A DNA stretch of 64,000 nt from Burkholderiaceae bacterium (GCA_018401615.1 JAGYKN010000004.1:1-64000); one strand, 5' to 3'. Shown: positions 1-64,000, numbered from the stretch's first letter. Numbers and translations are program-made. The notes: generated from the sequence alone by a model not told the origin.

Positions 1-241
1 CAAGCACGCCGTCGAGGGCCACCCGAGTCAGGGCCACCCCGAGGATGTCGTCGCCCCGCCAGGGGCCATGGCCGAAGAGACCGGTTAGGGAATAGACCGC
101 AATGAGGCTGAGGAGAAGCCAGCCCCGAATGGGGCGAGCGGCACTGGCTGCGAGGCCGGGAAGCGGTCTTGCCTCTCCCCAGCCTGCCAGTCGTTGGCGA
201 GCCTTACGCCTTGGTGCCGGGGCTCGATCCGCCAGAGCCAC
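1..241 (-). CDS. Membrane glycosyltransferase, N-terminal part only (cut by window edge)
   Basis: An open frame of about 80 codons runs off the left edge. I read it from a GTG at 241, which lies inside the 3' end of rpmE2 in another frame. The translation begins with a basic stretch ([17 protein letters not shown]), then a hydrophobic segment ([17 protein letters not shown]), then [13 protein letters not shown] basic cytoplasmic tail, a first membrane helix and an acidic periplasmic loop resemble the start of ArnT/GT39-type lipid-linked sugar transferases; that family assignment is inference from this short segment. There is no clear Shine-Dalgarno sequence, so translation may be coupled to rpmE2. 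Any multi-pass membrane protein with a similar N-terminus cannot be excluded. Confidence 0.45.
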
Positions 242-485
242 GCTTGGCGCCGAACTTCTGACGGAACTTCTCGACCCGACCTGCGGTGTCCATCAGCTTT
301 TGGGTCCCGGTGTAGAAGGGATGCGTCTCCGAGCTCGTGTCGAGCTTGTAGAGGGGATAGTCTTTGCCGTCTGTCCATTTCACGGTCTCACGGGTCTGGA
401 CCGTGGAACGGGTCACAAAGCGAAAGTCGTTCGACATGTCGACGAAGACGACTTCTCGGTAGTTGGGATGAATGCCTTCTTTCAT
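204..485 (-). CDS. rpmE2: 50S ribosomal protein L31, type B
   Basis: This 93-residue protein has the L31 pattern: [18 protein letters not shown] at the N-terminus, then SETHPFYTG and [10 protein letters not shown]. It lacks the paired cysteines of zinc-binding L31 (type A), so it is the C-minus form, which in many bacteria replaces the zinc form when zinc is scarce. It sits on the large ribosomal subunit. It lies downstream of rho on the same strand, a common arrangement in betaproteobacteria, with 111 bases between them. The C-terminus is rich in glycine, serine and lysine. No second L31 gene is in the window. Confidence 0.93.
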
Positions 486-596
486 GGTGTGCTCTTCTCT
501 CTGGTGCAGCCTGCCCCTGTTGCTCCCCTGTTTAATGCTTGGCTGATTTGGGGCAGCGGCTCGGCCGTCGGTTTCGGTTCAGCGCAAGAGTGTATC

Positions 597-1859
597 TCAG
601 CTGCCCCGTTTCATCATGTCAAAGAACTCGCCGTTATTTTTGGTCTGGCGAATCTTGTCGAGCAGAAACTCCATCGCCTGGACCTCATCCATGTCGTGGA
701 GCAGCTTGCGGAGGATCCAGATCTTCTGGAGGAGCTCGGGCTTGATGAGGAGCTCTTCCTTTCTGGTGCCAGACCGATTGATGTTGATGGCCGGGTAGAC
801 CCGCTTCTCGGCAAGCCGTCGCTCGAGGTGGACCTCCATGTTGCCGGTGCCCTTGAATTCCTCATAGATGACCTCATCCATTCGGGAGCCGGTCTCAATG
901 AGTGCGGTGGCGATGATGGTCAGTGAACCGCCTTCCTCAATGTTTCTGGCCGCACCGAAAAACCGCTTCGGCCGGTGCAGTGCGTTGGCATCGACACCCC
1001 CCGTGAGCACCTTGCCGGAGGTTGGCACCACGGTGTTGTAGGCCCGGGCAAGCCGCGTGATGGAATCGAGCAGGATGACCACGTCTTTTTTATGCTCAAC
1101 AAGTCGCTTGGCCTTCTCGATGACCATCTCTGCCACCTGGACATGACGCGTGGCAGGCTCATCGAATGTCGAGGCCACCACCTCGCCTCGGACGGAGCGC
1201 TGCATCTCGGTGACCTCCTCTGGGCGCTCATCGATCAGAAGCACGATGAGCACCATCTCGGGATGGTTGGTGGTGATGGCGTGGGCAATGGTCTGCATCA
1301 TCACGGTCTTGCCGCTCTTGGGAGATGCCACCAGGAGGCCCCGCTGACCCTTTCCGATGGGCGAGACCATGTCGATGATGCGGCCCGTGATGTTCTCCTC
1401 ACCCTTCATGTCTCTCTCGAGTTGAATGGGTTCCTCCGGAAAGAGGGGGGTGAGGTTCTCAAAGAGAATCTTGTTCTTCGATGCCTCAGGGGGCTGGCCA
1501 TTGATGACGTCAACCTTGACCAGGGCGAAATAACGCTCGCCGTCTTTGGGGGTGCGCACCTCGCCTTCGACCGAGTCGCCGGTGTGGAGGTTGAATCGAC
1601 GAATCTGCGATGGCGAGAGGTAGATGTCGTCGGTGCTCGCCAGATAAGAAGCCTCTGGTGAACGCAGGAAGCCGAACCCATCGGGCAGGACTTCAAGCAC
1701 ACCATCGCCGAAGATCTGCTCCCCCGTCTTTGCCTTCTTCTTAAGGATGGCAAACATCAGCTCCTGCTTGCGCAGTCGGCTGGCATTCTCAATTTCAAGC
1801 GAGCCAGCGAGTTCAACAAGCTGGGTGACGGGGAGTGCTTTGAGTTCGGAGAGGTACAT
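597..1859 (-). CDS. rho: Transcription termination factor Rho
   Basis: At 420 residues this is the standard proteobacterial length without an insertion domain. The N-terminal helical and cold-shock-like RNA-binding domain (about residues 1-125, with [15 protein letters not shown]) is followed by the RecA-type ATPase with a P-loop at ASPKSGKT and a Walker B region at [16 protein letters not shown]. The conserved R-loop and Q-loop segments ([37 protein letters not shown]) are intact. Rho is a hexameric RNA translocase that ends untranslated transcripts and acts in the cytoplasm. It lies 71 bases after trxA, and the two may be co-transcribed. Confidence 0.98.
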
Positions 1860-1930
1860 GTCGCTTCGGTGGGGCCTAGGTGGCTGAAATGCTCAGGGGT
1901 ATCTGCAGCGCGTCAAGAGTGCTGGAGCGC

Positions 1931-2257
1931 TTAGAGGTGGCTGTCGATCCACCCGGTGAGTTGTGATTTGGCTGCGGCGCCAACCTTCTGGGCGACGACC
2001 GCCCCGTTCTTAAAGAGAATCATGGTGGGGATGCCCCGGATGCCATGCTTTAAGGGCACTGCAGTGTTCTCATCGACGTTGAGTTTGGCCACGACCAGTC
2101 GACCAGCGTAGTCCGTGCCGATCTCTTCAAGGATCGGGGCCACCATCTTGCAGGGGCCGCACCACTCTGCCCAGAAATCCACAAGGACAGGCACGTCGGA
2201 CTTTAAAACATCTGCTTCAAAGCTGGCATCTGTTACGGCTTTAACGTTTTGGCTCAT
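1931..2257 (-). CDS. trxA: Thioredoxin 1
   Basis: A 108-residue protein with the thioredoxin fold and the redox motif WCGPC in [16 protein letters not shown]. The cis-proline loop GIRGIPTM is present. It reduces protein disulfides such as those of ribonucleotide reductase and PAPS reductase, using thioredoxin reductase as electron donor. No signal peptide, so cytoplasmic. It is the first gene of a minus-strand trxA-rho-rpmE2 set. The 151 bases between it and the divergent addB must hold the promoters of both. Confidence 0.97.
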
Positions 2258-2408
2258 GAGGTCAAGATATAGAGGATGAAGGGTTGGGGTGGGATAAAAA
2301 TCGCTTGGTGAGACTTGATCGGATGTAGGGGCGATGTGCCGGGCGGCTTTCGCGAGGGGATCAACGAATGAGCCCCCGATGGATCAGCGGCCAGAATAGC
2401 ATAGGGCC

Positions 2409-5120
2409 ATGCATCACGCGCAACCTTCTGCCAAACGACTCGCCATTGCCCTGGGCCACTGGCGCGAGCGGGCAGGCTGCTCGCCCTCGGGTGGCGCCAT
2501 CTCTGTGGCTGCTGCGGCTGCCTTGGCCCATGCCCGCGCGAGGCCGGACACCCTGGCCTATGTGAGTGGCCACCATCCAGTTGTGCAAGCCCTGCGCCGA
2601 GCCCTTGCCCAGGATGTCCCGCCCCCCACCCCAGCCTGTCGGCACCCTCTGCCAAGCTGCCTGAGCCTTGCAGATGCCCTCTCTCAGGCCGCTCTGCGTC
2701 GCGGTCGCACCGACCAAGACCTCCCCCGCGCACGTGCAGCCCGGGTCTCCGAGTTGGCGGCTGCCATCGGGTCCTCCCCGGTGTTGTCGGCCGGTGTTGC
2801 GCCCACCGCGCGGGCGGCCTGGCAATTGGCTGCTGAGTGGGCAGAGATCTTCGAGCGTTGGGACTGGCTCATGGTCGCCTGGGTTGCTGAGGGCGCGCCA
2901 ACCGCTGTGGCCGTGGACCTCACCGATGTGACACCCCTGGTGAGCCTGTATCAGGCGTGTTGGGATCCAAACGATCCAGCCATGTGGTTCGAATCCCATC
3001 CGCCCCACGCAGCTGAGCCCACCAGCCTGCTCTGGTGTGGTGTGCACCCACTCGACCTGGTTGATCAGGCTCGGGTTCAGGTGGCGTGGCCTGGTCGTTG
3101 GCAGGCTGTCTGGGTGGAGCCCAATCCGTCTGCTTTGGCCTTGGCCGATGTCTGGCCCGATGTCCGCGACCTCCAGCTTGGTCTGCCGCCAGCACCTGCT
3201 CAATGGGACCCCCCGGCGATTCGCAGCCGAGCCCTGGCCCTTGGCGTGTCTTCGGGTCAACTCTCGATCGACTGTCGCTCCCTTGAGGGCAGCCGGCTCG
3301 AAGCCTGCGCGGGTCTGGCCGTTGAGGTCCTCAACGGCTGGCTGCAGGAGGGGCGAACCGCCTTGGGTGTGGTTCCAGCAGACCGACAGATGGCTCGCCG
3401 AGTGGCCGCAGGCCTGCTGGCCCATGGCGTGCAGATCGATGACCTCTCGGGCTGGTCCCTCGACACGACCCTGGCAGCCACAGCCTTCGAGGGCCTGGTC
3501 CACCTGCTCGAGCGAACCACCTCGCGAGACCAGTTTCTGGGTTGGTTAAATAGCCCGCTGGTGCTTGAAGCCCTCGAGGGGGTGGGCATGCTGGCAGTGG
3601 CCGATCTCGCGGCGATCGATCGCCGCCTGCGCCGCCACGCCTCAGGCCCCCTCGACCTCTCACGTGTCTGGCCCGAACTTGCCGAGCAAGTTGCAGCCTT
3701 GGCCGCCCCATTGGGCCGGGCCAAGACCGTCTGCGATTGGATCACCCAGCTTGAGAATGCCCTGCGGCAGATTGGCCTTGAGGCCGTCTTTCTCAGAGAC
3801 GCAGCGGGCCTGCGCCTGCTCGGTGGGCTGCGGCAACTCGCCTTGGATTTGTCCCAAGAGCCCCCCACCCGATCCACCACCCAGGCTGCGCTGGCCGACA
3901 CCCTCCGAACGCTGCGGTTGCCCATTCGAGCCGATGGCGCCCGAGTGAGAATTGTGAGCCTGGCCGAGGCGGCGCTTGCAGGCTTAGACGGCCTGATTCT
4001 GCTCGGGGCATCCGAGGGTAAATTTCCCGCTCGACTGCCAAACCGGCTGGTCTCGCGCGGGCGTCGAGACACCCTGTTTTGCCTGCCTGATCAGGGCCTC
4101 GAGGAGGCACGCTTTGTCTCCAACCTGGCAGAGGTCTTGGCCCGAGGCGTCTCGGTGGTGGCGATTGCCCAACAAGATGCCGAGGATCAACCCGCCACCT
4201 GGGCCGCCGCCATCGCCCGACTGCACCTCCTGATGCCGGCCATGGCCCCAAGGGCTGCGCATCCCTTGCCCCTTGCGACCACCATGTCCATTGCACCTGC
4301 GAGGCCGCCGGCCATCGAACTCGCGGGCCTGCCCCCGGAGATCGGCGTGTCCACCCTTCAGTCGCTCCCGAGTTGCCCCTATCGATTCCATTGGCAGGCT
4401 GTGCTGGGTCTGTCCACCCTCTCGCCCATGAAGGATCTGGCTGGCCCGGCAGACCTTGGCATGCTGCTGCATCGTCTGTCTGAGGCAGTTGGTGAGGCTG
4501 ATCGTGATCCACCAACGCTGCCGGCCGCTGCCCAAAGTTCGGTCTGGTTGGCGTGGCTTGAGGTCACCCTCACGCAGCTTGCCCAGAACCAAGCCTGGTC
4601 ACCCGACCTCCTCGTGCAGGCACGACCACTCCTGCCGGGTTTTGCAGACTGGCTCGCAGACACGGCCAAGACGCACGATCTGGTCGGGCTCGAACAAGAC
4701 TGGGTGGCAGACCTTCCCCTGAGCGGCATCCGAGTGCGGGGCCGGTCGGATCGCATCGATGCCAAGAGGGGAGGGCGGGGACTGCGGCTGATCGACCTAA
4801 AAATCACCGCTGCCAAAACCCTCCGTCAGCGGCTGCGATCCGCAGGCGGGGCCCTTCAGGTCCAGGCCTACACCTGGCTTGTGAGCGCTGCCGGTCTTGA
4901 TCGCCCTGTGGAGCAGGGGTGCCTGAGTGTCTCTTGGACCGGCGCCGCCTGGGTGCCCTGCAGTGATCAACCAGGGCTGATCAATGCCGCCGATGACGCG
5001 CTGCTTAGGCTTGCGCACGGTCAGCCTGTCCGAGCCCTTGCGGGAGAGGGCGACGGAACCAGCTGCAAAGCCTGTCCTGCAAAGGGCTGCTGCCGCGTGC
5101 AAGATTGGGGACAGCTCTGA
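2409..5120 (+). CDS. addB: AddB-like subunit of an AddAB-type helicase-nuclease
   Basis: This 903-residue protein is the partner of the helicase that follows. The C-terminal third carries a PD-(D/E)XK nuclease: GRSDRIDAKR, then LRLIDLKIT, then QVQAYTWL. An early cysteine (LPSCPYRF) and the terminal CKACPAKGCC cluster match the four-cysteine iron-sulfur staple of AddB-type nucleases. The middle region resembles an inactivated SF1 helicase, and I see no Walker A motif near the N-terminus. AddAB processes double-strand ends for RecA loading and replaces RecBCD in many betaproteobacteria. A -10-like TAGCAT (2397-2402) ends 7 bases before the ATG and there is no Shine-Dalgarno sequence, so the mRNA may be leaderless. 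Confidence 0.85.
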   Translation: MHHAQPSAKRLAIALGHWRERAGCSPSGGAISVAAAAALAHARARPDTLAYVSGHHPVVQALRRALAQDVPPPTPACRHPLPSCLSLADALSQAALRRGRTDQDLPRARAARVSELAAAIGSSPVLSAGVAPTARAAWQLAAEWAEIFERWDWLMVAWVAEGAPTAVAVDLTDVTPLVSLYQACWDPNDPAMWFESHPPHAAEPTSLLWCGVHPLDLVDQARVQVAWPGRWQAVWVEPNPSALALADVWPDVRDLQLGLPPAPAQWDPPAIRSRALALGVSSGQLSIDCRSLEGSRLEACAGLAVEVLNGWLQEGRTALGVVPADRQMARRVAAGLLAHGVQIDDLSGWSLDTTLAATAFEGLVHLLERTTSRDQFLGWLNSPLVLEALEGVGMLAVADLAAIDRRLRRHASGPLDLSRVWPELAEQVAALAAPLGRAKTVCDWITQLENALRQIGLEAVFLRDAAGLRLLGGLRQLALDLSQEPPTRSTTQAALADTLRTLRLPIRADGARVRIVSLAEAALAGLDGLILLGASEGKFPARLPNRLVSRGRRDTLFCLPDQGLEEARFVSNLAEVLARGVSVVAIAQQDAEDQPATWAAAIARLHLLMPAMAPRAAHPLPLATTMSIAPARPPAIELAGLPPEIGVSTLQSLPSCPYRFHWQAVLGLSTLSPMKDLAGPADLGMLLHRLSEAVGEADRDPPTLPAAAQSSVWLAWLEVTLTQLAQNQAWSPDLLVQARPLLPGFADWLADTAKTHDLVGLEQDWVADLPLSGIRVRGRSDRIDAKRGGRGLRLIDLKITAAKTLRQRLRSAGGALQVQAYTWLVSAAGLDRPVEQGCLSVSWTGAAWVPCSDQPGLINAADDALLRLAHGQPVRALAGEGDGTSCKACPAKGCCRVQDWGQL

Positions 5121-7774
5121 TGGACACCCGCATCGTGACGCACCCGTCTCGCTCCGTGGTGGTCGAGGCCTGTGCAGGCAGCGGCAAGACATGGCTGCTC
5201 ACCGCTCGAGTGGTGCGCGCCTTGCTCGAGGGAACACCGCCCGCAGGCATCCTTGCCCTCACCTTTACCGACAAGGCAGCCGCTGAGATGCGAGGCCGCG
5301 TGCGCAACGCCCTTGCTGCCCTCACACGGCTAGAGGGGCCGCAACTGCGCCAGACACTCTCGGAATACGGCATTGAGGGGCAGGCCCTTGAGCGGGCCAT
5401 GTCGTCTGCGCCAAGGGCCTACGAGGCCCTCTTGGTGGCAGATCGTCAGCCCACCATCAGCACCTTTCATGCCTGGTATGCGCAGCTCCTGTCGTATTCG
5501 CCATCGCCTGTGGCGAGCCTCGCAACCCTCGGCCTTGCCTCCCACCCGGGCATGGCAAAGGCAGAGGCATGGGTGAGCTTTGTTGCATCCACCGCCCAAG
5601 ACCCCTCACACCCGATTGGGCAGCTCGCCCAATACATGGGGCTTCGGGCACTGCAGTCGTCAATCTGGGCCTCCCAGGAGGCCTGGCGTGTGGCGCTTTT
5701 GGCCGACGCGGCTGGCGAAGACCTCCTGACTGCTCAGTCCGCAGCCGAGCAGGGCCTTGCGCGATGGGTGGCCCAGACCGCTCCCACCGCAAAAGGCTTG
5801 GCAGCATTTTTTGCTCCCCTTTCAAGGCGCGCCGAGCATGCGCAGGCGCTCTCAAACTGGGATCAAGAATCGGCCCGATCGCTTGGGGCCCTCTTTCTGC
5901 GAGACGCACCTGACGGCGCTGAGCGTCAGATCATCAAGTACCAGTTCGTTCGCAAGGCCGATCGAGTGGCCTGGGCGGGGCATGCTGGGCAGGTTGAGGA
6001 GCAGCTCCTTGAGTTGGTCTCGTCTCTTAATGCGGCCCTTGAGCAGGCCGACCAACGGATCCAAGCAGCCCGCCACCGGATGTTGTGTCGCGTGGCACTG
6101 GCCTGGCAAGACCATTGGTCGGGGTGGGTTGAACGAACCGGAGAGACGGACTACGACGGGCTCGAGGCGGCCGTGGTGAGACTGCTGAAGTCTGACATGG
6201 GGCCTGTCTTGCTGAGCAGGCTCGATTGCCGGTACGAGCAGATCTTGGTCGATGAATTCCAAGACACCAACCCCATTCAGTGGGGGCTGCTGCGGGCCTG
6301 GCTCGATCCCCATGTGGGCCTGAGTGGGCCAGCAGCCGACGCCCCGAAGGTCTTCATCGTGGGTGATCCCAAGCAGTCGATCTACCGTTTTCGGGGAGCC
6401 GACCCACGGGTCTTCTTTGCTGCCCGAGACTGGCTGGTCTCGAACTTCGGTGCGGTCTGCGTTGAGACCGACACCACCCGCCGATGTGCCGGTGAGATTG
6501 TGGGGTTCATGAATCAAGTCTGCCCAGACTGGGGCGGCTCGCGCTACCGTCTGCACCACTGCCATCGCCCAGTCCGGGCCGGGTTCGTGGCCTACCTGGC
6601 CCCGCCCCCTGAGCCCTGCGAGCAGGCCTCGGCCTCAGATGAGCCACGCGATTGGCTCTTGCAGCCCGAGCACCCAAGGGTCAACTCTGCATGGGTCGAA
6701 GAGGGCCGTCGGATCGCGCAGGCCATTCTGACCATCCGGGGTGCCAATCCCTGGCTCGACTGGGGGCAGATTCGGCTCTTGGCGCGCGGCCGCACCCACA
6801 TGGCGGCCTACGAGTCAGCCCTCTCGGAGCGGGGCATTCCGATTCAGAGTGATCGCCGAGGAGGCCTCTTGGAGCAGTCGGAAGTCCAAGACATCCTTGC
6901 CCTCTGTCGATGGCTGTCACATCCATGGTCGAATGCAGACCTGGCCCATGTGCTGCGGTCACCGTTTTTTTCGTGTTCGGATGCAGCGCTTCTCGACATG
7001 GCGCAGGCGGCTCGGCAGTCTGGCCAGACGTGGTGGCAGGTCTTGGCCTGGCCCGACCGAACGACGGCCGAGGGCCCAAGCCTGCGTGCCGCGGCCGAGC
7101 GCCTTGCCACCTGGCGCGGCTGGATGTCGACCCTTCCGGTGCACGACCTGCTTGATCGGATCTTGGCAGACGCGGGGCTCTGGCTGCGGCTGTCGGCCTA
7201 CGGGCAGCAGCGGGTGCCTCAGGTGCAGGCCAATATCGAGAGCCTCTTGGCACTCTCGCTCGAGTGGGATGCCGGACGCTCGCCGAGCGTGGCCCGATTC
7301 GTCCAAGACATGACCACGCTCATTGCACGGGCAGACAATGAGGCGCCGCCGGTTGTGCAGGCGAGTCTCGGCCCCTCAGCCGTGCACATTCAGACCCTGC
7401 ATTCTGCCAAGGGCCTGGAGGCTGAACTCATTATTTTGGCGGGCCTCACCGACACGGGTGGACACGATCAGGGCATCCAGTGGCTCACGCGATGGTCCTC
7501 GGACCGCACCGAACTCCAACAGGTCTCAACCTGGCAGGAGGGCGATGCCCGCGCACCTGAGGTGACCCATGCGCGAGATGAGCAGTCGCAGCTGGTCCAA
7601 GAAGAAACCTTCAATCTCTTTTACGTTGCGGTCACGCGGGCCCGACGCATGCTTTTGCTCAGCTGTGCGAAGGCCTCTGAGTCGCATTGGTTGGCTCGGG
7701 TGAGCCCCCACTGCGAGCCGTGGGTTGGCAGGGCTCCCGCGCTCGGCCCATTTGAGCCCAAGGGGCCGTCTTGA
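5120..7774 (+). CDS. addA: AddA-like UvrD-family helicase (helicase part only)
   Basis: About 884 residues from the ATG at 5120, which overlaps the addB stop as TGATG; a TTG at 5105 is also in frame but has nothing to recommend it. Helicase motifs are complete: Walker A (EACAGSGKTWLL), motif Ia (ALTFTDKAAAEM), Walker B (QILVDEFQDTNPIQW), motif III (VGDPKQSIYRFRGAD), a late motif near HIQTLHSAKGLEAELIILA and motif VI (LFYVAVTRARRMLLL). It unwinds DNA ends as partner of AddB. AddA normally also carries a C-terminal nuclease domain; here the frame stops just after the helicase and that domain is encoded by the next overlapping ORF in another frame. Confidence 0.88.
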   Translation: MDTRIVTHPSRSVVVEACAGSGKTWLLTARVVRALLEGTPPAGILALTFTDKAAAEMRGRVRNALAALTRLEGPQLRQTLSEYGIEGQALERAMSSAPRAYEALLVADRQPTISTFHAWYAQLLSYSPSPVASLATLGLASHPGMAKAEAWVSFVASTAQDPSHPIGQLAQYMGLRALQSSIWASQEAWRVALLADAAGEDLLTAQSAAEQGLARWVAQTAPTAKGLAAFFAPLSRRAEHAQALSNWDQESARSLGALFLRDAPDGAERQIIKYQFVRKADRVAWAGHAGQVEEQLLELVSSLNAALEQADQRIQAARHRMLCRVALAWQDHWSGWVERTGETDYDGLEAAVVRLLKSDMGPVLLSRLDCRYEQILVDEFQDTNPIQWGLLRAWLDPHVGLSGPAADAPKVFIVGDPKQSIYRFRGADPRVFFAARDWLVSNFGAVCVETDTTRRCAGEIVGFMNQVCPDWGGSRYRLHHCHRPVRAGFVAYLAPPPEPCEQASASDEPRDWLLQPEHPRVNSAWVEEGRRIAQAILTIRGANPWLDWGQIRLLARGRTHMAAYESALSERGIPIQSDRRGGLLEQSEVQDILALCRWLSHPWSNADLAHVLRSPFFSCSDAALLDMAQAARQSGQTWWQVLAWPDRTTAEGPSLRAAAERLATWRGWMSTLPVHDLLDRILADAGLWLRLSAYGQQRVPQVQANIESLLALSLEWDAGRSPSVARFVQDMTTLIARADNEAPPVVQASLGPSAVHIQTLHSAKGLEAELIILAGLTDTGGHDQGIQWLTRWSSDRTELQQVSTWQEGDARAPEVTHARDEQSQLVQEETFNLFYVAVTRARRMLLLSCAKASESHWLARVSPHCEPWVGRAPALGPFEPKGPS

Positions 7775-8295
7775 CCCTCCAAGTCGAGTCACTCTCCATC
7801 CGCCTCGGAAAGGCCTTTCATCGCCTGCTTGAGTTTGCCGATCAAATCCCACTGTCGTCGTCAGCCCCCCCTAATTGGCGAAGTGGTCGATGGGGAGCGC
7901 TGCTCGCGCCGTTTGCCCTCTCGGCGTCAGACTGCGGCCAGGTCGGCTCAGCCGCCAGTCGGGTTGTGTCGGACCCGAGCCTGCGCAGCCTGCTCGGGCT
8001 CGACAATCCAGAGGCCATCGTCTGGGTGGAGCGAGAGTGGCCCGACGGCCAGGGTGGTTGGATTCGGCCAGACCGTGTGGTCTGGCTGCCGCCGCCTCAG
8101 GCCATGCGAATCATTGATTTCAAGTGGCGGGTCTTGCCGGCAGAGGAGGCTGACTACGCTGCGCAGCTTCGGGCCTATCAGGCGTGTGTCTCGCCCGCGG
8201 CCGATGGCCTGATCATCACCGCAGAGGGCGGCCATTGGATCCTCACGCAAGAGGGCTTGGTACACTGGCCGTCGGCGGGCCGCCCCGCATTGTGA
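7771..8295 (+). CDS. AddA C-terminal PD-(D/E)XK nuclease as a separate ORF
   Basis: This 174-residue ORF holds the nuclease half expected at the end of AddA. It shows GKAFHRLLEF (motif I histidine and acidic residues), RPDRVVW, the core IIDFKW with aspartate and lysine, and YAAQLRAYQ. The only plausible start is a TTG at 7771 that overlaps the helicase stop as TTGA, so translation would depend on coupling or on a frameshift. A stop at 7753-7755 in this frame limits any recoding site to the last 20 bases of the helicase gene. All catalytic motifs are kept, which argues for function. Its 3' end overlaps the 4.5S RNA gene. Confidence 0.75.
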   Translation: MTLQVESLSIRLGKAFHRLLEFADQIPLSSSAPPNWRSGRWGALLAPFALSASDCGQVGSAASRVVSDPSLRSLLGLDNPEAIVWVEREWPDGQGGWIRPDRVVWLPPPQAMRIIDFKWRVLPAEEADYAAQLRAYQACVSPAADGLIITAEGGHWILTQEGLVHWPSAGRPAL

Positions 8296-8372
8296 GCCTG
8301 TGAATCTGGTCAGGTCGGGAACGAAGCAGCCACAGCGGGTCCTCATGAGTGCCGGGGGTCCGGCTCGCCCCC
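8273..8372 (+). ncRNA. ffs: Signal recognition particle 4.5S RNA
   Basis: The conserved SRP domain IV core is plain: GGTCAGGTCGGGAACGAAGC followed by AGCCACAGCGGG. The ends pair: GGCGGGCCG at 8274-8282 with CGGCTCGCC at 8361-8369 (eight Watson-Crick pairs and one G-U). A run of five T follows. The length of about 100 nt fits the short bacterial form. It lies directly upstream of dnaX, its usual place in many proteobacteria. A -10-like TACACT at 8261-8266 leaves six bases before the predicted 5' end. The first 23 bases overlap the end of the AddA nuclease ORF. Confidence 0.93.
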
Positions 8373-8393
8373 TTTTTCGTTGCACGAGAGACC

Positions 8394-10058
8394 ATGTCCG
8401 ACGCCCTTTTTGAAGATCCTCCTCCGACAGAACAGGCGCCCACGGCCCTGGCCCGGAAATGGCGTCCGCGGCAATTCTCCGCAGTTGTGGGCCAGGACCA
8501 TGCCGTCCGAGCACTCCAGCACGCGTTAGAGACGGGCCGACTCCACCATGCCTATCTCCTGACCGGATCCAGGGGGGTCGGCAAGACCACCTTGGCCCGC
8601 ATCCTGGCCAAGGCCCTTAACTGCGAGTCAGGCGTTGTGCGCGAGCCATGCGGGGGGTGCGCAAATTGCCTTGCAATCGACCGCGGACGCTTCGTGGATT
8701 ACATCGAGATTGATGCCGCCTCCAATCGGGGGGTCGAGGAGATCCAGCACCTGCTTGAACAGGCGCGATTCGCACCAACCTCTGGTCGATTCAAGGTCTA
8801 TGTGATCGACGAGGTTCACATGCTCTCCAAGACGGCCTTTAACGCCATGTTAAAGACCCTGGAGGAGCCTCCTGCCGACGTGAAATTTGTGCTGGCGACC
8901 ACCGACCCCCAGAAAATACCGGTCACCGTCCTCTCGCGTTGCCTGCAGTTCAGCCTGAAAAACCTGCGGCGTGAGGCCCTGGTCTCGCACCTGACCCATG
9001 TCCTGGCGGCCGAGTCTGTCGCCGCCGACCCAGAGGCCCTGATGGCCATTGCCAACGCGGCCCAGGGCAGCGTTCGAGATGCGCTCTCACTGGCCGATCA
9101 GGCCATTGCATTTGGCGGCGGCTCGCTCAGTGAGTCGTCTGTCAGCGAGATGCTCGGACTGGTTCAGCGCGAGTCTCTGCTGTCTTTGGCGCATGCCATT
9201 GCCACATCAGATGCTGCTGCTGCCATTGGCCAACTGGACCACGTCCTCGAGTCTGGCGGGGCCGCAGATGCCATCCTTGCAGACCTGGCCAGGCTCTTTC
9301 ATGAGGTCTCGGCAACCCATGTCCTGAAGGCCGAGGCACTCGACCGGGCCGATCAGGGGCTTGCTGCATTGGTTGCCGACATGGATCCACAGTCGGCTCA
9401 GCTGGCCTACCAGATCGTCGTCCTCGGGCGCCGAGACCTTGGCCTGGCGCCAGATGAGAGAACGGGCCTAGAGATGACCATCTTGCGACTGCTGGCCTTT
9501 CGACCAGAGGTGGTCGAGGCGGTTGCTCCGCCAGCGGTCCGCGCGGCACCCCTGCGGGTGGCGGCAAGGGTCGCGGCACCATCTCTCAAGTTGGCCGACC
9601 TCACCCCCCAATCTTGGCCCGATCATGCCAAGCGGCTCGAGGCCAGTGGCCTGACTCGACAGTTTTTGCAGCAGTCGGGCTACGGGGGAGTCGACCCAGA
9701 CCGGCCACTGCGGCTGAGGTTTCAGGTTCCCCTCGACACCCTATCGGAGCCGGGATTGATCACCCGCGTGACCAAATTGTTGTCGGATGCCTTGGGCGAG
9801 AGGATTCAGCTCGATGTCGCGGTGCGAGAGCCGGCTGCTCCCACAGCGGCAGCAAAGGCCGCCGCCCGAGCTGAGGAACTCCAGCGCCGCGCGGAGCAGT
9901 CGATTGCGGAGTCTGCGCTGGTGCAGGCGCTCATTAGAGAATTTGATGGCACCATCGTGCCCGGCTCCATCCGCTGGGATGGTCCAGACCCGGATGACAT
10001 GCCCTCGTCCTCTCCACCTTCCCCTCCCTCGTCCCCCAATCAGGAGTCGTCATCATGA
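8394..10058 (+). CDS. dnaX: DNA polymerase III subunits gamma and tau
   Basis: From ATG 8394 (MSDALFEDPPPTEQ) the protein is 554 residues. An in-frame GTG at 8349 would translate the 4.5S RNA and is not credible. The clamp-loader ATPase begins with KWRPRQFSAVVGQDH, has Walker A GSRGVGKTTLARIL, a zinc-binding set of cysteines (CESGVVREPCGGCANC), Walker B YVIDEVHML and sensor 1 LATTDPQKIP. The C-terminal third matches the divergent tau region that contacts the polymerase and DnaB. It loads the beta clamp at the replication fork. The stop overlaps the ybaB start as ATGA. Confidence 0.97.
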   Translation: MSDALFEDPPPTEQAPTALARKWRPRQFSAVVGQDHAVRALQHALETGRLHHAYLLTGSRGVGKTTLARILAKALNCESGVVREPCGGCANCLAIDRGRFVDYIEIDAASNRGVEEIQHLLEQARFAPTSGRFKVYVIDEVHMLSKTAFNAMLKTLEEPPADVKFVLATTDPQKIPVTVLSRCLQFSLKNLRREALVSHLTHVLAAESVAADPEALMAIANAAQGSVRDALSLADQAIAFGGGSLSESSVSEMLGLVQRESLLSLAHAIATSDAAAAIGQLDHVLESGGAADAILADLARLFHEVSATHVLKAEALDRADQGLAALVADMDPQSAQLAYQIVVLGRRDLGLAPDERTGLEMTILRLLAFRPEVVEAVAPPAVRAAPLRVAARVAAPSLKLADLTPQSWPDHAKRLEASGLTRQFLQQSGYGGVDPDRPLRLRFQVPLDTLSEPGLITRVTKLLSDALGERIQLDVAVREPAAPTAAAKAAARAEELQRRAEQSIAESALVQALIREFDGTIVPGSIRWDGPDPDDMPSSSPPSPPSSPNQESSS

Positions 10059-10384
10059 TGAAGAATCAATTGGCTGGTCTCATGCGCCAAGCCCAGCAGA
10101 TGCAAGACAAGATCAAACAAGCCCAAGACTCCCTTGCCGACCTGGTCATCGAAGGGCAGGCTGGTTCGGGCCTCGTCAAGGTCACCCTCGATGGGCGTCA
10201 CGAGGTCAAGGCGGTTCTGATCGATGCCAGCCTCATGACAGCCGACCCAGACGATCGCGAGACCCTCCAAGACCTCCTCGTGGCCGCTCTCAAAGACGCC
10301 AACGCCAAGATCGAACAGGTCAGTCAGCAACGTATGTCTGCGGCCACAGCGGGCATGCCGCTGCCGCCGGGCTTTCGGCTCTAA
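10055..10384 (+). CDS. ybaB: Nucleoid-associated protein, YbaB/EbfC family
   Basis: A 109-residue protein with the YbaB signature: MRQAQQMQDKIKQAQDSL at the start and GLVKVTLDGRHEVKAVLID in the middle. Family members are dimers that bind DNA. It sits between dnaX and recR, as in most proteobacteria, and overlaps dnaX by four bases. Two ATG codons stand side by side at 10055 and 10058; the first gives the ATGA overlap and was chosen. Confidence 0.95.
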   Translation: MMKNQLAGLMRQAQQMQDKIKQAQDSLADLVIEGQAGSGLVKVTLDGRHEVKAVLIDASLMTADPDDRETLQDLLVAALKDANAKIEQVSQQRMSAATAGMPLPPGFRL

Positions 10385-10399
10385 GCCGACTGGCCTTCG

Positions 10400-11068
10400 G
10401 TGTCCAAGCCCACGCCTGCCAAGGTTCCGCCGGCGCTATTGGCATTGACAGACGCATTTGCGCGCATCCCAGGGGTGGGGCCCAAAACTGCGCAGCGCAT
10501 GGCCTTGCACCTGATGCAACACGATCGATCTGGCGCAGCCTTGCTGGGTCGGTCCCTGCTCGAGGCAGCCGAGCGACTCAAGGCCTGCGAGCGGTGCAAC
10601 AACCTCACAGAGCAGGCCACCTGCGAGACCTGCGAGGACGAGGGCCGTGACCCCACACTGCTCTGTGTTGTGGAGTCCGCTGCCGACCTCCTGGTCTTGG
10701 AGCAGACGCAGTCTTTTCAGGGCCGCTACTTCGTGCTCATGGGCCGGCTCTCGCCGCTCGACGGGATTGGTCCAAACGAGATTCACCTCGAGCGTCTTCT
10801 GGCCCGTGTGACCTCCGATGCCGGCCTCGGGGAGGTGGTGGTCGCCACCAACTTCACCCCCGAGGGCGAGGCCACCGCCCATGCGATTGAGACGATCCTT
10901 CGGGCCCATGGGCTCGTTCCCCCGCTGCGCCTGAGTCGGCTCGCCCGTGGTGTGCCGGTCGGAGGAGAATTGGAATATGTGGACCTGGGCACGGTTGCCC
11001 AAGCATTTCGCGATCGACGCTCTCTCGACTGGGGTGCAGAACCATCAACCAGAGGAATTGAAGAATGA
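10400..11068 (+). CDS. recR: Recombination mediator RecR
   Basis: A 222-residue protein starting at GTG 10400. It has a helix-hairpin-helix ([19 protein letters not shown]), a four-cysteine zinc finger ([16 protein letters not shown]), and a Toprim domain ([16 protein letters not shown], then [16 protein letters not shown]). The C-terminal segment [19 protein letters not shown] is typical of the family. With RecF and RecO it loads RecA on SSB-coated single-stranded gaps. The stop overlaps the next start as ATGA, so the MAPEG gene is probably translated from the same mRNA. Confidence 0.97.
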
Positions 11069-11457
11069 CAATCGAACTCGGCATGACCACTGCATTTTGG
11101 TGCCTGCTCATCTTGGCCGTGCTGCCAATCGTCTGCGCTGGAATCTCCAAGGCTGGCGGGGATCAGTACGACAACCACGCCCCAAGGGCTTGGCTGGCAA
11201 AGCAGGAGGGCTTTCGAGCGCGGGCCGTGGGGGCCCAGCAAAACAGCTGGGAGGCCTTTGCCCTCCTGACTGCTGCGGTTGTCGTGGCGCACCTCTCTGC
11301 GGGGCCTCAAGACGGTGTCGACCAACTGGCCATTGGGGTTGTGGCTGCGCGGGTCCTCTACATTTTTTTCTATGTCGGCGACTGGGCCCTGGCCCGAACA
11401 ATGGTCTGGGTTGCAGGCTTTTTCATGACCCTCTCGATCTTCGTTGCTGGGGGCTAG
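11065..11457 (+). CDS. MAPEG-family membrane protein
   Basis: A 130-residue protein with four hydrophobic segments (about residues 8-28, 60-80, 88-108 and 112-130). The segment [22 protein letters not shown] matches the MAPEG fold motif with its conserved asparagine and glutamate. In eukaryotes such proteins are glutathione-dependent enzymes; for bacterial relatives like this one the reaction is generally unknown. It overlaps recR by four bases. Nothing in the context points to a substrate. Confidence 0.8.
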
Positions 11458-11506
11458 TTCGGCCCGCCCCTGAGCCTGCTGCAGGGGGAGGACAGATCCG
11501 AGCGCT

Positions 11507-11530
11507 TATAATTCGGAAAATCCAGAGGAG
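11507..11530 (+). promoter_or_regulatory. Promoter -10 and ribosome site of carA
   Basis: A perfect TATAAT lies at 11507-11512 and a GAGGAG Shine-Dalgarno core at about 11525-11530, seven bases before the GTG at 11537. No good -35 hexamer is seen at the right distance. The GAGGAG placement is what selects the GTG start of carA over later in-frame codons. Confidence 0.6.
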
Positions 11531-11536
11531 TTAAAT

Positions 11537-12754
11537 GTGCAGCTGACAGAACTGCTGGCCGCGGGACACCCCGATTCGGCCGGCACCGGTGCGGGCCTCG
11601 TCCCAACGCGTGCGCCCGCCGTCTTGGTCTTGGCTGACGGCACAACCTTTGAAGGCTTTTCAGTCGGTGCCGCTGGCACCACCGTTGGCGAGGTGGTCTT
11701 CAACACTGCCCTGACGGGGTATCAAGAGATCCTTACCGACCCGAGCTACTGTCGTCAGATTGTCACGCTCACCTATCCTCACATTGGAAACACGGGTTGG
11801 AACCCCGAAGACAACGAGTCGGTGGGGATCCAGGCCGCTGGTCTCATCATCCGAGACCTTCCAAATGTGGTGTCTAACTTTCGCTCCCAGCAGACGCTCT
11901 CGTCGGCCCTTGAGGAGGCCGGCTGCGTGGCGATCAGCGGCATCGACACCCGAGCCCTCACACGACGCCTTCGAGATGGTGGGGCCCAGGCTGGCTGCAT
12001 CCTTGCGGCTGCTCCGGGCGGCCAACCAGACCCTCAAGAGGCATTGCGTCAGGCGCAGACGTGGCCGGGCCTACTCGGCCAAGACCTTGCCCAGCACGTC
12101 TCCACCCCAACGCCGTATCCATGGCGCTCGGGCAGCTGGACCCTCGGGGAGGGCCACCCCGAGCGTTCTGCCAAGGGTTTCAGGGTAATAGCCTTCGATT
12201 ACGGCGTGAAACGAAACATCCTTCGCCTGCTGGCAGACCGAGGCTGCGAACTCACGGTGGTGCCGGCCAAGACCAGCTTTGAGGAGGCCATGTCCATGGG
12301 GGCCGATGGCCTCTTTTTATCGAACGGGCCGGGCGATCCGCAGCCCTGCGACTACGCCATTGCGGTGGCGCGTGCTGCGATGGCTGCGCGGGTCCCCCTG
12401 TTTGGCATCTGCCTGGGCCATCAGATTCTCGCGCTGGCAGCCGGTGCGAGCACCTACAAAATGAAGTTCGGCCACCATGGCGCCAATCATCCGGTAAAGG
12501 AGCTGGCAACGGGCCGAGTCTTCATCACTTCCCAAAATCACGGGTTTGCGGTCGAGGCAAATGGCCTGCCAGCCCACCTCACGGTCACCCATGTCTCGCT
12601 CTTTGACGGCTCCATTCAGGGCCTCATTCATCGCGATGCACCGGCCTTTTGCTTCCAAGGACACCCAGAGGCAAGCCCTGGGCCCCACGACATCATGCCG
12701 TTGTTCGATCAGTTTTTTGAGGCCATGAGAGGTGCCCATGCCAAGGCGAACTGA
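11537..12754 (+). CDS. carA: Carbamoyl-phosphate synthase small subunit (glutaminase)
   Basis: A 405-residue protein. The small-subunit N-domain starts at [16 protein letters not shown] and includes [16 protein letters not shown]. The C-terminal class I glutamine amidotransferase has the nucleophile cysteine in FGICLGHQ and the histidine/glutamate pair in [11 protein letters not shown]. It splits glutamine to ammonia for the large subunit, feeding arginine and pyrimidine synthesis. The start at GTG 11537 gives roughly 20 extra residues before the conserved core; a good ribosome site supports it. The gene overlaps carB by 17 bases. Confidence 0.96.
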
Positions 12755-15700
12755 CATCAGCAGTGTCCTCATCATCGGCGCGGGGCCCATCGTGATCGGC
12801 CAGGCTTGTGAGTTCGATTATTCCGGGGCCCAGGCCTGCAAGGCGCTCAAGGAGGAGGGGTATCGGGTCATCCTCGTCAACAGCAATCCGGCCACGATCA
12901 TGACCGACCCTGGAACGGCCGATGCCACCTACATCGAGCCCATCACCTGGCAGATGGTCGAGCGCATCATTGACAAAGAGCGTCCCGACGCACTGCTGCC
13001 CACCATGGGCGGCCAGACGGCTCTCAACTGTGCGCTAGACCTTGCCCGCAACGGTGTCCTGGCCAAATACGGTGTGGAGCTCATCGGCGCCCGCGAGGAG
13101 GCCATTGAGAAGGCCGAGGATCGGCTCAAGTTCAAGGAGGCCATGACCAAGATCGGTCTGGATTCCGCCCGGTCTGGCATCGCCCACTCCATGGAAGAGG
13201 CCTGGACGGTTCAGCGGAAAATCGCCGAGCTCACCACGGGCATTGGCTTTCCCATGATCATCCGTCCAAGCTTCACGCTCGGTGGAACGGGTGGGGGCAT
13301 TGCATACAACGCCGAGGAATTCGAGGTCATCTGCAAGGGAGGATTAGAGGCCTCGCCAACCAGCGAGCTGCTCATTGAGGAGTCCCTCATTGGCTGGAAA
13401 GAATTTGAGATGGAGGTGGTCCGCGATCGGGCTGACAACTGCATCATCGTCTGCTCCATTGAGAACCTCGACCCCATGGGCATCCACACCGGTGATTCCA
13501 TCACCGTGGCACCGGCCCAGACGCTCACCGACAAGGAATATCAGGTCATGCGCAATGCGTCGATCGCCATCCTTCGGGAGATCGGCGTCGACACAGGGGG
13601 CTCCAACGTCCAGTTTTCGATCAATCCCAAGGATGGCCGCATGATCGTGATCGAGATGAACCCCAGGGTCTCCCGCTCATCTGCCCTGGCCTCCAAGGCC
13701 ACCGGATTCCCGATCGCCAAGGTCGCTGCCAAGTTGGCGATCGGCTACACCCTTGATGAACTCCAGAACGACATCACAGGGGGTGCAACGCCAGCCTCCT
13801 TTGAGCCCTCGATTGACTACGTGGTCACCAAGGTGCCCCGATTCGCCTTTGAGAAGTTCCCCACGGCCGACAGCCACCTCACCACGCAGATGAAGTCGGT
13901 CGGTGAGGTCATGGCGATTGGCCGAACCTTCCAGGAGTCATTCCAGAAGGCACTCCGGGGCCTGGAGGTCGGGGTAGATGGTCTCAACCAGATGACGGTG
14001 GACCGTGAGCGCATCGAGGAGGAACTCGGAGAGCCCGGCCCGGAGCGAATCTGGTATGTGGGTGATGCCTTTGCACAGGGGTTCTCGGTCGAGGAGGTCC
14101 AGTCCCTCACCCACATTGACCCCTGGTTTCTGGTGCAGATCAAAGAGATTGTCGACATCGAGCTGGCACTCGAGAAGAGGACATTGGCGGACCTCGATGA
14201 TGCTGGCCTGATGCGCTCACTCAAACGCAAGGGCTTTTCGGACCGTCGTCTTGCCTATCTTCTTGACACCACCGAGGCGGCTGTGAGGAGGCTGCGGCAT
14301 GGCCTTGGCGTGCGGCCGGTCTATAAGCGCGTCGACACCTGCGCGGCCGAGTTCGACACTGCCACGTCTTACTTTTACTCCACCTATGAGCAGGAGTGTG
14401 AGGCTCGGCCCACCAGTCGCAAGAAGGTCATTGTTTTGGGAGGCGGCCCAAACCGAATTGGGCAGGGCATTGAATTCGACTACTGCTGTGTCCACGCCGC
14501 CATGGCCCTTCGCGAGGATGGTTACGAGACCATCATGGTGAACTGCAACCCCGAGACAGTCTCGACCGACTACGACACCTCGGACAGGCTCTACTTTGAG
14601 CCCCTGACCCTTGAGGACGTCCTCGAAATCGTGGACCTTGAAAAGCCGGTGGGGGTGATTGTCCAGTACGGGGGCCAGACCCCCCTGAAGCTGGCCAAAG
14701 CCCTCGAGGCTGCTGGCGTGCCAATTGTTGGCACCTCGCCCGAGTCAATCGACATTGCTGAGGATCGCGAGCGGTTTCAGAAGCTCCTCCAAAAGCTCGA
14801 ACTCCTGCAGCCGCCCAACCGCACCGCCCGAAATGAGGAGGAGGCCATCCGGATGGCCCAGGAGATTGGCTATCCGCTGGTGGTCCGGCCAAGCTATGTG
14901 CTTGGGGGTCGGGCCATGGAGATTGTCCATGAGCAGAGAGACCTCGAACGTTACATGCGCGAGGCCGTGAAGGTCTCAAATGACTCCCCGGTCCTACTGG
15001 ATCGATTCCTCAACGACGCCATCGAGGTCGATGTGGATTCACTCTCCGATGGAAAGCGGGTGGTGATCGGCGGGGTCATGGAGCACATCGAGCAGGCAGG
15101 CGTTCACTCTGGAGACTCCGCCTGCAGCCTGCCGCCCCATTCCCTCTCGGCCCCACTGATTGCCGAACTCAAACGCCAGACCGAACTCATGTCCCGGGCC
15201 CTCAACGTGGTGGGCCTCATGAATGTTCAATTTGCCATTCAGAACCAGCGGGTCTATGTGCTCGAGGTCAACCCCAGGGCATCGCGCACCGTGCCCTTTG
15301 TCTCAAAGGCAACTGGCGTGCCCCTGGCCAAGGTGGCGGCCCGGGCCATGCTCGGCAAGACACTCGATGAACAGGGCGTGCTCGATGAGGTGGTGCCGCC
15401 GTATTTTTCGGTCAAAGAGGCGGTCTTTCCGTTTGTAAAGTTTCCAGGGGTCGACACCGTCCTGGGGCCCGAGATGAAGTCAACTGGCGAGGTCATGGGG
15501 GTGGCGCCAACCTTCGTGGAGGCCTTTGTGAAGTCTCAGATTGCGGCAGGCACGCGACTGCCCGACCCCCGCAAGGGGGGGCTCGCCTTCATCAGCGTCA
15601 AGGCAGGCGACAAGCCTCAGGTTCCTGTTGTGGCCAAGATGCTCCATGAGATGGGATACAAGCTCATTGCAACGCGTGGAACTGCAGCCGCCATATTGGG

Positions 15701-15995
15701 TGAGGGCCTTCCGGTCACCGTGGTGAACAAGGTCACGGAGGGCCGTCCCCATGTTGTCGACATGATCAAGAGCGGTGAGATCAGCTTTATCGTCAACACT
15801 GTCGAGGAGAAGCGCACCGCCATGGCCGATTCAAGGTCGATTCGCACGACTGCCTTGGCCCAGCGGGTGACCACCTACACCACCCTGGCAGGTGCGAAGG
15901 CGGCGGTCCAAGGCATGCAGTCCATCGCCGAATCGCGCCTAGAGGTCTATGATCTACAGGGTCTTCATCGCCAGCTTGGCTCCCCAGCCCCCTGA
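12738..15995 (+). CDS. carB: Carbamoyl-phosphate synthase large subunit
   Basis: About 1085 residues from ATG 12738 ([16 protein letters not shown]), behind a GAGAGG sequence; an in-frame GTG lies two codons upstream. The two homologous ATP-grasp halves are visible: [18 protein letters not shown] and later [18 protein letters not shown], each followed by a [12 protein letters not shown] or [12 protein letters not shown] motif. The C-terminal MGS-like domain ([18 protein letters not shown]) is the usual site of allosteric control by UMP and ornithine. It makes carbamoyl phosphate from bicarbonate, ammonia and two ATP. Confidence 0.98.
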
Positions 15996-16064
15996 ACCAG
16001 CCCACTGAGCCGGCCCTTTGAATCAGCCCCTTACCTTAGCAATGGATACCGAACTGAATACGCC

Positions 16065-16541
16065 ATGGCCTCAACCCCTCTGACCGTCCACGGTGCAAGC
16101 CTCCTCAGGGAGGAGCTTCATCGCCTCAAACACACTGAACGCCCCTCGGTGATCAACGCCATCTCGGAGGCCCGAGCCCAGGGGGATCTCTCCGAGAATG
16201 CTGAGTACGACGCGGCCAAGGAGCGGCAGGGTTTTGTGGAGGCCCGAATCTCGGAACTCGAGGCCAAGCTCTCCACCGCCCAGATCATCGATCCGCACGA
16301 CCTCGAGCAGGACGGCCGGGTGGTCTTTGGCGTGACGGTCCAGGTCGAGACCATCGAGACGGGTGAGGTTGCGCTCTACCAGATCGTGGGGGAGGATGAG
16401 GCCGACCTCAAGCAGAACAAGATTTCCATCTCGAGCCCCATTTCACGAGCCCTCATTGGCAAGTCCATCGGTGATGTCGTAACAGTCCAGGCGCCCAGCG
16501 GCGCCCGTGAAGTCGAGATTCTCGACGTCCGATACGAGTAG
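16065..16541 (+). CDS. greA: Transcription elongation factor GreA
   Basis: A 158-residue protein: N-terminal coiled coil carrying the acidic tip ([21 protein letters not shown]), then the FKBP-like C-domain ([21 protein letters not shown]). It inserts its coiled coil in the secondary channel of RNA polymerase and stimulates cleavage of backtracked RNA. It follows carB by 69 bases, an order common in betaproteobacteria. Its 3' end overlaps the start of rlmE by 35 bases. Confidence 0.96.
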
Positions 16542-17181
16542 CCGCCTGGCCAAGAACAAGTCCAACCCCGCCTGGATCCATCGGCACATCACCGACCCAT
16601 ATGTTCGGCAGGCTCAGCAACGGGGCTACCGCTCCAGGGCGGCCTTTAAACTCATCGAGATCGATGAGAAAGACCGGCTGATCAGGCCGGGAATGACTGT
16701 CGTTGACCTGGGGGCGGCCCCGGGCAGTTGGTGCCAGGTGCTTCGTGAGCGTCTGGCCAAAAAGGGCACCCAGGAAATTGACGGCACCATTCTGGCGCTC
16801 GATCTCCTGCCAATGGACCCCATTGCCAACGTCCAGTTTATTGAGGGCGACTTTCGGGATGAGCAGACCGAAGTGCAACTCGCCGATCTCCTGCAGGGAG
16901 GCAAGGTTGATCTTGTTTTGTCCGATATGTCCCCCAATCTGTCAGGTGTGGGAGTGGCCGATGCCGCCCGAATCATGCATGTCTGCGAACTGGCCCTTGC
17001 CTTTTCGGCTCAGCATCTCAAGCCGCAGGGAGCATTGGTGGTCAAGACTTTCCAGGGCAGTGGTTACAGCCAGCTCGTGACCTTGTTCAAGGCTGTCTTT
17101 CATCGGGTGGCCTCGCGCAAACCGGCTGCCTCGCGTGCGGAATCTTCAGAATTGTTTTTGTTGGGCCGCGATCTGCGGTAG
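16507..17181 (+). CDS. rlmE: 23S rRNA 2'-O-ribose U2552 methyltransferase RlmE
   Basis: About 224 residues from GTG 16507, which lies inside greA in another frame. No ATG, GTG or TTG occurs between there and the conserved [17 protein letters not shown], so the long overlap is real or a rare start codon is used. The SAM site is [11 protein letters not shown]. Catalytic residues of the K-D-K-E type are consistent with [20 protein letters not shown] and VVKTFQGSG. The enzyme modifies the A loop of 23S rRNA in assembled 50S subunits. It precedes ftsH, the usual order. Confidence 0.94.
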
Positions 17182-17283
17182 TCGGACATGCCTTTATCCC
17201 ATCATTTTGGTCGGGTATTGGTCGAAACAAGTCGATTGGTGTAGCCTCAGGTGTAGAGAAATGTCCTTTGAAAGGGTCATGAA

Positions 17284-19179
17284 TTGAACAACACGTATTC
17301 AAAAGTCGCGATCTGGATGGTGATCGGTCTCGTCCTATTTTCGGTCTTCCGCTCCTTTGATGCCGGTCAGCGGACGGGCTCTGAGGTCACCTATTCTCAA
17401 TTCATGGAAGAGGCCCGCCAGGGTCGAATTCGCACGGCCACCATCGACGGTCGCATTGTTCGAGCCCAGACAACCGATGAGCGAATCATCACTGTCAATG
17501 CCCCGCAAGACCTCTGGATGGTTGGCGACCTCATGAAGTACGGCGTCTCGGTGTCTGCCAAGGCCGACGAGCAGCCCTCTCTGCTCATGAGCGTGTTTGT
17601 CTCCTGGTTCCCGATGCTCCTGCTCATCGGCGTGTGGATTTTCTTCATGCGCCAGATGCAGGGTGGCGGCAAGGGCGGCGCCTTCTCCTTTGGGAAATCA
17701 AAGGCCCGAATGATCGACGAGAACAACAACAACATCACCTTTGCCGATGTGGCGGGCTGCGATGAGGCCAAAGAAGAGGTCACAGAGATTGTTGAGTTCC
17801 TGCGCGATCCCTCAAAATTCCAGAAGCTCGGTGGACGAATTCCCCGAGGCGTCCTGATGGTCGGCTCACCCGGAACCGGTAAGACACTGCTTGCAAAGGC
17901 AATTGCTGGCGAGGCCAAGGTCCCCTTCTTCTCAATCTCAGGCTCGGACTTCGTAGAGATGTTTGTTGGTGTGGGTGCCGCACGGGTTCGCGACATGTTT
18001 GAGAACGCCAAGAAGCAGGCCCCTTGCATCATCTTTATTGATGAGATCGACGCCGTTGGGCGCCAGAGGGGTGCAGGCCTTGGGGGCGGGAATGACGAGC
18101 GCGAGCAGACGCTCAATCAGATGCTCGTCGAGATGGATGGCTTTGAAACGAGCCAGGGCATCATCGTCATTGCTGCCACAAACAGACCGGATGTCCTCGA
18201 TCCAGCCCTCTTGCGGCCGGGCCGCTTCGACCGCCAGGTGGTGGTTCCCCTTCCAGATGTACGAGGGCGCGAGCAGATTCTAAATGTCCACATGCGCAAG
18301 GTTCCAATGGCTGCAGATGTAAAGGCCAGCATCTTGGCCCGTGGAACCCCCGGCATGTCTGGGGCAGACCTTGCCAACCTTGTGAATGAAGCCGCCTTGT
18401 TCGCAGCCAGACGAAGCGCTCGAATGGTCGAGATGGACGACTTTGAGAAGGCCAAAGACAAAATTCTCATGGGTGCCGAGCGTCGCTCAGTGGTTATGCC
18501 CGAAGAAGAGCGCAAGAACACGGCCTATCACGAGTCGGGTCACGCCCTTGTGGCCCGTCTTATGCCCAAGACCGACCCTGTGCACAAGGTCACCATCATT
18601 CCACGCGGCCGAGCACTGGGCGTCACCATGCAGTTGCCCGACGGCGACCGCTACAGCATGGACAAAGACCGAATGCTTAGCACCATTGCTGTTTTGTTCG
18701 GCGGCCGAATTGCTGAAGAGGTCTTCATGGACCAAATGACGACCGGCGCCTCCAACGACTTCGAGCGAGCCACAGCCATGGCCCGTGACATGGTCACGCG
18801 CTACGGCATGAGCGAGGCGCTTGGCCCAATGGTCTATGCCGAGAACGAGGGCGAGGTCTTCCTGGGTCGCTCCATTACCAAGACCACCCATGTCTCAGAG
18901 TCCACCATGCAAAAGGTTGATGCCGAAATTCGGCGCATCATCGATCAGCAGTACGACGTGGCCCGCAAGCTCATTGAAGACAACAGCGAGAAGATGCACA
19001 CCATGGCCAAGGCACTCCTCGAGTGGGAGTCTCTCGATGCAGATCAGATCCAAGACATCATCGAGGGTCGCGAGCCGAGGCCGCCGAGCAGCAGCACGCC
19101 CGGTTCCGGTGGCAGCACACCTTCAGCAGGCGCAGGACCAGCCGGCCCCACTCCCGAGAGCGCTGCCGCCCCAGCCTAG
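17284..19179 (+). CDS. ftsH: ATP-dependent zinc metalloprotease FtsH
   Basis: A 631-residue protein. The start is TTG at 17284 ([15 protein letters not shown]); an ATG five bases upstream runs straight into TGA. Two membrane segments (about residues 5-22 and 101-120) flank a short periplasmic domain. The AAA domain has Walker A GSPGTGKT, Walker [12 protein letters not shown] and the second region of homology ending LLRPGRFDR. The zinc site is HESGH in [15 protein letters not shown]. FtsH degrades misassembled membrane proteins and regulators such as LpxC. The C-terminal tail is rich in proline, glycine and serine. Confidence 0.97.
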
Positions 19180-19205
19180 CCAGTCTCTCAACGGTCTCCC
19201 CACCC

Positions 19206-20033
19206 ATGATCTGTGGGCGCTATGAGCTAGACCCCCGGCGCCCCTGGATCATGGGCGTGCTCAACGTCACCCCAGATTCTTTTTCTGACGGTGGCCAATT
19301 CACCTCAGTGGCCCAGGCATTAGAGGCGGCTGAGCGGATGAAGGAGGAGGGAGCCGATCTCATCGATGTCGGCGCAGAGAGCACCCGGCCCGGCGCCCAG
19401 CCAGTCCCCCCATCCCATGAGGCAGACCGTGTCTTGCCCGTCTTGGAGGGCCTAAGGGGCCTTGGCCTGCCAATCTCGCTCGATAGCCGCCGGCCAAGCG
19501 TTGTGCGGCAGGCGCTCTCGGTTGGGGTGGACCTCATCAACGATGTCTCTGGCTTTCGATCCCCTGACATGCTCGGGCTTGTGCCCGATATGCTCCGAGC
19601 CCGAGTCATGGTCTGTGTGATGCACATGCAGGGTGAGCCCGACTCGATGCAGAAGAAGCCGCACTACCAAGATGTGGTGGCAGAGGTCAGTGCCTTCTTG
19701 AAGAGACAGCAACACACCCTGATGACCGCTGGCTTTTCCCGTGAGCAGATACTGCTTGATCCGGGCTTTGGCTTTGGCAAGAGCCTGGTCCACAATCAGG
19801 CACTCTTTCGCGAACTCCCCATGCTCACCGCGCTTGGACCGGTCCTGGTGGGGGTCTCGCGCAAACGCATGTTGGCCGAGCTCAGTGGACGGGCCCTCGA
19901 TCGGCCGCTCGACCGCCTCGGCGCAAGCCTTGCGGCCGCCCTGCTGGCAGCCCAACATGGGGTCAGGGTCCTCAGGGTCCACGATGTTCGGGAGACCGTC
20001 GATGTGGTTCGGGTCTGGACCGGCTTAAAATAA
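19206..20033 (+). CDS. folP: Dihydropteroate synthase
   Basis: 275 residues from ATG 19206 ([17 protein letters not shown]). The open frame extends upstream into ftsH sequence, but that part has no family similarity. Both family signatures are present: [14 protein letters not shown] and [14 protein letters not shown], plus the [10 protein letters not shown] loop and the late VGVSRKRML. It joins p-aminobenzoate to the pterin diphosphate in folate synthesis and is the sulfonamide target. It sits between ftsH and glmM as in most proteobacteria. Confidence 0.96.
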
Positions 20034-20037
20034 GGCC

Positions 20038-21387
20038 ATGATGCGACAATACTTCGGAACAGATGGCATTCGCGGGCGTGTGGGTGAACCGCCAATCACC
20101 CCCGAGTTCATCCTGCGCCTCGGCATGGCGGCGGGCCGAATCCTCGCCCAGCAGCATGTGTCTCCTGCCGTCCTCATTGGCAAAGACACCCGGGTCTCGG
20201 GCTATATGCTCGAGGCAGCACTCGAGGCTGGTTTTGCCAGCGTGGGGGTTGATGTGGTCCTTGCTGGCCCCATGCCCACTCCTGCAATCGCCTACCTGAC
20301 TCGCACCCTCAGGCTCTCAGCGGGTGTGGTGATCAGCGCATCTCACAACGGATTCGAAGACAACGGCATCAAGTTCTTCGACCATCAGGGTGAGAAGTTA
20401 CCGGATGCATTGGAGCTCCAGATTGAGGCGGCCCTTGCCGACCCCATTGCCTGCGCTGCCTCGCGTTCACTCGGAAAGGCTCGACGTCTCGATGATGCTG
20501 CCGGTCGCTACATTGAGTTCTGCAAGAGCAGCTTCCCACAGGCCCTGAGCCTTCGGGGCCTTCGGGTTGTGGTCGATGCCGCCCACGGTGCGGCCTATCA
20601 TGTGGCGGCCGAGGTCTTCCATGAGCTCGGTGCCGACGTGGTCCGCATGGGGCATCAGCCCGACGGTTTCAATATCAATCATCAGGCAGGTGCAACCCAT
20701 CCAGAGGCCATGGCCGAGATGGTCCGAGCCGCCAAAGCCGACTACGGTGTGGCCCTCGACGGCGACGGTGACCGCCTCGTCATGGCTGATGCCGATGGCC
20801 GTATTTTCAGTGGTGATGAACTCCTCTACGCCATCGTAAAGAGTCGAGTGAGTCAGCATGGCAAGGTCGCTGTGGGCGGGGTGGTGGGCACCCTCATGAC
20901 CAACCTCGCGCTGGAGCAACGACTCGGGTCGATGGGCCTCGATTTTCGGCGGGCCAAGGTCGGCGACCGATACGTCTTGGAGATGCTCAAGGAGACGGGC
21001 TGGCAACTCGGGGGTGAGACCTCGGGCCACCTCCTGTGCCTTGATCGGCACACCACTGGCGACGGCATCATCAGCGCCCTGCAGGTGCTCGCTGCAGTGG
21101 TGGGGCAGGAGCAACGACTGGGGGACTATGTCCGTGAGTTGCAGTTGCTGCCCCAGGTCTTGCTCAACCGCCGGCTGCCAGCGGGATTCGATTGGAAGGC
21201 TGACGCCTCATTTCAGTTGGCCCGACGTGAGGCCCAACAGACCATCGAGGGCAGGGGACGCATCCTCATTAGGCCCTCGGGCACGGAGCCGCTACTTCGC
21301 ATCATGGTCGAGCATGAGAGTGCGGATGCAGCAGCTGAACTGGCGCAGGGGCTTGCCGCAAAGATCCCGGCCCTGTTGCCGGCCTGA
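20038..21387 (+). CDS. glmM: Phosphoglucosamine mutase
   Basis: A 449-residue protein beginning [14 protein letters not shown]. The phosphoserine loop is [19 protein letters not shown], the magnesium loop is [11 protein letters not shown], and the sugar- and phosphate-binding loops are GETSGHLL and [11 protein letters not shown]. It converts glucosamine-6-phosphate to glucosamine-1-phosphate for UDP-GlcNAc. A TAAAAT at 20026-20031 ends seven bases before the ATG and no Shine-Dalgarno is present, which would fit a leaderless transcript separate from folP. A second ATG follows at once at 20041. Confidence 0.97.
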
Positions 21388-21423
21388 GGGCGCCCGATGC
21401 TCCTCGGGGAAACCACTGTGTGA

Positions 21424-21457
21424 CTGTCATCTCTTTGTCATCTGCCCCGCTCATACT
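21424..21457 (+). promoter_or_regulatory. Pho box and -10 of gap-arsJ
   Basis: CTGTCAT at 21424-21430 and TTGTCAT at 21435-21441 are spaced 11 bp apart, the standard two-half-site PhoB box. A -10-like CATACT (21452-21457) follows exactly 10 bases after the box, the spacing expected where PhoB replaces the -35 contact. There is no ArsR gene beside it. Confidence 0.85.
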
Positions 21458-21486
21458 TTGATAACTCGGGCGACAGGACACAAACA

Positions 21487-22536
21487 ATGCGAGTGGGAAT
21501 CAACGGCATGGGCCGAATCGGGCGCCTGGCGCTCAGGGCCGCCATGGGAGCTGCCGAGCGTCCGTCAGGCGACCCCAGGGCTGGAAATCGGCTCGAAGTT
21601 GTGCACATCAATGAGTTAAAGGGCGGCGCAGCCGCAACCGCCCACCTCCTTCAGTTCGACACCGTTCAGGGCCGCTGGCGAGAGGCCATCGAGGCAAACG
21701 CGGCTGGTGATGCGATTCAGGTCAAGGGTCGAGACCTCCGATTCACCAGCGGGGCCACGGCTGCGGACATCGATTGGGCTGGCAGCGGTGTGGATATCGT
21801 TTTGGAGTGCACAGGAAAATTCCTTGCCCCTCAAGACCTCCAGGGCCACTTCGATCGCGGTGCCAAGCGGGTCATCGTCTCTGCACCAGTAAAGGATCCA
21901 TCGGTGCTCAATGTGGTGGTTGGGGTCAATCATCACCTCTACGAACCTCAGAGCCACCCAATCGTCACGGCCGCCTCCTGCACGACCAATTGTCTGGCGC
22001 CAGTGGTGAAGGTTGTGCATGAATCCTTCGGGATTCGTCATGGGCAGATCACCACCATTCATAACCCCACCAACACCAATCTGGTGGTGGATGCTCCTCA
22101 CAAAGACCTGCGTCGCGCTCGCAGCGCCATGATGAGCCTTGCCCCCACCACCACCGGAAGCGCCACGGCCATCGCCCTGATTTATCCGGAGTTAAAGGGA
22201 AAGCTCAATGGGCACGCCGTTCGGGCGCCAGTCCTAAATGCATCGCTAACAGACTGTGTCTTCGAGTTGTCGCGGGCTGTGACTGCCGAAGAGGTAAACG
22301 CAAAATTTGCACAGGCTGCCGCCAGCGGTCCGCTTGCGGGAATCCTGGGCTACGAGACCCTTCCCCTCGTGGGTGCCGACTACGCCAGAGACACCCGCAG
22401 TGGCGTGGTGGATGCCCTCTCCACCATGGTCACCGATGGGACGCTCCTGAAGGTCTACGCCTGGTACGACAATGAGATGGGGTATGCCTGCCGCATGGTG
22501 GACCTGGCCTGTCACCTTGAGTCGTCGGGCCTCTGA
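21487..22536 (+). CDS. gap: ArsJ-associated glyceraldehyde-3-phosphate dehydrogenase
   Basis: A 349-residue GAPDH. It has the NAD-binding start [18 protein letters not shown], the catalytic cysteine in [13 protein letters not shown], and the C-terminal [15 protein letters not shown]. It is followed after 13 bases by arsJ; this pairing is known to form 1-arseno-3-phosphoglycerate from arsenate, which ArsJ exports. A glycolytic role alone is the alternative, but the linkage makes the arsenic role more likely. A Pho box upstream suggests induction in phosphate starvation, when Pst also brings in arsenate. Confidence 0.85.
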
Positions 22537-22549
22537 GGCTCGGCTGGCT

Positions 22550-23776
22550 GTGTCGGGGCAGGGCGTTGGCGCCCGTCAGTACCTCCTTGTAACGTCTGCC
22601 TACTGGGGTTTTACCCTCACCGACGGCGCCCTCAGGATGCTGGTGCTGCTGCATTTTTTTAAGCTCGGATATTCACCATTCACGCTGGCGTTTCTCTTCC
22701 TTCTCTATGAGGCCGCAGGCGTTGTGGCCAATCTTCTGGGGGGGTGGCTGGCCACCCGACATGGCATCTCTCGCATGCTGTCGGTTGGCCTCTCCACCCA
22801 AATCGCTGGGTTCCTCATTCTCTCCATGGTCTCGCCAGATTGGTCGGCCTGGCTCTCGGTGGTCTGGGTGGTGCTGGCCCAGGGCGTCTGTGGGGTGGCA
22901 AAAGACCTCACCAAGACCGCGAGCAAGTCGGCCATCAAGCTCACGGCGGGCGGGCAGTCGGGTCGGCTCTTTCGCTGGGTGGCCTGGTTTACTGGCAGCA
23001 AGAATGCAATGAAAGGCGTCGGCTTTTTCCTGGGTGGCTTGTTGCTCGACCTCGTTGGCTTTCAGGGGGCGCTCTGGCTCATGGCAGGTCTGTTGGCATT
23101 GGTGCTCGTCGGTGTCTTGCTGCTGCTGCCCCCGTGGATGGGCCAGTCTCAGAAGGCCTCGAAATCAGCCCGAGAGCTGTTTTCAAAGTCGCGTGCGCTC
23201 AATCTGTTGGCGGCGGGCCGGGTGGTCTTGTTCGGGGCTCGGGATGTCTGGTTCGTGGTGGGGGTGCCCGTGTTTCTCTATGCCCAGGGCTGGGCCTTCA
23301 CCGAGGTCGGGGCCTTCCTGGCCGCCTGGACCATTGGCTATGGCCTGGTTCAAGCCATGGCGCCACAGTTTGTTCGCAAGAGCACCGATGGGCTCTCCAA
23401 GGAAGTGCCCGCCGCCCAGTGGTGGGGCATTGGCCTGGCCCTGGTGCCCCTGGCCATTGCATTGGGTGTCTGGCAAGGCGTCACACCGTTGGGGCCCTGG
23501 GTGGTGGTGGGCCTTGCGGTGTTTGGGCTGGCCTTTGCCATGAACTCCTCGCTCCACAGCTATCTGGTGCTCGCCTATGCCGGCTCGGAGAAGGCGGCCG
23601 AAGACGTGGGCTTTTACTATGCAGCCAATGCCGTGGGCCGATTCCTGGGCACGCTGCTCTCTGGCCTGCTCTACCAGGGCTTTGGCCTCATGGGATGTCT
23701 GATCGGCAGCGCCGCCATGCTGGCCATGGCGGTGCTGTGCACCGCCGGATTGCCCCGTCAGCGCGCCACTCCCTGA
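22550..23776 (+). CDS. arsJ: Organoarsenical efflux permease ArsJ (MFS)
   Basis: About 408 residues from GTG 22550 (MSGQGVGARQYLLVTSAYWG); the open frame extends upstream only into gap. Roughly twelve hydrophobic segments give a major facilitator. The segments LTDGALRMLVLLHFF, VCGVAKDLTKTASKSAIK and TGSKNAMKGVGFFLGG are, to my recognition, characteristic of ArsJ. It exports 1-arseno-3-phosphoglycerate made by the neighbouring GAPDH, giving arsenate resistance without reduction. The exact start is uncertain, as there is no strong ribosome site. The gene ends directly before the pstS Pho box. Confidence 0.85.
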   Translation: MSGQGVGARQYLLVTSAYWGFTLTDGALRMLVLLHFFKLGYSPFTLAFLFLLYEAAGVVANLLGGWLATRHGISRMLSVGLSTQIAGFLILSMVSPDWSAWLSVVWVVLAQGVCGVAKDLTKTASKSAIKLTAGGQSGRLFRWVAWFTGSKNAMKGVGFFLGGLLLDLVGFQGALWLMAGLLALVLVGVLLLLPPWMGQSQKASKSARELFSKSRALNLLAAGRVVLFGARDVWFVVGVPVFLYAQGWAFTEVGAFLAAWTIGYGLVQAMAPQFVRKSTDGLSKEVPAAQWWGIGLALVPLAIALGVWQGVTPLGPWVVVGLAVFGLAFAMNSSLHSYLVLAYAGSEKAAEDVGFYYAANAVGRFLGTLLSGLLYQGFGLMGCLIGSAAMLAMAVLCTAGLPRQRATP

Positions 23777-23794
23777 GTGTCATGGAAGTGTCAT
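23777..23794 (+). promoter_or_regulatory. Pho box of pstS
   Basis: GTGTCAT at 23777-23783 and GTGTCAT at 23788-23794, spaced 11 bp, begin immediately after the arsJ stop codon. A weak -10-like TAGCCT lies at 23805-23810, again 10 bases after the box. The leader to the pstS ATG at 23876 is about 60 bases and contains AAAGAGG as ribosome site. Confidence 0.8.
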
Positions 23795-23875
23795 ATCGGG
23801 CCGGTAGCCTCTGGGTTGACGCTCAAGTATGGCGTTGTTCCCCTTCTGTTCACTGACTCAAGAAAGAGGCATTTC

Positions 23876-24901
23876 ATGAAAAACATGTTTACAAAAGTTT
23901 TGGTGGGCGGCGCTGTCATGGCGTTCAGCCTGCATGCTGCGGCACAGACCATCACCGGTGCCGGCGCCACGTTCCCTTATCCCGTGTACGCCAAGTGGGC
24001 CGAGGCCTACAAAAAAGAGACCGGCGTGTCCTTGAACTACCAGTCGATTGGCTCCTCAGGCGGCATGCGTCAGATCCGTGCCAAGACCGTGACCTTCGGT
24101 GCGTCTGACGCCCCGGTGAAGGGTGCAGACCTCTCCAAAGACGGCATGGTTCAGTTCCCTGCCGTCATCGGCGGCACCATTCCTGTGTTCAACCTTGAGG
24201 GCTTCAAGCCTGGTGATCTGCGCATCACGGGCGATGTTCTGGCCGAGATGTTCATGGGGTATATCGTGAACTGGAATGACCCCAAGATCGCTGCGCTCAA
24301 CCCCGGCAAGAAACTGCCTGACCAGACCATCACGGTGGTGCATCGTGCAGACGGTTCGGGCACCACCTTTAACTTCACCGACTACCTCACCGTGGTGAGC
24401 AAGCTCTGGGCCGAGAAGGTTGGCCGTGGCGCTGCTGTGAAGTGGCCCGCAGCCTCCTCGATCGGCGGCAAGGGCAACGAGGGTGTGGCCGCCAACGTGG
24501 CACGTGTGAAGGGTGCCGTTGGCTACGTGGAGTATGCCTATGCCAAGAAGAACAACATTCCTTACATGTCGCTTCAGAACAAAGACGGCAAGTTCATTCG
24601 TCCAGATGACAAGACCTTCGCTGCTGCCGCTGCTGGCGCAGACTGGTTCAGCGTTCCTGGCATGGGCCTGTCCATCGTTAACCAGCCTGGTGCCGATTCC
24701 TGGCCCATCTCCACGGCTTCGTTCATTCTGATGTACAAGCAGCCCTCCGACAAAAAAGCTTCGGCCGACGTGCTCAAGTTTTTCGACTGGTCGTTCAAGA
24801 ATGGCAAGCAGCTGGCCCTCGACCTCGACTACGTGCCCCTGCCCGATATCCTGACCGCGCAGATCCGCTCGAAGGTCTGGTCGGAAATCCAAAACAAGTA
24901 A
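23876..24901 (+). CDS. pstS: Phosphate ABC transporter substrate-binding protein
   Basis: 341 residues from ATG 23876. The signal peptide MKNMFTKVLVGGAVMAFSLH ends at an AAAQ-type signal peptidase I site, so the protein is periplasmic. The mature protein starts TITGAGATFPYPVYAKW, and phosphate-binding segments SIGSSGGMRQI, FGASDAPVKG and HRADGSGTTFNFTDYL are intact. It delivers phosphate, and arsenate with lower affinity, to PstCA. A Pho box precedes it and a terminator-like hairpin separates it from pstC, which would raise its level over the membrane components. Confidence 0.97.
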   Translation: MKNMFTKVLVGGAVMAFSLHAAAQTITGAGATFPYPVYAKWAEAYKKETGVSLNYQSIGSSGGMRQIRAKTVTFGASDAPVKGADLSKDGMVQFPAVIGGTIPVFNLEGFKPGDLRITGDVLAEMFMGYIVNWNDPKIAALNPGKKLPDQTITVVHRADGSGTTFNFTDYLTVVSKLWAEKVGRGAAVKWPAASSIGGKGNEGVAANVARVKGAVGYVEYAYAKKNNIPYMSLQNKDGKFIRPDDKTFAAAAAGADWFSVPGMGLSIVNQPGADSWPISTASFILMYKQPSDKKASADVLKFFDWSFKNGKQLALDLDYVPLPDILTAQIRSKVWSEIQNK

Positions 24902-24929
24902 TTCGTTCTTCCTGGTTGTAGCATTTAGA

Positions 24930-24962
24930 AACCTGGCCTAGACCCCTGGGCCAGGTTTTTTA
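24930..24962 (+). terminator. Hairpin between pstS and pstC (partial terminator)
   Basis: AACCTGGCC at 24930-24938 pairs perfectly with GGCCAGGTT at 24949-24957 and is followed by a T run to about 24961. It has the form of a Rho-independent terminator inside the pst operon. Partial read-through would give abundant pstS mRNA and less pstCAB. Confidence 0.85.
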
Positions 24963-24983
24963 TCGGTGTTGTCAGGAGTAAGC

Positions 24984-25976
24984 ATGAGTCAGACCCAACA
25001 AATGCCTCCCGAGGCGACCACGCATGAGCAAATGCTTGCGGTGGTGGCGCGTCAGAAGACGCTGGACTTTCTGTTTCACAAGGTCACCATGGCCTTCTCC
25101 CTTCTGGTGTTGATTGCGCTGATTGGCATCATCGGGTCACTGATTTTTAATTCCTGGCCGGTATTTCAGAAGTTTGGTATTGGGTTCATCTGGCGCATTG
25201 AGTGGGACATCATCAATGAAGAGTTTGGTGCCCTCATCGCCATCTACGGCACCATCATGAGCGCCACCATTGCGCTGCTCATTGCAGTTCCCCTGTCCTT
25301 TGGCATTGCATTGTTCCTCACCGAGACCTGCCCCACCTGGCTTCGGCGGCCACTGGGTATGGCCGTGGAACTGCTGGCCGCGGTGCCGTCCATCATCTAC
25401 GGCATGTTTGGCCTTTTCATCTTCGCACCGCTCTTTGCTGAGTATGGGCAGCCGGCACTTCAGTCCACCCTGGGCCAGATGCCCATCATCGCTCCCCTAT
25501 TTGGAGGGTCCATGAACGGCATCGGGATCCTGGCGGCAGGCATCATCCTTGCGTTTATGATTCTTCCCTTCATTGCTGCAGTGATGCGCGATGTTTTCGA
25601 GATTGTTCCTCCCATCCTTCGAGAGTCCGCCTATGGCGTGGGCTGCACCACCTGGGAGGTGGTTCGGCATGTGGTGCTCCCGTATACGCAGAAGGGTGTG
25701 ATCGGCGGCATCATGCTCGGCCTGGGCCGTGCCCTGGGCGAGACCATGGCTGTGACCTTTGTAATTGGAAACTCGCAGCGCATCCTGCCGTCCTTGTTCG
25801 CCCCGGGGACCTCCATTGCGTCGACATTGGCAAACGAATTCGGCGAGGCTGGTGACTTCCACCTCAACACCCTCTTTGCGCTCGGCCTATTGTTATTCCT
25901 GATCACCTTCGTGGTGTTGGCAGCCGCCAAGATCCTGATCATTCGAACCGAGCGTGCCAAGGGCACAAAGACCTAA
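24984..25976 (+). CDS. pstC: Phosphate ABC transporter permease PstC
   Basis: 330 residues from ATG 24984 behind CAGGAG. Six membrane segments are visible. The ABC permease coupling region is [21 protein letters not shown] with [15 protein letters not shown] following, typical of PstC. It forms the inner-membrane channel with PstA, driven by PstB. The pstC-pstA gap is 18 bases with GGAG near the next start. Confidence 0.97.
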
Positions 25977-25994
25977 CCTGGAGACCCACCGAAA

Positions 25995-26843
25995 ATGAAC
26001 ACGAGTCTCTACCAGAAGCGCAAGCGGGTTAATCAGATCGGGCTGACCTTGTCCATGTTGGCCATGGTGCTGGGCCTCTTCGTGCTGCTGTGGATCATGT
26101 TCGTTCTCTTTAAGAACGGGTTTGCTGCGCTCGACTGGGCCATGTTCACACAGTCCACACCGGCACCTGGCTCCGAGGGGGGCGGTCTGGCCAATGCGAT
26201 TGTGGGTAGCCTGATGATCGTCGGTGTCGCTACCCTCGTGAGCACACCGATTGGAGTTTTCGCGGGTGTCTACCTGGCAGAGTATGGCGACAACAGTAAG
26301 ATCGCTGAGGTCACTCGGTTCGTGACCGACATCATGCTGTCGGCCCCCTCCATCGTGCTGGGACTATTCGTGTATGCCATTTATGTCTACCAGGTCAAGC
26401 ACTTCTCTGGCTGGGCGGGCAGTCTGGCCTTGGCCCTCATTGCTGTTCCCGTGGTGGTTCGCACCACCGAGAACATGCTGCGGCTGGTGCCCGGCAGTCT
26501 GCGTGAGGCAGCCTTTGCCATGGGTGCGCCACAGTGGAAGGTGGCCACATTCGTTACGCTTCGGGCCGCCAAGGCCGGGGTCCTGACTGGCGTATTACTC
26601 GCGCTGGCCCGCATCAGTGGCGAAACGGCGCCCCTATTGTTCACGGCCTTGAACAACCAGTTCTTCTCCACCGACATGAATGCGCCCATGGCCAATCTTC
26701 CGAATGTGATCTTCCAGTTCGCCATGAGCCCCTACGACAACTGGGTTCGGCTTGCCTGGGGCGGTGCCCTCTTGATCACGCTGACCGTGCTCGTTCTCAA
26801 CATTCTTGCTCGGGTGTTCTTCCGTGAAAAATTGCAGGCGTAA
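25995..26843 (+). CDS. pstA: Phosphate ABC transporter permease PstA
   Basis: 282 residues with six membrane segments. The coupling loop is REAAFAMGAPQWKVATFVTL, then LLALARISGETAPLLFTAL, characteristic of PstA. It is the second inner-membrane subunit of the high-affinity phosphate importer. It starts 18 bases after pstC and lies 18 bases before pstB, inside the same transcript. Confidence 0.97.
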   Translation: MNTSLYQKRKRVNQIGLTLSMLAMVLGLFVLLWIMFVLFKNGFAALDWAMFTQSTPAPGSEGGGLANAIVGSLMIVGVATLVSTPIGVFAGVYLAEYGDNSKIAEVTRFVTDIMLSAPSIVLGLFVYAIYVYQVKHFSGWAGSLALALIAVPVVVRTTENMLRLVPGSLREAAFAMGAPQWKVATFVTLRAAKAGVLTGVLLALARISGETAPLLFTALNNQFFSTDMNAPMANLPNVIFQFAMSPYDNWVRLAWGGALLITLTVLVLNILARVFFREKLQA

Positions 26844-26861
26844 TTCTCAGAGGGATTAAAC

Positions 26862-27656
26862 ATGTCCGAAACCGCCATATCTGAAACCAACAACGTGTCG
26901 ACCGTCAACGCCATTGAGTGCCGAAGGCTGAACTTCTTCTATGGAAACTTTCAAGGACTCAAGGATGTCAACCTCGACATTGCCGAGCGCAAAGTCACGG
27001 CCTTCATCGGCCCGTCGGGCTGTGGGAAGTCCACCCTGTTGCGCACCTTCAACCGCATGTACAGCCTCTATCCAGGCCAACGGGCCGAGGGTGAGATCAA
27101 TCTCTATGGCGAGAATATCCTCTCGCCCAAGCAAGACCTGAATCTGCTGCGCGCCCAGGTGGGCATGGTCTTTCAGAAGCCCACGCCCTTTCCAATGTCC
27201 ATCTACGAGAATATCGCCTTTGGTGTACGGCTCTACGAGAATATGAACAAGGCTGAGATGGACGAGCGCGTGGAGTGGGCGCTGACCAAGGCCGCCATCT
27301 GGGGTGAGGTGAAGGACAAACTCGGCCAGAGCGGTCTCTCACTCTCGGGGGGCCAACAGCAGCGGCTCTGCATTGCCCGGTCGGTGTCGGTCAAGCCCAA
27401 GGTCATTCTGCTCGATGAGCCCACCTCTGCACTCGATCCAATCTCCACTGCGAAGGTCGAGGAGCTTGTGCATGAGTTGCAGTCGGATTACACCGTGGCC
27501 ATCGTGACCCACAACATGCAGCAGGCCGCTCGGGTCTCGGATTTCACGGCTTACATGTATCTGGGCGAATTGGTGGAATTTGGCAAGACCAGTGAAATTT
27601 TCATCAAGCCACAGAAAAAGGAAACAGAGGACTACATCACTGGGCGCTTCGGCTGA
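26862..27656 (+). CDS. pstB: Phosphate ABC transporter ATPase PstB
   Basis: 264 residues. Walker A is [12 protein letters not shown], the signature is [14 protein letters not shown], Walker B is [13 protein letters not shown], and the H-loop is [15 protein letters not shown]. PstB powers phosphate import and, with PhoU, links transport to PhoR signalling. Its 3' end overlaps the convergent glycosyltransferase gene by 20 bases, so no terminator separates the pst operon from the minus-strand genes. phoU is not next in line but lies about 5.8 kb further on. Confidence 0.98.
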
Positions 27657-28680
27657 CCATTGGAACCAGGGCGGCCTCGAACTGTCGGGTGGCTGTATCC
27701 CAGCTAAATTGGGCGGCCCGCTCAAGGGCAGATGACCTGGGGATCTCAAGGCAGGCCAGACAGGCTGATCGGAGGTCCTCCGCCAAGACGCCGGCCCCGC
27801 TCTTGCCGACCACGTCAATTGGCCCTGCCACCGGATAAGCCGCCACCGGCAGGCCACAGGCCATGGCCTCTACCATCACCAGTCCGAAGGTGTCGGTGAG
27901 GCTCGGGAACACAAAGACGTCTGCCCTGCTGTAGACCTCTGCAAGCTGATCCTGAGGCAAGACGCCGATCCACCTCACATTGGGGTACTGCGCCCTGAGC
28001 GCGCCTTCGAGGGGACCCTCTCCCGCGACCCACTTCTCGCCGGGAAGATCCAAGGCCAGGAAGGCCTCAATGTTCTTTTCTACCGCCAACCGCCCAACAT
28101 AGACAAATATTGGACGCCCAGGGTTGGGGCTGGTCTGTTGGCAGCGTGGAAAGAAAATTGAGTGGTCTACCCCTCGGGTCCAGTACGTCACGTTTCTGAA
28201 CTTCCACCTGGTCAGGTCGTCGATGATGGCCTGGGTGGGGGCAAGCACCGCCCTGGACGGCGCATGGAACCGCCGAAAGAGGGCATAGAGCCAGCTCACT
28301 GGAATGCCGGTGCGGGCATTGACATACTCCGGGAATCGCGTGTGGAAGGCGGTTGTGAACTGCCAGCCATGGCGTTTCGCGGCGGCCCTGGCGGCCCATC
28401 CAAGGGGCCCCTCGGTGGCAATATGAAGTGCATGGGGTGCCAGGGCTTCAATCCTGGCGCCGATGGTCTTTGAGGTGGTGAGGGCCAGGCGGATTTCAGG
28501 GTAACTGGGGCAGGCCACCGAGCGAAAGGCCTCTGGGGTGATCATCGAGACACGGTAGCCGAGGGACTGAATTTCTCGCGAGGTGTTCATAAGGGTGCGG
28601 ACCACCCCGTTGACCTGCGGATGCCATGCATCAGAGACGATGACGAGATGCTTAAGAGGCGGTGTCGATGATGTCTGCAA
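27637..28680 (-). CDS. GT4 glycosyltransferase, probable lipid (diacylglycerol) glycosyltransferase
   Basis: About 347 residues from a TTG at 28680, inside the end of the PlcP gene; no other start is available before the conserved [18 protein letters not shown]. The C-terminal Rossmann half holds [17 protein letters not shown] and the donor site [21 protein letters not shown]. The N-terminus resembles MgtA/Agt-type enzymes. Bacterial Agt enzymes glycosylate the diacylglycerol that PlcP frees from phospholipids, making glycolipids under phosphate limitation. Overlap with plcP and the upstream composite Pho element support that role; the sugar donor cannot be read from sequence. Confidence 0.8.
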
Positions 28681-29476
28681 GCTGGGCTGCTCCCTTCTGT
28701 TTGACGGTCTTGTAGGGCCAGTGGACGAGCTTGAGCTCGCCGGCATGTGTCTCGACCAGGGCAGAGAGGCTCTCGACCCAGTCGCCATCGTTGCAGTAGA
28801 GGATGCCGTCGATCTCGCGGATCTCGGGCCGATGAATGTGACCGCAGACCACACCGTCATAACCCCTGCGACGGGCCTCCTGGGTGAGGGCCTCCTCGAA
28901 TGAAGTGATGTACGAGACGGCATTCTTTACCTTGTGCTTTAGATACTGCGAGAGAGACCAGTAGGAGAGGCCAAGCCGGTGCCGCAGACGGTTGTAGTGG
29001 TCATTGATATTGAGAATCACCGTGTAGGCCGAGTCGCCAAGGTAGGCGAGCCACTTTGCATGCTGAATCACGCCATCGAAGAGATCGCCGTGAGTGACCC
29101 AGAGGGCTCGACCATCGCGCAGAAGGTGGCGAGCCTCGTTGACGATCTGAATCTCTCCAAATGAGAGCCCAAGGAAATCTCGAAGGGCCTCGTCATGGTT
29201 GCCGGCAACATAGACCACACTGGTGCCCTTGCGGGCCTTGCGCAGGATCTTCTGAACCACATCGTTGTGGGCCTGGTTCCAATACCAATTGCGGCGCATC
29301 TGCCAGCCGTCGATGATGTCGCCAACGAGGTACAACTGGTCAGACTCGTTGTTTTTGAGAAAATCCAGGAGGAAGTCTGCCTTGCAACCCCTTGTTCCGA
29401 GGTGGATGTCTGAGATCCAGATGGCCCTGTAATGGGCAGGCTGGGGCTCAAGAGGCAGAGGCTCTGTTGGCTTCAC
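28652..29476 (-). CDS. plcP: PlcP-type metallophosphoesterase (phospholipase C of membrane lipid remodelling)
   Basis: 274 residues from GTG 29476 (MKPTEPLPLEPQPAHYRAIW). Calcineurin-like motifs are complete: SDIHLGTRG, LVGDIIDGW, VAGNHDE, THGDLFDG and GHIHRPE. Such proteins are often annotated as LpxH-like UDP-diacylglucosamine hydrolases, but the KADFLLDFLK and DGWQMRRNWYWNQAHNDV segments fit the PlcP group, which cuts phospholipids to diacylglycerol in phosphate starvation. An earlier in-frame ATG at 29524 is rejected because it lies within the four-part Pho element at 29501-29540. With a -10-like CAAGAT ending nine bases upstream, the transcript may be leaderless. Confidence 0.85.
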   Translation of the reverse strand: MKPTEPLPLEPQPAHYRAIWISDIHLGTRGCKADFLLDFLKNNESDQLYLVGDIIDGWQMRRNWYWNQAHNDVVQKILRKARKGTSVVYVAGNHDEALRDFLGLSFGEIQIVNEARHLLRDGRALWVTHGDLFDGVIQHAKWLAYLGDSAYTVILNINDHYNRLRHRLGLSYWSLSQYLKHKVKNAVSYITSFEEALTQEARRRGYDGVVCGHIHRPEIREIDGILYCNDGDWVESLSALVETHAGELKLVHWPYKTVKQKGAAQLADIIDTAS

Positions 29477-29500
29477 GTTGCGCAATCTTGCAGCGGCCAG

Positions 29501-29540
29501 TTGACAGGGCTGTTTCGATGTCATGAAGATTCTGTGACAA
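29501..29540 (-). promoter_or_regulatory. Composite four-part Pho element upstream of plcP
   Basis: Read on the minus strand, four 7-mers stand in exact 11-bp phase: TTGTCAC, TCTTCAT, TCGAAAC and CTGTCAA, each separated by four bases. The outer pair match the Pho half-site. The inner pair are identical to those of the element at 31795-31834. A -10-like CAAGAT (29485-29490) starts ten bases after it. Confidence 0.75.
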
Positions 29541-29549
29541 CTCAATGCG

Positions 29550-29571
29550 CTGTCATCACTGGCGTTACACT
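29550..29571 (+). promoter_or_regulatory. Possible half Pho site and -10 of dgkA
   Basis: CTGTCAT at 29550-29556 is followed after nine bases by TACACT at 29566-29571. The second half-site 11 bases upstream (AACTCAA) is poor, so this is a half site at best. The -10 ends seven bases before the dgkA ATG. It shares the intergenic space with the minus-strand composite element. Confidence 0.4.
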
Positions 29572-29577
29572 GAGCGC

Positions 29578-29946
29578 ATGTTGAGGTCCCTCGCAATGGT
29601 GATGCGCCGCCGCCTGGTGTCGGCCCTGGTCTACTCCATTGAGGGATTTGGTGCCGCCTGGAACTCAGAGGAGGCCATCAAGGTTGAAATGCTGCTGCTT
29701 CCGCTGCTGGTGGGCCTATCCCTCTACCTTGAGCCTGAGGGGCTGGCCCGTGCCATGCTCATCGGTGTGCTGCTGATGGTGGTCGTGGTCGAGCTTCTCA
29801 ACACGGCCATCGAAAAGACAATTGACCGCATCTCCACTGAACACAACCCCCTCTCAAAGAAGGTCAAAGACATGGGCAGCGCGGCTGTTCTGGGGGCCAT
29901 CATCAATGCGGTGATGGTCTGGACGCTGGTGCTGACCCGCCACTAG
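29578..29946 (+). CDS. dgkA: Diacylglycerol kinase (prokaryotic DagK type)
   Basis: 122 residues from ATG 29578; an upstream in-frame ATG at 29545 lies in promoter sequence. After a basic start, GFGAAWNSEEAIKVEM and the signature VELLNTAIEKTIDRI, then KKVKDMGSAAVL match DagK, with three membrane helices. It phosphorylates diacylglycerol to phosphatidate in the inner membrane. Diacylglycerol released by the divergent PlcP is an obvious substrate here, so the enzyme could limit or reverse remodelling. The -10-like TACACT ends seven bases before the ATG and no ribosome site is seen. Confidence 0.92.
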   Translation: MLRSLAMVMRRRLVSALVYSIEGFGAAWNSEEAIKVEMLLLPLLVGLSLYLEPEGLARAMLIGVLLMVVVVELLNTAIEKTIDRISTEHNPLSKKVKDMGSAAVLGAIINAVMVWTLVLTRH

Positions 29947-29947
29947 C

Positions 29948-29981
29948 CTGTTGCGCAGCTGTCATCTTCGCCCGCTAACAT
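29948..29981 (+). promoter_or_regulatory. Pho box and -10 of ppk2
   Basis: CTGTTGC at 29948-29954 and CTGTCAT at 29959-29965, spaced 11 bp, begin just after the dgkA stop codon. A -10-like TAACAT at 29976-29981 follows ten bases after the box. The second half-site is perfect, the first matches at five of seven. Confidence 0.7.
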
Positions 29982-29989
29982 ACCCATCT

Positions 29990-30916
29990 ATGTCAAGACT
30001 CTCGGACCCAGAACGCCAAGACCTAATCGATAGCTACGACGAGGAGCTCGAGATGGAACTCGATGACGACCTCATTTCAGAATTCCTCATGGAGGAGGGG
30101 CAGACTCCCTCAGTTGGCAACTCAGCCAGCACCCTAGACGGTGCTGTCGACCGGCGGACCTACTTCAGGGAGCTCTTTCGCCTCCAGGGAGAACTCGTCA
30201 AGCTCCAGGATTGGGTCGTTCACAAGGGCCTCAAGCTGGTGGTGATCTTTGAGGGTCGAGATGCCGCGGGAAAGGGTGGCGCCATAAAGAGAATTGCCCA
30301 GCGACTCAACCCTCGGGTCTGCCGGGTTGCTGCCTTGCCTGCCCCCAACGCACGCGAGAAGACACAGTGGTATTTCCAGCGATATGCATCTCACCTTCCC
30401 GCGGCAGGTGAGATCGTCTTCTTTGACCGCAGCTGGTACAACCGCGCCGGGGTTGAGCGTGTCATGGGGTTCTGCACTGATGAAGAGTTGGAGGAGTTCT
30501 ACCGCAGCGTTCCGGAGTTTGAAAAGATGCTGGTCCGCTCGGGCATCCTGCTCGTCAAATATTGGTTCTCGATCAGTGACGAAGAACAGAATGCACGGTT
30601 TAACATGCGCATCCGAGACCCCCTCAAGCAGTGGAAGCTCTCGCCCATGGACCTGGAATCACGAGTGCGGTGGGAGGCCTACACCAAGGCGAAAGAGGCC
30701 ATGCTCGAGCGCACTCATATTGCTGAGGCACCATGGTGGGTGGTGGAAGGAAATGACAAGAAGCGGGCCCGCCTCAACTGCATGGCCCATCTCCTCACCC
30801 AGATCGACTACGCAGAGGTGCCCCATCCGGAGGTCGTGCTGCCGAGCCGCATCCACAATCCAGACTATCTGCGGGTGCCAACCCCCAAGGAGATGTTCGT
30901 TCCCAATCGCTACTAG
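29990..30916 (+). CDS. ppk2: Polyphosphate kinase 2
   Basis: 308 residues from ATG 29990 (MSRLSDPERQDL). Walker A is EGRDAAGKGGAIKRI, and the aspartate/arginine motif is FFDRSWYNRAGVERVMGFC. The lid segment (FNMRIRDPLKQWKLSPMD) and the end MFVPNRY are typical of one-domain PPK2. The enzyme moves phosphate between polyphosphate and nucleotides, often favouring NTP formation from polyphosphate. The Pho box upstream suggests use of polyphosphate in phosphate starvation. There is no Shine-Dalgarno and the predicted 5' end is close to the ATG. The acidic N-terminal 40 residues are not part of the kinase core. Confidence 0.93.
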   Translation: MSRLSDPERQDLIDSYDEELEMELDDDLISEFLMEEGQTPSVGNSASTLDGAVDRRTYFRELFRLQGELVKLQDWVVHKGLKLVVIFEGRDAAGKGGAIKRIAQRLNPRVCRVAALPAPNAREKTQWYFQRYASHLPAAGEIVFFDRSWYNRAGVERVMGFCTDEELEEFYRSVPEFEKMLVRSGILLVKYWFSISDEEQNARFNMRIRDPLKQWKLSPMDLESRVRWEAYTKAKEAMLERTHIAEAPWWVVEGNDKKRARLNCMAHLLTQIDYAEVPHPEVVLPSRIHNPDYLRVPTPKEMFVPNRY

Positions 30917-30935
30917 GACCCCTGATCTTGAAGGC

Positions 30936-31751
30936 TCAGGCCTCTGACCCCAAGAGTCCAAAGTGTCTTGCATATCGCGGGGTCATCTCTGCGAGTCGCA
31001 AGACCATGAGAAAGTCTGCGGTGTTGAAATCCAGATCCCAGCTGGGCTCCCCGCATACCTTTGCGCCCACCCGAATGTAGCCCTTGATCAGCGGGGGCTC
31101 CTGGGCGGTGTCGGCGGCCTCAATTTGCTCCATTGGCAGCCGGTGCATGGGCACCACGCCGTACTCCTCAGATGTGCTGCCCCTGGACGCAAGGGCGCTC
31201 CAGATGGCCTTGGCATTTCGGCCTCCGTCTCGCATGCTCACGCTGGCGCATCCCATCAAATGCTCATAGCCATGGAACAACATGTAGCGGGAAATCCCGG
31301 ACCACAGCATCATGATCACTGCGCCGTTGCGATGATCTGGGTGCACGCAGGAGCGGCCAAGCTCCACAAGGCTATTGCGCAGGGGATCCAGGGCCGAGAG
31401 TGAGAACTCGGACTCGCTGTAATAGCCACCGAGCCTTGCGGCCTGGGATGGGCCGAGGATCCGATACGTTCCCACAATCTCGTGGGTCCGCTGGTCCCTC
31501 ACCATGAGGTGATCGCAGTGAGGATCAAAGTCATCTGCATCGAGTCCAGCCTCTGGTGATGAGAAGGCTGCGCCGTACTCTTCCTTAAAGACCCAGTAAC
31601 GAAGACGCTGGGCCTCTCGAAGGTCCTCGCCGGTCTGGGCCAGTGTCACGATGTAGCGGTCGTCTGACATCTCTGTTGCCGCAGCAGCCTTCATCAGCGG
31701 CCTGCAGACCATCGGTTGACTCAGCAGAGACTGGCGGACCGGGGCGTTCAC
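30936..31751 (-). CDS. olsB: OlsB-like N-acyltransferase (ornithine lipid synthesis)
   Basis: 271 residues from GTG 31751, which has GAAAG at a suitable distance; ATG 31670 (MSDDRYIVTLAQ) is an alternative. The GNAT fold shows AQRLRYWVFKEEYGA, then DADDFDPHCDHLMVRD, then IVGTYRIL, then YYSESEFSLSAL and LVELGRSCVHPDHRNG, the pattern of OlsB and related hemolysin-like acyltransferases. OlsB attaches a 3-hydroxyacyl chain to ornithine, the first step to phosphate-free ornithine lipid. The second enzyme, OlsA, is not in the window. The composite Pho element upstream, shared with plcP, strongly supports a lipid-remodelling role. Confidence 0.78.
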   Translation of the reverse strand: MNAPVRQSLLSQPMVCRPLMKAAAATEMSDDRYIVTLAQTGEDLREAQRLRYWVFKEEYGAAFSSPEAGLDADDFDPHCDHLMVRDQRTHEIVGTYRILGPSQAARLGGYYSESEFSLSALDPLRNSLVELGRSCVHPDHRNGAVIMMLWSGISRYMLFHGYEHLMGCASVSMRDGGRNAKAIWSALASRGSTSEEYGVVPMHRLPMEQIEAADTAQEPPLIKGYIRVGAKVCGEPSWDLDFNTADFLMVLRLAEMTPRYARHFGLLGSEA

Positions 31752-31794
31752 GGGGCTTTCTTCATGACCATGGCAGTCATGCTGCCCATCAGAG

Positions 31795-31834
31795 ATGACA
31801 GAGCGGTTTCGAGAAGATGAAGAATCCGTGACAG
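31795..31834 (-). promoter_or_regulatory. Composite four-part Pho element upstream of the OlsB-like gene
   Basis: On the minus strand the order is CTGTCAC, TCTTCAT, TCGAAAC, CTGTCAT, each 11 bp after the last. The inner 7-mers equal those upstream of plcP, and 26 of the 28 half-site bases agree between the two. A -10-like CAGCAT (31779-31784) starts ten bases after the last half-site, leaving a leader of roughly 20 bases with GAAAG before GTG 31751. Confidence 0.78.
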
Positions 31835-31872
31835 TGCGCCGCGCAGGCGGGCTTGGTATACTTTGGTTCTCT

Positions 31873-31949
31873 CGGGGTGTAGCGCAGCCTGGTAGCGCAT
31901 CTGCTTTGGGAGCAGAGGGTCGGGAGTTCGAATCTCTCCACCCCGACCA
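31873..31949 (+). tRNA. tRNA-Pro (anticodon TGG)
   Basis: A full 77-nt cloverleaf with CCA encoded. Acceptor CGGGGTG pairs with CACCCCG, D stem GCGC with GCGC, anticodon stem TCTGC with GCAGA around TTTGGGA, and T stem GGGAG with CTCTC around TTCGAAT. The anticodon at positions 34-36 is TGG. Confidence 0.97.
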
Positions 31950-31962
31950 CAGACACAAGGCT

Positions 31963-32097
31963 GTGATACCGTGGGATCAGTTGGGAGCAAAGCCTTCTAA
32001 GCTGTAGGTCGGGGGTTCATCCCTCCCGGCAGGCCAGCCTTCCAGGGGCGCCTTGCAACCGGTGGCTGTGAGGGTTCAATTCCCTCCCGGCAGGCCA
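31963..32097 (+). pseudogene. Two decayed tRNA pieces between tRNA-Pro and tRNA-His
   Basis: Two segments end in the same 17 bases (TCCCTCCCGGCAGGCCA at 32020-32036 and 32081-32097, 61 bases apart). The first keeps a tRNA-Arg(TCT)-like anticodon loop (CTTCTAA), GATCAGTTGG as a damaged D arm and a T loop shortened to TTCAT. The second has an intact T arm (GAGGG, TTCAATT, CCCTC) but no convincing D or anticodon arm. Neither has a 5' acceptor strand able to pair with CCGGCAG. They look like remnants of tandem tRNA genes. Confidence 0.55.
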
Positions 32098-32102
32098 TAC
32101 GT

Positions 32103-32179
32103 GGTGACCGTAGCTCAGTTGGTAGAGTCCCAGATTGTGATTCTGGTCGTCGTGGGTTCGAGTCCCATCGGTCACCCCA
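32103..32179 (+). tRNA. tRNA-His (anticodon GTG)
   Basis: A complete 77-nt tRNA including the extra 5' G (G-1) paired with C73 and an encoded CCA. Acceptor GTGACCG pairs with CGGTCAC, D stem GCTC with GAGT, anticodon loop TTGTGAT carries GTG, and T stem GTGGG with CCCAT surrounds TTCGAGT. Confidence 0.97.
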
Positions 32180-32191
32180 TCCCCCTGCAGC

Positions 32192-32605
32192 TTAGGCACT
32201 CGGAACGAATTCCTCGTCGCCCTGTTGCCTGCGCTCAAACTTCAGAAACTGGTAATAGCCGCAAGTCCTGCCCTCCGGGAAGGCTCGACAGACCGCTGGC
32301 CTGGCCTGGTAGACGGTGCAGCGCCTGGTGTCTTGGTCGAGGAACTGGCAGGTTGAGGTGTAGATGTGGTCTTGTCGATGCCGAAGGACCCGCTCATCGA
32401 TGCTCTCGGTCTCAGAGGCCCAACGGTAACGATGGGTGAATCGTTTCTTGGCCTCTTCATCAGAGACGCCGAAGTGTTTGGCAAGCCTTGAGATGTCTTT
32501 TGCAGTGATGACGATGCGCGGATAGCTGCAGCAGTAGCCGGGGCATTTCGCACAGTCATACTTTACGGCCTGCTTCTTACCCTCGGTGCCTTTGCTCACG
32601 TCCAT
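32192..32605 (-). CDS. YkgJ-family cysteine-cluster protein
   Basis: 137 residues. The cysteine cluster [16 protein letters not shown] near the N-terminus and the later [25 protein letters not shown] define the YkgJ (putative zinc- or iron-binding) family. The biochemical role is unknown in the family. An AAAGGAG ribosome site precedes the ATG at 32605. Its promoter overlaps that of divergent rpiA in a space of 31 bases. Confidence 0.85.
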
Positions 32606-32636
32606 GCTCCTTTAGCCGAAATTGTATAGTGATGCG

Positions 32637-33317
32637 ATGACAACAGACACAACCGAGGTACTCAAGCGTCGCGTGGCGCAGGCCGCAGTCGATGCCCTGC
32701 CGGATGGCCCCCTGATGTTGGGCATTGGCACTGGGTCGACCATGGATCTCTTCATCGATGCCCTGGCCGCATCTGGCCGAGACATCACTGCAACGGTGGC
32801 AAGCTCCAGGCGCAGCGCTGAACGATTAAGGTCGCATGGCATACGGGTCATCGCACTCGAGGCGCTCACCCAACCCCTGGCCCTCTACATCGACGGCGCA
32901 GACGAGATCGAACCTGGAATGGCCATGATCAAGGGGGGCGGCGCTGCACTGACGCAGGAAAAGATTGTTGCCAGCGCTGCCCGGGCCTTCATCTGTATTG
33001 TTGATGGGTCCAAACAGGTGGCAACACTTGGGGCATTTCCCCTTCCCATTGAGGTCATTGACAGCGCCATTCGGCCTGTCTCATGGGCCATTGAGGCGCT
33101 CGGGGGCAGGCCGGTGCTGCGGGAGGGTGTCTTAACTGACAACGGCCACCCGCTCTTGGATGTCCATGGCCTGCAGATCGATGACCCCCTGGCCTGGGAG
33201 GATCGGCTCAATGCCTTGCCCGGTGTGATCACAAACGGCATCTTTGCCCGTCAGTCAGCCACGGTCGCCCTGGTGGGTCGACCAGAGGGCGTTGAGCGAC
33301 TCGAACGCCCCACTTAA
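32637..33317 (+). CDS. rpiA: Ribose-5-phosphate isomerase A
   Basis: 226 residues from ATG 32637 (MTTDTTEVLKRRVAQAAVDA). Conserved segments are LGIGTGSTMDLFIDAL, ALYIDGADEIEPGMAMIKGGGAALTQEKIVA and NGIFARQSATVALVG. It interconverts ribose-5-phosphate and ribulose-5-phosphate in the pentose phosphate pathway. A TATAGT at 32625-32630 ends seven bases before the ATG with no ribosome site, so the mRNA is probably leaderless; the TTG start at 32622 lies inside this promoter and is rejected. Confidence 0.96.
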   Translation: MTTDTTEVLKRRVAQAAVDALPDGPLMLGIGTGSTMDLFIDALAASGRDITATVASSRRSAERLRSHGIRVIALEALTQPLALYIDGADEIEPGMAMIKGGGAALTQEKIVASAARAFICIVDGSKQVATLGAFPLPIEVIDSAIRPVSWAIEALGGRPVLREGVLTDNGHPLLDVHGLQIDDPLAWEDRLNALPGVITNGIFARQSATVALVGRPEGVERLERPT

Positions 33318-33338
33318 TGCCCACGGCCTGAGCACGAT

Positions 33339-33356
33339 CTGACATCTAACTGTCAC
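33339..33356 (+). promoter_or_regulatory. Pho box of phoU
   Basis: CTGACAT at 33339-33345 and CTGTCAC at 33350-33356 form a two-half-site box with 11-bp spacing. A good -10 ten bases later is not evident; TTGTAT at 33375-33380 is the nearest hexamer. phoU starts at 33419 after AAGGAC. Confidence 0.7.
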
Positions 33357-33418
33357 ATACCGAAACGCCTGACGTTGTATCCTCCGAAGAGCGAACACTC
33401 ACCCTAAGGACGCGTCAG

Positions 33419-34096
33419 ATGAACAAGCAGCACATCCTTCAGCAATTCGACAATGAGCTCGGCGACATTCGCGGCAAACTCCTCCAGATGGGTGGCATGG
33501 TCGAGGACATGATGAAGGCTGCCATCGACGGATTTTCCACAGGCAACACGGCCCAGCTCAACGAGGTCCTCGAGCAGGAACGTCAGGTCAACGCCTTTGA
33601 GATCGAAATAGATGACCTCTGCAACCACGTCATTGCCAAACGACAGCCCATTGCCACAGACCTTCGGTTTCTGGTGGCATCCCTCAAGCTGATCCGTGAT
33701 CTCGAGCGGGCTGGCGATGAGGCGGAAAAGATGGCCCGCAGCGCCATCCGCTTTCACGAGGCTGGCCCGGGCTCAGCCCATCGTCTCGATTTCGCGCCCA
33801 TGGCCGCCCATGTGACCTCGATGCTGCACAAGGCACTCGATGCCTATGCCCGCGAGGATGCGGAAGTCTTAATTGAGATTGTTCGGGAGGACAAGATCGT
33901 TGACGAGCATTTCCGCAACACCATCCGGCTTCTGATCTCTTATGTGCTTGAAGACGCCCGTACTATCTCTCGCTCCATTGACATGCTCTTTTTCGCCAAG
34001 GCCATGGAGCGTATTGGTGACCACTCCAAAAACATGGCTGAGCACGTGGTCTACATGGTCAAGGGCCGCGACATGCGGCACATGCCAGTCGATTAG
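33419..34096 (+). CDS. phoU: Phosphate signalling protein PhoU
   Basis: 225 residues, all-helical, with the two PhoU repeats: [22 protein letters not shown] in the first and [19 protein letters not shown] in the second. Metal-binding-type motifs [17 protein letters not shown] and DRAGDEAE-like [13 protein letters not shown] are visible. PhoU links Pst activity to the PhoR kinase and represses the Pho regulon when phosphate is plentiful. It has its own Pho box and is separated from pstB by the lipid and tRNA genes. phoB and phoR are not in the window. Confidence 0.96.
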
Positions 34097-34374
34097 GCTG
34101 GTGGTGGGGGCGGAGGGGTGTAGCCGGCAGCAGCGTCAGCACCATCCCCAAAGAAATGTGCCTCCATCTGTTGTTGCAGGTACTTTCGGGCGCGAACATC
34201 CGAGAGATTGAGTCGATTCTCATTGACGAGCATTGTCTGATGCTTGAGCCAGTCGGCCCATGCTGGTTTTGACACACTCTCAAAGATTCGCCTGCCGAGA
34301 TCGCCTGGCGCCGGCGGAAAATCGAGGCCCTCGGCTTCTTGGTTGAGCTTGACGCACTGAATTCTTCTTGTCAT
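34093..34374 (-). CDS. yggX: Fe(II)-trafficking / oxidative damage protection protein YggX
   Basis: 93 residues: [21 protein letters not shown] with the conserved cysteine, [38 protein letters not shown] and MEAHFFGDG. The protein helps protect iron-sulfur clusters. It ends in a run of prolines. On the minus strand CATACT (34381-34386) ends seven bases before the ATG, without a Shine-Dalgarno. Its stop overlaps the phoU stop region by four bases. Confidence 0.95.
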
Positions 34375-34590
34375 GGCCGCAGTATGCCACGGTTAAATGC
34401 GTCAAAGGGCAGTGAATTGTCGGGTCTGCGGCGGTTTGGGCCACTCGCGATTCTCCTTAAGACGCTGATTTATATAGATTTTAATAAATTTTCACTCAAG
34501 GGCTTGCTTTTTGTGCAACGCACCATTAACCTTTTGACCATGCAGTCGTAAAACATCATCACTCCACCCTCTTAACTCGAAAGGTCTTTA

Positions 34591-35160
34591 ATGAACAACG
34601 TGTCCCCCGAGCAGATGCTCAACACAATCAAGCAGTCCCAAGTCGCCATGGTCGAAATGGCAGCCCGCTCCATCGAGTGCATGGAAAAGCACCTCGAGCT
34701 CAACCTGAAGGCTGCAAAAGCCAACCTGGCAGACGCCACGGAAGCGTCGAGCCAACTCATGGGTGTGAAGGATCTCCCGGAGCTCTATTTGGTGGCCCAG
34801 ACCGTTGGCCAACCTGCAGTCGGAAAGGCCGCATCCTACAACCGCAACATCTACAACATCAATGCAGAGGCAGCCACTGAGTTTGCAAAGCTGGTGGAGT
34901 CCCGTATTGAAGAAGCCAACAAGGCCATGGCCTCCTCGGTCAATGAGTTGAGCCGAAATGCGCCTGCCGGAACCGAGGGCATGGTTGCCATGATGAAGTC
35001 AGCCTTTGCCGCCTCCAACTCCGCCTTCGACGCCATCAACAAAGCCACCAGGCAGGTCGTTGAAATGGTGGAGACCAATGTTGAGGCAGCATCCAAGGCC
35101 AGCGAGGCGGCTGTCTCAGGTGTCTCCCCAAAGAAAGCGTCGCGCCGCGCTGCTGAATAG
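34591..35160 (+). CDS. phaP: Phasin family protein
   Basis: 189 residues. The N-terminal phasin core includes SPEQMLNTIKQSQVAMVEMA, LELNLKAAKANLADATEAS and the amphipathic segment that follows; the C-terminus is alanine- and serine-rich with KKASRRAAE. Phasins coat polyhydroxyalkanoate granules, so the cell probably stores PHA, though no synthase is in the window. Upstream lies an AT-rich stretch (about 34460-34500) and TGCAACGCA at 34514-34522, which has the TGC-N3-GCA form known for PhaR-type sites. A strong terminator follows. Confidence 0.88.
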   Translation: MNNVSPEQMLNTIKQSQVAMVEMAARSIECMEKHLELNLKAAKANLADATEASSQLMGVKDLPELYLVAQTVGQPAVGKAASYNRNIYNINAEAATEFAKLVESRIEEANKAMASSVNELSRNAPAGTEGMVAMMKSAFAASNSAFDAINKATRQVVEMVETNVEAASKASEAAVSGVSPKKASRRAAE

Positions 35161-35178
35161 GTCTTTAGGAGTTCCCAC

Positions 35179-35205
35179 AAAAGCCCTCGTCAGAGGGCTT
35201 TTTTT
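35179..35205 (+). terminator. Rho-independent terminator of the phasin gene
   Basis: AAGCCCTC (35181-35188) and GAGGGCTT (35193-35200) form an eight-base perfect stem with loop GTCA, followed by a run of T to 35205. It lies 20 bases after the phasin stop codon. Confidence 0.92.
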
Positions 35206-35270
35206 CGCCACAGACTTCTCTGGGTGGGGGGGAATCGAGGTCGGCTTGGCGGCTGAGGGTGCGGCCTCGA

Positions 35271-35840
35271 TCAGGCTGCCCGCAGGCGGGGCGCCAGACC
35301 ACTGGCAATCTCTTTGTAGCGGTCGGCGGCGCAACTCGCTGCAAAGGCGTGCGGCTTGACCCTGGGGGAGAGGTTACAGACGCCTCGGATGTAGCCAACT
35401 GCCTGCTGTATCACGCAGCTCGACCCCGCAGCTGGATCTGGATTGATGTCGAGGTGGACCTCCACCTCTCGCTCCGCAATGGAATGCGACAGGCGCAGGT
35501 AGAGGTCTGCTACCTTATAGACTTCATTCATGAGACGCAGGTGTGGTCGATCGGCTCGCTGGTCAAAATCGCGTTCGCGGGAGGTCTCCCCGAAGAGTTT
35601 GCAGCCCCGATTGCCATCGATGTGCACCACGATCACCAGCGTGTAGTCGGCATGCCAGACCTGAGACTCCAAGAGCCTGCACGAGTCGGCTCCAATATAA
35701 ATTTTGGTGGCGGGCGACTGCGCTGCAATAAATCGGGCCACCGCAGGGATGTCGAGTTCGGATGGGGAGTGCATGTGGGTGTTCACAGCCTGTAGGAGAC
35801 CATGCGAGTGAGGATCATGCAAGTGCCACGTTTTTTCCAT
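35271..35840 (-). CDS. YkuK-like ribonuclease H-fold protein (DUF458)
   Basis: 189 residues. A conserved acidic start to an RNase H-like fold (ATKIYIGADSCRLL), then YTLVIVVHIDGNRGCKLFGE, RLMNEVYKVADLYLRL and VEVHLDINPDPAAGSS match the YkuK/DUF458 family, best known from Firmicutes. Function is unknown; the fold suggests nucleic acid binding or cleavage. The start MEKTWHLHD is the first ATG. No operon partners; the region upstream holds repeated TTGCAATG sequences. Confidence 0.75.
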   Translation of the reverse strand: MEKTWHLHDPHSHGLLQAVNTHMHSPSELDIPAVARFIAAQSPATKIYIGADSCRLLESQVWHADYTLVIVVHIDGNRGCKLFGETSRERDFDQRADRPHLRLMNEVYKVADLYLRLSHSIAEREVEVHLDINPDPAAGSSCVIQQAVGYIRGVCNLSPRVKPHAFAASCAADRYKEIASGLAPRLRAA

Positions 35841-35856
35841 GAATTTTTAATGAAGG

Positions 35857-35902
35857 TTGCAATGGTGCATTGCAAAACATCCGCGACTATGTTGCAATGC
35901 AA
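35857..35902. repeat. TTGCAATG palindromes upstream of the YkuK-like gene
   Basis: TTGCAATG at 35857-35864 and its exact inverse CATTGCAA at 35868-35875 form an 8-3-8 palindrome. A third copy, TTGCAATGCAA, stands at 35892-35902, 35 bases after the first. Two TGC-N3-GCA units are included, the form also seen before the phasin gene. A regulator binding site is a reasonable guess, PhaR being one candidate. Confidence 0.55.
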
Positions 35903-35951
35903 TTGTGGTCTCGGCCACATTGTTGTCTCCTTGCAGATCATTCTGCCTTGC

Positions 35952-35984
35952 AGCCCCAGCCCACTCGGCTGGGGCTCTTTTTTT
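35952..35984 (+). terminator. Rho-independent terminator upstream of the ABC exporter
   Basis: AGCCCCAGCC and GGCTGGGGCT form a perfect ten-base stem with loop CACTC, followed by CTTTTTTTT. No annotated plus-strand gene ends here, so it closes either a short untranslated RNA that begins in 35860-35940 or read-through from further upstream. Confidence 0.85.
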
Positions 35985-36006
35985 GCAACCTCAGGTGGTC
36001 CCCCGC

Positions 36007-36678
36007 GTGCCGCTCGCAATTGAACTAAACGGCCTGACCCTTCAATGGCCAGGGGCCAACAGACCCCTGCTGGCGATCTCAGACTGGTCGGTGGCGCCTG
36101 GCAGGTTGGTCTTTCTACAGGGTCCAAGCGGGTCTGGGAAGTCCACTCTGCTCTCCCTATTGGCCGGTGTTGAGCGCCCAAGCAGTGGCTCCTGTAGGGT
36201 CTTGGGGCATTCATTTCATGTCCTGACTGGGGTTCAGAGAGATCGGGTTCGAGCTGGCTCGATTGGGGTGATCTTTCAACAGTTCAATCTCTTGCCTTAT
36301 CTCTCCGCGATTGAGAATGTCTTGCTGCCCAGCCGCATCGCCAACCAGCCCCCTGCGCATGCGCCGCAGGAGTTGCTGCAGCGACTCGGTCTGGCACCGA
36401 CCCTCTGGGAGCAGGCGGCCAATCGTCTCTCCGTCGGGCAGCAGCAACGAGTCGCTGCAGCCAGGGCACTCATTCTTGGCCCCAGGCTGCTGCTCGCCGA
36501 TGAGCCCACCTCTGCACTCGATGCTGCCCATCAGCGGGCCTTCTTGCTTCTGGTCTTGGAGCTTGCTCAGTCAGCGGCCATCACCGTTCTCATGGTGAGT
36601 CATGACAGCCGCATGGCGGATTTCTTTGATGAGTCCTGGCGACTCACAGAGGCAGGCGGCTTAGAGGTGGCGGCGTGA
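36007..36678 (+). CDS. ABC transporter ATP-binding protein (LolD/MacB type)
   Basis: 223 residues from GTG 36007 (MPLAIELNGLTLQWP); the open frame extends upstream through the terminator and that part is rejected. Walker A is QGPSGSGKSTLLSLL, the Q-loop is VIFQQFNLLPYLSAIEN, the signature is LSVGQQQRVAAARAL, and Walker B is [13 protein letters not shown]. The signature has V in place of the usual G (LSGGQ), which may be tolerated. It pairs with the permease that overlaps its stop as GTGA. Substrate unknown. Confidence 0.9.
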   Translation: MPLAIELNGLTLQWPGANRPLLAISDWSVAPGRLVFLQGPSGSGKSTLLSLLAGVERPSSGSCRVLGHSFHVLTGVQRDRVRAGSIGVIFQQFNLLPYLSAIENVLLPSRIANQPPAHAPQELLQRLGLAPTLWEQAANRLSVGQQQRVAAARALILGPRLLLADEPTSALDAAHQRAFLLLVLELAQSAAITVLMVSHDSRMADFFDESWRLTEAGGLEVAA

Positions 36679-37892
36679 GGGTCTGGCTTGAATTGGCCAT
36701 GTTGAGTGCCTGGTCGAGGCGACTCCCGGTGACCCTGGTCATCCTGGCCGTGGCCGTGGCGTCGCTCTTGGTTCTCTTTGTGGGTCAACTGCGCTCAGAC
36801 CTTCGAACCAGTTTTGGCCAGGCTGTCAGCGGTGTGGACCTTCTCGTGGCGCCAAGGGGAAGTCCCACCGACATCTTGCTCTACGGTGTCTTTCAGCTGG
36901 GCAGGCCCACTCAGAACCTTGATGCAGGTCAGCTCCAGAAAATTCGCTCGACCCCGACAGTCGCCTGGGCCGTGCCGGTTCAATTAGGAGACACCTATCG
37001 TGGGCGGCCAGTCTGGGGAACAGAGGCGGAATTCTTCAAACACGTGAAGGTGAGGGATCAGAGCCTGAGGGCGGCCGAGGGTCGGTTCTTCGCAGAGGGC
37101 CTTGAGGCGGTGCTCGGCTCGGAGGTCGCAGGCAGTCTGGGTCATCGGGTTGGTGATGCAATTGTGCTGACCCATGGGAGGTCCGATGTGCTGGCAAAAG
37201 ACCATGACGACCAGCCCATGAAGGTGGTGGGTGTCTTGGCGCCAACCGGTGGCCCCCTTGATCGCGCCGTCTTTATCTCAGTTGCATCTTTTGAGGCGAT
37301 CCATCAAGGCTGGACCCATGGTGCGTTCCAGATGCCGCAGAGTTACACGAATGTCTGGGTGGGCCTGGCCTCTCGCGGCCAGGTTTTCAGCGCGCGGCGC
37401 AGCATCGAGGCATTGCCGGGCGCACCGCTCACCGCTGTGCTGCCGGGGGTCACGCTCGATGAGCTATGGCAGACACTCTCGGTGGTGGAGCGCGGCTTTG
37501 GCCTGGTGGGATGGGCCGTGTCAGTGGGTGCCCTGCTGTCTGTTGCCGCAGTGCTGCTCGTGTCTCTGTCGGGCAGACGTCGTGAATTTGCCATCCTCCG
37601 GGCCATTGGGGCGGGTCCTGGGCAGATTGGGCGTCTCATCCTCCTTGAGGCCAGCCTGGTGGGTTTCATCGGGATTGGACTCGGACTCGCGGCCCAGCAG
37701 GCCCTGATTTGGTGGTTTGCTGAGATGCTCAGAACGCAATATGGTGTGGTCATGAACCTGGCGAGCCTCCCTCAAGATGCGTGGATTTCTCTGCTGGGAT
37801 TGGCGGGTGTCACGGTGCTTGCGAGTCTATTGCCGGCATGGCAGGCCCGTCGTCTGTCTCTTGCGGATGGCCTGCATCCGCCCGCCGCCTGA
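36675..37892 (+). CDS. ABC transporter permease (FtsX/MacB type)
   Basis: 405 residues from GTG 36675. One membrane helix near residues 16-36, a periplasmic MacB-like domain (about 40-270), then three helices in the FtsX domain (VERGFGLVGWAVSVGALL, then REFAILRAIGAGPGQIGRLI, then LLGLAGVTVLASLLPAWQA). Such permeases do not import; they work on lipoproteins, peptides or envelope processes by mechanotransmission. It forms a three-gene unit with the ATPase and the DUF3299 protein, each joined by overlap. Confidence 0.88.
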   Translation: MRVWLELAMLSAWSRRLPVTLVILAVAVASLLVLFVGQLRSDLRTSFGQAVSGVDLLVAPRGSPTDILLYGVFQLGRPTQNLDAGQLQKIRSTPTVAWAVPVQLGDTYRGRPVWGTEAEFFKHVKVRDQSLRAAEGRFFAEGLEAVLGSEVAGSLGHRVGDAIVLTHGRSDVLAKDHDDQPMKVVGVLAPTGGPLDRAVFISVASFEAIHQGWTHGAFQMPQSYTNVWVGLASRGQVFSARRSIEALPGAPLTAVLPGVTLDELWQTLSVVERGFGLVGWAVSVGALLSVAAVLLVSLSGRRREFAILRAIGAGPGQIGRLILLEASLVGFIGIGLGLAAQQALIWWFAEMLRTQYGVVMNLASLPQDAWISLLGLAGVTVLASLLPAWQARRLSLADGLHPPAA

Positions 37893-38434
37893 TGCGCCAG
37901 GCACTGGCACTGGCTTGGCTGTTGTCCGCGGCCGCCGCATGGGGTCAGGCCTCCCTGGAAATCAGCTGGGACGACCTCATCGATCCCAGGTGGGCCAAAG
38001 AGGTTCAGGTGGAGATGATGGCCCTTGGTCGGCTGGGCGGACTCAGAGACGGCAGCGAGGCGGCTGACCGAGCCATGGCAACGTTGCGTCAGAAGTGGGA
38101 TGCCGCCCCCATCGTGTCGACCCATATTGGAAAACGCATTCGCATCCCTGGCTATGTGGTGCCATTAGATGCGGACCGCTCGGCCAGCCGAACTTTTTTG
38201 CTGGTGCCGTATTTTGGGGCCTGCATTCACACGCCTCCGCCGCCTGCCAACCAGATTATTTTGGTGGTGCCGCAAAAGGGCGCCAAGATTCGCGAGGTGC
38301 CTGAGTCCATGGCCACCGTCTGGGTCGAGGGTGTCTTAGAGGATGCGCGCACGCAGACCAGTCAGGGCGTTACTGGCTACCAGATTCTCGCCACGGGGGT
38401 GCGTCCATACGAGGAGGCACCGCGCGGCCGCTAG
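37892..38434 (+). CDS. DUF3299 periplasmic protein
   Basis: 180 residues from ATG 37892, overlapping the permease stop as TGATG. A signal peptide (MRQALALAWLLSAAAAWGQA) is followed by ISWDDLIDP, then RIPGYVVPLDAD and LVPYFGACIHTPPPPANQ, the hallmark of DUF3299. The cysteine and histidine in that segment suggest metal or redox chemistry but no activity is established. Linkage to the MacB-type ABC pair suggests that the three act together in the envelope. Confidence 0.82.
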   Translation: MRQALALAWLLSAAAAWGQASLEISWDDLIDPRWAKEVQVEMMALGRLGGLRDGSEAADRAMATLRQKWDAAPIVSTHIGKRIRIPGYVVPLDADRSASRTFLLVPYFGACIHTPPPPANQIILVVPQKGAKIREVPESMATVWVEGVLEDARTQTSQGVTGYQILATGVRPYEEAPRGR

Positions 38435-38449
38435 GGCTACACTTTTTCA

Positions 38450-39388
38450 ATGACCATTCTCTTTCACCACAGTGCCTTTGAAGCCCACGAGATGGGCCCC
38501 CATCATCCGGAGTCACCCGCTCGCATTCGTGCGGTCATCGAAGAACTAGAGTCGAGTGGCCTGATGGCGAGGTTGCAGCGGGAGGAGGCGCCCATGGCCA
38601 GGGAGGAAGACATCCTTCGTGCCCACGATCGCGACCATTGGGAGGCACTCAAGGCAGCGGCACCAGAGAGCCAATATGCCGTGATCGATTCGGATACGGC
38701 CATGAACCCTCACACGCTCGAAGCAGTCTCGCGGGCGGCTGGTGCGGTCGTTCAGGCGGTGGAGGCCGTGGTCTGCGGTCGCGCAAAGACTGCCTTCTGC
38801 GCTGTGCGCCCGCCAGGTCACCATGCCCAGCGAGACCAGGCCATGGGTTTTTGTTTCCTCAATAGCGTGGCGGTGGGGGCCCTCTATGCAACCGAGGCCC
38901 TGGGGCTTGAGCGGGTTGCAGTGGTCGACTTTGATGTTCACCATGGAAATGGCACCGAGGAGATCCTTGCGGATCGGCCCGGCATGCTGATGGTCTCGAC
39001 CTTCCAGCAGGGCATCTACCCGGGGTGGGGCGAGCGCCCCCTGGGCAAAAACATGGTGAATGTCGCGCTGCCGGGTGGCAGCGATGGAAAGGCGCTACGG
39101 GCTGCCGTGCTCGAGCAGTGGATTCCCGCCCTAGACGCCTTCTGTCCAGAGTTAATCATCATCTCAGCCGGTTTTGATGCGCACCGAGATGACCCCCTTG
39201 CTGGTCTGCGCTGGACAGAGGCTGACTATGGGTGGGTCACCGAGCAGCTCATTGCAGTGGCGGGTCGCCATGCGCAGGGTCGGATCGTGAGCAGCCTCGA
39301 AGGGGGTTATGAAACACGCTCCCTTGGCCGCAGCGTTGCGAGTCACCTCAGCGCACTCTTGCTTGGCGAGACCCTTGGCAGCGCTTGA
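38450..39388 (+). CDS. Histone deacetylase family hydrolase
   Basis: 312 residues. The zinc hydrolase pattern is clear: HHPESPARIRAV, RPPGHHAQRDQAMGFCFLN, VAVVDFDVHHGNGTEEIL and IISAGFDAHRDDPLAGL. Bacterial members deacetylate polyamines, acetoin-related or protein substrates. A TACACT at 38438-38443 ends seven bases before the ATG without a ribosome site, so it appears to be transcribed on its own as a leaderless mRNA. Confidence 0.92.
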   Translation: MTILFHHSAFEAHEMGPHHPESPARIRAVIEELESSGLMARLQREEAPMAREEDILRAHDRDHWEALKAAAPESQYAVIDSDTAMNPHTLEAVSRAAGAVVQAVEAVVCGRAKTAFCAVRPPGHHAQRDQAMGFCFLNSVAVGALYATEALGLERVAVVDFDVHHGNGTEEILADRPGMLMVSTFQQGIYPGWGERPLGKNMVNVALPGGSDGKALRAAVLEQWIPALDAFCPELIIISAGFDAHRDDPLAGLRWTEADYGWVTEQLIAVAGRHAQGRIVSSLEGGYETRSLGRSVASHLSALLLGETLGSA

Positions 39389-39450
39389 GACGTGGGTCGT
39401 CATTCCTGCAATCATGTTGGGTGGGACAGCCGAAATTGAGGAGGTGATTG

Positions 39451-40152
39451 GTGTCTGAGCAGCAGCCATTTGGATTTCAGAGTTTCATCGGGCAGACCGA
39501 CGCGGTCGGGATGTTTCTCTTCTTGGTCTTACTGGTGATGTCGGTTGCGAGTTGGACGGTCATCATGAATAAGACGCGGCTTGTTGTGGGCCTTGGCAGG
39601 GCAGAGGCTGGCCTTCTGGGTGAGTTCGCTGGCCTTCAGAATTTAGATGGGCTCAGGACCTGGGCCAATCAGCCGAGCACTGCCTTGAATCGGGATATTC
39701 TGGGCATCGTGCAGGCGAGTCTGTCTGCTGCCCAGTGGGCCCAGCTCGATCGGGTTGGGGCCCTTATCAGCGTTGAGAGCCCCAGCGAGTTGCTCAGCAG
39801 AAGCCTGCAGCAGGCCATCGATGAGGCCTCAAGTGCCATGGAATCTGGGCAGACCTTGCTCGCATCGGTCGCATCGAGTGCGCCGTTTGTTGGGCTCTTC
39901 GGCACCGTCTGGGGCATCTATCACGCCCTCCTCTCCATTGGGGCCAGCGGCCAGAGTTCGCTTGATCAGGTGGCCGGGCCGGTGGGTGAGGCCCTCATCA
40001 TGACGGCGCTCGGCCTGGCAGTTGCCATCCCGGCCGCCCTTGCCTACAACGCCTTTCAGCGGCAGACGCGTCTGCGGTTGGCGCGGCTCGAGCGCCTTGC
40101 GCATCGGCTTTTTGTCTTTGTCTCAACTGGTCTGCCACCCAGGGGGCTCTGA
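39451..40152 (+). CDS. exbB: ExbB/TolQ proton channel subunit
   Basis: About 233 residues from GTG 39451, with AGGAGGTG five bases before it; TTG 39448 is in frame but too close to the ribosome site. Three membrane helices: FLFLVLLVMSVASWTVIM, then ASVASSAPFVGLFGTVWGIYH and VGEALIMTALGLAVAIPAALAYN, the usual MotA/TolQ/ExbB channel core. With ExbD it turns proton flow into movement of TonB or a TonB-like partner. No tonB or tolA is adjacent. Confidence 0.9.
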   Translation: MSEQQPFGFQSFIGQTDAVGMFLFLVLLVMSVASWTVIMNKTRLVVGLGRAEAGLLGEFAGLQNLDGLRTWANQPSTALNRDILGIVQASLSAAQWAQLDRVGALISVESPSELLSRSLQQAIDEASSAMESGQTLLASVASSAPFVGLFGTVWGIYHALLSIGASGQSSLDQVAGPVGEALIMTALGLAVAIPAALAYNAFQRQTRLRLARLERLAHRLFVFVSTGLPPRGL

Positions 40153-40155
40153 GCA

Positions 40156-40572
40156 ATGGGATTCCATGTATCCGCAAGGCAGGGACGGCACCAGCCAAAT
40201 CCAGAGATGAACATGATCCCTCTCATTGACGTCATGCTGGTGCTGGTCATTATCTTCATGGTCACAGCGCCCCTCATGACGCATGCCGTGAAGCTGAATC
40301 TTCCAAAGGCCAATAGTCAGACCAACACGGTCGTTGCGGACACCCTCTCCTTTAGCATCCAGGCTGGGGGCGAGTTATTTCTCAACAAACAGCCCATCTC
40401 TTGGGCCGACCTAGGCCCCCGGCTTGAGCAGGCCGCAGGGGCTGCGCCACAGCCTGAGGTTCACATTCGCGCAGATGAAAATGCGCCCTATAAGCACGTG
40501 GCCACACTCTTGTCTCAGGCATCTGCTGCCGGCCTAAGCCGAATCGGTTTCGTCACCGACCCGCAGAGGTAG
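40156..40572 (+). CDS. exbD: ExbD/TolR subunit
   Basis: 138 residues. The single N-terminal helix carries the essential aspartate: PEMNMIPLIDVMLVLVII. The periplasmic domain ends with VHIRADENAPYKHVATLLSQA, typical of ExbD. It begins four bases after exbB, so the two are co-translated. No TonB gene follows; the next gene is the broken ClC gene on the other strand. Confidence 0.92.
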   Translation: MGFHVSARQGRHQPNPEMNMIPLIDVMLVLVIIFMVTAPLMTHAVKLNLPKANSQTNTVVADTLSFSIQAGGELFLNKQPISWADLGPRLEQAAGAAPQPEVHIRADENAPYKHVATLLSQASAAGLSRIGFVTDPQR

Positions 40573-40601
40573 TCCCGACCCCCTCACCGCAGGCTCAACC
40601 T

Positions 40602-41935
40602 CTAACGGGGCTGCTGGTCGTCTCGCACCTGAATGCCCCGCAGGGCGAGTTGACGGTCAAACAAAGAGCGCCCAACAAAAGCCCGCGAGATCTGGCTGGT
40701 GGTGACCACGCTGAGCATGGCCAAGACTGTCCACTCGTAGCTGCCAGTGATTTCAAAGACCATGATGATGGAGGCCAGCGGCGCACCGATGACCGCAGCG
40801 ATGCAGCTTGCTGCGCCCAGCATGGCAAAGCTGTGGGGAGAATCCACCCCGAGACTCACCAGGCTGAGGTCAACGACTGATCCGACCATGGCGCCTAAAA
40901 AGAGGGCGGGCGCAAAGATTCCCCCGAAGAGGCCAAAGCCAACACAAGCACTGGTGGCAATGATCTTCAGAGCAATGAGCGCCAACACCAGGGCAATGCC
41001 CAGTTGCCCCGTGAGGGCCAGGTCAACCGAGGCCAGGCCTGGGCCCAAGAGATGAGGGAAGATGGGCGAGAGCAAGATGAGCAGGCCAGCCGGGATGAGG
41101 GGGCGCCAACGCAGCGGGATTCCCGACGACTTTGCAAATGCTGGCGCGCCCGTGACGGATTTGATGTAGATGATCGAGGCCACGCCCACGGCCACGCCCA
41201 CCACCAGGGCCAGGCCAATGCTGGCCAGGCCAAGCTCAGGAGTGGTGGCCGGGATGTCAAAGAGCCGCTCCTGACCGATGGCCAGTTTGGCTGTCCAGTA
41301 ACCCCCAAAGGCGGCAAGGATGATCGGCCCAGCCCCAAAGGCACCGAAACGACGGACGATGGCCTCGTGGGCGAAGACGGCAGCGAAGAAACAGGGTTTG
41401 GCGACCCAATCGCAGCCGCCGCGCCACTGCCAAGAACGATGTCTCGGAGGTGGAGGGCAAGGCGGCCGCCCCAGCGCCGAAGGGCGGCACTCAGACAGCC
41501 GCCAAAGTGCACCAGAGGCCCAAACATGCCCACTGAGGAGCCCCCGATGAGGGAGTTGAGGGCCAAAAAAGTTGATTGAAAACCGGCCTTTAGGTTTGGA
41601 TCCTCGTTGCGCTGGGCAGCCAAAATGAGGTCTGCGGGGCCATGGGGACGCCCGTTTTCGAGCATGGTGAGCACCTGACCGGCCACGAGTGCAGCCAGCG
41701 TCAGGCAGATTGCCACCGTGAGGTTGAACTTGCTGCCGAGGTCTGACAGCGAGAGGTCGAGCGGGATGGTGAGATCCCAGAGCGCGATCGCCCAGCGCAC
41801 GACTTCTAAAAATCCAATGGCCGCAAGACCAATCAGGACGCCGATCGCCAGGGAGGCAGTCATGACTGCCACGCGGGTGTCGAGTCCGTGGGGCTGGTCT
41901 TCGTTGGTCTGAGAGGTGTCGTTGGGTGTTTTCAT
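40602..41935 (-). pseudogene. ClC-family chloride channel, frameshifted
   Basis: The N-terminal half reads from ATG 41935 (RVAVMTASLAIGVLIGLAA, then SSVGMFGPLVHFGGCLSAALRRWGG and LGSGAAAAIG). It then leaves frame near 41410. The C-terminal half continues in another frame from FAAVFAHEAIVRRFG to SRAFVGRSLFDRQLAL at 40602. The break falls exactly at the conserved FNAP region that should precede AAVFAHE; the sequence there (GSPNPVS) is also missing residues, so more than one small change seems to have occurred. The gate glutamate motif (GREGP) reads GMFGP. Probably inactive; a sequencing error is the alternative. Confidence 0.75.
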
Positions 41936-42017
41936 GGCGCCTGAGCGTACTTGTTTTCTCGACCGTTTGGTGTCTTTTGAGCGATTTCACTGAACTTTTG
42001 GAGAATTAGGGTGTCTG

Positions 42018-42046
42018 TTGACCTTTTTTTAAAATTTACATATAGA
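42018..42046 (+). promoter_or_regulatory. Sigma70 promoter of the DUF1538 operon
   Basis: TTGACC at 42018-42023 and TATAGA at 42041-42046 are separated by 17 bases, most of them A and T. This is the best promoter match in the window. The predicted start near 42053 leaves a leader of about 34 bases with AGGGAGAAG ahead of the ATG at 42087. Confidence 0.85.
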
Positions 42047-42086
42047 ATCCGGGCAGTTAATTCCATCGGCCAGACAGGGAGAAGAA

Positions 42087-43892
42087 ATGCCTCGCTCGAT
42101 TCGCTTCGGAGATTACGTTCAGGCCATCACTGTGGATTCTGAACAGGTGAGTTACTCCAAACTCATGACCCGGCCGCTTTTTGACCACCTCGGCAATGAA
42201 GTGCCTCAGAAGCCCGAGAAAATGCGACTCGGCGGGATCGACGCCTACCGCCTCTTGCAACCTTATCTGTCGGTTCGTTTCATGGAGCAGGCCAAGGCCG
42301 TGGTGCCCCTGGCGGCTTATCTGGCGCTCTTCCAACTTCTCGTTCTCAACCAGAGCATCCGCGACTCGGCCACACTGGGGCTGGGGTTGCTGGCGGTGAT
42401 GGTCGGCTTGATGATCTTTCTTGAGGGCCTAAAACTCGGGCTCATGCCGTTTGGCGAGATCATCGGAAGCAAGTTGCCCTTAAAGCTTCCGCTGGTGGGG
42501 GTCTTGTTCATTGCCTTCTTGTTGGGCATCGGGGTGACCTTCGCGGAACCCGCCATTGGCGCACTCCAGGTTGCCGGTCAGATTGTCGACCCGAAGGATG
42601 CCCCCTACCTCTACACCCTGCTCAACGACCGGGTCGACGCGACCGTCCTGGTGGTGGGTGTTGGCGTTGGGATTGCAGCAGTGCTTGGCACCATGCGCTT
42701 TCTCTACAACTGGAGCCTCAAGCCGATGATCTACCTGAGCCTGGTCCCATGCGTGTTGCTCACGGCCTATGCCTTCGTGAATCCCGAACTTCGGACCATG
42801 ATCGGTCTGGCCTGGGACTGCGGCGCGGTGACCACCGGACCCGTGACGGTGCCCCTGGTGCTCGCGCTTGGCATTGGCGTTGCCACGGCAGGCGGTGCTG
42901 GCGAGGGCAAGCTCCAGGGTTTCGGCATCGTGACCTTGGCCTCGCTCTTTCCCATCATGGCGGTGCTTGGGCTTGCAATCTTCTGGCAGATGACTGTTCC
43001 CGTTGAGACCATTCTCGCCGAGGCTGCCGCAAAGCAGGCCAGCCTCGCGGCTGCCGCTGCAGCCACCGGGCCAGTCGACTGGTGGACAGTCTCGCCAGGC
43101 CTCGAGGTGGTCGGCGGCATTCGCGCCATTGTGCCGCTGGTCATCTTCCTCATGATCGTGCTCTACCTCGTGCTGCGTGAGAAGCTCCCCAATGCCTTCA
43201 TCATCTATTACGGCATTTTCCTCTCCGTGCTCGGCATGTGCGTCTTCAGTGTGGGCCTCACCTTTGGGCTCTCCAAGCTTGGCGACAGCGCTGGTGGCTT
43301 GGTGCCGGGTCTCTTTACTGCCATTGAGGCCATGCCCAATGCGCCGCTTTACTCGGCTGCGGTGGGCATCTTCATTGCCGCCTTGTTCGCCTGGATCCTC
43401 GGCTTTGGCGCGACCCTGGCTGAGCCCGCACTCAATGCACTCGGTGCAACAGTGGAAAACCTCACCAACGGGTCCTTTAAGAAGTCAATGCTGATGTACT
43501 CCGTCTCGTTTGGGGTGGCCATTGGTATCATGTTGGGGATCGTCAAGCTCATTTTTGACTTCGACATCTTGTACATCCTGATTCCCGGATACACCCTGGG
43601 TGTGGTGCTCACCTACCTGTCCACGGAAGAGTTTGTGAATGTCGGCTGGGACAGTGCTGGTGTGACCACTGGCCCGGTCACCGTGCCCCTCGTGCTCGCC
43701 ATGGGGCTCGGCTTTGGCAAGGCAGTTGGTGCGGTTGAGGGCTTCGGAATTCTGGCAGCCGCCTCAATCTGCCCGATTGTCTCCGTGCTCGCCCTTGGGG
43801 TCTATGTCCAGTGGAAAATCAAGCGTGAGAACAAGCAGGCTCAGGCCGAGGCAGACGCCGAGTCACGGGCAGTGGCAATGGCTGGCCGCTGA
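42087..43892 (+). CDS. DUF1538 family multi-pass membrane protein
   Basis: 601 residues with about twelve or more hydrophobic segments and an internal duplication. GVTFAEPAIGAL (about 149-160) recurs as GATLAEPALNAL (441-452), and the 13-residue string VTTGPVTVPLVLA recurs at 248-260 and 526-538, each time after WD. Two inverted or tandem halves are usual for secondary transporters, and the family (DUF1538) is uncharacterised. The repeated TGP motif in a broken helix could be a substrate or ion site; that is inference. It is followed by two PII-like genes, a context that in other systems (AmtB-GlnK, SbtA-SbtB) means control of a transporter by a small-molecule sensor. Confidence 0.85.
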   Translation: MPRSIRFGDYVQAITVDSEQVSYSKLMTRPLFDHLGNEVPQKPEKMRLGGIDAYRLLQPYLSVRFMEQAKAVVPLAAYLALFQLLVLNQSIRDSATLGLGLLAVMVGLMIFLEGLKLGLMPFGEIIGSKLPLKLPLVGVLFIAFLLGIGVTFAEPAIGALQVAGQIVDPKDAPYLYTLLNDRVDATVLVVGVGVGIAAVLGTMRFLYNWSLKPMIYLSLVPCVLLTAYAFVNPELRTMIGLAWDCGAVTTGPVTVPLVLALGIGVATAGGAGEGKLQGFGIVTLASLFPIMAVLGLAIFWQMTVPVETILAEAAAKQASLAAAAAATGPVDWWTVSPGLEVVGGIRAIVPLVIFLMIVLYLVLREKLPNAFIIYYGIFLSVLGMCVFSVGLTFGLSKLGDSAGGLVPGLFTAIEAMPNAPLYSAAVGIFIAALFAWILGFGATLAEPALNALGATVENLTNGSFKKSMLMYSVSFGVAIGIMLGIVKLIFDFDILYILIPGYTLGVVLTYLSTEEFVNVGWDSAGVTTGPVTVPLVLAMGLGFGKAVGAVEGFGILAAASICPIVSVLALGVYVQWKIKRENKQAQAEADAESRAVAMAGR

Positions 43893-43942
43893 GATGAAAC
43901 GGGCATCCGCAACCAACACTCTATTTCCAGAAGGAGCCACAC

Positions 43943-44323
43943 ATGGCCAAGCGTAAATTAGTCAACCTCACAGAAGTCTCCCTGATCACCTGCGTGGTTC
44001 AGAAGGGCATGGCAGACACCATTAATCAGTCCTTGCTCGATGCCGGTGTTCAAGGTGCAACCGTCCACCAGGGCGTGGGCACGGGAATTCGAGAAAAAAT
44101 GGGGCTCCTGGGGGTGGCCGTGGAGGTTGAGCGCGAAATCATAAATGTGTTGGTCGCCAAGGACCAGCTCACGCGTATTTTTGAGCGCATGTATCTTGCC
44201 GGGCGGCTCGACACCCCAGGCATGGGTTACATCTACGCCACACCGTTGGTTCAGGCGGCCACCTACATACCTGCCCACCTCATTGAGGGTCGTGGTCAAG
44301 GCGCAATGGGAGCCATGGCATGA
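43943..44323 (+). CDS. PII-like signalling protein, first copy
   Basis: 126 residues with a ferredoxin-like PII pattern: VSLITCVVQKGMADTINQSLLDAG (beta 1 and helix 1), GATVHQGVGTGIREKMGLLG in the T-loop position, VEVEREIINVLVAKDQLTRIFE (second half) and GRLDTPGMGYIYATPL in the B-loop and strand region. It differs from GlnB/GlnK: no Tyr51 uridylylation site can be seen. An AGGAGCCAC ribosome site precedes it. It overlaps the next PII-like gene by four bases, so the two may form a complex. Confidence 0.8.
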   Translation: MAKRKLVNLTEVSLITCVVQKGMADTINQSLLDAGVQGATVHQGVGTGIREKMGLLGVAVEVEREIINVLVAKDQLTRIFERMYLAGRLDTPGMGYIYATPLVQAATYIPAHLIEGRGQGAMGAMA

Positions 44324-44706
44324 GCACCCACTCATTTAAGACAATCCCAGAGTCGGTGGTGTTGGATTACACCCGTGAGATCACAGTGATTCTCTATGAG
44401 GGTGGCGCCGCCGAAATCGCGAAGAAACTCTTTGAGCGTGGCATCACCGAGGTCTTTTTCGATGCCGTCCGAGGCGCGCCCCTTGGCAAGGCCTCAGATT
44501 CGTCTGGTCTGCCTGAGATTCCAAAGACCGAGCAACTCCACGCCATTGTGTCGGCCGATCAGGCTGACTACATTCAGGGTCTCATCTACGAGGAGGCGGA
44601 GCTCTTTAAGCCACAACGCGGCATCGTGTTTGTCAACAAGCTGCTCATGTCCACTCGCAACATCCTTCCATCCGAGCAAGAGCTCGCAGCCCGGGCCGCG
44701 GCTTAA
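44320..44706 (+). CDS. PII-like signalling protein, second copy
   Basis: 128 residues. VVLDYTREITVILYEGGAAE, KLFERGITEVFFDAVRG, then KTEQLHAIVSADQADYIQGLI follow a similar alpha-beta order to the first copy but are quite divergent from it. The end (RGIVFVNKLLMSTRNILPSE) differs from classical PII. Start ATGA overlaps the stop of the first copy. Its ligand is unknown; ATP, ADP, c-di-AMP or another nucleotide are candidates by family analogy. Confidence 0.65.
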   Translation: MSTHSFKTIPESVVLDYTREITVILYEGGAAEIAKKLFERGITEVFFDAVRGAPLGKASDSSGLPEIPKTEQLHAIVSADQADYIQGLIYEEAELFKPQRGIVFVNKLLMSTRNILPSEQELAARAAA

Positions 44707-44736
44707 AAAAGCCCCCCTCTATAGGAGCCACACACC

Positions 44737-45468
44737 ATGAATGAAGCAACCAACATCCGCATTCAGAAAAACAAGCGCCGCATTTTTGATGCGGAGTCGT
44801 TTGTTCGATTCAACGTTGCCCAGGTGCTCGTTGGACGGTCTGCGATTGAAGAGAATCGCACCATGTCCTTTGAGTCCTTTACTGCCGAGGCAGGCGGCAA
44901 CGGCACGCTCTTGGCCGGCACATTTGATGATGTTGTTCGAAATAGGCTCGCAATACTGGAGCAGCTCGAGCCCACAACCGACGATGAGACCCGTTTTAAA
45001 ACGTCCATGACCAATCGGGTCCGGGTCGAGGCCATTGAGCGCCGTGCTGCCTACAACCGCAACCTCATTGACATCAATACCCGCCTGGCGGCGATCAACA
45101 AGACCATGGTCGAGATCAACGTCCTCATCACCAAGCATAACAACGAATTCTATGACCTCATCGATGAGGCCACCGACAGCAACGCCAGCTGGATTGACGG
45201 TGAGCTTGTGGCCCTCATGAAGGCTGCCACCCCCGACGAGAATGAGGAACGAATCACCGAAAACACCGCTCGAGTGACCGAGGTTCGCGAGAAGGCTGAG
45301 ACCAATCGAGGCAAGATCATGAGCCTCTATGAGCAGGAGGAAGACAGCCGACACGCCCTTGAGAAGGACCTCGAAGATGTCATGGCGCTGCGAGCCCAGA
45401 TTGTGGCCCTTCGCGAGAAGGTCTCTGCCAACCAGCATCGCGTGGCAGATGGCATTGCTCTGCTCTGA
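44737..45468 (+). CDS. Coiled-coil protein of unknown function
   Basis: 243 residues, soluble, no signal peptide or membrane segment. I do not recognise it. It is mostly helical: residues about 95-135 carry asparagines at near-heptad spacing (YNRNLIDINTRLAAIN and on), and the last 80 residues are a charged coiled coil (TEVREKAETNRGKIM, LEKDLEDVMALRAQIVALRE). It has an AGGAGCC ribosome site like the first PII-like gene and lies 30 bases after the second. A bidirectional terminator follows, so it is the last gene of the DUF1538 operon. Confidence 0.75.
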   Translation: MNEATNIRIQKNKRRIFDAESFVRFNVAQVLVGRSAIEENRTMSFESFTAEAGGNGTLLAGTFDDVVRNRLAILEQLEPTTDDETRFKTSMTNRVRVEAIERRAAYNRNLIDINTRLAAINKTMVEINVLITKHNNEFYDLIDEATDSNASWIDGELVALMKAATPDENEERITENTARVTEVREKAETNRGKIMSLYEQEEDSRHALEKDLEDVMALRAQIVALREKVSANQHRVADGIALL

Positions 45469-45492
45469 ATCGGGGTCGGGCCCGACCCAATG

Positions 45493-45518
45493 AAAAAGGC
45501 CGCCCTCGGGCGGCCTTT
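45493..45518. terminator. Bidirectional terminator
   Basis: AAAAAGGCCGCCC and its exact complement GGGCGGCCTTTTT are adjacent with a two-base gap (effective loop about four). Runs of A on one side and T on the other let it act for the plus-strand DUF1538 operon and the minus-strand HAD/DUF3429 operon, which converge here. Confidence 0.93.
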
Positions 45519-45519
45519 T

Positions 45520-45600
45520 TCACACCCCGAGGTAATTGAGGGCGGTGCTCAGCAGCAAGAGGACCACCGCGATCCATCCGAGCTTGGTGATGTATTTCAT
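45520..45600 (-). CDS. 26-residue hydrophobic peptide coupled to the DUF3429 gene
   Basis: The ORF reads MKYITKLGWIAVVLLLLSTA and a short polar-ended tail NYLGV. Its ATG overlaps the DUF3429 stop as TGATG, and its stop codon touches the bidirectional terminator, so it fills the transcript exactly. A positively charged start and one membrane helix are as expected of a small membrane protein. No homologue is known to me; the placement, not similarity, is the evidence. Confidence 0.5.
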   Translation of the reverse strand: MKYITKLGWIAVVLLLLSTALNYLGV

Positions 45601-46058
45601 CAGAGATACAGAAAGGGCGGCAACAGGCAGATGCACACGCCAAGGGTCAGGTGGAGTCGCAGCCTGATCCAGGCGGGCGGCCATCCCAGGGCCCGTCCAT
45701 GGAATTGGTCCATGCGATAGGCCAACAGGGCCAAAACCGCCAGTGCGCCAAGGGGTGCCGAGCCAGGCAGAAACCAGAGCGACACCGCCACAAGCGAGGG
45801 CGCGATGCTCCACAGGAGCAACTGCCTTCGGGCACCGATTGGTGCGCCGGTGCTCGCGAGGGCAACCCCCCAAGAGATGGCTCCGATAAAGGTCATGATC
45901 GTGATGCCATAGAGCGTGAGTGCCGTGACAGCGAAAGACTGCAAGGCGCCGCTCACAAATAGGCTCAAGAGAGACAGCAGAAAGAAGGGTATCAATCCCC
46001 CATAGCTCAATAACTTGAGGGTGGGCAGCAGGGGCGATAGGGAGTTGGAATCCGACAT
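45600..46058 (-). CDS. DUF3429 membrane protein
   Basis: 152 residues from ATG 46058 (MSDSNSLSPLLPTLKLLSYG), with five hydrophobic segments including FFLLSLLSLFVSGALQSFAV and MTFIGAISWGVALAS. The TFxGAIHWG-like stretch is typical of DUF3429, an uncharacterised inner-membrane family common in proteobacteria. It begins one base after the HAD gene stop, and its stop overlaps the next small ORF. Confidence 0.85.
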   Translation of the reverse strand: MSDSNSLSPLLPTLKLLSYGGLIPFFLLSLLSLFVSGALQSFAVTALTLYGITIMTFIGAISWGVALASTGAPIGARRQLLLWSIAPSLVAVSLWFLPGSAPLGALAVLALLAYRMDQFHGRALGWPPAWIRLRLHLTLGVCICLLPPFLYL

Positions 46059-46059
46059 A

Positions 46060-46749
46060 TCAGTGGTTGGCGATGTGGACACCGAGGACGTCGAGCAGTT
46101 CAGACAACGACTTACCCACATGATCCGGCACGGGGCCAATGGTCTCCGCCGGAAGCCCCGCACGGTTGAGCCAGAAGGTGCGAAATCCAAACCAGCCGGC
46201 CCCTACGATGTCCCAGCCATTGCTCGAGACAAACATGACCGGGGTCTCGGGATGCGGAAAATGACGCGACACGAGTCCGTAGACGCTTGGCGCTATCTTG
46301 TAGGTGCGCGCCTCCTCGGCTGAAATGATCCGGTCAAAATGTTCAATCAGGTGGGCATGGGTGAGGACCCTCGAGAGCGCCCCGGAGTCGCCATTTGAGA
46401 GGACTGCGGTCTTCACACCTGCGGCGTGGAGCCGAGCCAGCACTGGCGCCACATCTGGAAACGGTTCGAGCCTCTCATGGGCATCTGCCAGGCCCTGGAG
46501 TCCAGACTCGTCTAGGCCGAGCCGAGCCAGGGTGTATTGCAGGGCGGCGAGGGTAATGCCACCAAAGCTCTTGTGGTGGCGACTGCCATGGACCGGGTCC
46601 GGGTCGGCCATGGCGATTAGTCTTGAGTATTCAACCTGCTTGTCTCGACACCCGAAGGCGATGTTTTGACCGTTTCCGGGGTAAGCCAACTCGGCCTGCC
46701 TTGCAATCGAGAAGACGTCGAGCAGGGTCCCGTAGGCATCAAACACCAC
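46060..46749 (-). CDS. L-2-haloacid dehalogenase-type HAD hydrolase
   Basis: 229 residues starting at GTG 46749. The HAD motifs are FDAYGTLLDV (nucleophile aspartate), TAVLSNGDSG, a lysine in ARTYKIAPSVYG and FVSSNGWDIVGAG. These match haloacid dehalogenase type II, which removes halide from 2-haloalkanoic acids; many family members in this neighbourhood have an unknown natural substrate. No better start is present upstream. It leads a three-gene minus-strand unit with DUF3429 and the 26-residue peptide. Confidence 0.88.
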   Translation of the reverse strand: MVFDAYGTLLDVFSIARQAELAYPGNGQNIAFGCRDKQVEYSRLIAMADPDPVHGSRHHKSFGGITLAALQYTLARLGLDESGLQGLADAHERLEPFPDVAPVLARLHAAGVKTAVLSNGDSGALSRVLTHAHLIEHFDRIISAEEARTYKIAPSVYGLVSRHFPHPETPVMFVSSNGWDIVGAGWFGFRTFWLNRAGLPAETIGPVPDHVGKSLSELLDVLGVHIANH

Positions 46750-46797
46750 CAGTGGTTGGGTGTCGTCAGCCAGACGAGGAACCTTCGGGGTTAGGGG

Positions 46798-47286
46798 TCA
46801 TGTTGCGGTGAGTGCTTCCTCAAGACGGTCACCGTAGTTTACGGCAGTCTGACGCGCCGTGTGGCGTCGCTTTTCGCGATGCGAAGCTTGAACCAACAAG
46901 TCTTGAAGGCTGACCTGTTCTAGAAACGCCAGCTCGGTCTCGTGGGCACGAAGCACCAGCGCGCGCGTGCGATCTTCCACTGGTGAACCCTCCACCGCCA
47001 GGGGTTCGGCCTCTGCGCTGTTGTCTCTGGCGGGCTCGACCGTCTGAGCGATGGTTGCAATGCTGATGTCTTGCGCCATGTGGGCGAGCCGATAGCCACC
47101 GCCCGGACCCCTCACAGGTGAGACCCAACCAGCAAGGCGCAGAGACTGGAATATCCCTTCAAGGTAGCTTACTGACACGTTGAGCTCGCGACTGATCACG
47201 GTAAGATTGACTGGCGATGCGGCCTGCTTCAGGCCGACATGGGCAAGGGCCTCGACTGCGACCTGGACTTTTTTGGTGAGTTTCAT
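46798..47286 (-). CDS. Rrf2-family transcriptional regulator without cysteines
   Basis: 162 residues from ATG 47286 (MKLTKKVQVAVEALAHVG). The winged helix covers LTVISRELNVSVSYLEGIFQ and GWVSPVRGPGGGYRLAH. The IscR-type cysteines that hold an iron-sulfur cluster are absent; there is no cysteine in the whole protein, so it cannot sense through Fe-S. The C-terminal 60 residues are unusual for the family. It is divergent from the MerR-type gene across about 104 bases, which contain three GTTCA elements on the plus strand. Confidence 0.85.
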   Translation of the reverse strand: MKLTKKVQVAVEALAHVGLKQAASPVNLTVISRELNVSVSYLEGIFQSLRLAGWVSPVRGPGGGYRLAHMAQDISIATIAQTVEPARDNSAEAEPLAVEGSPVEDRTRALVLRAHETELAFLEQVSLQDLLVQASHREKRRHTARQTAVNYGDRLEEALTAT

Positions 47287-47390
47287 AGACACCTTTCCGT
47301 TTGATGTACCCATTTGACACGCCTTTCGCGGTTAAAATCCAGTTCATTTTAGGTTCAACTGAATAAAAGCGGTTCAAAAAAGGGGCAATC

Positions 47391-48362
47391 ATGCAGTTGG
47401 AATCATCTGATGGATCGCAACCCGACTGGATTGTCAAGTCCGGGGTTGCGGCCAGGCTTGCGGGGATTCCCGTTGAGACCCTCAGGGTCTGGGAGCGGCG
47501 ACACCAAATCACAGGCGGCCCGATTCGTCAGGGTGCACAGCGGGTCTACAGCCGCGCTCAGGTCGAACGACTGACCCTGGTCAAGAGAATGGTTGATCAC
47601 GGTCACGCCATTGGCAGCGTTGCCACGCTCAGTGACGCCGCCCTTCGGCAGATGATGGCGGACGAGGCCTCCATGCAACGTGAACAGCCTGCCAAACGCA
47701 TTGCCACCCGAGACAAGATTCAGGTGGGCATGGTCGGATTTGGGCCAGGCACCAAACACCTCATCAAGGGTCTGCAGGCTGCGGCGGTCGACATGGCCTT
47801 TGCAACGTCCAGGCTTGAGGAGGTCAGTGAGAAGAATCCGCCAGGGGTCGATGTGCTTTTGGTGGAGATGGGCAGCCTGACCGCTGCCCAGAGTGGCCGC
47901 CTCATTGGGCTTCATGAGGCCACGGGTGCCTCCTTTACCCTGCTGTTGTACCGATACGCACCCAGCTCCCTCATTCGGGGCCTGATGCAAAAGGGCATCG
48001 AGGTCACACGCTGCCCGACCGATCCAGATGGTGTGGAGACTGTCTGCGCGGGGGTCTTAAAGCGGCTCATGAGGTCGAGTCACTTCAGCGCCATTGAGAC
48101 CAGCGCTGGAAAGCATCTGAGTGAAGACGACCTCACACGATTGACCCAGGTGACAAGCGAAATCTATTGCGAGTGCCCTCGGCAACTCGCCCATCTTCTG
48201 CTGAGTGTGGCGGCATTCGAGCGCTACAGCGCCGAGTGCTCGAGCCGAGACAGCCTCGATGCCCTCTTGCACCTGCAACTCCAGACTGTTGCTGTTGAGG
48301 CCAGGGGCATGCTCGATCAGGCCCTTCGTCGCCTCCTTGCGGCCGAGGGAATCACGCTCTAA
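47391..48362 (+). CDS. MerR-family regulator with a Rossmann-like sensor region
   Basis: 323 residues. An N-terminal MerR helix-turn-helix (GVAARLAGIPVETLRVWERRH, then RVYSRAQVERLTLVKRMVDH) is followed by a region starting KIQVGMVGFGPGTKHLIKGL that looks like a flavodoxin or B12-domain fold, but the DxHxxG cobalamin motif is not present. The last 100 residues are helical. The layout resembles LitR/CarH-like regulators with a changed sensor. AAGGGG lies before the ATG. It is divergent from the Rrf2 gene. Confidence 0.78.
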   Translation: MQLESSDGSQPDWIVKSGVAARLAGIPVETLRVWERRHQITGGPIRQGAQRVYSRAQVERLTLVKRMVDHGHAIGSVATLSDAALRQMMADEASMQREQPAKRIATRDKIQVGMVGFGPGTKHLIKGLQAAAVDMAFATSRLEEVSEKNPPGVDVLLVEMGSLTAAQSGRLIGLHEATGASFTLLLYRYAPSSLIRGLMQKGIEVTRCPTDPDGVETVCAGVLKRLMRSSHFSAIETSAGKHLSEDDLTRLTQVTSEIYCECPRQLAHLLLSVAAFERYSAECSSRDSLDALLHLQLQTVAVEARGMLDQALRRLLAAEGITL

Positions 48363-48366
48363 CGCC

Positions 48367-49173
48367 TCATTTTGCGTTTCCAAAAAAGAGCTGTTGCGTG
48401 CCCACCCGGTGGCCAGCGATGGCGTCCTGGCCCCTCTTAGAGGTGATCCAATCGGCGAAGGCCTGGCCGTCCTTCACATTGGTCTGCGGGTGCTTGGCGG
48501 GGTTCACCACAATCACGCCATAGGGGTTGAAGAGGGCCCTGTCTCCCTCGACCACGATGGTGAGGTCGCCCTTGTTCTTGAAGTTGGCCCAGGTGGCCCG
48601 GTCTGAGAGCACGTAAGCCGACATGCCCGAGGCGGTGTTGAGGGCCTGGCCCATGCCGCAGCCGCACTCCCTGAGCCACGACCCCTTGACGCCAACTCCC
48701 GCGGCTCTCCAGTATCGACGTTCTGCGGCGTGGGTGCCGCTCTTGTCACCGCGGGAGATGAATGGCGCGTTTGCTGCAGCAATCTTGCGCAAACCCGCCA
48801 GCACATCCGACCCCCTGGCCTTGGCGGGGTCAGACGTCGGCCCAATCAACACAAAATCGTTGAACATCACGTCATACCGCCTGAGTCCGTAGCCCTCGCG
48901 AACAAAGGCCTCCTCCTTTTCTCGGTCATGGACGAGGAGGACATCTGCATCGCCGCGCCTGGCGATGTCAATGGCCTGGCCCGTGCCAACGGCCACCACC
49001 TTCACGTTGATTCCAGTGTCTCGCCTAAAGGCTGGGACAATCGCTGAGAAGAGGCCCGAGGCCTCGGTGGAGGTGGTCGAGGCCAGCGTGATGGTCTGGG
49101 CTGACTGCGCTGCTGTGGCAGCCAGCAGCAGGAGGCCTGGGAGCAAGCGGCAGATGCTGGGGTTGACCGTCAT
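48367..49173 (-). CDS. tupA: Tungstate/molybdate-type substrate-binding protein TupA
   Basis: 268 residues from ATG 49173 (MTVNPSICRLLPGLLLL) with a signal peptide ending near AQSAQ. The mature protein shows ITLASTTSTEASGLFSAIVP, VVAVGTGQAIDIARRGDADV and FISRGDKSGTHAAERRYWR, the TupA pattern for tungstate binding. The permease and ATPase (tupB, tupC) are not adjacent, so it is an orphan here. It converges with the MerR gene with only four bases between the stop codons. Confidence 0.87.
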   Translation of the reverse strand: MTVNPSICRLLPGLLLLAATAAQSAQTITLASTTSTEASGLFSAIVPAFRRDTGINVKVVAVGTGQAIDIARRGDADVLLVHDREKEEAFVREGYGLRRYDVMFNDFVLIGPTSDPAKARGSDVLAGLRKIAAANAPFISRGDKSGTHAAERRYWRAAGVGVKGSWLRECGCGMGQALNTASGMSAYVLSDRATWANFKNKGDLTIVVEGDRALFNPYGVIVVNPAKHPQTNVKDGQAFADWITSKRGQDAIAGHRVGTQQLFFGNAK

Positions 49174-49249
49174 GTTGCTGCCCACTCTAAGCGGGTAGAG
49201 TCTCGGTGGCGATAGGCGCAAGACTTCATAGGTTGATTCTCGAGATCAG

Positions 49250-50458
49250 ATGACGACATCCGATGTGGTGGTGGTGGGGGCTGGAGCGGCAGGCCTATTC
49301 TGCGCGGGGCTCATCGGACAGGGCGGCCGGCGGGTGATGGCCCTTGATCATGCCCAACTCCTGGGCGAGAAGATCCGCATCAGCGGGGGTGGGCGCTGCA
49401 ATTTTACCAATCGACACTGCAGCCCAGTCAATTTTCTCTCGCTCAATCCGGACTTCGTTCGCGGCCCGCTCGCCCGCTATGGACCAGACGATTTCACCGC
49501 ATTGGTGACATCTCATCGCATCGCCTTTCATGAGAAACACCGAGGGCAACTATTCTGTGATGGTTCGGCCACCCAAATCGTCGAGATGCTGCGCCGTGAG
49601 GCATCTGCTGGCGGCGTGGATCTGCAGCACCCTGTCTCAGTCCACTCCGTCTCGCCCTCGCAGCTCGGATGGAGGCTGCTGACAACACTCGGAGCAATCG
49701 AGACAAAGGTGCTGGTCGTTGCCACAGGGGGGTTGCCCATTCCCGCAATCGGTGCAAGTCGTTGGGGAGTGGATCTCGCGTCCAATCTGGGGCTGCCGGT
49801 CACGCCGGTCCAGCCGGGACTCGTGCCGCTCTCTTTTACAGCGGCCTCTGAGGGTTGGCTCTCGCTCCATGCCGGTGTTGCACTCGAGGCGATGGTTGGT
49901 GCCGGTCAGCCCGAGAGTGCCTACGGTGAGGGCCGATTTCAGGAGGATCTGCTCATCACCCACAAGGGCCTGTCTGGTCCAGCGATTCTGCAGGCGAGCA
50001 GTTTCTGGCAGCCGGGCGAACCCATTCGAATTGATTGGCTCGGAGGCCGCAATTTTGATGAATTGATATCAGAGTCGCGTCATGGCCGTCTGCCAGTCGA
50101 GGCAGTCTTGGCTGACCTTCTGCCGCAACGACTGGCCCATGGTTTCTCGGGTGCCTTGGCGCTCTCAGGTCGGCGATGGGCTGAGCTCAGCAAGGCCGAC
50201 CGCCTTCGTGTGAGAGGGGCACTCACCCAATGGGAGGCCAGGCCGGCTGGAACCCTGGGCTGGAAGAAGGCCGAGGTCATGCTCGGTGGTCTGGACACCC
50301 GAGCCCTGGAGAGTCGAACCATGGCCGTGAGGGGTCAGCCCAACTTATTTTTCATTGGTGAGACAGTCGATGTGACAGGCCACCTTGGTGGGCATAACTT
50401 CCAGTGGGCCTGGGCCAGTGCCTTTGTCTGTGCTCAGGCAATCTTGTCAGCCCATTGA
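49250..50458 (+). CDS. HI0933/BaiN-like FAD-dependent oxidoreductase
   Basis: 402 residues. The FAD site is VVVVGAGAAGLFCAGLIGQGG, then LLGEKIRISGGGRCNFTN, characteristic of the HI0933 (BaiN) family, and the end is FIGETVDVTGHLGGHNFQWAWASAFV. The family's physiological substrates are largely unknown. It is transcribed divergently from tupA with 76 bases between. No cofactor partner genes are next to it. Confidence 0.92.
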   Translation: MTTSDVVVVGAGAAGLFCAGLIGQGGRRVMALDHAQLLGEKIRISGGGRCNFTNRHCSPVNFLSLNPDFVRGPLARYGPDDFTALVTSHRIAFHEKHRGQLFCDGSATQIVEMLRREASAGGVDLQHPVSVHSVSPSQLGWRLLTTLGAIETKVLVVATGGLPIPAIGASRWGVDLASNLGLPVTPVQPGLVPLSFTAASEGWLSLHAGVALEAMVGAGQPESAYGEGRFQEDLLITHKGLSGPAILQASSFWQPGEPIRIDWLGGRNFDELISESRHGRLPVEAVLADLLPQRLAHGFSGALALSGRRWAELSKADRLRVRGALTQWEARPAGTLGWKKAEVMLGGLDTRALESRTMAVRGQPNLFFIGETVDVTGHLGGHNFQWAWASAFVCAQAILSAH

Positions 50459-50489
50459 CTTGTCTGCGCACTAGAATGAAATCTCACCC

Positions 50490-51194
50490 ATGAGTCCAGA
50501 AGACATCACCCAATCACCACACGCCAGCCTGCCGGCTGCGCTGCTTGGGCTCACCGCGGTCGGACATGCCCATGTGCCGGGGGCGTGGCTATTTCGCGGC
50601 ATTGACCTGCAGCTCCACAGAGGATCTCGTCTTGCGATCCAGGGTGCCTCTGGCTCGGGCAAGTCCACGCTGCTCAATATTCTTGCGGGGCTCGAGACGC
50701 CAACCGAGGGGGCGTTGCAGTGGGCTGGCGAGGAGACCTCGGCCTGGTCGGAGGAGAGGCGTCGGAGCTGTCGACAGTCAGAGATGGGTTTTGTCTTCCA
50801 GGCTTTTCACCTTCTCATGCACCTGACGGCAGTACAGAATGTGATGGTGCCATGCCTGCTCAACGGCGAGTCCTACGAACAGGCGCAGGCTGCTGCCGGG
50901 GCATTGCTGGGTGAGTTGGGCATGGACCAGCGATTAAATGCAAGCCCATCAACACTCTCGGGTGGCGAGCAACAGCGGGTGGCGCTGGCCAGGGCCCTGG
51001 TGCATCGACCAGCAGTTGTCTTTGCAGACGAGCCAACCGGTAACCTCGATGCAAAGACCTCATCCCAGGCGCTGTCCCTCCTGATCCGACTCTGCGATGC
51101 CCGACAGACCAGCCTTGTCATGGTGACCCACTCTGATGAGGCGGCTCGGTCAATGGATCGGGTCCTGCGGCTCACGGCAGAGGGACTGGTCTGA
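50490..51194 (+). CDS. ABC transporter ATPase of an AttH-type system
   Basis: 234 residues. Walker A is QGASGSGKSTLLNIL, the Q-loop is GFVFQAFHLLMHLTAVQN, the signature is LSGGEQQRVALARALVHR and Walker B is VVFADEPTGNLDAK, all LolD-like. A TAGAAT at 50472-50477 lies 12 bases before the ATG. The large permease begins seven bases after the stop and the lipocalin-like protein follows, so the three form one exporter system. Confidence 0.92.
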   Translation: MSPEDITQSPHASLPAALLGLTAVGHAHVPGAWLFRGIDLQLHRGSRLAIQGASGSGKSTLLNILAGLETPTEGALQWAGEETSAWSEERRRSCRQSEMGFVFQAFHLLMHLTAVQNVMVPCLLNGESYEQAQAAAGALLGELGMDQRLNASPSTLSGGEQQRVALARALVHRPAVVFADEPTGNLDAKTSSQALSLLIRLCDARQTSLVMVTHSDEAARSMDRVLRLTAEGLV

Positions 51195-51201
51195 TGACGC
51201 G

Positions 51202-53733
51202 ATGAGGGGCCAGCAGCGTCTGTTCCTATGGATGATGAAGGGCGCAAGCCTTCGGGAGTGGGCCCGCTGGCTCGTGGCCCTGATCATGGTGGGCATTGGC
51301 GTGATGTTGGCAGTGGCCATACACACCGTTAACCATTCGGCCCTCTCATCGTTTGGTCGGGCCCTAGACACCATCAATGGTCAGGCCTCGGCACAGCTTG
51401 TCTCGCCGATGGGCGAGATCAATGATCAGCGGGTCGATGAGGTGGATGGGCGCCGTGGTGCACTCGGAATCTCAGCCCTCAGCCCTGTCTTGGTTGTTCG
51501 AACCGACCTCTTGGTGGTGCTGGGAATCGACCTCTTTCAGGCTGCCCGGGTCTCTGCATCCCTCCTGCCGTCGATCTCGGGCAATGCAGCAGGATTCTTC
51601 GAGACGGATTCAGTCTTCCTGTCGGCCGCCGCTCAACGCACGCTCAATGTGAAGCTGGGTGACCGGGTCTCCCTGCGGCATGGCGGGCGAGTGGTGAGCC
51701 TTGTTGTCGCAGGCGATGTGCCTGGGGTTGCTGGTGATGTGATCGGTGTCATGGACATCGGCAGCGCACAGTGGGCCTTTGACCGCCTTGGACTGGTGAG
51801 CCGCATGGACCTTCGGCTTGAACCGTGGCAGAGCCCAGAGGGTCTTCGAGACCGACTCCTCGACCAGGGCGAGTCCCTCCAGGTCGTGGCCACAGAGGAC
51901 CGTGATCGGCGCATGTCGCTGCTCTCGAAGGCCTATCGGGTGAACCTCACGGTGCTCGCCATGGTGGCCCTGCTCACGGGGGGCTTTCTGGTCTCCACCG
52001 CCGTGAGTCTATCGGTGATTCGACAACGCTCAGACCTCGCCTTGCTGGGTGTCCTGGGGGCAACTGAGGCGTGGCTGCGTCGGCTGGTCTGGGCCCAGGG
52101 TTGGCTCGTCGGTGCCCTGGGTGGCCTCCTGGGCTTGATCATGGGCCTGCTGCTCGCTGCAATCCTCATGCGACTGATTGGCGGCGATCTCGGCGGGGGT
52201 TACTTCGGTGATCAGCAGCCCTCGATCGTGGTGGACTGGCCTGCCTTGGCTGCATTCTGGCTGGCAGCCATGCTCGTTGGGCTGTTGTCCGCCTGGCAGC
52301 CATTGAGGCAGATCGATTGGCTCAGGCCCATGGCAATGTTGCGTGCCGGACAGGCCGAGACGATGGTGTCGTCGTTGCCGACTCTTCGCTGGAGCTTGGC
52401 CGCACTGGGGCTTGCGCTCGTGCTGATCTCGCTCGGGCCCATCGACGGCCTTCCATGGCCCGCCTATGCCTCCATCGCGGCCCTCCTGTTTGCTGGGCTG
52501 GCAGCACTTCCCTGGATCTTATCGACCCTCTGGGGCGGCTTGTCGCGTCTCCTGGAGGGTCGCGCCTCCTGCCCCCCCACCCTGAGGTTGGCGAGTTGGA
52601 GGCTTGCACAGGCCCCCGCCGCCTCGACCCCCCTCATCTCGGGAACGGTGGCCGCCTTCTCACTGACTGTGGCCATGATGATCATGGTGGGAAGTTTTCG
52701 CGCATCGGTTTCAGATTGGCTTGCCCTTGTGCTGCCGGCCGATCTCTACGGCAGCAGCCAGTCAGCGTCGGAGCAGCCGGGTTTCAATCCCGCCATTGCC
52801 GCAGCAATTCAGAGGCTCGAAGGCGTCGCTCGCGTTGAGTTGAGTCGGCAGCGTCAGCTTCGCCTTGCAACAGACCGGCCCGATGTCCTGGTGATTGCCA
52901 AGCCCGTGAACCGGGATCAACCGATGCAGTCAATGCCGCTGATCGGGCGCCCGATTCAGCCGCCCAGGGATGGCATTGCCAGAGTGGTGGTCTATGGATC
53001 GGAGGCCATGGCCGATCTCTATGACTGGCGGGTGGGGACAACGGCCAGGCTGCCGCTTGGGGACTCGGGCGAGCAGTTGGTCTGGGTGGCTGGGCTCTAC
53101 CGCGATTATGGTCGACAACACGGCTCACTGGTCATGGACGAGACCGACTACGAGCGCCTCACGGGAGACACCTCCAGATCGGGCATTTCAGTCTGGCTGC
53201 TCGATGGTGCCGATCCGCGAGAGGTGACAGCGGCCATAGAGGCTCAACTGCCCTCCCTTGGGGCCCTCAGGTGGATGACCGCCACAGACATTCGCGCCCT
53301 CTCACTGCGAATCTTTGACCGCAGCTTTGCCATGACATACGCACTAGAGGCCACGGCATTATTTGTTGCGTTGTTCTCCCTTGCCGCTGGCCTCACAGGC
53401 CAACTCCTGCTGCGTCGTCGAGAGTTTGGTGTGCTCGCACAACTCGGCCTGTCTCTGTCGGACCGCCTCAGGCTGGTGTCTTGGGAGGTGGGCCTTTTAT
53501 TGCTGGTGGCCGTGGGCTGGGGCAGCCTGCTGGGTGGCGGGATGAGCCAGATCCTGATCCATAAGGTCAATCCCGAATCATTTCACTGGACCATGCAGAC
53601 CACCCTGGAGATCTGGCAATGGGCCGCACTCTGCCTGCTGCTGCTCGTGCTCGGTGTCTCTACTGCCCGCTGGGCCGCCCGACACGCGATGGATTCACGG
53701 CGGCTGGCTGAAAGCCTTCGGGCCGATTGGTGA
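51202..53733 (+). CDS. Large FtsX-like ABC permease
   Basis: 843 residues from ATG 51202 (MRGQQRLFLWMMKGASLREW). It is a double FtsX module: the N-terminal helix, a periplasmic domain (about 45-240), three helices near RQRSDLALLGVLGATEAWLRR, then a second half with its own periplasmic part (VRVEL-like, ATDRPDVLVIAKPV) and a final FtsX region RRREFGVLAQLGLSLSDRLR. This is the fused form of the AttF and AttG permeases. It works with the ATPase before it and the AttH-like protein after it. Confidence 0.88.
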   Translation: MRGQQRLFLWMMKGASLREWARWLVALIMVGIGVMLAVAIHTVNHSALSSFGRALDTINGQASAQLVSPMGEINDQRVDEVDGRRGALGISALSPVLVVRTDLLVVLGIDLFQAARVSASLLPSISGNAAGFFETDSVFLSAAAQRTLNVKLGDRVSLRHGGRVVSLVVAGDVPGVAGDVIGVMDIGSAQWAFDRLGLVSRMDLRLEPWQSPEGLRDRLLDQGESLQVVATEDRDRRMSLLSKAYRVNLTVLAMVALLTGGFLVSTAVSLSVIRQRSDLALLGVLGATEAWLRRLVWAQGWLVGALGGLLGLIMGLLLAAILMRLIGGDLGGGYFGDQQPSIVVDWPALAAFWLAAMLVGLLSAWQPLRQIDWLRPMAMLRAGQAETMVSSLPTLRWSLAALGLALVLISLGPIDGLPWPAYASIAALLFAGLAALPWILSTLWGGLSRLLEGRASCPPTLRLASWRLAQAPAASTPLISGTVAAFSLTVAMMIMVGSFRASVSDWLALVLPADLYGSSQSASEQPGFNPAIAAAIQRLEGVARVELSRQRQLRLATDRPDVLVIAKPVNRDQPMQSMPLIGRPIQPPRDGIARVVVYGSEAMADLYDWRVGTTARLPLGDSGEQLVWVAGLYRDYGRQHGSLVMDETDYERLTGDTSRSGISVWLLDGADPREVTAAIEAQLPSLGALRWMTATDIRALSLRIFDRSFAMTYALEATALFVALFSLAAGLTGQLLLRRREFGVLAQLGLSLSDRLRLVSWEVGLLLLVAVGWGSLLGGGMSQILIHKVNPESFHWTMQTTLEIWQWAALCLLLLVLGVSTARWAARHAMDSRRLAESLRADW

Positions 53734-53737
53734 GGTC

Positions 53738-54835
53738 ATGAGGCCGATCCTTCGAAGGATGATGCTCAAGGGTGCGTTGCTTGGCTTGCCCTGCGCCATG
53801 ACGGCACCGTCAATGGTTCGGGCTGAGTCGTTTTACCCTGATGTCTGGCCGCGGCAGTTGGTGCTTCCGCAAGACCATGGGTCACACCCGCTCTTTCGCA
53901 CGGAATGGTGGTACCTCACCGGCTGGCTTGGCGAGGGCGAGAGCGCAATGGGGTTTCAGCTTACTTTTTTTCGCAGCCGCACGCGGCACAATCCGAAAAA
54001 CCCGAGCCGGTTTGCACCCACCCAACTGCTCTTTGCCCATGGGGCAGTTGCCGACACAGCACAGGCATCGCTGCGCCACGCCGAGCGATCTGGGCGGCTG
54101 GGGAGGGCGGCGTTGCATGCTGCTGAGGGCGACACCGACTTGCGCTTTGAGGATTGGCGGCTGCGCCGACTTGAACGGGCGGGCCGGTCTGTCTACGAGG
54201 GCCGCTTTGCGGGAGAGGGCTTTTCCGTTGAATTCGAGGCCACCGCTGGGCAGCCTCCCATCCTTCGGGGAGTCGACGGGTTCTCCTCAAAGGGCCCGCG
54301 GCCAGAGCATGCCAGCCACTACTACAGTCAGGCGCCGTTGACGGTGAGGGCCAAGGTGGGGCTGGGTCAGTCGAGTCAATTGCGCTCTGGTCTGGCCTGG
54401 CTTGACCACGAGTGGTCTAGCCAACTTCTCATGCCGGGCGGTGTGGGCTGGGACTGGATTGGCATCAATCTATTAGATGGAGGCACCCTCATGGCCTTTC
54501 GCATCCGAGATGACAAGGGCCAGACCCTCTACAGCCACGCAGACGCTCGGGGGGCGGATGGCCGCTCCCAGTCGGGATGGCAGGCGCTTGCCTGGCAGCC
54601 AACTGGGCAGTGGCGCTCACCGCGTTCATTGATTCAGTACCCCCTGCCGATGGCCCTTCAGCTGGGGCAGCGCCGCCTGGAGCTCGCCCCATTGATGCTG
54701 GCCCAGGAGGTCGACGCGCGGGCGAGCACAGGCGGCTATTACTGGGAGGGTGCGGTGGAACTCCGGGAGCAGGGTCGTCTGCTTGGTCGGGGCTACCTGG
54801 AGCTGACCGGATACGGCGGGGCGCTGCAGCTTTGA
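53738..54835 (+). CDS. AttH/CrtC-like lipocalin-fold secreted protein
   Basis: 365 residues from ATG 53738. The N-terminus has RRMMLKGALLGLPCAMTAPSM, a twin-arginine-like or Sec signal. Then LPQDHGSHPLFRTEWWYLTGWL, GFQLTFFRSRTR and WLDHEWSSQLLMPG are the AttH/carotenoid 1,2-hydratase (DUF2006-type) signature. Despite the family name a carotenoid role is unlikely; the structured homologue is a tandem lipocalin, and linkage to a FtsX-like exporter suggests handling of a hydrophobic envelope molecule. It begins five bases after the permease stop. Confidence 0.85.
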   Translation: MRPILRRMMLKGALLGLPCAMTAPSMVRAESFYPDVWPRQLVLPQDHGSHPLFRTEWWYLTGWLGEGESAMGFQLTFFRSRTRHNPKNPSRFAPTQLLFAHGAVADTAQASLRHAERSGRLGRAALHAAEGDTDLRFEDWRLRRLERAGRSVYEGRFAGEGFSVEFEATAGQPPILRGVDGFSSKGPRPEHASHYYSQAPLTVRAKVGLGQSSQLRSGLAWLDHEWSSQLLMPGGVGWDWIGINLLDGGTLMAFRIRDDKGQTLYSHADARGADGRSQSGWQALAWQPTGQWRSPRSLIQYPLPMALQLGQRRLELAPLMLAQEVDARASTGGYYWEGAVELREQGRLLGRGYLELTGYGGALQL

Positions 54836-54854
54836 CAGTCACAACGGGTAGAGT

Positions 54855-55772
54855 GTGAACATCAAAAAACGGGGGGTTCCTCAGGTGAAAGTTGGCATGA
54901 TAGGTGTGGGGTTGATGGGCCACGGGATTGCCAGCAACCTTGTCAGCAAAGGGCATTCGCTCACGTTTTTGCACCATCTTGGCAATCAACCAACCTCTGA
55001 TCTGGAGTCCATGGGGGCTGCTCGAGTGGCAACGATCGCAGCGGTGGCAGAGGCCTCCGAGGTGGTCTTTCTAGTGGTCACGGGAACCCCGCAGGTTGAG
55101 GAAATCGTTCAGGGTCCGGGCGGCCTCGTTGAGAACATGCGAGACGGCCTCCTGGTCGTTGACTGCTCCACCGCCCTGCCGTCGTCGACCGAGGCGCTTG
55201 CAGAGGCCATCGAGAGGGCTGGTGGCGGGCTGGTCGATGCCGCCATGACCCGCACCCCCAGAGAGGCTGCCGAGGGCCGCCTCAACCTTCTGGTGGGAGC
55301 CTCTGCCGACCAATTCAGGCAGATCGAACCCCTCTTGCGCTGCTTTGCTGAGAATGTCACCCATGCTGGCTCGGTTGGCGCAGGGCATCGACTCAAGTTG
55401 CTCCATAACTTTGTGTCGCTCGGAACCGTTACGCTGATGTCGGAGGCATTCGCCTGTGCCAAGCAGGCTGGCATCTCTCCCGACATCTTTTCAGACACGC
55501 TTGCCAAGGGCGGCGGTTGGGGCGCTGCCCTTGAACGCCTCAGGCCATATGTGCTCGAAGGGCAGACTGAACACTTTCGCTTTAGCCTGAGCAACGCCTC
55601 AAAAGACATCGGCTATTACCGCGTCATGGCGGCAGGGTACGGGGTCTCCATGGGCGTGGCCGATGGCGTTCTGGCTGACCTCACAGGGCTGGTGGCGTCT
55701 GGTCAGGGGGCTGCCTTTATGCCGACCCTGGCGTCATTGCTCTGCCATGCCCCTGATTCAAAACCCCTATGA
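54855..55772 (+). CDS. 3-hydroxyisobutyrate dehydrogenase-like oxidoreductase
   Basis: 305 residues from GTG 54855. The NAD(P) site is KVGMIGVGLMGHGIASNLVSKG; then DAAMTRTPREAAEGRLNLLVG (substrate site) and the helical domain with GAGHRLKLLHNFVSLG, including the family's catalytic lysine. The class (HIBADH, tartronate semialdehyde reductase and related) is clear, the substrate is not. It is 19 bases after the AttH-like gene and may be read with it. Confidence 0.9.
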   Translation: MNIKKRGVPQVKVGMIGVGLMGHGIASNLVSKGHSLTFLHHLGNQPTSDLESMGAARVATIAAVAEASEVVFLVVTGTPQVEEIVQGPGGLVENMRDGLLVVDCSTALPSSTEALAEAIERAGGGLVDAAMTRTPREAAEGRLNLLVGASADQFRQIEPLLRCFAENVTHAGSVGAGHRLKLLHNFVSLGTVTLMSEAFACAKQAGISPDIFSDTLAKGGGWGAALERLRPYVLEGQTEHFRFSLSNASKDIGYYRVMAAGYGVSMGVADGVLADLTGLVASGQGAAFMPTLASLLCHAPDSKPL

Positions 55773-55869
55773 CTTCAGGGACTCTCCTCTTGGACATCGT
55801 TAGTTTTTGAGGAGCGCCTGAGATCTTGTATTGTGCTGATCACCGCATCCTGACGTTTTACAAGGCACC

Positions 55870-56436
55870 ATGGCCAGACGTTTTATTCAGAAGTTTCTCC
55901 CCACGCAAGAGCAGATCGCAGCCAACAAGACCCTGCGGTTTCTTGGCCCTGCCATCCTGCAACCTGGCCTCTGGCAGGTCACCCGCAGGAGCGTCGCAAT
56001 GGGTGTGGCGATCGGCCTATTTTGTGCGTTCATCATCCCTGTGGGGCAGATCGTCTTGGCTGCCATGCTTGCGATCTATTTTCGAGGCAACCTGGCGGTG
56101 GCGGCCCTGAGCACCTTTGTTTCCAACCCTCTCACGTTTCCACCGATCTACTTTGCGGCGTATCTTTTGGGCTCCTGGATGCTGGGTCAGAAGGCAGTGG
56201 AATCGCAGGTGGCCTCGACCATCTCTGGTCTTGTTGAGGAATCCGACCTGGGTCCTGTCGAGGGCCTCTCGTCCTGGGTCTCCGGGATCGGTGATCTCGG
56301 CGCCCCCCTGCTGCTTGGCATGCTCACCTTTTCGGTGGTGTCGTGCCTGTTGGGCTACGTCTTGGTCACCGTGGGCTGGAGGGTGAGTGTCGCAATTCGA
56401 CAGCGGAGCCGAAACAGGAAGGTCAGGCAGACCTAA
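55870..56436 (+). CDS. DUF2062 membrane protein
   Basis: 188 residues. MARRFIQKFLPTQEQIAANK, then RRSVAMGVAIGLFCAFIIPVG, then NPLTFPPIYFAAYLLGSWML match DUF2062, a three-helix inner-membrane family without known function. The C-terminal tail is strongly basic. Its 3' end overlaps the convergent B12-binding gene by 14 bases. Confidence 0.88.
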   Translation: MARRFIQKFLPTQEQIAANKTLRFLGPAILQPGLWQVTRRSVAMGVAIGLFCAFIIPVGQIVLAAMLAIYFRGNLAVAALSTFVSNPLTFPPIYFAAYLLGSWMLGQKAVESQVASTISGLVEESDLGPVEGLSSWVSGIGDLGAPLLLGMLTFSVVSCLLGYVLVTVGWRVSVAIRQRSRNRKVRQT

Positions 56437-57238
56437 CGGGTATCTTGGCGCCCGCCAGAGCAACGGCATCCGGTGCGCTGGTGCAGCAGCCCAAGACACC
56501 CATCTCGGCGGCCATCTCCATGGCCTTTGTTCCCATGGGCGAGGTAAAAACGGGGCCGCCCAAGATCACGCGAATGGTGGGATTGCGAGAGATCTCTCGA
56601 ACCCTTAGGAGCAGCGAATTGAGGGCCTTGCATTCTCGCTCGGTCGACACCGATAGCCCGATGAGTTCGAACCACTCATGCTGAATGGTCTCCAGTATGG
56701 TCTCTGCACTCGTCCCAATCTCAATCACCACCTCCCAGTCGGCTCGCCTGAAGAAGTCCGCCACCACGATGAGCCCGAGCAGGTGCTGGGAGCCGGGCAT
56801 GGTCGTGAGCAACAGGCGTCTCTGAGGACCGCTGGCCTGAGGGCCGCCCTGGTAGACATAGCCCAGCCGATGCGAGATCTCATGGAGTCGAGCCAGGCCG
56901 ATCGTGACACTTGCGAAGTCGCAATAATCCTGTTCCCAGAGTTCACCCAGGTGCCGCGCAGCCGGCGTGATGAGGCCGAGAAAGAGGTCTGGGGATTGGG
57001 CGCCCTGCTTGATGGCTTGGTCGATGAGCGCCTGTGCAGCATGTGGGTCTTCTCCAATGCAGGCTCTCGCAAAGGCGACCACCTCCTTGATTCCAAATGG
57101 CATTGCTGCTGCCCTGCCTTCGCCCGCGGGGCGCTTCCCCACGGCGGTTGAATGGGCTCCCACCAGTCTCGGCAGGATCTCATCCTCAATGATCTTTGTG
57201 AAGGACTCATCGCATTGCGACCGCGCTATTTTTGGCAT
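56423..57238 (-). CDS. AerR/PpaA-like cobalamin-binding regulator
   Basis: 271 residues. After an N-terminal helix (FTKIIEDEILPRLVGAH), the helical domain LFLGLITPAARHLGELWEQD and YCDFASVTIGLARLHEISHRLG, then MPGSQHLLGLIVVADFFRRADWEVV, a Rossmann-like cobalamin fold and LGGPVFTSPMG. This is the pattern of the AerR/PpaA group, which in purple bacteria is a B12- and light-responsive anti-repressor of photosynthesis genes with PpsR/CrtJ. No PpsR or bch/puf genes are in the window, so a different or remote target is possible. It should respond to light through cobalamin if it binds it. Confidence 0.75.
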   Translation of the reverse strand: MPKIARSQCDESFTKIIEDEILPRLVGAHSTAVGKRPAGEGRAAAMPFGIKEVVAFARACIGEDPHAAQALIDQAIKQGAQSPDLFLGLITPAARHLGELWEQDYCDFASVTIGLARLHEISHRLGYVYQGGPQASGPQRRLLLTTMPGSQHLLGLIVVADFFRRADWEVVIEIGTSAETILETIQHEWFELIGLSVSTERECKALNSLLLRVREISRNPTIRVILGGPVFTSPMGTKAMEMAAEMGVLGCCTSAPDAVALAGAKIPVRSA

Positions 57239-57295
57239 GTGGTTCTCAACACGTGAGCCCTGATTCCGGTGTGATCGCCCTCTCTCGGGGGCTGC

Positions 57296-57490
57296 TCAAC
57301 TCGGGCTGTGTTTGACTTTCTTATCGGATCGGGAGGCATTCAAGAGGTTCGGGACAACTGTCCCCTCAATGAGTTGGAGAAGGCACTGCCGCTGGGAGGC
57401 AGACAGTGCACTCTGCCGATTGGCCGGTGGCAGGCCAAAGACTGCCTCTGGCTGTGGCTGGACGAGGAATTTTCGCTGGCTTGAAGGCAT
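57296..57490 (-). CDS. Small ORF resembling the AerR N-terminal helix
   Basis: 64 codons, MPSSQRKFLVQPQPEAVFG onward. LLQLIEGTVVPNLLNASR is similar to FTKIIEDEILPRLVGAH of the AerR-like protein downstream. It lies in the 300-base stretch 57239-57538, which otherwise shows nothing. It could be a short partner protein, the remnant of a duplicated regulator gene, or chance. I see no ribosome site that settles it. Confidence 0.35.
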   Translation of the reverse strand: MPSSQRKFLVQPQPEAVFGLPPANRQSALSASQRQCLLQLIEGTVVPNLLNASRSDKKVKHSPS

Positions 57491-57538
57491 TCGCCGTTAT
57501 AGCGTGGCCCCCCTAGCCGGTCAACCTGTGGTTTATCT

Positions 57539-58558
57539 CTAGCCCGCCGCCAACGGTAGGTTCAAAAGCAGGTTCTGCGGCTTTAGTCGCAGCTGCCTGG
57601 CCTCATCAATTGCGATGGCCATGTAGACAGGCCTGCCTTGGAGGCTGGTGAGCATCTGAGAGGGGTCGTTGAAAATCAGTGTGAACAAACTCAGCAGCCG
57701 CTCACGGCGAGAGGGTGCTAGGGCTTTCCCCAGGTAGAGGTCGTTGAGCATGCCAGACGACTGTGCATCGAGGCCCGCGTGCCATGCCCAGCGGTCGTCC
57801 TCGATGGTGCCCAGGGCCCTTACAGTGACAACGGCATCGAGAAAGTGCAGCACCCATTTCTCTATGAGTTGGCAGAAAGACGTCATGCCTGGATGGGCAC
57901 GGTTCAGACTGATGGCCATGTCATAGAGACCCTCCCGAGACCAGTAGAGAGACTGGTTGTCAGTGGTCAAGACAGTGAGATTGTCCGACGCAAGCGAGAT
58001 CCCACCGCCCCTTAGGAGTTCGCCCAGAGCGCCAAAGCCAGACTTAGCTGCCACGGATGCAATGGTCTGGGCGTCAGCGGCCAATATTGCCGAGTCTTTG
58101 TTAATGGAAACAGACTGGGTTCGAAAAAAAAGTTCAGCGATGCGCGCATCAATGGCCGATGCCGTGGGTCCAAGGACATGCCTCGTGAGGACCTGAACAA
58201 CCTCATCGATCAACATCGGTGGAACGTCGATCTTCCCCCCTCTAAAAAGGGCCGTGTAACTCTCCTCAAGCGTGGCGCAGGCCAACAGTCGATCCCTAAA
58301 TCGCATCCAGACCCGAAGGTTATCTGCTACATCGATATTCTTGATGCGCGATAGCGATTGGGGGTCGATCTGCGCGCGAGGCTGCTCGAGGAGTTGGCTG
58401 AAGATGTCATGCTCAGCCTGGCAGGAGGTCTCCACGGGAGCCAGCTCAGGCCTGTCTAACAGATGCGCCAGGTAAGCATCCGTCACAACCAGGTGATTGC
58501 GCTGATTGACCTCCAGCAGGCAATGACCGCAATCTCGCCAGTAGTCTGTTGGTGTCAT
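57539..58558 (-). CDS. DUF6352 family protein
   Basis: 339 residues from ATG 58558 (MTPTDYWRDCGHCLLEVNQR). Conserved segments NHLVVTDAYLAHLLDRPEL and SCQAEHDIFSQLLEQPRA are, to my recognition, typical of the DUF6352 proteins of betaproteobacteria. It has no signal peptide or membrane segments. The start overlaps the HupE-like stop as ATGA, so it is translated with it. Function unknown; the operon suggests metal or envelope-related work. Confidence 0.7.
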   Translation of the reverse strand: MTPTDYWRDCGHCLLEVNQRNHLVVTDAYLAHLLDRPELAPVETSCQAEHDIFSQLLEQPRAQIDPQSLSRIKNIDVADNLRVWMRFRDRLLACATLEESYTALFRGGKIDVPPMLIDEVVQVLTRHVLGPTASAIDARIAELFFRTQSVSINKDSAILAADAQTIASVAAKSGFGALGELLRGGGISLASDNLTVLTTDNQSLYWSREGLYDMAISLNRAHPGMTSFCQLIEKWVLHFLDAVVTVRALGTIEDDRWAWHAGLDAQSSGMLNDLYLGKALAPSRRERLLSLFTLIFNDPSQMLTSLQGRPVYMAIAIDEARQLRLKPQNLLLNLPLAAG

Positions 58559-59685
58559 GGCATGAGGCGTTGCACCAGCCAGAAGGCTGCAACGGCTGCG
58601 ATGGAGATTGACCCAGCCACCATGACGCCCCACCGATAAAAGGTGGTCCGACGCAGGGCCCAGGCAATGGGAAAGAAGGCGCAAACGATCGCGAGCTGGC
58701 CAAGTTCCACCCCAACGTTAAATCCAAGCAGTGCAGCCGTGAGTTGTTCTCGGGGAAGTCCAAGGTCTGACAACACGCTTGCAAAACCAAAGCCGTGGAT
58801 AAGGCCAAAGCCGAGCGCAATCTGCCAGCGAAGGTGGACCAGGTGTCTGGTGAGATTTGCAAGTGCTGCAACAATTACAGATGCGGCGATCACGGGCTCC
58901 ACGATCCCCTCCGGTGGCGTGACAATCTCTAAGACGGTGAGCCCAAGGGTGACTGAATGGGCCAGCGTAAAGGCGGTTACGACTGCCAGCACATTGACCA
59001 GAGCAGGCCTGATCTTCTCGACTGGGCGCAAGCCTCCAGAACCACTCGCCTGGCGTCGGTAGACGCATGGAATGAGCAGGCTGATCAGAAAAAGGATGTG
59101 GTCTGCACCGATCCAGATGTGCCAGACGCCCTCGATGAGGTAGTCTGACAAGACCCAGAAGAAGCCAGACTTGGCCGGATCAATGGTCTGCTCAGGACGC
59201 TCCGGACTGAAAACAGCGCTGATGTTTTTATCCCCAAGCGATGCCTTGAGGAGTCCTCGGTGAAGGGTGTCTTGGTCAAAAAAGAGCTGGTATCGAACTG
59301 TGATGACGGCCGGGGGCCCCGCGACTTGACACTCAAGGGCTGCCATCAGGCTGAGATAAACCTCGTCACCATACCGCGCTGCTGCCCAGTCTCTAGGGCC
59401 GAGGTCACAGGGTGCAGCATCGCCCGTGAACAGCAGACCTGAGGCGAGCCAACGGTCAATTGCAGGCTGTTGCTGCCTCACCTCCTGCCAGGTCACTGCG
59501 CCATCTCCGTCAAGATCGAGGTCGAAGACCAGGTCTAGGTCTCGCAGCGGGAGGTCGACTCGCAGGCTGACCCCGTTGGTGTCTTGGCTGATCTCAATAA
59601 AGCTGTTGCTACTTGAATGCGCCCAGACCGGGTTACAAAACAGCAATGTGGACAAGAGACCCCAGGCGCTGAGAAACCCCCTCAT
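58555..59685 (-). CDS. HupE/UreJ-family membrane protein
   Basis: 376 residues. A signal peptide (MRGFLSAWGLLSTLLFCNPV) and a periplasmic domain of about 190 residues, including an EF-hand-like DLDGDGAVTWQE, precede a six-helix HupE_UreJ_2 region: GVWHIWIGADHILFLISLLI, FTLAHSVTLGL and GFGLIHGFGFASVLSDLGLP. The histidines in these helices are typical of metal permeases, mainly nickel or cobalt in related families. It overlaps both neighbours by four bases. Confidence 0.85.
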   Translation of the reverse strand: MRGFLSAWGLLSTLLFCNPVWAHSSSNSFIEISQDTNGVSLRVDLPLRDLDLVFDLDLDGDGAVTWQEVRQQQPAIDRWLASGLLFTGDAAPCDLGPRDWAAARYGDEVYLSLMAALECQVAGPPAVITVRYQLFFDQDTLHRGLLKASLGDKNISAVFSPERPEQTIDPAKSGFFWVLSDYLIEGVWHIWIGADHILFLISLLIPCVYRRQASGSGGLRPVEKIRPALVNVLAVVTAFTLAHSVTLGLTVLEIVTPPEGIVEPVIAASVIVAALANLTRHLVHLRWQIALGFGLIHGFGFASVLSDLGLPREQLTAALLGFNVGVELGQLAIVCAFFPIAWALRRTTFYRWGVMVAGSISIAAVAAFWLVQRLMP

Positions 59686-60929
59686 GGCCTGTCTTTCGTG
59701 TCCGTCTGCAATGAGAGTTGGTCGAGTAACAAGTCAAGCGAGGCCTCCTTGTATCCGGTCTGCGAGCGCCAGAGCAAGACCTCGGCAGCCGCATTGGGCT
59801 TCCCACTTCGAAGGGCCGCCTCGGCATAGAGGGCGGCATCAGCAGGTTCGCGCTGAGTAAGCCAACTCTTTTGCGCCATGTCCAACGCCACTGCCGCGTC
59901 GCCTCGAATGAGAAGGTGGTAACCGATGAGGGGCCGCTCATTGATGGTGTCGCCGCGGGCCTCTTGTTGTGCGACCCTCTGCTGAAATTCCTTGAGCAGC
60001 GGGTCCGCCTCGAGACGACCGAGCGCTCGGGCTGAACGAATGGCTTGCACCAGCAGGGCGTCGGATCGCGGAAGGCTCTGATTGAGTTGCCATGCGGCCG
60101 CGAAGTCTTTCTGATCGTTGAGAAGCTCGACCAGCGCGAGCCTTATGACGTGCGGCTGCGGCCCAGAATTCAGATAAGACCTCCAGAGGCGCCTGGCTGC
60201 CTCAGCCTCTCCTGCAACGCGCCGTGCCTCTCCTCGGTGGAAGGTTAACCACTCCAGGGCGTATCGCCCCTGGCCATCAGGATGGCCAGCCATCTTGTCC
60301 AGCAGGCGAATTGCACCTCTGGGGTCTCCCGTTCGGTATAGCAGCACGGCAGCGCAGCCGAGTGCCTCGCGCTCACCAAATCGTGAACCGATCGCCGAGC
60401 AGGCCTGCCGGGCAGGATCGATCTCTGCGCGAACCAGGTGGATGGCAAAGCGCCAGGCCCAGAACTCTGGGCGCTCGGGCTCTTGACCGATTGCGGCGTC
60501 TAGGTCGGCAAGGCCCCCATCGAAGTCATGCAGACCCTGGCGCACCAGGCTGCGAATGAAAAATGCCTCTGCCGGCAGGCCCTTGGCCTCCCACCATGGC
60601 TGGAGCATTGCCCTGGCGTTTCCAAGCCAGCGGGGGTCACCCTCGTGCATGGCGGTCAGAAAGGCCAATCGCGCTGCAGCTGTGGCCCCCTCTAGGCTGC
60701 CGGGGCTCTGGCGCCAGACCCGCATGGCTTCCTTGAGCGCAGCTCGCTCGCCACCGGCGGTTGGGCTGGGAGGGGTAAAGACCACGGCGGTGTCTTGAGG
60801 AATGAAGCGCAGCTGCGCCTGCGCACCCGCCACGGGCAGAAGACAGAGCAGGGCGCCAACCAAGGTGGGCGTGAGCGCTTTATTGAAGATTTGAGTGAGA
60901 ATGTGACAAGACCCCTTGACGATGTGCAT
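59682..60929 (-). CDS. Secreted TPR-type helical repeat protein
   Basis: 415 residues from ATG 60929 (MHIVKGSCHILTQIFNKALT) with a signal peptide ending near AGAQAQ, so probably periplasmic. The body is alanine- and leucine-rich with repeated helical pairs, for example FFIRSLVRQGLHDFDGGLADL, AEAARRLWRSYLNSG and DAALYAEAALRSGKPNAAAE, as in TPR proteins. It is the first gene of a tightly overlapping minus-strand operon with the HupE-like and DUF6352 genes. I know of no established function. Confidence 0.7.
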   Translation of the reverse strand: MHIVKGSCHILTQIFNKALTPTLVGALLCLLPVAGAQAQLRFIPQDTAVVFTPPSPTAGGERAALKEAMRVWRQSPGSLEGATAAARLAFLTAMHEGDPRWLGNARAMLQPWWEAKGLPAEAFFIRSLVRQGLHDFDGGLADLDAAIGQEPERPEFWAWRFAIHLVRAEIDPARQACSAIGSRFGEREALGCAAVLLYRTGDPRGAIRLLDKMAGHPDGQGRYALEWLTFHRGEARRVAGEAEAARRLWRSYLNSGPQPHVIRLALVELLNDQKDFAAAWQLNQSLPRSDALLVQAIRSARALGRLEADPLLKEFQQRVAQQEARGDTINERPLIGYHLLIRGDAAVALDMAQKSWLTQREPADAALYAEAALRSGKPNAAAEVLLWRSQTGYKEASLDLLLDQLSLQTDTKDRP

Positions 60930-60937
60930 TTCAGGAC

Positions 60938-60950
60938 CCCATAGTATGGG
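60938..60950. promoter_or_regulatory. Perfect palindrome between the TPR operon and a small secreted protein gene
   Basis: CCCATAGTATGGG is a perfect 13-base inverted repeat, centred nine bases upstream of the TPR start codon on the minus strand and 66-78 bases upstream of the divergent small gene. On the plus strand TTGACG lies at 60916-60921. Its position suits an operator for both promoters. Confidence 0.5.
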
Positions 60951-61015
60951 CGCACCGCATTGGTAATCGCTCGAAAAAAGGTGCTTTCCCGTCAAAACTT
61001 AACCCACAGGTCAAC

Positions 61016-61177
61016 ATGAAAATCTCATTTTCAATTCTAGCTTCCGCATTAATCCTTGCATCTGCACCAGCCTTTGCCATGAGTCATGGCGGCGGCAAGA
61101 TGGATGACAAGAAGGTCGACTGCACCAAGGCAGAGAACAAAGACAATAAAGCGTGTCAAGCCGCCCCTAAGAAGTAA
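61016..61177 (+). CDS. 53-residue secreted protein with two cysteines
   Basis: MKISFSILASALILASAPAF is a standard Sec signal with cleavage after AFA. The mature part is about 32 residues: MSHGGGKMDDKKVDCTKAE then NKDNKACQAAPKK, with two cysteines, a histidine and many lysines. A Rho-independent terminator follows 15 bases after the stop, so it has its own transcript. Function unknown; the size and the two cysteines, perhaps a disulfide pair, would suit a small periplasmic metal or redox protein. Confidence 0.7.
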   Translation: MKISFSILASALILASAPAFAMSHGGGKMDDKKVDCTKAENKDNKACQAAPKK

Positions 61178-61191
61178 GCAAAAGACGAACT

Positions 61192-61226
61192 GGCCGGCCC
61201 CTGTCTTTCGAGGGCCGGCCTTTTTT
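61192..61226 (+). terminator. Rho-independent terminator of the small secreted protein gene
   Basis: GGCCGGCCC (61192-61200) and GGGCCGGCC (61212-61220) form a perfect nine-base stem around CTGTCTTTCGA, followed by six T. Confidence 0.95.
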
Positions 61227-61313
61227 CTAAACGGATACTCCCTGAGCAACGCAACCCCCCCCCGACCGCAAGCAGCGCAGCGAGACGAGCCAAAGATCGG
61301 CTTTCCCGACGCC

Positions 61314-61712
61314 TTGCTCTACAACCTGGTTTATTGCAGTCACGCCTCTGCTGGCGTCGATTCAGCTGCGGTGGACGCCATCATCGCGACCTCCCGCCGT
61401 CGCAATCCCCCACTGGGCATCACGGGGCTCCTTGTCTTTGGCAGCGGAGTCTTCTTCCAGTGGATTGAGGGCCCCAAGGAGCATGTGGTCAGGCTCATGG
61501 ACCTCATTTCCTCAGATCCGCGACACGAGACAGTGGTCACCCTCAGCACAAGCGAGGAAGTCCGCGAGCGCGTCTTCCCCAATTGGGACATGGAACTGGT
61601 CACCACCGAAGACATTCGAGAGGTCCTCCTCGATGCGCTCGAAACAGCCGAAGACGAGCAGAATGCGGCTGCCCTTGGTCTGCTGCTGGGTAGGCTTGGT
61701 GGTTCCAGCTAG
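61314..61712 (+). CDS. BLUF-domain blue-light sensor
   Basis: 132 residues from TTG 61314 (MLYNLVYCSHASAGVDS), which places the conserved tyrosine exactly where BLUF proteins have it. RRNPPLGITGLLVFGSGVFFQWIEG carries the asparagine and the FxQxxEG glutamine that bind flavin. The tail after about residue 95 is short and acidic, without an output domain, so it works through a protein partner. There is no good ribosome site. A run of nine C lies at 61255-61263, upstream. No adjacent EAL or GGDEF gene. Confidence 0.88.
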   Translation: MLYNLVYCSHASAGVDSAAVDAIIATSRRRNPPLGITGLLVFGSGVFFQWIEGPKEHVVRLMDLISSDPRHETVVTLSTSEEVRERVFPNWDMELVTTEDIREVLLDALETAEDEQNAAALGLLLGRLGGSS

Positions 61713-61766
61713 GGAACCAGTCTTTCTTTTAAGACTCCTAAGAGTCTTGTTCTCAATGAATGGGGT

Positions 61767-62240
61767 GTGATCTTGCTCTACGATATTTTAAAGACGGTGC
61801 ATGTGCTCTCAGTGATCATCTGGGTCGGCGGCATGTTTTTCACACATTTCATTCTTCGCCCCGCTGTTGTCGAACTCGATCTCGAGACTCGGATGCGCCT
61901 GATGCAAGGTGTTCTAAAGAGATTCTTTAGCGTCGTGCTCGCCGTCTCGCTCTTGTCTCTGGCCAGTGGTGTCTGGATGCTCGGCCGAGTCGCAAAGCAG
62001 ACAGTCCAGGCGGGTGCAGGCTTTAACATGCCGCTGGCCTGGACCATCATGGCCGTCCTTGGTGTCGTCATGGTGGCCATGTTCTTCCACATACGGTTTG
62101 CATTGTTCAAGCGCTTTAACCGATACGTGGGGGGCTCCGAGTGGGAGTCCGCAGGCCTTGCACTGACAAAGATAAGAAGATGGGTTTTCATCAATCTTCT
62201 CTTGGGCGTTGTGATCGTTGTTGTGACGCTCTTGAGTTAG
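61767..62240 (+). CDS. CopD-like membrane protein
   Basis: 157 residues from GTG 61767. KTVHVLSVIIWVGGMFFTHF with the conserved histidine, tryptophan and glycine, and MFFHIRFALFKRFN with a second histidine, match the CopD/DUF2269-type family of four-helix membrane proteins, which includes copper- and haem-linked members. The last helix is VFINLLLGVVIVVVTLLS. Its role here is unknown. No terminator follows; the next gene is on the other strand. Confidence 0.75.
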   Translation: MILLYDILKTVHVLSVIIWVGGMFFTHFILRPAVVELDLETRMRLMQGVLKRFFSVVLAVSLLSLASGVWMLGRVAKQTVQAGAGFNMPLAWTIMAVLGVVMVAMFFHIRFALFKRFNRYVGGSEWESAGLALTKIRRWVFINLLLGVVIVVVTLLS

Positions 62241-62334
62241 GCGCTTCGGGCGTCGCCAGCAATGCCCGCACCAACGTGTGCCACAGTTGGGTTACTGGAC
62301 ATGCTTGAACGGCAAGGCCGTCAGGGCTGCCAAA

Positions 62335-62745
62335 TTATTCAGCCTGCCACTGCATGGCGACCTCACGTTGAATGGCAAGCCAGATCACAACCTCATTTCC
62401 AATTCGAACTGGATCCACCCTCCACGACATCATAAATGGTGTGCCATTCTTCTTGTAATTGACTGCCTGCCCGGTAAAGGATCCCTGCTCTAGCAGACAT
62501 CTTCCGAGGCGTTCGGTCTCAATGCGATCGGTGCTGGGGCCTTGCAGGAGTTTTGGTGATTTGCCAATCATCTCCTCTGCGGTGTAGCCCGTTAGCCGCT
62601 CAAAGGCAGCATTGCAGTAGATGATCTTCTGATCCTTTGCGCCGTCGGTGATCAGGATGGCATCAAAGCTCTTGTCGAGCAGTGTCTCAAGGAGGTTGAG
62701 CGCGACCTCGGTCGATGGGAGCAGCGGGATGATTTTGGTGACCAC
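62335..62745 (-). CDS. Single PAS domain, LOV-like but without the photoactive cysteine
   Basis: 136 residues from GTG 62745. The order NAAFERLTGYTAEEMIGKSP, then KLLQGPSTDRIETERLGR, VNYKKNGTPFMMSWRVDPV and VIWLAIQREVA follows the LOV photoreceptor layout closely. Where LOV domains have the GRNCRFLQ-type cysteine, this protein has GKSPKLLQ, so it cannot form a flavin-cysteine adduct. It may be a redox flavin sensor or a cysteine-less LOV. No output domain. It lies 1 kb from the BLUF gene. Confidence 0.75.
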   Translation of the reverse strand: MVTKIIPLLPSTEVALNLLETLLDKSFDAILITDGAKDQKIIYCNAAFERLTGYTAEEMIGKSPKLLQGPSTDRIETERLGRCLLEQGSFTGQAVNYKKNGTPFMMSWRVDPVRIGNEVVIWLAIQREVAMQWQAE

Positions 62746-62853
62746 GATGTTGGACTCTTATTCTCAGGCTCACCTGCCCACAAGCAGACACGCCTCGAGT
62801 GATCATGTCACAAGAAGGCGAGTCTGTTGAGGTCTTTCTAACAAAACTGCAAT

Positions 62854-63267
62854 CTAGCCAGCTGGCAGCAGGACTGCATCAACAACGTGGATCACACCAT
62901 TGGTGCATTCGATGTCTGTCTTGACCACGTTGGTCTCGCCATTGAGTTTGACGCCGCCAGTGGTAGACACCTTCAGTGTTGCACCATTGACGGTCGCTGC
63001 AGCCTGACCGTCCATCTTCATTACATCGGCTGCCATGACCTTGCCCGAAACAACGTGGTAGGTCAGGATGGCCTTGAGTTTCGGAATATCTTTCAATAGG
63101 CTCTCAAGCGTTCCAGCGGGTAGTTTTGCAAATGCCTCGTCGCTTGGGGCAAAGACGGTAAAGGGCCCTGTGCCCTTGAGGGTGTCGACCAGACCAGCGG
63201 CTGTGACGGCGCTGGCAAGCGTCTTGAAACTACCGGCCGCGACCGCGGTGTCGATGATATCGTGCAT
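62854..63267 (-). CDS. Fasciclin (FAS1) domain protein
   Basis: 137 residues from ATG 63267 ([19 protein letters not shown]). The FAS1 H1 and H2 motifs are [20 protein letters not shown] and [14 protein letters not shown], with [16 protein letters not shown] between. There is no signal peptide, unusual for FAS1 proteins, most of which are secreted adhesion proteins; an alternative GTG or ATG start upstream adds only [13 protein letters not shown] and no signal either. Function unknown. Confidence 0.9.
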
Positions 63268-63296
63268 GAAATTTTCCTTGGGAATACAAACATGGA

Positions 63297-63318
63297 CCCC
63301 GATCAAGATGGATCGGGG
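63297..63318. repeat. Hairpin-forming inverted repeat upstream of the fasciclin gene
   Basis: CCCCGATC at 63297-63304 and GATCGGGG at 63311-63318 form a perfect eight-base stem around AAGATG. It is in the leader of the fasciclin gene on the minus strand and no T run follows on either side, so it is not a classical terminator. It may act in the 5' untranslated region. Confidence 0.5.
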
Positions 63319-63464
63319 TGACGCCGCAAATGGGGGACTGTGGGAGGTCTAGGCAGTTTCACCAGCTAACGCAGCCTCGACTCGGGTGACCATCGAAGTA
63401 TGACGCGCTTTGACCGCAGGCGCGGAGATGCCTCGCATGGTTATTCTTAATGTGAAGCAGTGGA

Positions 63465-64000
63465 CTAGGCCGAGGTCTGCCTGCCAGTGTTGATCATCTG
63501 CATGGCAGAGGCAATGAGACCGGACACCTCTGCCATATTGGCAGGCACGATTAGGGTTGTTTTTGCATCCTGTGCCACTTTTGAATACGCCTCAACAGCC
63601 TGTTCCGCCACCTTGAGTTGGACGGCCTGCTCACCGCCGGGCTGACGTATGGCGATGGCGATTCTCTCAATCGCGTTGGCGGTGGCATTGGCAACCTCGG
63701 TAATGGCTGCAGCATCACCTTGGGCCTTATTGATGACGGCCTGCTTCTCTCCCTCAGAGCGGGCAATAAAGGCCTCCCGCTCGCCCGTTGCAATATTGAT
63801 CTGCTCCTGACGACGACCCTCTGATGCTGCGATGAGGGCACGTTTTTCTCGTTCTGCTGTTATCTGAGATTGCATTGCAAGCAGGATCTCTTTTGGTGGC
63901 GTGAGATCCTTGATCTCGTAGCGCAGAACCTTGACCCCCCAGTTCAGGGCAGCCTCATCAATTGCAGCGACGACCTGTGCATTGATGATGGTGCGCTCCT
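63465..64000 (-). CDS. SPFH/band 7 stomatin-like protein, C-terminal part
   Basis: The frame is open from the right window edge to the stop at 63465, so only about 178 C-terminal residues are seen. ERTIINAQVVAAIDEAALNW, then VKVLRYEIKDLTPPKEILLA and MQSQITAEREKRALIAASEG are the SPFH/stomatin core; the coiled coil EREAFIARSEGEKQAVINKAQG follows. Such proteins form large membrane cages with NfeD-type partners or with FtsH (QmcA type). The start lies beyond the window. Confidence 0.92.
   Translation of the reverse strand, partial: ERTIINAQVVAAIDEAALNWGVKVLRYEIKDLTPPKEILLAMQSQITAEREKRALIAASEGRRQEQINIATGEREAFIARSEGEKQAVINKAQGDAAAITEVANATANAIERIAIAIRQPGGEQAVQLKVAEQAVEAYSKVAQDAKTTLIVPANMAEVSGLIASAMQMINTGRQTSA

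Follow-up and report, generated by a model that had tools for sequence, protein, structure and literature searches.

A fused DUF1538 membrane protein encoded with two PII-like proteins: a candidate PII-gated cation/proton antiporter system

PII proteins are best known for sensing nitrogen and carbon, and in several described systems a PII-family gene lies beside the gene of a membrane transporter. In AmtB-GlnK the transporter is an ammonium channel that is throttled by GlnK, whereas SbtA-SbtB, the precedent for a nucleotide-tuned PII protein acting on a transporter, combines a cyanobacterial bicarbonate transporter with a dedicated, non-canonical PII-like regulator (PMC10117731). Two divergent PII genes that always stand side by side are found in NifI1/NifI2, a co-located pair with unusual oligomerisation (PMC8395244) that belongs to nitrogenase operons. 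Among membrane proteins of the DUF1538 family (PF07556), the sole characterised pair that was found is UmpAB of Halomonas zhaodongensis, a heterodimeric Na+(Li+,K+)/H+ antiporter that confers tolerance of NaCl, LiCl and pH 8 on E. coli KNabc; its published description does not mention PII, nor any PII gene in the active clone (PMC5484666). DUF1538 was also placed among key pH-adaptation families by a machine-learning study, in which it appears only in the family table (PMC13255231). No paper linking DUF1538 to PII proteins was found in the openly searchable literature, which excludes most subscription journals and all preprints.

The locus described here was recognised in a window of 64,000 nucleotides from a Burkholderiaceae bacterium, which lies on one contig of a genome bin of 1.62 Mb that is 86% complete. 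Four co-directional ORFs occupy positions 42087-45468 of the + strand, so that the four genes proposed by a first-pass annotation of the window are real. The first (42087..43892, +) encodes T, a fused double DUF1538 membrane protein of 601 aa, and is followed by the genes of a conserved PII-like protein of 126 aa (PII-A; 43943..44323, +), a divergent and degenerate PII-like protein of 128 aa (PII-B; 44320..44706, +) and an accessory helical protein of 243 aa (CC; 44737..45468, +). The two PII-like genes do overlap by four bases (ATGA, 44320-44323), and the shared end assigned to the unit coincides with a strong intrinsic terminator hairpin (45491..45522, +; -26.9 kcal/mol, z -7.18). The "near-consensus" sigma70 promoter claimed for its start has to be downgraded to a weak candidate: the element read from the sequence, TTGACC-17-TATAGA (42018..42046, +), agrees with 9 of the 12 consensus positions, is not conserved among relatives, and was not reported by a promoter scan of the unit that demands T at the last -10 position. 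No RNA element was detected around the four genes at Rfam thresholds. The divergent neighbour, outside the core, is a ClC-type chloride channel gene (40614..41917, - strand) that was identified by tblastn with an intact relative (L003) and is broken by one frameshift near 41384-41408.

T belongs to the same Pfam family as UmpAB, matching PF07556 in two stretches with an E value of 8.7e-101 (336 bits, against a gathering cut-off of 22.6), and like UmpAB it comprises two homologous transmembrane halves, of which the N half matches the UmpA model and the C half the UmpB model. Unlike the two separate genes of UmpAB, it is one fused ORF, with an N-terminal extension of about 55 aa, and its scores of 195 and 170 bits against the NCBIfam models of UmpA and UmpB (NF041627/NF041628) fall below the equivalog cut-offs of 490 and 500; the split relatives L114, L120 and L121 likewise remain under these cut-offs, at 330-391 bits. 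A tree of halves gathers the N halves and the C halves of such long-fused proteins into one group each with 99% support; UmpA, UmpB and the short-fused proteins lie outside both, the last in a group of their own. Judged by these comparisons, T is a member of a deep sister subfamily that is distantly homologous to UmpAB, and because of this depth, and of an identity of only about 30% with short-fused DUF1538 forms, we infer rather than assert that the antiport function of UmpAB carries over to it.

The claim that the two repeats of T contain identical segments proved exact, as the motif VTTGPVTVPLVLA recurs letter for letter at residues 248-260 of the N half (42828..42866, +) and at residues 526-538 of the C half (43662..43700, +). 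In the AlphaFold2 model of T (pLDDT 83.6, pTM 0.83) the helices concerned are discontinuous, and the two copies fall at the breaks of the helix pairs 236-248/254-268 and 514-526/532-547, with the conserved motifs AEPA (E154, E446) and VTTGPVTVP situated at breaks in both halves. The acidic residues D244, D522, E154 and E446 vary little or not at all, and ions may be bound at the helix breaks. A Foldseek search of the PDB with T gave no match at E <=0.001, and the best match to the PDB by VIA had a Z of 6.4 over 58 residues (rmsd 3.0), the rows being short helical matches.

The gene neighbourhood is conserved well beyond the window. Two PII-like ORFs, with PII-A directly 3' of T and PII-B adjacent to it or overlapping it, lie directly downstream in all 77 complete loci on the genome contigs of 80 long-fused relatives, which cover Pseudomonadota, Nitrospinota and Bdellovibrionota; in the remaining three relatives the contig ends at T or just after. 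A separate sample from the window's phylum comprised 398 genomes, of which 126 carry DUF1538; two PII ORFs were likewise found in 12 of the 12 long-fused loci examined in it. Of 44 split UmpA/UmpB or short-fused loci, 41 have one PII-like gene (30 + 5 + 6), and the longer flanks of 20 of them contained a single PII only. The three loci with no such gene (L178, L183 and L187) are all split, which implies that PII is not always required. The surveyed loci are not independent; nevertheless, as the long-fused, split and short-fused forms are separate clades, and as the window's whole genome bin holds just two P-II matches, chance adjacency cannot explain the pattern. Thus the repeated co-occurrence of DUF1538 with the PII-like pair, on which the first-pass annotation had staked its proposal, is borne out, and the conserved unit consists of T and the pair but not of CC, which had been counted as a fourth core member and occurs in betaproteobacterial loci only.

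A PII gene conserved beside the transporter gene is what one would expect of a PII-gated transporter, and in this respect the locus resembles both AmtB-GlnK and SbtA-SbtB, although T belongs to another transporter family than SbtA, there are two PII genes instead of the one of SbtA-SbtB, and the partner is a DUF1538 protein and not an ammonium channel. The paired genes recall NifI1/NifI2, but those belong to nitrogenase operons whereas these accompany a transporter gene, and no nitrogenase gene was present among the neighbour families examined around T. It could be argued that the PII-like proteins are merely co-transcribed with T and act as sensors towards a different partner, for instance an enzyme or a regulator. 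A PII protein commonly acts on many targets, SbtB has GlgB as an additional one, and the three split loci that lack a PII gene would fit such a role; yet DUF1538 alone is conserved beside the PII genes across three phyla, while further neighbours vary by lineage, and action on another target in place of T seems to us improbable.

The two PII-like proteins differ markedly. PII-A matches the P-II family (PF00543) with an E value of 3.8e-6 and 27.6 bits against a gathering cut-off of 25, whereas PII-B has no Pfam match above cut-off; that PII-B is nevertheless a PII homologue is indicated by its profile-profile comparison with PII-A (hhalign; 99.4% probability, E 8e-22), and in the PDB its profile best matches 9p1x_H, a PII chain from an entry that contains two different ones, a further likeness to NifI1/NifI2. 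The T-loop of PII-A carries the motif GTGIREKMG (residues 46-54; 44078..44104, +), which follows the pattern G.G[IV]R[ED][RK][ML]G in 76 of 78 sequences. T29, G35, G37, G87 and G89 of GlnK are kept in all 78, and Y51, K90, R101 and R103 are replaced in all 78, K90, R101 and R103 being the basic residues by which GlnK grips the phosphates of its nucleotide. A nucleotide or nucleotide-like ligand is therefore plausible for PII-A, though not one bound via the canonical phosphate contacts, and with the three basic residues gone the ligand may differ or be absent. Adenine nucleotides would be plausible candidates, as in SbtA-SbtB; in contrast to SbtB, the PII-A of the window has no C-terminal cysteine and thus no redox-active R-loop.

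In PII-B most of this site has decayed, as T29, G35, G37 and G87 are largely lost and G89 is the exception; Y51, K90, R101 and R103 of GlnK are missing from it as well. Mean column identity is 56% for PII-A versus 32% for PII-B, the two fall into separate groups of which PII-B evolves much faster, and the PII proteins of split loci form a group of their own in the tree, with a different conserved loop. From their sequences, PII-A may be described as a strongly conserved, slow-evolving and distinct PII family and PII-B as a fast-evolving, degenerate PII. We read PII-A as the putative sensor and PII-B as its degenerate partner, and infer that the two mix, as the first-pass annotation had supposed. 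The distinct groups and unequal rates would suit two separate homotrimers with different jobs; against these stand the genes themselves, adjacent or overlapping in every complete locus, and the NifI1/NifI2 precedent of a co-located pair with unusual oligomerisation (PMC8395244). Separate homotrimers are a serious contender, to which we give slightly less than an even chance.

Building on the observed gene order, homology, conservation and co-occurrence, we propose that T is a PII-gated secondary monovalent-cation/proton antiporter of the DUF1538 family that would serve sodium, potassium and pH homeostasis, with PII-A as its dedicated regulator. PII-A would probably form a trimer and hold an adenine nucleotide in the cleft at the base of the T-loop, and its conserved loop (GxG[IV]RERMGLLG) would dock on the cytoplasmic face of T and throttle transport, in the way that GlnK acts on AmtB and SbtB acts on SbtA. 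PII-B would probably mix with PII-A in one oligomer, or be an adaptor by which docking is fitted to the fused transporter, and CC would be a lineage-specific accessory, perhaps a scaffold. Gene neighbourhood is circumstantial evidence; taken as a whole, this model appears to us somewhat more probable than not. The activity of an UmpAB clone in which no PII gene is named suits a PII protein that modulates transport and is dispensable for it.

The substrate had been left wholly open, with bicarbonate, an ion or a small acid as guesses, and may now be narrowed by UmpAB as the characterised member of the family and by the neighbouring genes. Betaproteobacterial loci are flanked by genes of ClC, Ion_trans, TrkA/TrkH, Na_H_Exchanger and CitMHS-family transporters, a ClC gene lies at most about 7 kb away in nine relatives, and in Nitrospinaceae a sodium/proton exchanger gene adjoins T. 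These ion-related neighbours and the listing of DUF1538 among pH-adaptation families fit a role in ion homeostasis. With a cation antiporter as the characterised member and genes of ion homeostasis around the betaproteobacterial loci, a small acid or bicarbonate becomes the less likely substrate. At about 30% identity, in separate clades and short of the UmpA and UmpB cut-offs, the substrate of T could nonetheless have changed. The PII-gated design might then have been kept while the long-fused protein carries bicarbonate or a small organic acid in a sodium-driven, SbtA-like manner, SbtA being the best-known sodium-coupled carrier regulated by a PII-like protein, and the deep separation of the long-fused halves from UmpA and UmpB would be in keeping with this. 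We hold such a switch to be unlikely, as the flanking genes of betaproteobacterial loci handle K+, Na+ and Cl-, the Nitrospinaceae protein is encoded next to a sodium/proton exchanger, and the conserved acidic residues and VTTGPVTVP of T recur in the short-fused forms, which are grouped with UmpAB-type proteins. Cation/proton antiport thus remains the preferred activity.

With regard to the signal, in about 20 mostly alphaproteobacterial loci T is directly preceded by genes for a CHASE2 class III cyclase and for one or two small cNMP-binding proteins, which run in the same direction as T, and by the gene of a cNMP-binding HlyD-like protein. Six more loci have a cyclase gene on the other side of T, downstream: it is on the strand of T in L051 and L055 and on the opposite one in L061, L062, L067 and L070. 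As SbtB binds cAMP, it is tempting to propose that PII-A reads cAMP made by the cyclase and then frees or inhibits the transporter, in the manner of SbtB. The cyclase-bearing loci are related, however, and so represent few independent events; 54 of the 80 long-fused loci have no cyclase nearby, and cAMP could be read by the cNMP-binding proteins rather than by PII-A. Moreover, no class III cyclase match was obtained in the window's bin (86% complete) or in the congeneric genome G726, and no di-adenylate cyclase match in any of four carrier genomes, the window's bin among them. For this reason cAMP cannot be assumed as the signal in the window's organism, and cAMP or c-di-AMP was set aside as a general ligand. 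Given cyclase operons in some lineages and no match in the window's bin or its congener, cAMP is at most a lineage-specific signal, and the scheme in which PII-A reads it is one to which we attach quite a low probability.

If the proposed model is true, PII control would reach into sodium, potassium and pH homeostasis and tie it to the energy or second-messenger state of the cell, through a PII family that in three phyla is dedicated to a cation/proton exchanger. A transporter family still named "unknown function" would also gain a partner that can be tested, and UmpAB, assayed without a PII partner, may have been observed in an unregulated state. As the pairing recurs in almost every genome with this exchanger family, T and the PII pair look like a system of regulated salt and pH control that has been overlooked. 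A bolder and rather doubtful extension is that DUF1538 exchangers constitute a broad, unrecognised class of nucleotide-gated monovalent-cation/proton antiporters, each as a rule with its own PII, in which the long-fused forms would use a mixed PII-A/PII-B oligomer and, in some lineages, cAMP from a cyclase of the same operon.

The last gene of the unit has a much narrower distribution. CC matched no Pfam family above any cut-off, and its relatives, 17 full or near-full and one fragment at a contig end, come from betaproteobacterial loci only, a few being labelled gammaproteobacterial but grouping with betaproteobacteria in the tree of T. It was found in 5 of 399 genomes searched in the window's order, the fifth match being a fragment at a contig edge, and within the window's family T and CC occur together in the same 4 of 13 genomes. 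As complete loci outside the betaproteobacteria are without it, CC was ruled out as a core component and is a lineage-specific helical accessory of betaproteobacteria. A search with its fold gave no match at E <=0.001 and returned generic long-helix bundles only; the AlphaFold2 model of CC (pLDDT 93.1) consists of three long helices (residues 3-75, 82-162 and 166-242).

Besides the long-fused arrangement, in which a fused double DUF1538 protein precedes two PII-like genes, a second, short-fused DUF1538 form occurs with one PII gene (surveyed loci L117, L123, L128 and L129). Its sequences fall into clades separate from those of the long-fused halves, and this distinctness points to a separate fusion, by which the short-fused form would have arisen. 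The long-fused and split forms can coexist, as is evident at L182 (3241-8252), where a split locus of the UmpAB type, accompanied by a single PII gene, stands directly before a long-fused locus and its two PII genes, all on one strand. No PII-like gene was found near the split DUF1538 pairs of L178, L183 and L187.

At L025 (1952-6961) and its relatives, a single gene run upstream of the DUF1538 gene encodes a cNMP-binding HlyD-like protein and a CHASE2 class III cyclase, together with two small proteins that also bind cNMP. At the Nitrospinaceae loci L020 and L024, the gene adjoining the DUF1538 gene, located upstream on the minus strand, encodes a protein of about 827 aa that resembles sodium/hydrogen exchangers and has a cNMP-binding match.

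A fragment of the helical accessory gene, with an internal stop, lies at a contig edge (L137, 2-391, minus strand), in a genome where no DUF1538 match was found. Beside the unit in the window, a divergent ClC-type chloride channel gene (40614-41917, minus strand) has its ORF broken by a single frameshift near 41384-41408; its relative at L003 is uninterrupted, and the frameshift may reflect either gene decay or an assembly error.
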